DNA from: Candidatus Latescibacterota bacterium
Lineage (GTDB): Bacteria > Krumholzibacteriota > Krumholzibacteriia > WVZY01
Length of the DNA: 33,911 nt
Reading direction: 5' to 3'
NCBI GenBank assembly: GCA_020352495.1
Contig: CP070677.1
Location: 1,658,984 to 1,692,894 of the forward strand
Each line of letters opens with the position of its first letter. The first letter of the stretch is position 1. The notes below the pieces were generated by a model that was not told the DNA's origin, made no database searches, and was given only the letters and a program-made list of their open reading frames with translations. The translations under genes and the position numbers were made by a program. Of the stretch, positions 1-33,911 are shown piece after piece.

Positions 1-622
1 AGTCACCCATCGACCCCGACACATCCATCAGATAGATGATTACCGCGCTCGTCTCGGGGACCTTTGTCTCTTTCCACGATTTGTACCGCCTGTCTTCTCT
101 CACGGGAACGACGATCGGACTTATGGGATCGTAGGTCCCGGAAGCGATCTGGCGTTTTAGGGCTTCACGAAAGGTTCGCTTGAAGTGCCGTAGCGACTCC
201 GGACCGGTTCGGCTGACCGTCGAGTAACGGTCCTTCTCTGTCACGATTGACGACTTGCTTTTTGGCTGGATGTTGGGGAGCTCGAGTTCCTCCGCCATGA
301 TATCGGCGAGTTCCTCGAGAGTGATATCGACTTCGAGGATGTGGTGTCCTGGCGCGCTCCCCGCGGTCCCCTCCCCCTGTTCGCCTTCACCGATGCCGAT
401 CGGCGTGCCTTCCTCGCCGTCGCCCTGGCCCACACCGCCGAGCTTGCGCGTCTCATATCTGAAGTTTGGAATCTCGATTTGACGGATGGGAATGCTGACC
501 AGATCCTTGCCTCTCTTGCCGATCAGCTCACCCGTGACCATGTACTTTTTGAGTTCTCTCTTGACAACGCCTCGGACGATCTGTCGAAACCTCTGGAGGT
601 CTTGCTCAATACGCCGCACCAT
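1..622 (-). CDS. yhbH: YhbH/YeaH family protein (DUF444), 3' end outside window
   Basis: This is the first 207 residues of a DUF444 protein (YhbH of Bacillus, YeaH of E. coli), a von Willebrand factor A-like protein encoded beside the PrkA kinase in many bacteria. The ATG at 622 follows a GGAGG Shine-Dalgarno at 8 nt spacing and lies 21 nt past the prkA stop, so the two genes are surely co-transcribed. The N-terminus is basic. A glycine/glutamate-rich linker (about residues 65-90) follows, and the readable part ends in MDVSGSMGD at residues 199-207, the DxSxS metal-binding (MIDAS) start of the vWA domain. The rest lies beyond base 1. The molecular role is not settled; it is tied to stress or starvation responses and, in Bacillus, to sporulation. 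The family is certain; the function is known only by association. Confidence 0.9.
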   Translation of the reverse strand, partial: MVRRIEQDLQRFRQIVRGVVKRELKKYMVTGELIGKRGKDLVSIPIRQIEIPNFRYETRKLGGVGQGDGEEGTPIGIGEGEQGEGTAGSAPGHHILEVDITLEELADIMAEELELPNIQPKSKSSIVTEKDRYSTVSRTGPESLRHFKRTFREALKRQIASGTYDPISPIVVPVREDRRYKSWKETKVPETSAVIIYLMDVSGSMGD

Positions 623-643
623 GGCTGGTGCCTCCTCGAATTG

Positions 644-2695
644 CTACGACTGTTTCGAATCACCGCGGGCAAAGATGCTGGCCACGAAGTTCAACACGTC
701 TGTAGCACAGATGTCACAGTAGCCCTGATTTCGAATGAGACGCTGTTTTACGACATCTATCTTCTCCTGTGTTTCTTTGTCGATGACGTTCGAGACCAGA
801 TTGGTCAGCTTTATCGAATCCTTCTGGTCCTCGAAGAGCTTTAGCTCGAGGGCCTTCTGAAGTCTCGAGTTGGTTTTGTATTCGAAGGTCTTCCCCTCGA
901 CGGCCAGCGCACCGATGTAGTTCATGATCTCCCTTCGGAAATCATCCTTTCGGTTTTCGGGGATCCCGATCTTCTCCTCGATCGAACGCATCAGTCGTTC
1001 GTCCGGTTCCTCGTCCTCACCGGTGTACTTGTTCTTGACCTTTTCTTTTTGCGTGTACGCCTTGATGTTGTCTACGTAATTGTCGCAGAGTCTCTTTATC
1101 GCCTCTTCGTCGGCCGAGATTGCGCGTTGAACTTCGTTTTTGACGACGTCCTCGTACTCTTCCCTGGCCAGACCGAGAAGTTCCTTGTATCGTTTGCGCT
1201 GTTCGTCGGAGGTAATCAGCGAGTGATGTTTCAACCCCGTCTCCAGTTCTCTTAGAACCATAAACGGGTTGATGCACCCCTCACCTTCCTCGTCCACGAG
1301 CGCGTTCGAGATCTTATCTTGGATATAACGGGGCGAAATGCCCTCCATCCCCTCGCGCTCCGTCTCGTTCCGCAGTTCCTTGATGTTGTCTTCGGTGAAG
1401 CCCGGGAGCGTTTGACCGTTGTAGAGCTTCATCTTTTGAATGAGATTCAGCGAGGCTTTCTTTGGCTCTTCGAGCCGTGTTAGCACGGCCCACATTGCCG
1501 CCATCTCGAGCGAGTGGGGCGCGATGTGCTTGCCCTTGATGAGTGAAGGATTGAAGTCTCGTTCGTATATCCTAACCTCGTCCTTGAGCCGTGTGTTGTA
1601 CGGGATATCGATCTTAACCGTCCGGTCTCTCAACGCTTCCATGAACTCGTTGTTCTGAAGCTTCCTGTATTCGGGCTCGTTCGTATGCCCGATGATCACT
1701 TCGTCGATATCCGTCTGCGAGAACTTCTTTGGTTTTATCTTGTGCTCCTGTGAAGCCCCCAACAAATCGTACAAGAACGCGACATCGAGTTTTAGCACCT
1801 CGATGAACTCGATCAGTCCTCTGTTGGCGACATTGAATTCACCGTCAAAATTGAATGCCCGCGGATCGGAGTCGCTTCCGAATTCGGCAATCTTGCGGTA
1901 GTTGATGTCTCCGGTGAGCTCGGTCGAATCCTGGTTTTTTTCGTCCTTAGGTTGGAATGTGCCTATCCCGATCCGGTCCTTTTCCGAAAGCACCAGCCGA
2001 CGGACTTGAACGTGGTCGATCACCTTTGTCCAATCGCCGTTATAGCGACCGAGCAGCTCCGAAAACTGATAACGGCACGACGGACAGAGTTCACCCTCGA
2101 TTCTGACGTGTCGATTGGCGTCCTTTACCTTTGCGTTGACCTTTGCCTCGACATCCGCGCGAAATTCCTCGGGAATCAGATGGAGCGGTTCCTCATGCAT
2201 TGGGCAGTCGGTGTACTTTTCCGTTCCCGACTTCTCATCCAACCACCCAAAAGTGTACAGACACCCGTCCTTGGTCTTCGAATACGTCTCGAGACCCTTC
2301 TTGAGAAGCCTCACGATCGTGCTCTTTGCGCTCCCGACCGGCCCGTGGAGCAGGAGTATCCGCCGTTCGGTGCCGTAGCGCTGCGCGGCCGACTTGAAGA
2401 TATTGACCAACCGCATCAAGGACGTGTCCAGACCATATACCGCGTCCACACCACCCCACTCGATATCCTCAAAGAACTTGTATTTGACAACCTTCTTCTT
2501 GTACTCGGTGTACTCCTCGACCCCGTGAGAGAGGATCATGTCGTGAATTCTCTGAAATGCGGTTCGACACACCTTCGGATCGGAGATGACTATGCTCAAG
2601 TAGTCCTCAAACGTACCCTTCCAATTGAGCTGCTGAAATTCTTCGATGTCTTGTTTGCTTTGAATCAGGGAGATGATGTCCTTTGGCCCAGCCAT
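644..2695 (-). CDS. prkA: PrkA family serine protein kinase (YeaG-like AAA+ protein)
   Basis: The protein has 683 residues, close to the usual 630-690 for PrkA/YeaG. An N-terminal AAA+ domain carries the Walker A motif GPVGSAKST at residues 118-126. A PrkA kinase domain fills the C-terminal part (from about residue 400). The family was first described as a serine kinase, and AAA+ ATPase or protease-like activity has also been reported. Two cysteine pairs (around residues 144-163 and 203-206, the second in CPSC) lie in the AAA region. The ATG at 2695 follows GAGGAGG. The yhbH gene starts 21 nt downstream, the standard prkA-yhbH order. A sigma-54-like promoter at 2858-2873 fits the E. coli yeaGH operon, which is expressed under nitrogen and carbon stress. 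The identity is clear; the substrates are unknown. Confidence 0.95.
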
Positions 2696-2857
2696 TTTTC
2701 CTCCTCATTGACGTCGACATCGACAGCGAGGTCAATATCGACAAATCTTGGGCTCGTCTATCCTCTTCCCAATGAAAATATAGCCACTGGCAAATACCCC
2801 CGCCAGTCTCTTGTCCCCGCGGACGGCGCGAGCGTCCACTGTACCGCAATCGACCTC

Positions 2858-2873
2858 GCAAAAAATATACCAA
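2858..2873 (-). promoter_or_regulatory. Sigma-54-like -24/-12 promoter for prkA-yhbH
   Basis: Read on the minus strand this is TTGGTATATTTTTTGC. It has the invariant GG and GC separated by exactly 10 bases, as sigma-54 requires, and the TTGC of the -12 box. The -24 box is weaker than consensus (TTGGTA instead of TTGGCA). Transcription would start near 2846, about 150 nt before the prkA ATG. The E. coli homologue yeaGH is known to use sigma-54 under nitrogen stress, which supports the call. The spacing is seen; the promoter activity is inferred. Confidence 0.45.
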
Positions 2874-2940
2874 GACGGACATTTTGGCACGCTTCGTAAC
2901 TCGAATATTTTCAAACAGGTAACATTTGTGTCGGACTCGC

Positions 2941-2964
2941 CCAAAACCACACTGCGCGTTTTGG
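2941..2964. promoter_or_regulatory. Inverted repeat, possible enhancer site for the prkA promoter
   Basis: CCAAAAC and GTTTTGG form a perfect 7-bp inverted repeat with a 10-nt spacer. Its centre is about 106 bases upstream of the predicted sigma-54 start site of prkA, which is where bacterial enhancer-binding proteins commonly bind. Its use as a binding site is inferred from position and symmetry only. Confidence 0.3.
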
Positions 2965-3051
2965 AGTTTTGTATGTGAACGACTATGGTACGGAACCGTC
3001 CACAACGAAATACGGGGCCGGTATGAGATCTTACCGGGACGCCAACATTTT

Positions 3052-3081
3052 TTCTCACTCAGAAATTGGTTTTGTTATAAT
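3052..3081 (+). promoter_or_regulatory. Sigma-70-type promoter for the HIT gene
   Basis: A perfect TATAAT at 3076-3081 is preceded by TTCTCA (4 of 6 matches to TTGACA) at 3052-3057, with an 18-nt spacer. Transcription would start near 3088, about 29 nt before the ATG at 3117. No other promoter candidate lies between this site and the gene. Confidence 0.5.
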
Positions 3082-3116
3082 TTCCCTCCGATTTGTCACT
3101 AAGAAGGGGGTCTCAC

Positions 3117-3461
3117 ATGCAGGACTGTATCTTCTGCAAGATTGTCGAGGGAGAGATTCCTTCCAACAAGGTGTTCGAGAGCGCCAATTTGATTGCCTTT
3201 GAGGACATCAGTCCCGTCGCGCCCACCCACGTTCTCATCGTGCCAAAGAAACACATTGCGACGCTCAACGATGTCGACGACGCAGATGCCAACCTTCTCG
3301 GAGAGATGATTCTTTGCGCAAAGCGTATTGCCAAGGATGAGAACCTGTCCGAGGAGGGCTACCGGACGGTGTTCAACTGCATGTCAGGAGCCGGTCAGGC
3401 GGTCATGCACATCCACCTGCATCTGCTCGGAGGGCGCGTTTTCCAGTGGCCTCCCGGCTAG
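3117..3461 (+). CDS. HIT family nucleotide hydrolase (HinT-like)
   Basis: This 114-residue protein belongs to the histidine-triad family, which hydrolyses nucleoside phosphoramidates and acyl-AMP adducts in the cytoplasm. The catalytic triad is visible as HIHLH at residues 98-102. The start (QDCIFCKI, with C4 and C7) and the WPPG terminus match complete HinT proteins. I chose the ATG at 3117 because AAGGGGG lies just upstream and the protein then starts where HinT homologues do; an upstream in-frame start at 3093 would add eight unrelated residues. It is transcribed divergently from prkA and ends 58 nt before the long hairpin at 3520-3635. Confidence 0.95.
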   Translation: MQDCIFCKIVEGEIPSNKVFESANLIAFEDISPVAPTHVLIVPKKHIATLNDVDDADANLLGEMILCAKRIAKDENLSEEGYRTVFNCMSGAGQAVMHIHLHLLGGRVFQWPPG

Positions 3462-3519
3462 CGGAGCGTCGGGGGCCATCCATGATCCGTCCTTCGTCCA
3501 CGCGGGATAGCGGGCGAAG

Positions 3520-3635
3520 GGCCGAGGGCCGGTCTTTTGGACACCCTTTGCGCAGGAGCGAGCGAGGATCACCCCCCGTCAGGCGGGAAGCCGAGCGAAG
3601 CGGGCGCAGGGTGGTCAAAAGACCGGCCCTCGGCC
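3520..3635. repeat. Long hairpin element, copy 1 (conserved core with private arms)
   Basis: Arms of 20 bases (3520-3539 and 3616-3635) are perfectly complementary. They enclose a core (3544-3611) that matches the core at 30811-30877 in 63 of 68 aligned columns. The core ends, CCCTTTGCGC and GCGCAGGG, also pair. Further in are purine-rich strands, GGAGCGAGCGAGG on one side and CCGAGCGAAGCGG on the other. A small hairpin CCCCCC-GTCA-GGCGGG (one C-C mismatch) sits in the centre. No T-run follows on either strand, so it is not a canonical intrinsic terminator, though it may still end transcription between the convergent HIT and Minf_1886 genes. It lies 44 nt beyond the stop of the minus-strand gene at 3680-4048. 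It is either a structured RNA or a mobile or hairpin-DNA repeat; the sequence alone does not decide. Confidence 0.85.
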
Positions 3636-3679
3636 TGTAAAACTGTCCCCGCGGCTTGTCGACGAACAACGCACCAAGA

Positions 3680-4048
3680 CTACTCGAAATACTTCTCCTC
3701 GAGGATCTCTTTGAGATCATATTCCTGATCGAAGTCTTCGAAGCGATCGCCCGCCTGTTTGGTGAGCACTTCGGCATCAACCAGATAGTAAACCGCCAGA
3801 CCGATATCCTTTGCCGTTTCCAGCCCCCAATCGGTGAGGACGGTGTGCGCGAGCAACCCGAATTTTTCCTTGGCCAGGTCAAAGAGCCCCGTGAGCAACT
3901 CGGTGGCGGTCACATGCCTGTGTTCCCCGAACCGCTGAAGTGTATATTCCAGCGACTCCATGATGAACGCGTACGCTTCTGGTTTGAACCGGTTGTCTCT
4001 CTCACAAATCTTCTTCACCGCCTCCCAGAACTTGACATCCTGATTCAT
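3680..4048 (-). CDS. Minf_1886 family conserved protein
   Basis: This 122-residue protein is recognised as the Minf_1886 family (TIGR04138), a conserved uncharacterised family first described in Planctomycetes and Verrucomicrobia. The match runs along the whole length: EAYAFIMESLEYTL near residue 24, the RHVTATELL segment, and LTDWGLETAKDIG near residue 72. No catalytic motif, signal peptide or membrane segment is visible, and the acidic C-terminus ends EEKYFE. Its GGTGG ribosome site touches the bshA stop and the gap is 9 nt, so it is the last gene of the nadB-bsh operon. Hairpin copy 1 begins 44 nt past its stop. The function is unknown; the operon position suggests a link to thiol metabolism but does not prove one. 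Confidence 0.85.
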   Translation of the reverse strand: MNQDVKFWEAVKKICERDNRFKPEAYAFIMESLEYTLQRFGEHRHVTATELLTGLFDLAKEKFGLLAHTVLTDWGLETAKDIGLAVYYLVDAEVLTKQAGDRFEDFDQEYDLKEILEEKYFE

Positions 4049-4057
4049 AAAGCCACC

Positions 4058-5191
4058 TCACACGAGCTCTTCGTAAAGCGCAATGTATTCACCAATGATC
4101 TTGTCCTTGCCAAAATCCCGTTTGGCCCGTTCCCTTGATTTTAGTCCCACCGTTTTTCGCCACGTCTCGTCCGTGAACAGTCTGAGTGTTACCTCGCTCA
4201 TCCCGTTAACATCATGAGGATCAAACAAAAAACCCGTTTCTCCGTCGTCGATCACCTCGTGCAGTCCGCCGATGTTCGAGGCAACCACCGGAAGACCGCA
4301 ACTCATCGCCTCCAACGCGGCCAAACCAAAGCTCTCGTGCTCACTGGGCAACAAAAAGACGTCTCCCGCCGGAAGGATATCCGCAATAAACTCTTGATCC
4401 CCAAGAAAAACGACGTCCCCGGCGAGCCCCTGGTCGTGGACCAGACGCTCGGTGGGCTCGAGCTCCGGACCGTCCCCCACGAGGAGAAGCCGACAGGGGA
4501 GCGAAGCTCTCAACCTAGAAAACACATCAATTACCACTGGTATGTTCTTGACTTTTCGAAAGTTGGATACATGGATGAGAAGCTTCTCGTCTCCACTCGC
4601 GTATCGCTGCCGGACCGAGGTGTCTCGCGCCGGTCGGAACTCGTTGCAATCGACGAAATTGTGGATCACACGGATGGGTTTATCGATCTTGAACGCCTCA
4701 ACGGTCTGTCGCTCGAGGAATCGAGACACCGCGGTGATTGCGTCGCTCACGGCGATACTGAACCGTGTGATCTCGTGAAACGACGGCATAAGCCCTACGA
4801 GAGTGATATCGGTCCCGTGGAGTGTCGTGATGCTCTTGAGATCGCGACCGGAGGTTTTGAGCATTTCTTTTGCGAGGAACGCGGACGTGGCGTACGGAAT
4901 GGCGTAATGCGAGTGAACGATGTCGAGGTCACATTGCATGGCGACCTCGCGTATCTTGACTGCGAGGCTCAACGAGTACGGTGTGAATTGCTGAAAAACC
5001 GGATAGTCTCCCGGTTCGACCTTGTGAAAAAACAGATTCTCGTTGAAGCTGTCGAGCCGGGACGGCAAGCCATGGGTTATGAAGTGGACTTGGTGACCGA
5101 TCCTGGCGAGCGATTTTCCAAGTTCGGTGGCGATCACACCGCTTCCACCAGGCGTTGGATAACAGACTATGCCGATGCTTGCCCTCTTCAT
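4058..5191 (-). CDS. bshA: N-acetyl-alpha-D-glucosaminyl L-malate synthase (bacillithiol step 1)
   Basis: BshA is a GT4 glycosyltransferase that joins UDP-GlcNAc to L-malate, the first step of bacillithiol synthesis in the cytoplasm. The start matches BshA proteins closely: IGIVCYPTPGGSGVIATELG from residue 6, the glycine-rich loop of the malate/UDP site. The C-terminal half carries the GT4 donor-binding pattern HESFGLAALEAMSCGLPVV. From the ATG at 5191 the protein has 377 residues, the same as Bacillus BshA. An in-frame GTG at 5221, directly after the bshB1 stop, would add ten residues not expected in the family. Upstream lie bshB1 and bshC, completing the pathway. Downstream, after 9 nt, is the Minf_1886 gene. 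Confidence 0.93.
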   Translation of the reverse strand: MKRASIGIVCYPTPGGSGVIATELGKSLARIGHQVHFITHGLPSRLDSFNENLFFHKVEPGDYPVFQQFTPYSLSLAVKIREVAMQCDLDIVHSHYAIPYATSAFLAKEMLKTSGRDLKSITTLHGTDITLVGLMPSFHEITRFSIAVSDAITAVSRFLERQTVEAFKIDKPIRVIHNFVDCNEFRPARDTSVRQRYASGDEKLLIHVSNFRKVKNIPVVIDVFSRLRASLPCRLLLVGDGPELEPTERLVHDQGLAGDVVFLGDQEFIADILPAGDVFLLPSEHESFGLAALEAMSCGLPVVASNIGGLHEVIDDGETGFLFDPHDVNGMSEVTLRLFTDETWRKTVGLKSRERAKRDFGKDKIIGEYIALYEELV

Positions 5192-5221
5192 CTTCTCTCT
5201 GGGAAAACTCGAAAAAACCAC

Positions 5222-5920
5222 TCAACCACAAAGCAACCCGAGATCGTTGAGCGCGAACGGCTTCGCCATTCGAAACCCTTCGCCGTAGCGGCACCCTATC
5301 ATTCTCCCATACACCCGGCTTCGCGCCTCGATGAACTCGAGAAAATCCGGCGCGTTCAGTGGGGTCGGTCTCCGCCCCTCACCGGCCACGAACTGAGACC
5401 GATGAGCCAAAATCGCCCGGACTTTAGTGTCGTGCGTTGAAGAAACGTCGACAATGACGTGGGGTTCGAACTCGGTTCTTCCCGCGTAGATCAGGTAGTT
5501 TCTGACCGGCCACGCGTCTCGACCCCGATGGTACCCGTGGACACCCGAAAGATACGCCGCCCGCTTGACCAAAGTGCCCCCCGACGCATGATCGGGGTGA
5601 GGATCCTCGCTCGAGGGGACGATCACGATGTCCGGACGGAGATCGCGGATACACTCCACCACCTTCTCGACCTGTTCCGGATCTTCGCCGGCGATTCTCG
5701 TGTCGGGAAGACCCAGGTTCACTCGGTCGCGGACACCCATCACACGCGCGGCCTCCGCTGCCTCGGCGGCACGTTCTTCGGGGCTTCCATTGCTCGATGC
5801 CGTGCCCTCGGACAAATCGGCCACGATCACATCGTGCCCTTGCGAGACCGCAAGTATGACGGTTCCGCCACAGCCCAACTCGACGTCATCGGGATGAATG
5901 CCAAACGCGAGAATTCTCAT
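5222..5920 (-). CDS. bshB1: Bacillithiol biosynthesis deacetylase BshB1
   Basis: BshB1 is a zinc-dependent LmbE/PIG-L family amidase that removes the acetyl group from GlcNAc-malate. The family motif HPDD is at residues 9-12 when counted from the ATG at 5920, and the second metal/active-site segment HPDHASGG is present near the middle. The length (232 residues) and the LAFGIHPDDVELGCGG start are typical of BshB1. The ATG overlaps the bshC stop (TGATG); a GTG one codon upstream is also possible. The bshA GTG/ATG region follows directly, so the three bsh genes are translationally coupled. Confidence 0.93.
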   Translation of the reverse strand: MRILAFGIHPDDVELGCGGTVILAVSQGHDVIVADLSEGTASSNGSPEERAAEAAEAARVMGVRDRVNLGLPDTRIAGEDPEQVEKVVECIRDLRPDIVIVPSSEDPHPDHASGGTLVKRAAYLSGVHGYHRGRDAWPVRNYLIYAGRTEFEPHVIVDVSSTHDTKVRAILAHRSQFVAGEGRRPTPLNAPDFLEFIEARSRVYGRMIGCRYGEGFRMAKPFALNDLGLLCG

Positions 5921-7557
5921 CACTCGGGTGAATATACTACATGGTTCACGCGACCGTCCAACAAATCGTCCACGTACGAACCGGCTATCGACAGCAAGTC
6001 ATCTGCGGCATCGTCGTTTCCATAAAGAAAGGGTGTCAAACCCGAAAGCGATCGCTCCTGTGGCTTCCCGTTCGGCCGGATCACGTTTTCCAGTTCTGAG
6101 AGAAACGGCCATCGCGCCAGGGCCGCCGCTTTCCCGATATCTCGGACGGCTTCGATCGTCTGCGAGGTGCGATTACGAAGATCGGTAAGTCTCGTTCTCA
6201 ATTTGCCGAGAGTTTTCGAGTTCGTCTCTTTCTCGACTGCATCAGAGAACCGGTCTATAGCCTCGCCAACCCGCTTCTCGAGATCACGCGAGGCGTCGTC
6301 GAGTTGATTGGGAACCGACGCCGCATAGATGGACCTCGCATACCCCGACGGGTCTGTGAGCAGAAACCTCAACTGAGATTCGCCACCGGTCTCGACCATC
6401 GCCCCCAGCGCCGGCGGGACGAACGTCGCCGTTAGGCGGGGCACGGCGGCGGGTCGTACGATCTCAAACCGCCCGTACAAGTCGCTCATTTGCGCTCTGT
6501 AAGCTATCTCGGCCGGCCCAAGCACTACGGCGACGGGGCTGAACACAAAGTCCTGGACAAGATTTCGGGCAACTACGCCCGGTGAGCAGATTTCGACGTT
6601 GCGCTCCGCTGCATCGATGACCCGTGCATGGTGGCGAGCTGTGACATTCTTGCGAACCCCGTTCTCGAGAAGAAAGACACCCGAGTCGTCTCCCACTTCG
6701 AGTTGTGCGTGATATCCGGAATCCTCGAGACGACAGCCTTGACTGGTAATTTCGTCTTTTATTTCGGATTCGGCGGTTGTGTATTCGGTGAACACCGGTT
6801 TCGCGTGCCGGCGGACCGCCGCCGATCTTCCGTCCACGACCGCCACCCGTCCCCGAAAGAGTCCGACGAGAATCGCGGCGGCAAGTTCGCCGTGGTCGTC
6901 CGCCCTTTCGAACGACTCGTCGACCACACGCTTCACCGCCTCACCTGGACCGAACTCGTCTATGATCTTTGCAAGCCCAGTCCAGACTCGTTTTGGCCAT
7001 TCCAGGGTTATATTTCCCGTCGGCACGCCCGCCGCGTGCGCCGCTTGCGGCATCGATGTCGTGACCGGCGATCCCTGTTGGGTAAGGAAGTGGAGACTCC
7101 GAATCTCCTGAAAATCCGAGTCATCGGCGCCACACCAGTAGAGAGGCACGCACGGACGATTGAGAACCCGTTCGACGTGAGCGGCGAGCGAGATCGCAGT
7201 CGAAATCTTGTAGATTGCGAGAAGTGGGCCACCGAGGACTCCGGGTTGTTGACCCGTCACCACAAAAAGAGTATCTCTTGACTCCGCCTTTTGGATCTTG
7301 CCAAGAAGTTCGTCGCACGTTCCAAGCTTGAGGCTGAGAGCGTGGACGTCGTCGACCACATCTTCCCACGTCGTCTGCACGGACCTGGCCGCCGCCTCGT
7401 CAACGGCAGTTTCTTTGCTCTTCCAGAAGCCATCCTCAGATGACAGTCCCGTAAGCCACGGAGAAATCCCTTTTGAGGGTGAAGCCACGTAATCCAGAAA
7501 CAGCCGACTGTGTTCGGCGTAGGTCTCGAGCTCTGTTTTGCCAAGAATCCGGACCAT
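5920..7557 (-). CDS. bshC: Putative cysteine ligase BshC (bacillithiol step 3)
   Basis: BshC adds cysteine to GlcN-malate to give bacillithiol. The protein has 545 residues, the usual size. It carries the family signature TGQQPGVLGGPLLAIYK from residue 101 and the acidic patch CGADDSDFQEI near 142-152, which corresponds to the conserved (S/A)EDHDFEE region. A C-terminal helical, coiled-coil-like stretch fits the known BshC fold. The ATG at 7557 follows AGGACAAAG at proper spacing. It overlaps bshB1 by a base or two downstream and lies 48 nt after the methyltransferase gene. Direct ligase activity has been hard to show in vitro for the family, so the enzyme name rests on genetics. Confidence 0.92.
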   Translation of the reverse strand: MVRILGKTELETYAEHSRLFLDYVASPSKGISPWLTGLSSEDGFWKSKETAVDEAAARSVQTTWEDVVDDVHALSLKLGTCDELLGKIQKAESRDTLFVVTGQQPGVLGGPLLAIYKISTAISLAAHVERVLNRPCVPLYWCGADDSDFQEIRSLHFLTQQGSPVTTSMPQAAHAAGVPTGNITLEWPKRVWTGLAKIIDEFGPGEAVKRVVDESFERADDHGELAAAILVGLFRGRVAVVDGRSAAVRRHAKPVFTEYTTAESEIKDEITSQGCRLEDSGYHAQLEVGDDSGVFLLENGVRKNVTARHHARVIDAAERNVEICSPGVVARNLVQDFVFSPVAVVLGPAEIAYRAQMSDLYGRFEIVRPAAVPRLTATFVPPALGAMVETGGESQLRFLLTDPSGYARSIYAASVPNQLDDASRDLEKRVGEAIDRFSDAVEKETNSKTLGKLRTRLTDLRNRTSQTIEAVRDIGKAAALARWPFLSELENVIRPNGKPQERSLSGLTPFLYGNDDAADDLLSIAGSYVDDLLDGRVNHVVYSPE

Positions 7558-7605
7558 GAAACTTTGTCCTGTAAACGCTCGGTTGGATGACGGCGGGACA
7601 CACTG

Positions 7606-8340
7606 CTAAACGTTATTTCGCGCCACGATGATTACCCGTTCGGACACTCCGTTGACAAACGCGTTTTTTTCGTAGTCGCCGTAGATCTCCTCGATGCTTA
7701 GCCCCACGCTCCTGAACATGATGATAAGCTCTTCCTTCGTGTACAGCCGCAGCCGTTCCCGGATCTCTTTCTTCTGACCCGTCTGCGGATTGCTAATCGA
7801 TGCGTGTTTGTGAAGGTGTTTGCCCCGGGTCCCAACCCTTCTCCTCTCGTGGATCTCGAAATCGCCCGATACTCTGCGGGTTTCCTCGAGAAGGTTCTTC
7901 GAGATCTTTTCAGCGTTGAGGAAATCAAACAAAAACACACCGCCCGGTTCGAGGACCCTTTGAATCTCTTTGAACACGAGGAGATTGTCCGTGTCGATCG
8001 AGAAATAGCCAAAGCTGGTAAACATGTTGATCACCGCCCCGAGACTCCGATCGGTGAACGGCAGATGCCGCATGTCGCCCTGGACGAGAAGACCGGTGTG
8101 TTCCCACTCTTCTACCGAGCTTCGCAACAGATAGTGCGACAGATCGAGGCCAAACGACTCAAATCCCTTTCGTCGGAGTGCTTCGAGATAACGACCGTTT
8201 CCCGATGCCAGATCGAGCACCGGTGACTTGTCCGCGAACAGGTATCCAAAATTCTCGATGACCCTCGTTGCTTCCCCCACGTCTCGGTGGGCATAGAGAA
8301 TCGGATAAACTCGGTCAAACGCGACCTCATACCATTCCAT
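7606..8340 (-). CDS. Class I SAM-dependent methyltransferase, candidate bacillithiol N-methyltransferase
   Basis: This 244-residue protein has a Rossmann methyltransferase domain. Motif I is VLDLASGNGRY (residues 41-51), the acidic residue after beta-2 is in FGLDLS (about D66), QGDMRHLPF (87-95) is motif II/III, and VLEPGGVFLFDF follows. The ATG at 8340 has AAGGGAG five bases upstream. The gene lies 23 nt after nadB and 48 nt before bshC, so it belongs to the bacillithiol operon. In Chlorobium a SAM-dependent methyltransferase makes N-methyl-bacillithiol from bacillithiol, and this gene is a reasonable candidate for the same step. That assignment is inferred from the operon; the sequence alone only proves a small-molecule-type methyltransferase. 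Confidence 0.85.
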   Translation of the reverse strand: MEWYEVAFDRVYPILYAHRDVGEATRVIENFGYLFADKSPVLDLASGNGRYLEALRRKGFESFGLDLSHYLLRSSVEEWEHTGLLVQGDMRHLPFTDRSLGAVINMFTSFGYFSIDTDNLLVFKEIQRVLEPGGVFLFDFLNAEKISKNLLEETRRVSGDFEIHERRRVGTRGKHLHKHASISNPQTGQKKEIRERLRLYTKEELIIMFRSVGLSIEEIYGDYEKNAFVNGVSERVIIVARNNV

Positions 8341-8363
8341 GCGTACTCCCTTGCGACGTCCGA

Positions 8364-9962
8364 CTACTCATGACCGCTTTCCAGAACAGTATCCCTGAGA
8401 AATTCCTTGTCGTTGCGTTCCGGGTAGCTCTCGGTGTAGTGCAACCCCCGGCTTTCCTTTCTCTGGAGTGCCGAACGGATGATCAGTTCACCTATGAGAA
8501 CGATATTCCTCAGTTCCAACAGATCGAGCGTTAGGTGGCACTTCCAGTAAAGCGCCTCGACGGTTTCCTTCAACTGCTTCATCCTCGCGAGCGCGATCTG
8601 GAGACGCCGGTCACTTCTCACTATCCCGACGTAGTCCCACATCACGCGGCGCGACATGTCCCAATCATGATCGACGATCACCGAGTCCAGAAGCAGCTCG
8701 GTGTGTTTCTCATCCCAGGGCAACGGATCCTCTATTGTCTCCTTGGATAGCCCTTCGTCCTCCGCCAACAGCGCAGCCGCGCGACGGGCATAGACGACTG
8801 CTTCCAGCAGCGAATTGCTCGCCAACCGATTGGCGCCGTGCAGACCGGTATGACTTACCTCCCCTAAGGCAAAGAGGTTTGGCAGCGAGGCCCTTCCGTA
8901 CGAATCCACATCCACCCCCCCACAGAAATAGTGAGTCGCCGGAACGACGGGTATGGGTTCGACCGCCATATCGATGCCAACGTCTTTACAGCTCCGGTAG
9001 ATGTATGGAAACCGATCTTGGAGATGTTCAGAACTCAAGTGGGTCATGTCGAGGTATACACATTTCTCACCGGTCCTCTTCATCTCCTTGTCGATCGCCC
9101 GGGCGACGATGTCTCTTGGCGCGAGGTCCCCCTGTGGGTGATAGCCCTTCATGAAAGCGTGCCCATCCGCCCTGACGAGCGTGCCACCCTCACCGCGAAG
9201 CGCCTCGGTGAGAAGAAAGGATTTGTATATGGGGTGATACAACCACGTCGGATGAAACTGTACGAACTCGAGATTCGCCACTCTCGCTCCCGCCCTGTGA
9301 GCGATCGCGATTCCGTCACCCGTGGCAACGTCCGGATTGGAGCTGTAGAGATACACTTTGCCGGCACCACCCGTCGCCAGGATCGTGCGTTTGGAGGCGA
9401 ACGCCTCGATCCGGTCATTCTCGGTGTCGAGAACGTATGCGCCATAGACAGCCCGGTCCCCATCCGATCCTTTCCGCCGCAGGTGCCGCCTGCAAATCAG
9501 ACCGACCGCCATGTGATTCTGACACATCGTGACATTTGGATGTTCGAGAGCGCAACGGAGCAGGATTCTCTGCATCTCCTGACCGGTGAGATCGTGGTAG
9601 TGGACAATCCGATTCGCCGAGTGCCCACCTTCGCGTCCCAGGGCAAGCCGGTCGCCCTCCTTCGAGAACTCGACGCCAAAGTCCATCAGCTCCTTCACAC
9701 AACCCGGCCCCTCCTTCACAACCATCTCGACAATGTCGCGTCGGCACAACCCAACACCCGCCTTCAGGGTGTCTTCGATGTGAAGATCAAACGAATCCTT
9801 TGGATCGAGGACCGATGCGATGCCGCCCTGCGCGAGGCTCGTGCTGGAATCCGAAGCCCCGCGTTTTGTCACCACGGCGACCGTGCCGGTTTGTGCCGCC
9901 TTGAGGGCGAAAAAAAGCCCAGCGATGCCGCTGCCAATGACCAGGAAATCGGATTTGTTCAT
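8364..9962 (-). CDS. nadB: L-aspartate oxidase
   Basis: NadB is an FAD enzyme that oxidises L-aspartate to iminoaspartate, the first step of de novo NAD synthesis. The 532 residues show the FAD-binding GSGIAG (residues 10-15), the SSTSLAQGGIA segment, THYFCGGVDVD, and GEVSHTGLHGANRLASNSL near the C-terminal part of the FAD domain, followed by a helical C-terminal domain. The ATG at 9962 lacks a strong Shine-Dalgarno. Its partners nadA and nadC are not in the window; a cut nadD lies at the far right. It is the first gene of the leftward operon that continues into the methyltransferase and bsh genes, with a promoter candidate at 10018-10047. Confidence 0.95.
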   Translation of the reverse strand: MNKSDFLVIGSGIAGLFFALKAAQTGTVAVVTKRGASDSSTSLAQGGIASVLDPKDSFDLHIEDTLKAGVGLCRRDIVEMVVKEGPGCVKELMDFGVEFSKEGDRLALGREGGHSANRIVHYHDLTGQEMQRILLRCALEHPNVTMCQNHMAVGLICRRHLRRKGSDGDRAVYGAYVLDTENDRIEAFASKRTILATGGAGKVYLYSSNPDVATGDGIAIAHRAGARVANLEFVQFHPTWLYHPIYKSFLLTEALRGEGGTLVRADGHAFMKGYHPQGDLAPRDIVARAIDKEMKRTGEKCVYLDMTHLSSEHLQDRFPYIYRSCKDVGIDMAVEPIPVVPATHYFCGGVDVDSYGRASLPNLFALGEVSHTGLHGANRLASNSLLEAVVYARRAAALLAEDEGLSKETIEDPLPWDEKHTELLLDSVIVDHDWDMSRRVMWDYVGIVRSDRRLQIALARMKQLKETVEALYWKCHLTLDLLELRNIVLIGELIIRSALQRKESRGLHYTESYPERNDKEFLRDTVLESGHE

Positions 9963-10017
9963 CGCGGTTTACGTGTGAAAGGAAACCTCGGAGCCGGACA
10001 TTAGAAGGCCGTATATC

Positions 10018-10047
10018 ATGATAAACGAAAGGGTTTTACGATTGCAA
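10018..10047 (-). promoter_or_regulatory. Promoter candidate for the nadB-bsh operon
   Basis: On the minus strand TTGCAA (10042-10047) and TATCAT (10018-10023) are separated by 18 bases. Each box has four or five of six consensus matches. The start site would be near 10011, about 49 nt before the nadB ATG. It is the best match in the divergent gap but only moderate. Confidence 0.35.
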
Positions 10048-10091
10048 CACCTATCGGCGCAAACCATGCAGATTGCAAGAAAAGGCATCTT

Positions 10092-10119
10092 CCCCGTGGG
10101 GATCGTTCTTCCCACCGGG
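10092..10119. promoter_or_regulatory. Inverted repeat upstream of the lipoprotein promoter
   Basis: CCCCGTGGG and CCCACCGGG pair over 8 of 9 positions across a 10-nt spacer. The centre is about 90 bases upstream of the start site predicted from the sigma-54 promoter at 10168-10184, a usual distance for an enhancer-binding-protein site. It is not followed by a clean T-run and no plus-strand gene lies before it, so a terminator role is unlikely. The binding role is inferred. Confidence 0.3.
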
Positions 10120-10167
10120 CTAATTGTGCTTATTTCTTAACGATACGACCTCCTTTCCTCTTGGCAC

Positions 10168-10184
10168 CTGGCATACACATTGCG
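10168..10184 (+). promoter_or_regulatory. Sigma-54 promoter for the lipoprotein gene
   Basis: CTGGCATACACATTGCG matches the sigma-54 consensus (Y)TGGCAY-N-TTGC very well. The GG is at 10170-10171 and the GC at 10182-10183, with exactly 10 bases between. Transcription would begin near 10195 and give a 45-nt leader to the ATG at 10240. The -12 box overlaps a perfect 12-bp palindrome, TTGCGTACGCAA (10180-10191), which could let a repressor block the promoter or may be chance. Confidence 0.65.
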
Positions 10185-10239
10185 TACGCAAACACGTGAT
10201 TCTCCGAAAAGGAACGGACTATATGAGGAGGTTGGCTTG

Positions 10240-10857
10240 ATGAATCGGAAACTTCTTTTGTTCGCATTAGCCATCGGCATCTTTGCGCTGTTTGCCGCCA
10301 GCTGTGAAAACGACTCGGAGGAAAACCGCGCCGTCGTCATCGTGTCTTCCATCAACGAGAACGCGCCGTTTTTTAGCGATGTGCTCGAGCAAGGAGACAC
10401 GCTCTACGTCGGGGGCCTCCCTTACACGATCGACGATTTCATTCGAGAGGACTTTGTACCGGTAACGTTCTACAACCGCCCGTACAATCCGATTGGCACG
10501 ACGGGACCCGGCAGACCGTTGAGCGATTTCCTTATCACGAGGTACCGTGTGGAATGGCGTCGCGCCGACGGCGGCCCCGCCGACCAGGTGCCACCGACCT
10601 ATGAAGGCGCTACCAGTGTCCAGGTGCCATCGAATGCATTCGTCACAGCTGCAGTGCTGCTCGTCCCCTTCGAGGTAAAGAACATGCCGTTTCTCTCCTC
10701 GATCAACTACCTGGGACTCAACTTCCCGGACGAGATTCTGACGATCGCGCACATAACGTTTTGGGGACACGAAGTGGGAACGAGCCGAGAATGGAGTTTT
10801 GAGGCGGAACTCACGGTCAACTTCGCTGATCCCGTAGTGAAGTCCGAAAAGAACTGA
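10240..10857 (+). CDS. Uncharacterised secreted lipoprotein
   Basis: I do not recognise this 205-residue protein. It begins with a type II signal peptide: basic NRK, a hydrophobic run, then FAASC with the lipidated cysteine near residue 21. The mature part starts with acidic residues and reads as a beta-rich domain. No zinc, hydrolase or TonB motif is visible. The ATG at 10240 is chosen because GAGGAGG lies eight bases upstream and because the signal peptide then starts correctly; the frame opens at 10180, within the promoter. It stands alone on the plus strand between two leftward operons, has its own sigma-54 promoter, and ends 73 nt before a hairpin terminator. It is probably an envelope protein made under a particular stress or regulator. 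Confidence 0.8.
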   Translation: MNRKLLLFALAIGIFALFAASCENDSEENRAVVIVSSINENAPFFSDVLEQGDTLYVGGLPYTIDDFIREDFVPVTFYNRPYNPIGTTGPGRPLSDFLITRYRVEWRRADGGPADQVPPTYEGATSVQVPSNAFVTAAVLLVPFEVKNMPFLSSINYLGLNFPDEILTIAHITFWGHEVGTSREWSFEAELTVNFADPVVKSEKN

Positions 10858-10908
10858 CACGGGACGGTTCGGAGAGCCGACATTCTCCCCTCTCGTTTTC
10901 GGAGCAGA

Positions 10909-12099
10909 TCAAGTCGACCGCCGTGTTGAGAAAGCCGCAGGCAATGCCTGCGGCTTTTCGCACAACAACACCGGATCCTCACCAACGATGTCGAGCTCGA
11001 GCCGTGCCACCCACAGTCGACCCGGTAACCGGTCAAGCTCCCTAAGTTTGACCCAGTCTTTCTCCGTGACCACGAGCTGATGAACGCCCCGGTCGGAGAG
11101 CATACGTTCGATCCGATCGATGTCCGAGCGATCGTAGCGATGGTGATCGGGGAGACGAATCGAGACTCGCAGATCGATTCCCAACCCAAGGAGTGCCCGT
11201 TCAAACCGTTCCGGTCGGCCGACCGAAGACATCGACGCCGATGGTCCCTCGTTCATCTTGACGGGTGTTCGTGAATCCGTATCCAGAATCGAAAGAGACC
11301 GCCGTATTCCAAAGACGGGGATCTGTCGTCCGGTCAGACTCGACACCCAGTTAGACATCGCTCGAAGATCCACCCCCGACCCGAGGTCGTTGAACCCAAC
11401 GACGTGTGCTCTCGCCAACACTTCCGGCCCCTCACGGAGACTACCCGCGGGCACCAGCCGCCCGTTGCCAAGCGGATCCGCAGCGTCAAGGAGAACGACA
11501 TCGACATCCCGCGCAACCGCCCACGTCTGGAACGCGTCGTCGATCACAATGTGTGTCGGATCAAACATCTCCCTTGCGACATCGATGGCCCTTTGACGGT
11601 CGCGGCAGAACAACAGCGGGATTCTCGAGCACTGTGTCATCACGACTGCGCCTTCGTCACCTATCGCCCGCGTCAGCGGTCCGGATCCGACCCGAAGAAC
11701 CCTCACACCCGGGACCGCCCAGGATTGACTCTCGAACGACTCGGGGATCAGCACGGTCACGACACCAAGCTTTTCCGCGCTGCTTTTGAAGCCCCGGCTG
11801 ACGTAGATCGGTCTGTGTCCGAGATCCACCAGCCGCCTGATCAAGTAGATCGCAAACGGTGTCTTTCCGTTTCCACCGACCTCAATGTTCCCAATCGATA
11901 TCACCGTGTCGTGCCCCCCCGCCCGACGGTGTTTGAGTCTCGTGCGCCTCACCCGGCTGGCGAATATCTTGTAGAGAACCGCCCCAGGAAGCATGAGATC
12001 CGAGATCAGTCCCCGTCTCGGAAAAGTATGAAAGAGCCGCGTTTTTCCGAGCGGGTAAAGGATCTCGAACTCGTGTTTATCCACCGGTAACGTTTTCAT
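10909..12099 (-). CDS. lpxK: Tetraacyldisaccharide 4'-kinase
   Basis: LpxK phosphorylates the 4' position of the lipid A disaccharide at the inner membrane. The P-loop is NIEVGGNGKTPF (residues 71-82), and the family segment DDAFQ...ARDVDVVLLDA...GNGRLVPAGSLREG follows near residues 187-227. From the ATG at 12099 the protein has 396 residues, longer than usual, and the P-loop sits about 25 residues later than normal. An internal ATG at 11994 (MLPGAVLYKIF) gives 361 residues and a more typical N-terminus, but neither start has a clear ribosome site. The longer form overlaps the acyltransferase gene by 23 bases. The last codons form the hairpin terminator at 10931-10957. It is the last gene of the envelope operon. 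Confidence 0.9.
   Translation of the reverse strand: MKTLPVDKHEFEILYPLGKTRLFHTFPRRGLISDLMLPGAVLYKIFASRVRRTRLKHRRAGGHDTVISIGNIEVGGNGKTPFAIYLIRRLVDLGHRPIYVSRGFKSSAEKLGVVTVLIPESFESQSWAVPGVRVLRVGSGPLTRAIGDEGAVVMTQCSRIPLLFCRDRQRAIDVAREMFDPTHIVIDDAFQTWAVARDVDVVLLDAADPLGNGRLVPAGSLREGPEVLARAHVVGFNDLGSGVDLRAMSNWVSSLTGRQIPVFGIRRSLSILDTDSRTPVKMNEGPSASMSSVGRPERFERALLGLGIDLRVSIRLPDHHRYDRSDIDRIERMLSDRGVHQLVVTEKDWVKLRELDRLPGRLWVARLELDIVGEDPVLLCEKPQALPAAFSTRRST
10931..10958. terminator. Hairpin terminator for the lipoprotein gene, inside the lpxK 3' end
   Basis: A near-perfect inverted repeat with 13-base arms (10931-10943 and 10945-10957) has the GC-rich stem GCCGCAGGC and runs into TTTT on the plus strand. 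It lies 73 nt past the lipoprotein stop. On the minus strand the same bases encode the last residues of LpxK and end in TTT, so it may act in both directions between the convergent genes. Confidence 0.75.
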
Positions 12100-12724
12100 C
12101 GTTGAGAGAGGTAATATCTCTGAGGGTTTTTTGGAGCTCCATACGTTTTTTCTCTAGAAGATCTGTATCCGCGTCGGGAGGAACGATGATCGGTCTCCCA
12201 AACCGAACGTCCACACGGGTGAATGGTTTTGGCAGCTCGAACGCATCCCAGGAGGAGAACACCCAGTGCGACGCCGAGCCCGTGGTCACAGGAACGGCGG
12301 GTGAGCCGCTCAACCTGGCGATCTCTATCGGACCCGGTTTGACTTCGTATCTGGGTCCTTTGGGCCCATCCACGGTGATTCCGAGATCGAATCCCTCGTG
12401 GAGCTTTGCCACGAGTTCTCGGATGGCCCTCGCCCCCCCTCTCGTACTCGACCCCCTGACGTGGCCAAATCCCAGACGTCGAATCGTCTGTCCCATAATT
12501 TCCCCGTCCCGGTGTTCACTGGCAAGAACGTGAATCGAACGATTTCGACCCTCGTAACTCAGAGGAAGCATTCGTCCGTGCCAAAAACAAAAGATTACCG
12601 AGGCTGCGTGTCTGCGGGCCTCGTCAACGTAGCCCTCGTCGATTACTCGCATGCGCCACGATCTTCCCAACACCCGAATCAGATTCGCGCCGAGGAACGC
12701 AGCTATCTTGATGTTGAACCTCAT
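12077..12724 (-). CDS. DUF374 family lysophospholipid acyltransferase-like protein
   Basis: This 215-residue protein matches the DUF374 (LPLAT-like) family along its length: FCFWHGRMLPL (acyltransferase histidine region), SEHRDGEIM, FGHVRGSSTRGG, and VDGPKGPRYEVKPG, then SWDAFELPKPF near the C-terminus. The family is thought to transfer acyl chains to lipid A precursors or lysolipids. Position between lpxB and lpxK makes a late lipid A acylation (LpxL/M-like) role likely, but that is inferred. The ATG at 12724 overlaps the lpxB stop in ATGA, so translation is coupled. The same frame stays open far upstream inside lpxB, but that part is not protein-like. Confidence 0.88.
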   Translation of the reverse strand: MRFNIKIAAFLGANLIRVLGRSWRMRVIDEGYVDEARRHAASVIFCFWHGRMLPLSYEGRNRSIHVLASEHRDGEIMGQTIRRLGFGHVRGSSTRGGARAIRELVAKLHEGFDLGITVDGPKGPRYEVKPGPIEIARLSGSPAVPVTTGSASHWVFSSWDAFELPKPFTRVDVRFGRPIIVPPDADTDLLEKKRMELQKTLRDITSLNDENVTGG

Positions 12725-13836
12725 GAATGATTGAGGAGTTGCTCGGAGATCTCCGCCACACGTCGACATCCGCCCTTGCCAGAGAGTAGTTTTCGGAGTC
12801 CCTTGAACTTGGCCACCATGGCTTCTCGGTCTTCTTTGCTCTGGAGCAGCCCGATCGCCTCCCTGGCGATCAACCTGGGTTTGGCGTGGGCCTGAACGTA
12901 CTCCGGACAAACCGCTTCCCCAAGGATGATGTTCACCAATCCGATGTTGCTGATCTTGACGAGTCTGCGGGCGATCAGATAGTTGAACATGGAAAGACGG
13001 TATGCAATGATCAACGGCGTCTCGAGCAACGCTCCCTGGAGGGTAGCGGTTCCCGATGCCACAAGAAGCAGTCTTGAGTGTGCCATCACATCCGGAGTCT
13101 TTCCGTTGATATCGACGTCGACCGAGTGACGGGACACGATCTTCTGATAGATCCTTTTGGGGACGGACGGACTCCGCCCAATGGTGAACCGCACGTTTCC
13201 GTCGTGTCTGCGAATCTCCTCGGCGGCGGCAAGAAAGATCGGAAGGATGCGGCGAACCTCGGATCTCCGACTTCCCGGCAGGAGGCCGATCCCATTCCTC
13301 TCGCCCACACCCACCGGCTCGGGCAAACTGTGGTCTTCCACGAGCGGATGACCGACGAATTCCGCCGGTATCCCCCGACTTTGAAAAAAACCTTCCTCGA
13401 AGGGGAGAATCACGGCCATGTAATCGACGGCACGGGCAAGCTTCTCGACCCGCCCGCGTCCCCAGGCCCACACCTGTGGGCTGATGTAATACAGTACCGG
13501 GACTCCCGCGTTCTTTGCGTGCGCCGCCAACCGGAGATTCAACCCAGGGTAGTCCACCGGTATGAAAAGATCGATACCGCCCTCGAGAACCCTCTTCAAT
13601 CCTTTCTCCAGCCGCAACAGGCGGGGGAGCTTGGTCAACACGCCGGAAAAGCCGATGATCGCATAGTCCTCGATGTGGTAGAGGAGATCGCCTCCCGCCT
13701 GGGCGACTCGCTCTCCACCGAGGGCCACTACATTCGCGTCGGGGAGTCGCTTGCGCAGTTCGCCGACGAGGGTCGCGGCGTGCATGTCGCCACTCGCCTC
13801 TCCGCAGGTAATGAGAATCGTCGCCTTTCGTCCCAT
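12721..13836 (-). CDS. lpxB: Lipid-A-disaccharide synthase
   Basis: LpxB (GT19) condenses UDP-2,3-diacylglucosamine with lipid X to form the lipid A disaccharide on the cytoplasmic face of the inner membrane. The protein has 371 residues. It shows the hallmark CGEASGDMHAATL near residue 11, YYISPQVWAWGRGRV (about 139-153), the FVGHPLVE segment, and LLPGSRRSEV in the donor-binding half. The ATG at 13836 follows AAGGA. The downstream acyltransferase gene overlaps its stop by four bases. Upstream, 61 nt away, is the oxidoreductase gene. Confidence 0.95.
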   Translation of the reverse strand: MGRKATILITCGEASGDMHAATLVGELRKRLPDANVVALGGERVAQAGGDLLYHIEDYAIIGFSGVLTKLPRLLRLEKGLKRVLEGGIDLFIPVDYPGLNLRLAAHAKNAGVPVLYYISPQVWAWGRGRVEKLARAVDYMAVILPFEEGFFQSRGIPAEFVGHPLVEDHSLPEPVGVGERNGIGLLPGSRRSEVRRILPIFLAAAEEIRRHDGNVRFTIGRSPSVPKRIYQKIVSRHSVDVDINGKTPDVMAHSRLLLVASGTATLQGALLETPLIIAYRLSMFNYLIARRLVKISNIGLVNIILGEAVCPEYVQAHAKPRLIAREAIGLLQSKEDREAMVAKFKGLRKLLSGKGGCRRVAEISEQLLNHS

Positions 13837-13897
13837 TAACGATGATCCTTCTACATTCGAATGCCCTGCGTGCGGCAGTTCGGAAATGGGTGGCGCA

Positions 13898-14890
13898 TCA
13901 CCGGCGTACCGGGTCGCTCTCGACGATTCGCTGAATCTTCGTTGCGAGTCCCAACGCCTTCAACCCATCCTCCCCGGTCACTTCCGGTGTCGTTCCGTTG
14001 GTAACGGATTGGCAAAAAGACCTAAGCTCGTTGAAGAGCGGTTCCTCACCTTCGATCACAGTTTCTTCGATATTGAGGAAATCATGAAGAGATACGTCTT
14101 CCAGCTTGGCTTTGTCCTGTTTGAGCATTTCCACACCACGCTCGTATGACTTTCCCTTTCGGAAATGTTTGATCTTTCCCTCAAACAGATCGATCGACAA
14201 ATAACGGTTCGCCGAAAACACCCTGACCTTCCGCATTGGTTCGAGGGACACGCGACTCGCCGTCAGATTCGCCACACACCCGTCGTTGTATTCCAGCCGG
14301 GCGTTTACTATATCCGGGCCATCCGTGAGAATGCCCGCACCTTTTGCGCGGACGTCAATTGGCGTGGTCCCGAGGAAATACATCAGCAGATCGATATCGT
14401 GAATCATCAGGTCCATCACGACCGATACATCGATCCCGCGAATCGTGAACGGAGCCAGACGGTGAATCTCGATAAACGTGGGTGAGTCGATGTAGGGCCG
14501 GCATTTTTGAATAGCTTCGTTGAAACGCTCGACGTGGCCTATCTGGAGCAGCCGATCGAATCGTTGCGACGCATCGATGATTTCCTTGGCTTCCCCGACG
14601 GACGCGGCGATCGGCTTTTCGAGAAAAACATTTTTGCCCCGCTCGAGAGCATCGAGTGCAACCTTCGCGTGGCTGACCGTAGGGACGACGATGCTGACGT
14701 TGTCAACGGCGGCCAACAACGCCTCAGCGCTCGAAAAGGCCTCTGCTCCAAACGCTCCTGCGGCGTCTCGCGACTTTTCTTGAATGATATCGTAACATCC
14801 GACGAGATCGACCTCGGGGACGCGTTTGAGAACGCGTACGTGCTGCCGCCCGAGCCTACCCGTTCCGATGACACCAATCTTGATTCCCAA
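13898..14890 (-). CDS. Gfo/Idh/MocA family oxidoreductase in the lpx cluster (GnnA-like candidate)
   Basis: This 330-residue NAD(P)-dependent oxidoreductase starts with the Rossmann motif GVIGTGRLGRQH and has the family EKPIA motif near residue 94 and an HDIDLL segment (HD of the active-site region) near 185. It starts with TTG at 14890, decided by a strong AGGAGG five bases upstream; no ATG gives a full Rossmann fold. The location between lpxA and lpxB is the one used by gnnA in Acidithiobacillus, where GnnA oxidises UDP-GlcNAc at C3 before GnnB adds an amino group to give 3-amino lipid A. No gnnB-type aminotransferase is present in this window. The function could be GnnA-like or another UDP-sugar dehydrogenase. 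Confidence 0.88.
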   Translation of the reverse strand: MGIKIGVIGTGRLGRQHVRVLKRVPEVDLVGCYDIIQEKSRDAAGAFGAEAFSSAEALLAAVDNVSIVVPTVSHAKVALDALERGKNVFLEKPIAASVGEAKEIIDASQRFDRLLQIGHVERFNEAIQKCRPYIDSPTFIEIHRLAPFTIRGIDVSVVMDLMIHDIDLLMYFLGTTPIDVRAKGAGILTDGPDIVNARLEYNDGCVANLTASRVSLEPMRKVRVFSANRYLSIDLFEGKIKHFRKGKSYERGVEMLKQDKAKLEDVSLHDFLNIEETVIEGEEPLFNELRSFCQSVTNGTTPEVTGEDGLKALGLATKIQRIVESDPVRR

Positions 14891-14963
14891 GCGCGCCTCC
14901 TAATGAGTTGGGATGCGGGATCTCACATCGCTGTGGGGAAGGCCAATCCGATGCCGACGGGAC

Positions 14964-15773
14964 CTATTTTGTGATGCCGCGCTCACTGGATTCGAGAAAA
15001 TCGACCAGGATTCTTCGCTCCGGATCACTGTAGTCACCGTTTTTGAGGTGGTCCAGAACCTGTGAAACGTTGAGATCGCTACGGTAGAGAACGTTGAACA
15101 TCCGTTTGATCATCGCCCGCCGCTCGGGCGAGAAACCGTGTCGCTCGAGTCCGATACTGTTGATCCCATAGACACGCGTCGGGTTCCCGGCAGCTTTGAT
15201 GAAAGGAGGTATGTCTTTTTCGATCCGGCTGCCGCCTCCCACAAAGGCGTACTTACCCACCGAAACAAACTGATGCACCGGTGTGACGCCTCCAATGGTC
15301 GCGTGGTCGTCAATCCTCACATGTCCGGCAAGATTGACCGAGTTGGCCAGGATCACTCCGTCGCCGAGCGTGCAGTCGTGCGCCACATGGGCGTACGCCA
15401 TCAAAAAACAACGGGAGCCGATTATCGTTCTACCGCCGTCTCCCGTTCCACAGTTTGCCGTGGAAAATTCTCGAAACGTGTTCTCATCACCGATCTCGAG
15501 ATATGTCGTCTGGCCTTGGTACTTGAGATCCTGAGGTTCCGTCCCGACACTCGCGCCGTGGTAAAAGACGTTGTTTTTCCCTATGACGGTGTGCCCTTCG
15601 ATCAACACGTTTGTACCCACGACGCACTCGTCGCCGAGTTCCACGTGTTCACCAATGACACTGTATGGGCCGATTTTGACTCTGCGTCCGATCTTTGCCC
15701 ACGGGCTGACCACAGCCGTTGGATGAATTTCTGATTCGATCTCGACCGATCTTATTCTAAATCTGTCTTGCAT
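14964..15773 (-). CDS. lpxA: UDP-N-acetylglucosamine O-acyltransferase
   Basis: LpxA adds the first acyl chain to UDP-GlcNAc, the opening step of lipid A synthesis. The 269 residues form a left-handed beta-helix of hexapeptide repeats followed by a C-terminal helical domain (GLERHGFSPERR onward). The catalytic base is H132 in AYAHVAHDC, and GGVTPVHQF (about 161-169) is the usual active-site segment. A small difference from most homologues is TANCGTGDGG near 105-114, where INRGT or IHRGT is common. The ATG at 15773 follows GGGGGAG. Gaps to its neighbours are 73 nt downstream and 52 nt upstream. Confidence 0.95.
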   Translation of the reverse strand: MQDRFRIRSVEIESEIHPTAVVSPWAKIGRRVKIGPYSVIGEHVELGDECVVGTNVLIEGHTVIGKNNVFYHGASVGTEPQDLKYQGQTTYLEIGDENTFREFSTANCGTGDGGRTIIGSRCFLMAYAHVAHDCTLGDGVILANSVNLAGHVRIDDHATIGGVTPVHQFVSVGKYAFVGGGSRIEKDIPPFIKAAGNPTRVYGINSIGLERHGFSPERRAMIKRMFNVLYRSDLNVSQVLDHLKNGDYSDPERRILVDFLESSERGITK

Positions 15774-15825
15774 TCTTGACGTCTCCCCCTCCCATAGGTG
15801 ACGTGTCCATTGATGTCGCGGTCGT

Positions 15826-17139
15826 TTACCGTTCGACGATATTTGCCAGGAGCTCCGCCTCCGCTACGAGATCGTCCCCAACATAAGCATATCCCTGCAT
15901 CTTGCACACTCGCATTTTGAGGGCCACCATCTCCAACTCGAATCTCAGCTGGTCGCCGGGAAGAACGGGTTTTCTGAATCTCGCTTTGTCTATTCTTGTG
16001 AAGTAGACAAGGTAATTCTTGGGATTGTCAACCGTATTCAGAAGCATCACACCACCGGCTTGCGCCATCGCCTCGATGATCAACACGGCGGGCATGATCG
16101 CGTGGCCGGGGAAATGACCGGCGAAAAACGGCTCGTTGATCGTGACGTTTTTGATCCCAACAACCCGTTTTCTGTCTTCTAGTTCCAGGATCTTGTCCAC
16201 CAACAAGAACGGGTATCTGTGGGGCATGATCTGTTGAATCAGATTGATGTCCCATTGTCCGGCCTCAAGGGACGCGCGGTCTCGCATCTTGTTCTCCTTA
16301 AATCTCCATAACTCATTGACAAACCGAATGTTGGACATATGCCCCGATTTGACGGCGTGGACGTGTCCTTTGAGAGGTACACCCAGCAGCGCCAAATCGC
16401 CAAGTAGATCCAACACCTTGTGTCTAACGCACTCGTCGGCAAACCGCATTGGCTCTTTGTTGACCAGCCCGTTTTCTCCAAAAACTATGGCGTTGTTGAG
16501 ACTTCCACCTTTTATCATTCCAGTCTCACGCAGTTTCTCCACATCTTCGGCCAATATAAAGGTGCGGGCGGGGGAAATCTCCTTCTCGAAAACCTCGGGT
16601 GTCACCTCAAAACTCGCGTACTGAGTACCAATGTGTTTATTGGCATATTGAATGGTGAAGCTTACACGGAACGTTTCAGACGGGAGGGCGACGATCTCAA
16701 CGTCACCGTTCCGGTAGGTCACCGGCGTATCGATCTCCAAAACGTCACAGGGAGAACCCTGGCTGACCATTCCCACCTTGTTGAACGGTTTGACAAAAAA
16801 CTGGTAGTTTCCGTCCTCCGGCTCGGGCGGCTCATCGGCCGAGATTTCGATACGGAGATTGTCGATACGAAGACCGTAACAAGCCGCAAGCAGATGTTCG
16901 ACCGTGTGGATGACCGTGTTCCCCTGTGTGAGAGACGTGTTCCGGCTTGGTGCGGACCGCTTCGACACGCGTCCAACGTTTGCCGGGATCTCCACAGGTC
17001 TCTCGAGATCGGTTCGAACGAACCTGATACCCGTATCCGGCGCCGCCGGTTTGAAAGTCAACTCGACAGCCTTTCCCGTGTGAAGACCGCGCCCCGCGAG
17101 CGTGAACGCCTCAGCGATCGTTCTTTGCTGTCTTACCAT
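15826..17139 (-). CDS. lpxC/fabZ: Bifunctional LpxC-FabZ: UDP-3-O-acyl-GlcNAc deacetylase / 3-hydroxyacyl-ACP dehydratase
   Basis: Two complete enzymes are fused in 437 residues. The LpxC half (about 1-280) has HTVEHLLAA with E81 and zinc ligand H82, HKVLDLLGD giving ligands H240 and D244, and the catalytic SGH at 265-267. The FabZ half (about 295-437) has MPHRYPFLLVD, GHFPGHAIMP with catalytic H342, and IIEAMAQ with E356. A short linker near 281-294 joins them. The deacetylase commits the cell to lipid A, and the dehydratase serves fatty acid elongation, which competes for the same hydroxyacyl-ACP pool. This fusion is typical of Bacteroidetes, Chlorobi and related phyla. The ATG at 17139 follows AAGGA and overlaps lpxD by 29 bases. 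Confidence 0.96.
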   Translation of the reverse strand: MVRQQRTIAEAFTLAGRGLHTGKAVELTFKPAAPDTGIRFVRTDLERPVEIPANVGRVSKRSAPSRNTSLTQGNTVIHTVEHLLAACYGLRIDNLRIEISADEPPEPEDGNYQFFVKPFNKVGMVSQGSPCDVLEIDTPVTYRNGDVEIVALPSETFRVSFTIQYANKHIGTQYASFEVTPEVFEKEISPARTFILAEDVEKLRETGMIKGGSLNNAIVFGENGLVNKEPMRFADECVRHKVLDLLGDLALLGVPLKGHVHAVKSGHMSNIRFVNELWRFKENKMRDRASLEAGQWDINLIQQIMPHRYPFLLVDKILELEDRKRVVGIKNVTINEPFFAGHFPGHAIMPAVLIIEAMAQAGGVMLLNTVDNPKNYLVYFTRIDKARFRKPVLPGDQLRFELEMVALKMRVCKMQGYAYVGDDLVAEAELLANIVER

Positions 17140-18178
17140 TCAAGATTCCTTTTTCCAGCTGATCGATCTTTTTCTCGAGCTCTCTTATCCGTTTGTAGAG
17201 CTCGGGCAACCGCGCCGAGTAGGCGTAGATCTTTTTTGCCAGTCCGTGGTCCCTTCCCGGAAAGCCCAAAAGCGTGGTTCCCGCCGGTGCCGACTTGACC
17301 ACACCGGTCTTTGCTCCTACGACAACGTGGTCACCGACCTCCAGATGCCCGACAAAACCGGCCTGCCCTCCGGCCACCACACCTTCGCCCAACTCGGTGC
17401 TCCCCGATATCCCCACCTGCCCGGCGAGTATCGAGTTCTTTCCCACCACGCAGTTATGGGCGATCTGTACCAGGTTGTCGACCTTGGTGCCCTGACAAAC
17501 CCGAGTCACGCCCATTGTCGCGCGGTCGATCGTCGTGTTGGATCCGATTTCGACGTCGTCCTCGATGACGACTTTTCCAATTTGCGGCACCTTTACGTGG
17601 CATTCACCGTCACGCGCAAATCCAAAACCGTCGGAGCCCACGACGACACCCGGATGAAGGATCACACGATTGCCCACCTCGCAGCGTTCGCGGATAACGA
17701 CGTTTGGGTAGACCAACACATCCCGCCCGACAACGACGTGATCGCCGATCCATGTCCCAAAGAGGATCTTTGTGTTCGCCCCGATCTTGGCGCCGCGGCC
17801 AACTTGGCAAAACGCCCCAACCGTGACATTTTCCCCCACTTCGGCAGACGGGTCAACGATTGCCGTATCGTGAATTCCCTCCTCGCATTCGGGAACGGAC
17901 GGCCCCACGATAAGCGTCATTGCCCTCGTGAATCCCAGGTAAGGGTCTTCCAGGATGATGGAGGGTAGTGTGCTTTGGACCTCCCGTTTTCGTATCACCG
18001 CCGAGGCGCGGGTCGTTTTGAGAGACTCCACGTATTTCGGATTGGCGACAAACGTGAGGTCCCCCTCCTGGGCATCCATTATGCCGGCCACCCCGCTGAT
18101 CACCGTCTCCCCGTCGCCGGCGACCTCACCGCCAAGAAGCTCAGCCAATTCGTGGAGCGTATGAGAGCGAAATCCCAA
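17111..18178 (-). CDS. lpxD: UDP-3-O-acylglucosamine N-acyltransferase
   Basis: LpxD adds the second, amide-linked acyl chain in lipid A synthesis. The protein has 355 residues: an N-terminal uridine-binding domain (about 1-100, with GDLTFVANPKY), then hexapeptide repeats forming a left-handed beta-helix, and a C-terminal helix with coiled-coil character (RIRELEKKIDQLEKG). The catalytic histidine is H241 in VQIAHNCVVG, and GSDGFGFA near 181-188 is the usual substrate segment. It starts 8 nt after the ompH stop and overlaps lpxC-fabZ at its 3' end, so bamA-ompH-lpxD-lpxC/fabZ reads as one unit. Confidence 0.96.
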   Translation of the reverse strand: MGFRSHTLHELAELLGGEVAGDGETVISGVAGIMDAQEGDLTFVANPKYVESLKTTRASAVIRKREVQSTLPSIILEDPYLGFTRAMTLIVGPSVPECEEGIHDTAIVDPSAEVGENVTVGAFCQVGRGAKIGANTKILFGTWIGDHVVVGRDVLVYPNVVIRERCEVGNRVILHPGVVVGSDGFGFARDGECHVKVPQIGKVVIEDDVEIGSNTTIDRATMGVTRVCQGTKVDNLVQIAHNCVVGKNSILAGQVGISGSTELGEGVVAGGQAGFVGHLEVGDHVVVGAKTGVVKSAPAGTTLLGFPGRDHGLAKKIYAYSARLPELYKRIRELEKKIDQLEKGILNGKTAKNDR

Positions 18179-18186
18179 GACTACCC

Positions 18187-18732
18187 CTACTGTCCGAGTT
18201 TGTTTAGCTCTTCCAGAACGCGATCCGTCAGATCGAACTCCTTCTTTGCGTAGACGATGTTCGCGTTTGCCACGTCGAATACGAGGCTATACCCTTCCTC
18301 TTCGGAGAACCTCTCGAGAATTCGATTGATCTTATCCACGATCGGTTGGGTCAGCTCACGGTTCCGACGTGCAGCGACACCTTCCTCACCAAATGTGTCG
18401 GCGACGAATTTCTGGTAATCCTGCAGTTTTTTGTCCAGCTCGAGCTTCTTCTCCTTCTGTTTCTCCTCCGAGAGCATCAGGCTTTGCGCTCTCAATTCCT
18501 CTTGCAGCCTTGCGATCTCCTGCTCCATTGTCGTCGCCTCTGCCTTCCACTGGTCGACTTCTTTTTTGTAGATTTGTTCTGCCTCCACCGTCTCCCGGTA
18601 CTCGGCGAAGATCCGCTGTGAGTCGATGTAGCCGATCTTCAGATCCTGCGCGTTGAGACCGGTGCTCAGAACCGAGATCATAACCGCGGCCAAAACGACA
18701 ACCAGCGCGATGTGATTGCTTCCATCAAACAT
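18187..18732 (-). CDS. OmpH/Skp family periplasmic chaperone
   Basis: OmpH/Skp proteins hold unfolded outer-membrane proteins in the periplasm and deliver them to the Bam complex. From the ATG at 18732 the protein has 181 residues. It has a signal peptide (hydrophobic run about 8-25, likely cut after LNA), the family start KIGYIDSQRIFAEY, a long charged coiled coil (about 45-110) and a C-terminal strand region ending in VLEELNKLG. I chose 18732 because AGGAG lies nine bases upstream; the longer frame from 18795 overlaps bamA and has no signal peptide at its front. It sits directly after bamA, the usual arrangement. Confidence 0.93.
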   Translation of the reverse strand: MFDGSNHIALVVVLAAVMISVLSTGLNAQDLKIGYIDSQRIFAEYRETVEAEQIYKKEVDQWKAEATTMEQEIARLQEELRAQSLMLSEEKQKEKKLELDKKLQDYQKFVADTFGEEGVAARRNRELTQPIVDKINRILERFSEEEGYSLVFDVANANIVYAKKEFDLTDRVLEELNKLGQ

Positions 18733-18791
18733 GAGAACACGCTCCTTGATACGACTGTACGTCAAGTTTACACGACGATTCGACACGCAGC

Positions 18792-21065
18792 TCAAAATCC
18801 CGCGCCCAACGTTAGATGGGGTTCCCAGCCGGCACCGTCGACTTTGTCGAACCCGTAGCCATAGTCGAATCCAATAGTCCCCAGCATCGGGAGATCGATC
18901 CGAACACCGATCCCGATGCCCTTCTTGAGATCAGCAAAGTTGGCCCCTCGAAAACTGTTCCACGTGTTTCCTCCATCGAAGAACGCGAGCGCGTAGATGG
19001 TTGGCGCCACCGGGAACGAGATTTCGTAGGAGAGCGTATGCATAAATCGTCCTCCAAGGAATGGCAAATTGCCCCTGGGGACGATCTCGTAGAAATCATA
19101 CCCGCGCACACCGTAACGGCGGTTTCCACCAAGCCGGAAAAGCTCGTAATCGGGTACCTGTGACGGAGAGCTGTACCCGTCGAGCACGGCGGCGTTGTAT
19201 TTCATCTCGAGCACAAACTTCCATAAAAGCGTCTCGTACCATGAGAAACCGGCCTCGTAACGCTGAAACCTGACGTCTCCACCAAGGAATCTCCCGCCGT
19301 TGAGCTCTGCGGTGAGCGATGACCGCGTCCCCGTCGTTGGATGAAACGGGCTGTCGGTTGAGTTCCTCAGAATGGTGAGCGCCACCGAACTCGTCCTCTG
19401 AGGCCACTCGATCGAGAGAAGCGGTCCAGTATACCCCGATGCGAAGTTTGTGAGCTCGATCTCCTCATACCGGTATCTCAAGAAAACGGAGGTGTAGTCA
19501 AACCACGGAAACGGTCTCCCCACTCGCAGAGACACCCCTCGGCGACGGTCGTTGTAAAACTGCTGTCTCACCTGGTTTTGGATCCTATTGAACAGGTTGA
19601 TACTCAGCTCTGTCGGTGTTCCAAACAACCAGGGTTCCGTGAACCGGAGGTCCACGTTTTGCCGGTATTTTGAGAACTCCCAGTCGACGCCGATCTGTTG
19701 GCCCTTCCCCAAGAAATTCGTTTCGGCAACTCCGATAAACCCGCTTATCGAATTCAGCGACGAGAAGCCGGCTCCCAACCTGAACTGACCGGTTTGCCGC
19801 TCCTTCACCTTGAGCGTGATGTCGATGTCACCCTCCTCGTTGGCAGGCTGAACGACCGGCTCCGGCGGACCTTCGAAAAACCCAAGGTTGAACACCTCGC
19901 GCAACGACCGGAGCAATCTTGGGCGGAGAAATACGTCGCCCGGATGGACCACGAGCTCCCGGCGGATCACTCGTTCCGCGGTCTTTGTATTTCCCGAAAT
20001 ATTGATTTCGTTGATGTGCGCCGGCTCACCCTCGACGATCTCGAAGTCGACGTCGATGATATCGTCTTTGACTTTTTTCTCCGGGCTGACCGAGTTGTAG
20101 ATATAGCCGCGATCCCAATAGAGTTCGTTGATGCCAGTCTGAATGTTCGTGAATTCCGCATCGTTGAACACATCTCCCCGCTCAAACGTGACCTTTGACC
20201 CGATTCGCGTGTCGTCAAAGACCTCGTTTCCCCTCCACGTGACGTCTCCGACCTTGTATTGGGTTCCTTCCTCCACCGTGATAAAAACGTCGAGGTCCTT
20301 TCCGTCCTCCGAGAACACCAGCTCCTTGTCCACGACCTCGATATCGAGAAAACCGTGCTCCCGGTAAAGACTCGTGATCTTTTCCGTGTCCTCCTCCAGG
20401 AGCTTTGGTTTGAACTCACCGCCCCGGTACCAGCGGTCCTCTTTGCTCTCCATTGCACCCCGGATCTCTCCCGAATCCAGAGTTCGGTTTCCAAAGAAGT
20501 CGATGTGTTTGATCTCGACCTTTTCACCCTCATCGATTTTATAAATGAGGATTGTGCGTGTTTTCTTTGTCTTTTTGTCTCGTTCGACCTCGATGTCGTC
20601 CTTGACCGACACCTTGTAGTATCCCTTTTCCCTGTACTTATCCTCAATGACGAGATGGTCGGATCTCAAAAGAGACGGCCGAATGAACGCCCCCTCTTTG
20701 ACCGCGGTGGCCTCCGCGAGGTCTTCGTCTTTGATCTTTTTGTTTCCCTCGAACCGGACTTCATCGATCCGTGTGTGTTCCTTGACGATGATCGTCACCA
20801 CAACCCGGTCGCCACGCTGCTCTTTGAAAACCTGGACATCAAAGAACTCTTTGGTGGCAAACAGCCTCTTGGCCGCGTCGGTGAACTCCGCGTCGTTGTA
20901 CGGGTCACCCGGCTTGATACGGACAATTCTGAGGATTTTCTCTTGGGAAACGTGTTTGTTCCCCTCGATTTCGATGGCCTGGACGACCGTTTCGGCACCG
21001 GCGGGTAAAGAAAACAGGTGCAAGACGACAATGCACCCGGCTATCAAGGCAAACGCTCGTTTCAT
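18792..21065 (-). CDS. bamA: Outer membrane protein assembly factor BamA
   Basis: BamA is the Omp85 barrel that inserts beta-barrel proteins into the outer membrane. From the ATG at 21065 there are 757 residues. A signal peptide (cut near PAGA) is followed by five POTRA repeats (about 25-420) with the usual pattern of EGNK/GNK turns, then a 16-strand barrel. The conserved VRGY of loop 6 lies about 105 residues before the C-terminus, and the protein ends in phenylalanine, the outer-membrane signature. A TTG five codons upstream is also open but less likely. It heads the envelope operon behind a promoter at 21091-21120. Confidence 0.95.
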   Translation of the reverse strand: MKRAFALIAGCIVVLHLFSLPAGAETVVQAIEIEGNKHVSQEKILRIVRIKPGDPYNDAEFTDAAKRLFATKEFFDVQVFKEQRGDRVVVTIIVKEHTRIDEVRFEGNKKIKDEDLAEATAVKEGAFIRPSLLRSDHLVIEDKYREKGYYKVSVKDDIEVERDKKTKKTRTILIYKIDEGEKVEIKHIDFFGNRTLDSGEIRGAMESKEDRWYRGGEFKPKLLEEDTEKITSLYREHGFLDIEVVDKELVFSEDGKDLDVFITVEEGTQYKVGDVTWRGNEVFDDTRIGSKVTFERGDVFNDAEFTNIQTGINELYWDRGYIYNSVSPEKKVKDDIIDVDFEIVEGEPAHINEINISGNTKTAERVIRRELVVHPGDVFLRPRLLRSLREVFNLGFFEGPPEPVVQPANEEGDIDITLKVKERQTGQFRLGAGFSSLNSISGFIGVAETNFLGKGQQIGVDWEFSKYRQNVDLRFTEPWLFGTPTELSINLFNRIQNQVRQQFYNDRRRGVSLRVGRPFPWFDYTSVFLRYRYEEIELTNFASGYTGPLLSIEWPQRTSSVALTILRNSTDSPFHPTTGTRSSLTAELNGGRFLGGDVRFQRYEAGFSWYETLLWKFVLEMKYNAAVLDGYSSPSQVPDYELFRLGGNRRYGVRGYDFYEIVPRGNLPFLGGRFMHTLSYEISFPVAPTIYALAFFDGGNTWNSFRGANFADLKKGIGIGVRIDLPMLGTIGFDYGYGFDKVDGAGWEPHLTLGAGF

Positions 21066-21090
21066 GACTCCCTGTCCCAAAAACCAAGGG

Positions 21091-21120
21091 ATCGTAGCAC
21101 AGGGGCTCCCACAGTGTAAA
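21091..21120 (-). promoter_or_regulatory. Promoter candidate for the bamA-lpxK operon
   Basis: On the minus strand TTTACA (21115-21120) and TACGAT (21091-21096) are separated by 18 bases, with five and four of six consensus matches. The start site would be near 21084, about 19 nt before the bamA ATG. The -35 box directly abuts the T-run of the clpC terminator, so termination and re-initiation are packed together. Confidence 0.45.
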
Positions 21121-21148
21121 CAAAAACCCCTGGATATTGTTCCAGGGG
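21118..21148 (-). terminator. Intrinsic terminator after clpC
   Basis: On the minus strand the stem CCCCTGGA / TCCAGGGG (21141-21148 and 21127-21134) with a 6-nt loop is followed by TTTTTGTTT (21118-21126). It lies 68 nt past the clpC stop. It is the clearest rho-independent terminator in the window and marks the end of the right-hand operon. Confidence 0.88.
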
Positions 21149-21216
21149 AAATATTTAACGCACTGTTTCTAAATCAAATAGACAGATCAGGGGCGGGCAC
21201 TTGCGAAAACCCGACA

Positions 21217-23652
21217 CTATTTGGTCTGGGTCACGACCTTGAAGTCGAGCTCGTTGTCTTTTACACCGACATGGATCTCCGCGTCTTTCTTGAGCCCCTT
21301 CTTGAGCAGGAGCTCGCTCAGGGGGTCTTCGAGGTACCGCTGGATCGCACGTCTCAAGGGACGCGCGCCAAGCGTCGGATCGAAACCTCGATCCATGAGG
21401 AGCTGTGTTGACTCCTTGGAGAATTCGATCTGAAGATCAAACGATTTGAGACGCTCGATAAAGTCTTCCAACATGATGGCGACGATCGTCTCCATATCCT
21501 TTCTCCCGAGGGGTTTGAATACAATCGTCTCGTCGAGACGGTTGAGAAACTCGGGGTTGAAATCCTTCTTGAGCCTCTCGAGCAGCTTCCCCTTCATCGT
21601 TTTGTAGACTGAGTCGGTGCCCTCAATCGCGAAACCGACGCTCTTCCCGCCTTTGGCCTCTTGGGTCCCAACGTTCGAGGTCATGATGAGCACCGTATTT
21701 CGGAAATCGACACGACGCCCATAGTTGTCTGTCAGTGCCCCATCGTCCATTACCTGGAGAAGGATGTTGAAAACGTCAGGGTGGGCCTTTTCGATCTCGT
21801 CGAGGAGAATGACCGAGTAGGGATGACGGCGTATTTTCTCGGTGAGTTGTCCACCCTCGTCGTACCCCACGTAGCCCGGCGGGGCCCCGATCAGTCTGGA
21901 GACCGAGAATTTCTCCATGTACTCTGACATATCGAGCCGAACAAGCGCCTCGTCCGATTCGAAAAGGACCAGTGAGAGCGCCCTGGCAAGCTCGGTCTTC
22001 CCCACACCGGTTGGACCCAAAAAGATAAAGCTTCCAATGGGGCGTCTTGGATCTCGCAGACCGGCGCGGTTTCTCCGCACCGCTTTGGCGACCGCCTGGA
22101 CCGCCTCTTCCTGACCAACGACCCGTTTGCGAAGCTGTTCTTCGAGCATGAGGAGCTTTTCGGTTTCCTCGGCTTCGACCTCGGACACGGGAATCCCGGT
22201 CATCGAGGAGACGACCCTCGCGATATCCGCCGCGCTGACGACGGTCTCCTTCACCTGCTTTGTTTCGTTCCAGGATTTGCGCATGTCCTGAACCGTTTTT
22301 CTCAGCTCTTTTTCTTTGTCTCTGAAGCTTGCCGCCTTCTCGAATTCCTGTGCCTGAATCGCCGATTCTTTTTCCCGGCACAACTCTTCGATCTCGAGCT
22401 CCAGATCCTGAAGCTCGCTTGGCGCCGTTACGACATCGAGCCTCGCCCTCGATCCCGCCTCGTCGATGACGTCGATGGCCTTGTCGGGAAGGTATCGGTC
22501 TTGGATATACCGCTGGGAGAAATAGACAGCCGCCCGGACGGCATCGTCGCTGATCTTGACCCTGTGGTGGGCCTCGTATTTGTCCCGAAGCCCGAAGATG
22601 ATCTTGACGGTTTCCTCTTCGGTCGGGGGGTTGATGAGTATCGGCTGAAAACGGCGCTCGAGCGCACCGTCTTTTTCGATGTGTTTTCGGAACTCATCGA
22701 GGGTCGTTGCACCGATGCACTGGAGCTCGCCACGAGCGAGGGCCGGTTTTAGCATGTTGGAGGCGTCGATCGCTCCCTCGGCGCCGCCGGCGCCCACGAT
22801 CGTATGGACCTCGTCGATAAAGATCACAACCTCGTCGGATTCGCGGATCTCATTAATGATCGATTTGAGACGTTCCTCGAACTGGCCCCTGTATTTGGTT
22901 CCTGCTACAACAGATGCAAGATCGAGCGTGCAAATGCGCTTGTCCTTGAGGATCTCGGGGACCTTGTTTTCGACGATTTGCTGTGCCAGGCCTTCTGCGA
23001 TCGCGGTCTTTCCCACACCGGGCTCCCCGATCAGAATCGGATTGTTCTTTTTCCTCCGGCTCAAAACCTGGACAACCCGCTCGATTTCGGGTTCCCGACC
23101 AATAATCGGGTCGAGCTTGTTCTCCCGGGCCAGCTGGGTGAGATCCCTGCCAAATTGATCCATATTTGGGGTCTCGCTTTTTTCCTTTTTGCTCTTTCTC
23201 GCCTTCATCGTGGCCGACGGCCCGAGAAGCCTCAACACCTCTTCACGAACACGTTTGCGGTCCACCCCGAGTTCCGCGAGGACCTGCGCGGCCACACCCT
23301 CGCCCTCACGGATCAGACCCAAGAGGAGATGCTCGGTCCCCACGTAGTTGTGGCCGAGGAGCCTTGCCTCCTCGATAGCCAGCTCCAAGACTCGTTTGGC
23401 CCGCGGGGTAAACGGAATCTCGCCGATGGTGAGCGAAGCCCCAGTGCTCTTGACCATGCTCTCGACGGCCTGCTGGATCTGCTCGAAGTCTAAGTCCATT
23501 TTACTCAATACTTTAGCTGCTATCCCCTCACCTTCCCGGACGATACCCAAAAGGAGATGCTCGGTTCCGATATAGTCGTGTTGGAGACGGTTCGCTTCGT
23601 CACGGGCGAAATAAATTACTCGCCGGACCCGATCGGTAAAACGGTCATGCAT
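21217..23652 (-). CDS. clpC: ATP-dependent Clp protease ATP-binding subunit ClpC
   Basis: ClpC is an AAA+ unfoldase that feeds proteins to ClpP; in Bacillus it recognises proteins marked by phosphoarginine. The 811 residues contain two Clp N-repeats (about 1-73 and 80-145), the first AAA+ domain with GEPGVGKT (209-216) and FIDEVH, a middle domain with a UVR-like helix pair (about 418-455, the feature that separates ClpC from ClpA and ClpB), and a second AAA+ domain with GPTGVGKTE (546-554). The C-terminal ClpP-binding domain is present. It starts 6 nt after mcsB; its AGGAGG lies within the end of mcsB. No clpP or ctsR gene is in the window. Confidence 0.96.
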   Translation of the reverse strand: MHDRFTDRVRRVIYFARDEANRLQHDYIGTEHLLLGIVREGEGIAAKVLSKMDLDFEQIQQAVESMVKSTGASLTIGEIPFTPRAKRVLELAIEEARLLGHNYVGTEHLLLGLIREGEGVAAQVLAELGVDRKRVREEVLRLLGPSATMKARKSKKEKSETPNMDQFGRDLTQLARENKLDPIIGREPEIERVVQVLSRRKKNNPILIGEPGVGKTAIAEGLAQQIVENKVPEILKDKRICTLDLASVVAGTKYRGQFEERLKSIINEIRESDEVVIFIDEVHTIVGAGGAEGAIDASNMLKPALARGELQCIGATTLDEFRKHIEKDGALERRFQPILINPPTEEETVKIIFGLRDKYEAHHRVKISDDAVRAAVYFSQRYIQDRYLPDKAIDVIDEAGSRARLDVVTAPSELQDLELEIEELCREKESAIQAQEFEKAASFRDKEKELRKTVQDMRKSWNETKQVKETVVSAADIARVVSSMTGIPVSEVEAEETEKLLMLEEQLRKRVVGQEEAVQAVAKAVRRNRAGLRDPRRPIGSFIFLGPTGVGKTELARALSLVLFESDEALVRLDMSEYMEKFSVSRLIGAPPGYVGYDEGGQLTEKIRRHPYSVILLDEIEKAHPDVFNILLQVMDDGALTDNYGRRVDFRNTVLIMTSNVGTQEAKGGKSVGFAIEGTDSVYKTMKGKLLERLKKDFNPEFLNRLDETIVFKPLGRKDMETIVAIMLEDFIERLKSFDLQIEFSKESTQLLMDRGFDPTLGARPLRRAIQRYLEDPLSELLLKKGLKKDAEIHVGVKDNELDFKVVTQTK

Positions 23653-23658
23653 TGGTGA

Positions 23659-24729
23659 TCAATCCTCCTGGTGGTTGGCCGAATCAGCTATCGTCTTTCG
23701 AATCAAATCTGCGCGAGCCACGTCCCGCTCGCCGGGTTCCATCGGCTCCCCTTCGAGCATCTGGAGGTGCGCTGGTTGAATGTATACGAGCAGCTCGTTT
23801 AGCGTCCGCGTGGATAGATCGCGGATCAGCCCGACACCCACCCCCAACCTTACGGCCGATATTAGGCTCAGTGCCTCTTTTGAGCTTACGCTTCGGGAAT
23901 GGCGGAGCAATCCATAGGCCCGCCACACCTTGTCTTCAAGCAAGCTTCGTGCCTTGTGAAAGAGCATTTCCCGGGCCCTGCGTTCGAATCCTATCACCTT
24001 GACAACCATTTCTCTCAAGTTCGCGATGATGACATTTTCGGGCGTTCCCAAAGTCGCGCTGTTCGAAAGCTGGAAAAAATTCCCCATAACGTCCGTACCC
24101 TCGCCATAGAGCCCTCGAATCGAATGGTGGAGTTGTCGGAGGCTATCGAGCAATTTGTGGATTTCTTTCCCGTGGACGAGTCCGGGAAGATGGATGAGAA
24201 CCGACGCGCGAAGCCCCGTTCCCAAATTCGTTGGACATGCCGTTAGGTAGCCAAACCGCTCGCTGTACGCGAACTTGAGCTGGGGGGCCAGCTCTGCGTC
24301 GAGACGGCTGGCCGTTTCGAACGCCTTGGCCAGCTCCAACCCCGAGCTGTACGCCTGTATACGAAGATGGTCCTCTTCGTTGATCATCAGACAAAGGTCC
24401 TCCGACATGTTGACGACAAGCCCTCGATTCGACGAGTTGAACAAGAACTCGCGGCTAACCAGATGCCGTTCGGCGAGAAACTGACGCTCTAGTGTCGACA
24501 CTCCCCCCATATCGAGATAACGACTGTCTTTTAACGCAGCGGTCTCGTTGGCGGCCGAACGCGACTGTTCGAGAACGGCTGCGAGTTCCTCGTTGGGCGC
24601 GTTGTGTGTGAAACGTCTCGTTTCTAGATTGCGGGCGATTCGAATCCGACTGGAAAGAATGATCTCGCTTTCCTCGCCGCTGCCGTTGAGCCACTGCCCG
24701 GGTGTCTTGAGCATATCCTTGATCGGCAT
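23659..24729 (-). CDS. mcsB: Protein-arginine kinase McsB
   Basis: McsB is a phosphagen-kinase-like enzyme that phosphorylates arginine residues in proteins and so marks them for ClpCP. The 356 residues show the kinase-fold start SSRIRIARNL (26-35), MSEDLCLMINEEDHLRI near 108-124, and CPTNLGTGLRASV (165-177), with C165 at the place of the active-site cysteine of guanidino kinases. The length matches Bacillus McsB (363). The ATG at 24729 follows AGGAG. It sits between mcsA and clpC, the standard order. The system is best studied in Firmicutes and is less usual in an LPS-bearing cell. Confidence 0.96.
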   Translation of the reverse strand: MPIKDMLKTPGQWLNGSGEESEIILSSRIRIARNLETRRFTHNAPNEELAAVLEQSRSAANETAALKDSRYLDMGGVSTLERQFLAERHLVSREFLFNSSNRGLVVNMSEDLCLMINEEDHLRIQAYSSGLELAKAFETASRLDAELAPQLKFAYSERFGYLTACPTNLGTGLRASVLIHLPGLVHGKEIHKLLDSLRQLHHSIRGLYGEGTDVMGNFFQLSNSATLGTPENVIIANLREMVVKVIGFERRAREMLFHKARSLLEDKVWRAYGLLRHSRSVSSKEALSLISAVRLGVGVGLIRDLSTRTLNELLVYIQPAHLQMLEGEPMEPGERDVARADLIRKTIADSANHQED

Positions 24730-24732
24730 GAC

Positions 24733-25245
24733 TTAGGGCTCCTGGACCTTGTCTTGAAGTTCTTTGATCCGATCACGGATCTTGGCGGCACGTTCGTACT
24801 CTTCCTTCTCCACGGCGCGGGCGAGTTCGTCTTGGAGATCGATGAGTTCCTTCCTTATCATCGCTTTTGGGCCCAGGTGTTCAGGGCTCTTGCCCTTGTG
24901 TTGCGTGCTCCCATGGATCTGTCTCAAAAGGATGAGGAGCTGTGCTTCGAACGCGCGGTAACACTCGGGACACCCCAGTCGGCCGACTTTCTTGAAGTCC
25001 GAGTAATCATACCCACACTGGGGGCAGCGGACTTTGCCTATCTTCTCGGTCTCGGTCTGAGCCACCGAATTGATAAACCCCGCCGCCAGGTCGCCGAGAC
25101 CGTAGTTGCCCGCCGTTTTTAGGTCGATCCCCTTTTCCTCCGCGCACTGAGCGCACAGATCCATCGTCACGACATTGTGATTGACGATCTCCGTGTAGTG
25201 AATCGTAGCGGGACGGCTCCCACACATCTTGCACATTAGTGGCAT
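24733..25245 (-). CDS. mcsA: McsA, zinc-binding activator of the McsB kinase
   Basis: McsA stimulates McsB and takes part in heat-shock control. From the ATG at 25245 (AGGAG upstream) the protein has 170 residues. Four CxxC pairs are visible (C5/C8, C31/C34, C74/C77, C92/C95), enough for two zinc sites, then a linker and a UVR motif (about 135-168) like that of ClpC. The gene ends 3 nt before mcsB. The longer open frame from 25326 has no family resemblance at its front. In Firmicutes mcsA usually follows ctsR; here lolD precedes it and no CtsR gene is seen. Confidence 0.94.
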   Translation of the reverse strand: MPLMCKMCGSRPATIHYTEIVNHNVVTMDLCAQCAEEKGIDLKTAGNYGLGDLAAGFINSVAQTETEKIGKVRCPQCGYDYSDFKKVGRLGCPECYRAFEAQLLILLRQIHGSTQHKGKSPEHLGPKAMIRKELIDLQDELARAVEKEEYERAAKIRDRIKELQDKVQEP

Positions 25246-25341
25246 TGTCTTCTCCTGCCGAAAACCAGTAGATGCCAACCAGTCTTGACGCGCCGCCGTC
25301 GAGTCGTGCCGGGTGAGTCGCGCCACTCTCGGCCCGCCGTG

Positions 25342-26031
25342 TCAGCTCCGCACTGGACCAAGCCTCCCGTTCTCGAGGAGCAGGACACGATCGGCAAATC
25401 CCGAAAATTCGCTCTTGTGCGTCACGACCACAAACGTCTTGCCCTCCTGATCGGAGAGTTCACGCACAAGCTCGTGTAGCCCCGCGCTCGAAACATCATC
25501 GAGGTTCCCTGTCGGCTCGTCCGCCAGGATCACTTCCGGGTTGTTGGTGAGCGCGCGCGCGACCGCAACACGTTGCTGCTCGCCGCCGGAGAGCTCGTTC
25601 GGTTTGTGAAAAAGCCGCTCTTTCAAGCCAACCCTGTCGAGCAGCTTGACCGCCCGGTCGTGCGTGCCGCCCCAATCTGTTCCACCGATCAGACCGGGCA
25701 TCATGACGTTTTCCAGCGCAGTAAATTCGGGGAGCAGAAAATGGAACTGGAACACAAAACCGATCACACGGTTGCGCAGATCGTTGAGCTCTCGGCCGGT
25801 GAGCGAGTCGACGATTCTCCCGTTTATTTTGATGGAGCCGTTGTCTGGTTTGTCGAGCGAGCCAAGAATCTGCAACAAAGTACTCTTCCCGACACCAGAG
25901 GCACCCACGATCGAGAGGACTTCCCCGCGGGTTACAGCGAGATCCAGCCCCTTCAAAACCTCGATTTTACCCTCGGTACCCTCGAAACTTTTTGTCAAAC
26001 CGTTCGCTTCGAGGACAAAATCTTCATCCAT
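25342..26031 (-). CDS. lolD: ABC transporter ATP-binding protein, LolD type
   Basis: This 229-residue ATPase powers release of lipoproteins from the inner membrane. It has Walker [10 protein letters not shown] (43-51), the Q-loop in [21 protein letters not shown], which is typical of LolD/MacB ATPases, the signature LSGGEQQ (147-153), and Walker [12 protein letters not shown] (168-178). I chose the ATG at 26031; a TTG ten codons upstream is the only longer option. A small hairpin (CTTGTG, 4-nt loop, CACAAG) lies about 15 bases upstream of the start. The permease gene lolC precedes it by 92 nt. No LolA/LolB gene is in view. Confidence 0.9.
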
Positions 26032-26123
26032 AAATGTAAGCTTCCCCTTGTGAAAACACAAGTTCGATCGGTCTTGAGTTAAATCCTTCTTTGGATTCCG
26101 CTTGCAACAGCACCACCGCGTGT

Positions 26124-27380
26124 CTACTCGTTACGGATCGCCTCCACGGGGAGCAGTTTGCTCGCCTCCCAACTCGGATAAATCGTCGCCAGAAAGCAGA
26201 TAAAGATCGCGCTGCCGCACACTGCGACGAGGTCCTGCCATTGAACGAGAACTGGCAAGGTTTTGATGAAATACACATCCCCGGGGAGATCCAGCTTGAT
26301 ACGGTCGAGGATCACGCACGTGATGAACCCGGTGATCGAGCCGCCGATCGTTCCCAGGACACCGATTACCGTTCCCTCGAGCATGAAGATAGACATCACT
26401 CCAAACGACGGCGCCCCCATCGCTTTTAGTATCCCGATCTCTTTTCTTTTCTCCATGATCACCATGGTGAGCATACCAACGAGGTTGAACGCCGCCACAA
26501 GAGTAATGAGCGTCAACATGAGGAACATCAGAATCTTCTCGATCTTCATGTAGCTGAAAAGATTCTGGTTCATATTGATCCAGTTGTTGGTTCCGTAGTG
26601 CTGGAGCGGAAGCACCTTTTGAATCTCCTCATCGACCTGCTGAGCCTTGTATATGTCGTCGAGTTTTATGCTGTAACCCCTGAGACCCGTCTCGAAATCG
26701 AACAGAGCATCCGCCTCCGCCAGATCCATATAGACAAAGCGCGAATCAAACTCATACATACCGCTGTTGAAGAACCCGAGGACCCGGCAATTCATCACCT
26801 GTGGATCGACTTTGCCACCATGTATCGTGGATGGCGCCGTGACCAGGGCAACTTCTTCTCCGAGCCCGACGCGGAGCTCGAGCGCGAGGTCGAGCCCGAC
26901 GACCAAACCGGCCCGCGGTTCCTCGTCCTCGAAGAAGCTGGTATCGAACGATTCCATTGGTGGCTTGATACTGTCGATCACGCTCGAGACCAACGCCTCC
27001 TTTGCCAAATCGACCCCTTTGACGACAACGCCCCGGATTCGGGTGCGACGCCCTGGAATCACTTCGTAGGCAAGGAGCGCCTCGGACCGGACAAAAGGAG
27101 CAATCGCCTGAACGTGACGTTGCGAAGCAAGGATGTTGTCAAGGGTGTCCGCATGCTGCCAGGCCTCCTGATGCCGCATGTATACGATGACGTTGGTGTT
27201 GAACGCGACGATACGTTGCCTCAGTTCGGTCTCGAACCCGTTGATGACGGATAGCACGATGACCAGCGTCATAACGCCCACGAATACGCCGCCGATGGCG
27301 ATTGTGGTTATCCTTGAGACGAGCGCCGATCGCCGTTTGGTCTCTAAGTATCGTTTCGCAATGAAGAATGGGTAGTTCAT
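26124..27380 (-). CDS. lolC: Lipoprotein-releasing ABC transporter permease, LolC/LolE family
   Basis: The 418-residue protein has the LolC/E layout: a first membrane helix (about 24-46), a large periplasmic MacB-like domain (about 50-270), then three C-terminal membrane helices (FtsX domain) ending PVEAIRNE. The start MNYPFFIAKRYL is typical of LolC/E. It works with LolD to extract lipoproteins for transfer to the outer membrane, and the window's own secreted lipoprotein could be a client. Only one permease is present; many phyla outside Gammaproteobacteria use a single LolC/E-type (LolF) homodimer. It starts 4 nt after the lysS stop. Confidence 0.92.
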   Translation of the reverse strand: MNYPFFIAKRYLETKRRSALVSRITTIAIGGVFVGVMTLVIVLSVINGFETELRQRIVAFNTNVIVYMRHQEAWQHADTLDNILASQRHVQAIAPFVRSEALLAYEVIPGRRTRIRGVVVKGVDLAKEALVSSVIDSIKPPMESFDTSFFEDEEPRAGLVVGLDLALELRVGLGEEVALVTAPSTIHGGKVDPQVMNCRVLGFFNSGMYEFDSRFVYMDLAEADALFDFETGLRGYSIKLDDIYKAQQVDEEIQKVLPLQHYGTNNWINMNQNLFSYMKIEKILMFLMLTLITLVAAFNLVGMLTMVIMEKRKEIGILKAMGAPSFGVMSIFMLEGTVIGVLGTIGGSITGFITCVILDRIKLDLPGDVYFIKTLPVLVQWQDLVAVCGSAIFICFLATIYPSWEASKLLPVEAIRNE

Positions 27381-27384
27381 CTTG

Positions 27385-28881
27385 TCAACGCGACTCGGGT
27401 CTCATCTGGGGGAAGAACAGTACATCGCGTATCGAATTACTGTCGGTAAATATCATTACCAGACGGTCAACGCCGAGCCCCAACCCCGCCGAGGGCGGCA
27501 TCCCGTATTCCAGCGCGCGTAGGTAATCCTCGTCTATCATATGAGCTTCTTCATCCCCCAGGCTCCTCATCGCGGCTTGTTCCTCGAACCGAGCCCGCTG
27601 CTCCTGCGGATCGTTGAGTTCGGAGAATGCATTCCCCACCTCGAACCCCCCGATAAAGGGCTCGAATCGCTCGACGAGCCCCGGTTCGGATCTGTGGTCT
27701 TTGGCGAGGGGCGACAACGCCTTTGGGTAGTCATACACAAAAGTCGGCTGCACGAGAGTGGGCTCCACCGCCTCGCTAAATATGAGGTCGAGTCCCTTCG
27801 CCGGTGACGTTATCTTGTCGAGATCGATTTGGTAACGCGATGCGACATCGAGCATCTCTTCCATACCCATTTGCCTGAAGTCGAGCCCAATCACCTGTTC
27901 CAGTGCGTCAAAGAACCTGATCCGTGTCCACGGAGTGTTGAAATCGATTTCGTCCCCACGAAAGGTGACCTTTCCGTTCTCAGTGAGTTCACCGGCTATC
28001 GTCCGTAGCATCTCTTCGACCATATCCATGTAGTCCGTATAATCCTCGTACGCCGAGTAACACTCCATCATCGTAAACTCCGGATTGTGCGCACGATCGA
28101 TACCCTCGTTTCGAAAATCCTTACAAAACTCGAACACCTTTTCGAGACCGCCAACGAGAAGCCGTTTTAGATAGAGTTCATCGGCGATTCTGAGGTACAG
28201 GTCGATATCGAGCGCGTTGTGGTGGGTCACGAACGGTCTCGCCGACGCACCTCCGTAAATCGGTTGGAGAATCGGTGTCTCCACCTCGAGATAACCCCGG
28301 TCAAGGAGAAACTGTCTCATCAGGTCCATCAAGCGGAATCGCGTGTAGAATACGTCTCGAGCACTGGGGTTTACGATGAGATCCACATACCGTTGCCGGT
28401 ACCGAAGCTCCTTGTCTTGGAGACCATGCCATTTCTCCGGAAGCGGTCTCAGCGCCTTGGTGAGAACACTGTAATCGTCGACTCGCAAAGTGAGCTCATT
28501 TGTTTTGGTGCGGAAGAGCGTGCCCCGAATCCCGATGATATCTCCGACTTCGATCAGCTTGAAATGGCGATAAGCCGCATCGCCTACCGCATCCCGCCGA
28601 ACGTAGAATTGAAGACGGCCGGTTCGATCCTCGAGATGTCCGAAGGTCGTAGCGCCGTGACCCCGAAGAGCCATGATACGCCCGGCGATCGACAACATCG
28701 TCTTGGCCTCGGTGAGCGCCGCCTCCGTCGTGATCAGCTCATCGATCTTGTGCGATACTTCGAACCGGTATGGGTACGGATTGATACCGGCGGATCGAAG
28801 ACCCTCGAGTTTTTCGATTCGTACCGCCTTTATTTTTTCGATTCCTTCTACCCGAAGCTCATCTGAACCTTCCGTGTGCAT
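27385..28881 (-). CDS. lysS: Lysyl-tRNA synthetase, class II
   Basis: LysS charges tRNA-Lys. From the ATG at 28881 (GGGAG eight bases upstream) there are 498 residues. An N-terminal OB-fold anticodon-binding domain (about 60-150) is followed by the class II catalytic core: motif 2 is in FRNEGIDRAHNPEFTMMECY, and motif 3 is GLGLGVDRLVMIF near the C-terminus. The usual SIRDVLFFPQMRP ending is present. A GTG five codons upstream is an alternative start. prfB lies 59 nt upstream and lolC 4 nt downstream; prfB-lysS is a common neighbour pair. Confidence 0.96.
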   Translation of the reverse strand: MHTEGSDELRVEGIEKIKAVRIEKLEGLRSAGINPYPYRFEVSHKIDELITTEAALTEAKTMLSIAGRIMALRGHGATTFGHLEDRTGRLQFYVRRDAVGDAAYRHFKLIEVGDIIGIRGTLFRTKTNELTLRVDDYSVLTKALRPLPEKWHGLQDKELRYRQRYVDLIVNPSARDVFYTRFRLMDLMRQFLLDRGYLEVETPILQPIYGGASARPFVTHHNALDIDLYLRIADELYLKRLLVGGLEKVFEFCKDFRNEGIDRAHNPEFTMMECYSAYEDYTDYMDMVEEMLRTIAGELTENGKVTFRGDEIDFNTPWTRIRFFDALEQVIGLDFRQMGMEEMLDVASRYQIDLDKITSPAKGLDLIFSEAVEPTLVQPTFVYDYPKALSPLAKDHRSEPGLVERFEPFIGGFEVGNAFSELNDPQEQRARFEEQAAMRSLGDEEAHMIDEDYLRALEYGMPPSAGLGLGVDRLVMIFTDSNSIRDVLFFPQMRPESR

Positions 28882-28940
28882 CCTTGACGCTCCCACTTTG
28901 TCTATTGTTGTTTGGATTCCTTTTGTCGAAGCACCGATCT

Positions 28941-30051
28941 CTAGCTCTGGTTCGAGTACTTGTGAAGATACGCTTCGATGAACTCGTCGAGGTCGCCGTC
29001 GAGCACCCCCTGCGTATCCGAGGTCTGAACCGTTGTCCTGTGATCCTTCACCATGCTATAGGGGTGAAGGACATACGAACGGATCTGACTTCCCCAGGCG
29101 ATGTCTTTTTGGCTTTCCATCATCTTGGAGAGCTTTTCGCGTTCTTCCTCCATCTTGACATGATAAAGCCGAGCCCGGAGTATCTTCATCGCGTTCTCTC
29201 TGTTCCTGTGTTGCGAACGTTCGCTCTGACACTGGACTACGATGCCCGTCGGAAGATGCGTAATCCTCACCGCGCTGTCCGTTTTGTTGACATGTTGCCC
29301 ACCGGCACCACTGGCACGAAACGTGTCTATTTTGAGATCGTCGTCCTGAATCTCGACTTCTATATTGTTTTCGATCTCGGGATAGACAAACACCGACGCA
29401 AATGACGTGTGACGCCTGTGGCTTGCATCAAAGGGGGAAAGCCTGACGAGCCGGTGCACCCCACTCTCCGACTTGAGCGTCCCGTAGGCGTTGACACCCT
29501 TCACCTCCACCGAGACGCTCTTGATGCCGGCCTCTTCGCCCGGTGAAAGCTCGAGAATACGTGCGTCGAACCCTTTGTCTTCGCAGAATCTGGTGTACAT
29601 CCGAAGGAGCATTCCCGCCCAGTCCATCGATTCGGTACCGCCCGCTCCCGGGTGTATCGAGAGGATCACGTTTCGCTGATCATCGGGGTCGGAGAATAGA
29701 AGAGCAAGCTCCAGATCCTTGAGCTCGCGTTCACACATCAGGAGGTCTTTCATCAACTCGTCGAATACCGACGAGTCTCCTGTTTCGATGGCCAGAGCGA
29801 TAAGCTCTTCGCCTTCGTTGAGCGCGGCGTCGACTCGCTCGACCGGCTCCAAACGCGACTTGATCGTGCTGATCTCCCGGAGGGTTTCCTCCGATCGCTT
29901 CTGGTCCTGCCAGAACTCCTGGTCGTTCATCGTCTTCTCGAGATCGCTCTGACGGGACCGCAGTTTCTCTACGTCAAAGAAACTCCTTGAGTTTTTCGGT
30001 TTTCCCCCTGAGCGTGTTGAGAAGCTCTCTGAGTTCGTCTTTCTGCACCAC
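28941..30051 (-). CDS. prfB: Peptide chain release factor 2, with programmed +1 frameshift
   Basis: RF2 ends translation at UGA and UAA codons. The gene is read in two frames: 25 codons from the GTG at 30051 to the CTT at 29977-29979, then, skipping one base, the main frame from 29975 to 28941, giving about 369 residues. The GTG follows AAGGAGG at seven bases. The SPF stop-recognition motif (RLSPFDASHRRH) and the GGQ peptidyl-transfer motif (GAGGQHVNKT) are intact. An in-frame TGA at 29974-29976 blocks the first frame. A simple open frame from 30056 exists but its first residues do not resemble RF2, while the shifted reading gives a proper helical N-terminus. Confidence 0.93.
29973..29988 (-). 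other. RF2 autoregulatory frameshift site
   Basis: On the minus strand AAGGAG (29983-29988) is followed by three bases and then CTTTGAC (29973-29979). This is the classic arrangement: an internal Shine-Dalgarno three bases before the CUU-UGA slippery stop. When RF2 is scarce, the ribosome pauses at UGA and slips +1 into the main frame, so the protein controls its own synthesis. Confidence 0.92.
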
Positions 30052-30107
30052 CTCAAAACCTCCTTCTCTCAAGCCCGACCACCCACCCGCACAGCTCCAT
30101 CGACACG

Positions 30108-30728
30108 TTACCCATCCCCCTCGCCCTCGGACTCGTGTCCCAAAAGCGATTGTACCAGATTCTCGACCTCTTCGAGTACCGCGGACAAGGATTTGTTAGT
30201 ATCCACTACCGCGTCCGCCTTGTAAAAAGATTTCTCCAGGTTCCCCTGACTGCTCAGCCGTGCGTCGATCTCCGCACGGGTCACCCCTCCTTTGGCAAGA
30301 AGCCGTCTGACCCGCTCTCGACGTGGCGCACGCAACGCGATTACCAGATCAAATTCGAAAGGCGTCGGAACCTCGAGAAGCAGCGCGGCGTCGATTACGA
30401 CAAGCTCGACCGCCGTTTTTCTGCACTCTTCGAGCTTTTCGAGGCAGGCCTCGATTACGGCCGGATGAACGATCGCGTTGAGGTCCTCCCGCGCCCGGCT
30501 CTCCGTAAAAACGATCGCGCCGAGCTTCTTCCGGTCGATCCGTCCCTCGGTGAGAATCCCTTCTCCGAACCGCAAGCGTATCTTGCGAGCTACCTCGTCA
30601 TCTTTTTCCACCAGTTCGTGCGCTATCTCATCGGCATCGATGCGCACGGCACCGCGGCTCTCGAGATGTTCTGCAACCGTTGTCTTACCGGTGCCCGATC
30701 CGCCGGTCAGCCCGATTACCTTCATCAT
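30108..30728 (-). CDS. coaE: Dephospho-CoA kinase
   Basis: CoaE phosphorylates the ribose of dephospho-CoA, the last step of coenzyme A synthesis. The 206 residues begin with the P-loop GGSGTGKTT (about 9-17), then RIDADEIAHELV, the region IVHPAV near 107, and VVIDAALLLE near 130, all CoaE signatures. The ATG at 30728 (a second ATG follows directly) has GGGAGAAAGG upstream. The polA stop is 216 nt upstream, and hairpin copy 2 fills that space. prfB follows after 56 nt. polA-coaE is a frequent gene pair. Confidence 0.95.
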   Translation of the reverse strand: MMKVIGLTGGSGTGKTTVAEHLESRGAVRIDADEIAHELVEKDDEVARKIRLRFGEGILTEGRIDRKKLGAIVFTESRAREDLNAIVHPAVIEACLEKLEECRKTAVELVVIDAALLLEVPTPFEFDLVIALRAPRRERVRRLLAKGGVTRAEIDARLSSQGNLEKSFYKADAVVDTNKSLSAVLEEVENLVQSLLGHESEGEGDG

Positions 30729-30741
30729 TTACCTTTCTCCC

Positions 30742-30946
30742 GACCTCGAGGCTCTGGTTGCCGGAGCGCAGGGGTCGAGTTTGTGTGCGGACGAAGAACG
30801 ATTCGCAGTGCCCTTGGCGCGGAGCGAGCGAGGATCACCCGCCGCAAGGCGGGAAGCCGAGCGAAGCGGGCGCAGGGCCAAGAATCGTTTTTCGTCCGCA
30901 CACCAAGTGAATCCGCACGATCTCCGGCAACCAAAGATCCGAGGTC
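30742..30946. repeat. Long hairpin element, copy 2, between polA and coaE
   Basis: The core at 30811-30877 matches copy 1 in 63 of 68 columns. Around it are inner arms of 22 bases (30783-30804 and 30882-30903; one non-Watson-Crick pair, G-T on the plus strand) and outer arms of 25 bases (30742-30766 and 30922-30946; 21 of 25 pair). The outer arm covers the polA stop codon. The centre is CCCGCC-GCAA-GGCGGG, a perfect 6-bp stem with a GNRA-type loop on the plus strand. Neither arm resembles those of copy 1. No T-run follows. Copy 2 lies 41 nt past polA (inner arm), copy 1 lies 44 nt past its gene, and both have the same orientation relative to that gene. Confidence 0.85.
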
Positions 30947-33665
30947 AACTATGCGCCTCGAGCCAGTTCCGGCCTACCCCCATGTCGACTCTGAGGGGGA
31001 CGTCTAGGTTGATTGCCCGTTCCATACCCTGACGGACAACCATTTTGGTTTCGTCCAGCTCTGCTTTGGGGACATCGAACAAAAGCTCGTCATGAACCTG
31101 CATGATCATCCGTCCCGTTAGCCCCCGTCTCTCGAACTGTTTGTCGATCCCAACCATCGCCAACTTGATGATGTCCGCCGCCGTCCCCTGGATCGGTGTG
31201 TTGACCGCGGTCCTTTCTGCGAACGCCCTCGCGCGGCGATCCGAACTCCCGATATCCGGAAGCTGCCGGACGCGCCCCAAAAGCGTGCTTACCGCCCCGT
31301 CCCGTTTGGCTTGTCGGATCGTCTCGTCTATAAACCGCCGCACACCAGGATAACCGGCGAAGTAGTCATCTATGAATTTTTTTGCCTCACCGATATCGAG
31401 ATCGAGCGACTGCGCGAGTCCCCTTGCACCCATACCATACATGATGCCAAAATTCACCGTTTTGGCCCGCGAACGCATCGCTTCGGACACCTCGTCTGGC
31501 GGTACTCCCATGATGCGCGCCGCCGTACGTCGATGCACGTCGTCGTCATCGGCAAATGCCTTTAAGAGCTCCGCATCCCGGGACAGATGAGCCATGATCC
31601 GCAGCTCGATCTGAGAATAGTCGGCATCGACCAAAATCCAGTCATCCCCCCTGGAAACAAACGCTTTTCGGATTTGCCGCCCGATTGGTGTCCGTATGGG
31701 TATGTTCTGGAGGTTTGGATCGGAGCTGGAGAGGCGCCCCGTTGTTGTCACGGCCTGGTTGTATGACGTGTGCACCCGCCCCGTCTTTCGGTTGACGAGC
31801 TTTGGCAGAGCGTCGATATAAGTATTCTTGAGCTTTGTAATCGTACGGTACTCGAGCACCAGTTCCGGGACGGGATGCTGTGGGGCAAGGCTTTTCAACA
31901 CCTCCATATCGGTCGAATACCCCGTCTTCGTTTTGTGCGACGGCTTGAGCCCCAGCTTGCGAAACAGAATTTCCTGAAGATGCGCCGTCGAGTTGATGTT
32001 GAACGCCTCTCCGGCCTTCTCGTAGATCGACTGTTCTATGCCAGCGAGCTCCTCCGAGAGTTCTTTGGAGAGTGCGTCGAGAAAGGAAACGTCGAGGGTC
32101 ACCCCGGACATCTCCATCTTGGTAAGGACACGGCTCAGCGGCATCTCCGTGTTCCGAAAAAGGTCTCGAACCTGAGAAGCGTCGAGCATGGGTGCAAAGA
32201 CGTTCTTTATCCGCAACGTGAAGTCGGCGTCCTCACAGGCGTACTCCGACGCGGTTTTGAGCGGTATTATTCGTATGTCTTTTTTCTTGGTCCGCGCGTC
32301 GAATAGCGATTTGAACGTGATCATTTTGTGGCCAAAAAGCTCCTTCGCCAGACTATCCAGCCCGTGGCTGCGTCGTGCCGGGTTGAGACAATACGAGGCA
32401 AGCATCGTGTCGAAATCTATCCCGTCGAGTGTAAACCCCGCGTTCTCAAGTACGATGGCATCGTATTTGATGTTCTGCCCCACTTTTTTGATGTTCGGAT
32501 CGGCCAGTATCGGCCCCAGCGATGTTTTGACGGTCTCCAGGGGAAGACCCGGGGATTCCCTCGGCGGTGTTAGGATGTCCCTTCCCTCGTCGATCACACT
32601 CTTGATCGGCACATACCAGGCATGCCCTTCACCAAGCGCCACGGAAATCCCCGCGAGCACCGCACTCATCGAATCGAGCTCGCTCGCCTCCACATCAATG
32701 GCGAACTCCCGGCAACGCGATAATGCGCCTTCGAGCTCCAGGAGCGCACCCTCGGTATCGGCCGTGCGGTAATCCACAGGACGTTCAACGCTCGCCTCCC
32801 GCTCCTCCTGGTCGATCGTTTCGAGAAGCTGGACAAACTCGAGATCTTCGAAGAGTGCCCTCAGCTTGTCGAAGTCGAACGGTTTTCGACCGAGCCCATC
32901 CATCGATACCTCTATGGGGACGTCGTCGCTCAGTCGAACGAGCCGCCTCGAGAGAAACGCCTGCTCTTTTCCATTCGCGAGTTTTCGCCGGACGGATTTT
33001 GATTCGATCGAGCCGAGGTTTTCGTAAACCGCTTCGAGCGTTCCGAACTCCTTGATCAATTTGAAAGCGGTTTTCTCACCGATCCCGGCTACGCCGGGGA
33101 CGTTGTCCGATGGATCCCCTCTCAACGCCTGGTAGTCAATGAATTGATCGGGCCGAAGGCCAAACGATCCCTCCAACCCCCGAGGATCGATCTCTTCATC
33201 GAGCAATCCTGATTTGCCCGGCCGTATGACGTGCGTGTTTTCCGTCACAACCTGAAGCAGATCTTTGTCGCCGGAAACGATTCGGACCGCCACATCGCCT
33301 TCCATCTTCTTCGAAATCGTCGCGATGATATCGTCCGCTTCGTAGCCGGGCAGCGCCAGACACGGAATCGCCATGGCGTCGAGGACTTCAAATATGCGTG
33401 GAAGCTGGCTCGCCAGCGATTCGGGCATTTCGGGGCGATTCGCCTTGTACTCCTCATAGATATCGTTTCGGAAGGTTTCCTCGGCGCTGTCAAAGACGAC
33501 CGCCAAATGCGAGGGGGCGTACTTGTCCACTAGATTCATCACCGTTTTGACAAATCCAAAAACCGCGCTGGTCTCTTCGCCCTTGGAGTTCACCAAGGGT
33601 CGCTTGATGAACGCGTAATAGGACCGATAGGCCAAGGCGTGACCATCTATCAAGAACAAAGACAT
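30945..33665 (-). CDS. polA: DNA polymerase I
   Basis: PolA fills gaps and removes RNA primers. From the ATG at 33665 there are 906 residues: a 5'-nuclease domain (about 1-290, start FLIDGHALAYRSYYAF), a 3'-5' exonuclease domain (about 310-490) and the polymerase domain (about 500-906). The exonuclease keeps the D-x-E of motif I (DVEASELD), the motif II aspartate in KYDAIVL, and YACEDAD of motif III, so proofreading is probably active, unlike in many Firmicutes and Thermus. Polymerase motif A is DADYSQIELR, motif B is in RSRAKTVNFGIMYG, and motif C is VHDELLFD. A longer frame starts at 33707 but has no family match there. The stop TGA at 30945-30947 lies in an outer hairpin arm. Confidence 0.96.
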   Translation of the reverse strand: MSLFLIDGHALAYRSYYAFIKRPLVNSKGEETSAVFGFVKTVMNLVDKYAPSHLAVVFDSAEETFRNDIYEEYKANRPEMPESLASQLPRIFEVLDAMAIPCLALPGYEADDIIATISKKMEGDVAVRIVSGDKDLLQVVTENTHVIRPGKSGLLDEEIDPRGLEGSFGLRPDQFIDYQALRGDPSDNVPGVAGIGEKTAFKLIKEFGTLEAVYENLGSIESKSVRRKLANGKEQAFLSRRLVRLSDDVPIEVSMDGLGRKPFDFDKLRALFEDLEFVQLLETIDQEEREASVERPVDYRTADTEGALLELEGALSRCREFAIDVEASELDSMSAVLAGISVALGEGHAWYVPIKSVIDEGRDILTPPRESPGLPLETVKTSLGPILADPNIKKVGQNIKYDAIVLENAGFTLDGIDFDTMLASYCLNPARRSHGLDSLAKELFGHKMITFKSLFDARTKKKDIRIIPLKTASEYACEDADFTLRIKNVFAPMLDASQVRDLFRNTEMPLSRVLTKMEMSGVTLDVSFLDALSKELSEELAGIEQSIYEKAGEAFNINSTAHLQEILFRKLGLKPSHKTKTGYSTDMEVLKSLAPQHPVPELVLEYRTITKLKNTYIDALPKLVNRKTGRVHTSYNQAVTTTGRLSSSDPNLQNIPIRTPIGRQIRKAFVSRGDDWILVDADYSQIELRIMAHLSRDAELLKAFADDDDVHRRTAARIMGVPPDEVSEAMRSRAKTVNFGIMYGMGARGLAQSLDLDIGEAKKFIDDYFAGYPGVRRFIDETIRQAKRDGAVSTLLGRVRQLPDIGSSDRRARAFAERTAVNTPIQGTAADIIKLAMVGIDKQFERRGLTGRMIMQVHDELLFDVPKAELDETKMVVRQGMERAINLDVPLRVDMGVGRNWLEAHS

Positions 33666-33711
33666 ACGTATCGCATCCTCGAGAGTAGTAGAGGCCCCAG
33701 GCAACAAACTA

Positions 33712-33911
33712 TCAAGTATAGAGCCCGTTGTCTAAAATAAAGTCGTGGACGGCGTCTGGGAGCAGTGAACGCACCGGAATCCCGTCTCGAACACGTCTGC
33801 GGATGTCCGTGGAGGAGATGTCGATCACGGGGTCTTCGAAAAGCACCACCGACGCGCACCCCGCGACGGTAACGAATGATGAGTAGCCTGTGCGGGGAAA
33901 GACAACGAGAG
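33712..33911 (-). CDS. nadD: Nicotinate-nucleotide adenylyltransferase, 5' end outside window
   Basis: Only the last 66 residues of the gene lie in the window. They contain VVFPRTGYSS and the C-terminal signature ISSTDIRRRVRDG, followed by VRSLLPDAVHDFI and the LY near the end. These are hallmarks of NadD, which makes deamido-NAD from nicotinate mononucleotide. The stop TGA is at 33712-33714, 46 nt before the polA ATG, so the two are likely co-transcribed. The N-terminal nucleotide-binding HxGH site lies past the right edge. Confidence 0.88.
   Translation of the reverse strand, partial: LVVFPRTGYSSFVTVAGCASVVLFEDPVIDISSTDIRRRVRDGIPVRSLLPDAVHDFILDNGLYT

Follow-up and report, generated by a model that had tools for sequence, protein, structure and literature searches.

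MITEs share terminal inverted repeats. The hairpin described here is like them in being short, non-coding and present in many copies, with empty sites in relatives, and unlike them in that its ends are variable in the genome in which it was noticed and in that neither a parent transposon nor a clear target duplication was found. With REP elements and the TnpA-REP (REPtron) system it shares the form of short extragenic palindromes in many copies. E. coli REPs, in the part of one report drawn on here, are 29–37 bases long, conserved mismatches within their stem matter for recognition, and several stem positions are kept in common (PMC8266576); the present element measures about 120 bases, with a fixed tip and a free basal stem. 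It further differs from REPs in having no GTAG among its invariant columns, and its two high-copy genomes (G000 and G004) give no match to the Y1 transposase family PF01797. Repetitive hairpin elements of sponge mitochondria, as portrayed in part of another report, are also dispersed in intergenic DNA and thought to be mobile, but conserve their stems and take substitutions in their loops (PMC2800124), the reverse of what is found here. Like intrinsic terminators, the element forms GC-rich hairpins close to gene ends; unlike them, it shows no U-tract enrichment, and its conserved core spans about 50 bases.

The element was noticed twice in a 33,911-nucleotide stretch of contig CP070677.1 from a Candidatus Latescibacterota bacterium, referred to as the window. 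The source genome of the window is designated G000, a sister species G001, and other genomes of the same family G002 to G005.

Results

Features of both copies are listed in Table 1. The first-pass annotation had described a common core and private arms, and both descriptions held: the stretches 3544–3611 and 30811–30877 are identical in 63 of 68 aligned columns, and the arms are unlike between the two copies (13 of 30 columns aligned on each side) and complementary within each, 3520–3547 pairing with 3608–3635 in copy 1 and 30783–30804 with 30882–30903 in copy 2. Arms of 20 bases with up to two mismatches and a loop of 40–89 bases were found 19 times in the window, counting overlapping registers, and not once in one shuffled window. 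Copy 1 is flanked by a HIT-domain gene and a Minf_1886-family gene.

Table 1. Positions of the two window copies and their parts. R1 is the covariance model described in the text.
Feature	Position	Strand	Remarks
Copy 1, whole element (model positions 1–120)	3517..3637	+	R1 118.5 bits, E 5.2e-28; among the 37 training sequences
Copy 1, left private arm	3520..3543	+	pairs with 3612–3635
Copy 1, inner stem 5' side, CCC-TTT-GCGC	3544..3553	+	3:1 asymmetric loop TTT/A kept; a 3:1 loop is present in all 37 aligned copies
Copy 1, conserved core GGAGCGAGCGAGGATC...GCCGAGCGAAGCGG	3555..3603	+	GA-rich internal loops and apical stem-loop
Copy 1, inner stem 3' side, GCGC-A-GGG	3604..3611	+	
Copy 1, right private arm	3612..3635	+	
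Copy 2, whole element, between polA and coaE	30782..30903	+	110 bits, E 8.5e-26; training sequence
Copy 2, left private arm	30783..30810	+	
Copy 2, conserved core	30821..30869	+	
Copy 2, right private arm	30878..30903	+	
Outer 25-base inverted repeat around copy 2, left half	30742..30766	+	score 15
Outer inverted repeat around copy 2, right half	30922..30946	+	shares its last two bases with the predicted polA stop

Read from the foot, the structure consists of 21 arm pairs, CCC/GGG, the 3:1 loop, GCGC/GCGC, GGA/GG, GC, GA/GAA and GC, continuing towards the tip with GA/GA, GG, ATCA/AAG and an apical CCCGCC-NNNN-GGCGGG stem. The basal stem is about 24 bp with a near-constant length, and conservation and pairing die away together about 37 bases to the left and about 33 bases to the right of the core. 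Unpaired GA-rich core bases are among the best conserved positions across genera; one core pair covaries (G-C in 21 of 37 copies, A-U in 11 of 37). Where the core starts, within the hairpin, there is a GGAG. At the foot, neither GTAG nor any near-invariant tetranucleotide was found, and the outer columns carry low information.

A 20-base core pattern (up to two mismatches) occurs 46 times in the 4.31-Mb source genome and never when read backwards. Six of these copies were left out because of masked letters in their arms, leaving 40; the alignment also omits L012 and both copies at L040, whose arms are unpaired. The covariance model R1 was built from the remaining 37, and the same 37 of 46 were used for the arm search. 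At E ≤ 0.1, R1 gave 59 matches in G000 (51 over the full model of the ∼120-bp hairpin and eight partial), 51 in G004, 15 in G005, 13 in G002, 10 in G003 and one in G001. The first-pass annotation had allowed for a genome that held just the two window copies; with 46 pattern copies and 59 model matches in the same genome, this case does not apply. For comparisons with relatives, 35 regions (36 matches) of the 51 in G004 were used, together with 25 regions (28 matches) of the 38 in G002, G003 and G005.

A broader model (R2; E ≤ 0.01, strict filters) matched all six family genomes, which represent five genera, at 1 to 59 copies each, and none of the remaining 74 among 80 genomes searched in the class. 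Note that the stricter filters lose weak matches and that at most 45 candidates per genome were scored with R2, compared with 150 in the R1 survey. One weak match with GA-rich loops and long arms was obtained in G006, from another family of the same order (L087, 741–856). Its E value was 0.046 with R1 over whole genomes and 0.001 over 27 fetched loci alone, with no match to R2 at 0.01, and it is possibly a distant relative of the hairpin. A looser 18-base pattern (two mismatches), applied to 58 genomes, gave 0 to 7 occurrences per genome outside the family versus 0 to 3 for the backward control; G014 has 12, mostly in one tandem run. The exact pattern was found nowhere in a genome contig collection from which the source genome or near genomes may be absent. 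A single match in viral contigs, within a long open reading frame and without a hairpin, was set aside as chance. The comparison with Rfam that had been proposed placed the element in no family: Rfam 15 gave nothing in the window at gathering score, and the nine matches to 3480–3680 at E ≤ 10 were all under their gathering scores. No description of the element was noticed in literature searches, which covered open-licence papers.

Genome-wide alignment, which had been suggested as a check, showed that the arms covary. Across 37 G000 copies, 22 of 24 basal pairs are changed on both sides, and the covariation score was reached by none of 500 shuffles. Taking the entire structure (1479 cells), 88.7% are standard pairs, as opposed to 71% in shuffled and 32–44% in slid controls; for the basal helix the figure is 82.5%. 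Two further sets, the three being disjoint, gave 81.7% standard pairs for 36 copies from G004 (75.2% in the basal helix) and 88.6% for 30 copies from G002, G003, G005, G001 and G006, with 0 of 500 shuffles reaching the score in either; both alignments were fitted to the model structure and therefore lean towards the model. Counted in register, at least 19 of 21 arm pairs form in 28 of the 37 G000 rows and 5–11 in the other nine. When indels were allowed, a pairing score of at least 10 was attained by 37 of 40 copies in G000, 10 of 34 in G004, 11 of 12 in G002, 7 of 9 in G003 and 1 of 6 in G005. By eye, five G004 copies (L211, L213, L216, L223 and L224) look chimeric, combining a left arm from one of two G004 arm subfamilies with a right arm from the second, so that their arms pair poorly. 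Where good pairs stand on both sides of a mismatch, the mismatch was G-U in 65 cases, A-C in 39 and other in 84 (G-U versus A-C, p = 0.014), and this modest G-U excess hints mildly that folding takes place on the GA strand.

Near-perfect arms that are unrelated between copies would also arise if template switching within the palindrome, rather than selection, kept them complementary by copying each mutation from arm to arm. Such blind correction should, however, erase the 3:1 loop, which persists in 37 of 37 copies, and the GA loops, which persist as well; by eye, an asymmetric loop within the arm also persists in G002 and G004. Because the conserved internal loops have not been erased, we regard template switching as improbable.

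Over 666 copy pairs in G000, arm identity and core identity are unrelated (Spearman 0.02, p = 0.52), and a gapped comparison of 40 copies gave 0.08 (p = 0.02). For the nine pairs with identical cores, mean arm identity is 0.43, where column composition predicts 0.39. Weak correlations were obtained in G004 (0.19, p = 8e-6) and G002 (0.28, p = 0.02), and values of 0.10 in G003 and 0.03 in G005 were not significant. Core and arm likeness, respectively, are 90% and 42% in G000, 81% and 64% in G004, 89% and 64% in G002, 75% and 40% in G003, and 86% and 52% in G005; one G004 and one G005 copy with weak core matches were skipped, and a partial G004 match was dropped. Mean arm identity compared with shuffled arms is 0.42 versus 0.35 in G000, and 0.64 versus 0.37 and 0.39 in G002 and G004. 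The terminal arms are unshared in G000 and partly shared in G002 and G004.

In the duplicate pair L021/L043, the right arms are 96% identical, the cores differ at two positions and the likeness continues into the flank. L024 and L027 have a 17-base arm stretch in common by eye, which is under the 0.75 cut-off of the comparison. Since arms are 64% alike in G002 and G004, and one is common to L021 and L043, arms and core appear to be copied together, the arms afterwards diverging while pairing is maintained; they do not look newly made from the target. The same figures mean that the earlier contrast with an ordinary mobile repeat, expected to have common ends, does not settle the matter. Selection on shape is likely to be almost separate from selection on sequence in this hairpin. 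Private sequences of 20–30 bases adjoining a constant part might alternatively be guides or targets of an antisense or CRISPR-like kind. The arms are self-complementary, however, and when 37 right arms were searched against the genome (E ≤ 10) none of the 60 matches lay outside the repeats: 58 fell on the query itself or on the arm it pairs with, and the other two on the L021 duplicate and on a partial repeat next to L026. We find a guide function scarcely credible.

At four of four comparable G000 sites (polA–coaE, both L032 sites and L023) the sister species is without the element, and the gap between aligned blocks is 20–72 bases in G001 versus 176–231 in G000. Copy 1 of the window was not comparable, because G001 aligned on one side alone. 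The element is likewise absent between polA and coaE in G004; between prfB and lysS it is present in G004, and G000 has 44 bases and no element. The empty sites could instead be losses in G001 (polA DNA 75% identical, assembly 80% complete). No clear target duplication was seen, the DNA at the empty sites being too diverged, and L202 has a possible short repeat by eye. When 44 G000 loci were compared with 61 loci of relatives, two shared with another genus an element on the 3' side of the same gene (L018/L243, in opposite orientation, and L030/L254); these are possibly old shared sites.

At L199 a complete element lies within the core of another, whose outer arms still pair around the inner one, and L202 and L254 resemble this nested locus by eye. 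Tandem arrays of half-elements stand beside complete copies, with periods of 76–77 bases in G004 and G003 and 94 bases in G000. They were seen at L211 985–1560 (G004), at L250 985–1420 (G003) and at L018 and L040 (G000), with units of 3' half plus right arm (76–77 bases), left arm plus 5' half (77 bases, 96% matches) or core plus right arm (94 bases).

The first-pass annotation had also raised the possibility of a hairpin into which an element inserts, so that the private arms would be the stems of pre-existing hairpins whose loops had received the core. Elements lying within other elements would suit this, as would a further outer palindrome (23–25 bases) at two G000 copies, copy 2 and L039. 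The outer repeat of copy 2 scores 15, versus a control maximum of 13.5 in one test, and is exceeded by 2 of 1680 cross-copy controls (17 and 20); the test is uninformative for G004, where arms are alike between copies. These outer palindromes are perhaps the arms of an older element whose core was lost. Inverted repeats were listed for about 200 kb around the copies, a non-random sample (score at least 14 in the window and at least 16 elsewhere, loop up to 120), and all 29 enclose a core. One of the 29, the extra repeat at L019, is a divergent copy (1818–1936) with a G003-like core, inverted and adjoining a typical copy. Given also the near-constant arm length, a weak arm consensus shared between copies and the lack of any arm at the four empty sites, insertion of a core into ready-made hairpins is very unlikely.

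Gene calls and gene ends were taken from our own gene-calling script, and site counts and distances are raw values. Convergent, tandem and divergent sites, respectively, number 10, 31 and 5 among 46 copies in G000; 10, 21 and 3 among 34 in G004; 2, 7 and 3 in G002; 2, 5 and 2 in G003; and 3, 2 and 1 in G005. Because every tandem gene pair presents a 3' end, what counts is the 10 versus 5 and the distances. Median distances to gene 3' and 5' ends are 47.5 and 146.5 bases for the 40 unmasked G000 copies, 86 and 202 in G004, 24 and 41 in G002, 17 and 97 in G003 and, reversed, 75 and 47 in G005. Overlap with a predicted gene was found for 0 of 40 copies in G000, 3 of 34 in G004, 3 of 12 in G002, 1 of 9 in G003 and 1 of 6 in G005. 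Among 63 tandem cases from five genomes, 32 elements have the same orientation as the genes and 31 the opposite one (0 and 5 in G003). U-tracts (at least five T in eight, within 20 bases) are not enriched, occurring on the two sides in 5 and 8 of 40 copies in G000 (background 0.144) and in 3 and 5 of 34 in G004 (background 0.174). At L030, a hairpin and T run resembling a canonical intrinsic terminator (about 2114–2150) separates the element from the neighbouring gene, which suggests that G000 has ordinary terminators. A structured RNA had been suggested at the outset; its conserved core, its freely evolving, covarying stem and its many copies were borne out. The status of a functional RNA was not, as orientation to genes is random overall and the mild G-U excess alone names the folded strand.

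The main rival to mobility is a cis-acting hairpin that the host selects at each locus as a 3'-end structure, ending or protecting transcripts from either side, with a protein-bound core and drifting arms. The nearness to 3' ends in G000 fits, as do arms that stay paired though unrelated between copies and a core conserved across genera. Convergent sites outnumber divergent ones in G000 and G004 (10 versus 3 in the latter), but not in G002 (2 versus 3) or G003 (2 versus 2), and the neighbour gene at L030 has a terminator of its own. Random orientation, nesting, the lack of U-tract enrichment, and a sister species with one match and four empty sites also speak against a host hairpin, which we judge unlikely.

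Matches to three enzyme families were sought. Y1 transposase (PF01797, E ≤ 0.001) gave none in G000, G001, G002, G004 and G005 and one in G003 (genomes 65–96% complete), and TnpB (PF07282) gave none in the six genomes. IS110 (PF02371) gave one in G000, four in G003 and six in G004, and none in G002 (13 element matches), G005 (15) or G001. None of the three tracks copy number.

Discussion

We lean towards the view that this family-restricted, 120-bp hairpin repeat spreads as a non-autonomous mobile palindrome, composed of a recognition core and a stem that has only to pair. The hairpin is likely to be a new family of small mobile element. This is suggested by the conservation of the core including its unpaired G-A bases, the co-changing stem, intergenic copies in either orientation, empty sites in the sister species, at least one nested copy and arms common to one recent duplicate pair. 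The conserved core is probably what a putative enzyme recognises, whereas the stem need merely pair. This enzyme would work in trans, recognising the core on the strand that carries the GA loops; each move would copy the arms together with the core, and the copied arms would then drift, selected for pairing alone. Resident copies may take on a host role, for example as 3'-end hairpins.

Several observations sit less easily with mobility. No mobilising enzyme was found among the three families tried, arm and core are weakly correlated in G004 and G002, the G-U excess is modest, and two sites may be old and shared. Because L021 and L043 remain alike beyond the arm, in the flank, this pair may reflect block duplication rather than transposition. 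A core that is 90% identical next to arms at background similarity calls for many old copies in which the core is under selection, and host function explains this more easily than mobility alone.

More tentatively, the mobile palindrome may belong to a new class in which the enzyme reads the tandem-GA core at a folded, single-stranded tip and the 24-bp stem serves as a sequence-blind handle. New copies would then favour existing hairpin tips, building the nested copies and the tandem half-arrays.

If the hairpin is a host element, it would be an abundant one close to gene ends, of a kind for which no description was found in open-licence papers. If it is mobile, its machinery differs from that known for REP elements. 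The conserved core is short and defined, and can act as bait in a search for a protein that would recognise it. With some 150 matches in six genomes and five genera, the family constitutes a natural experiment that separates constraints on sequence from constraints on structure within one 120-base element.
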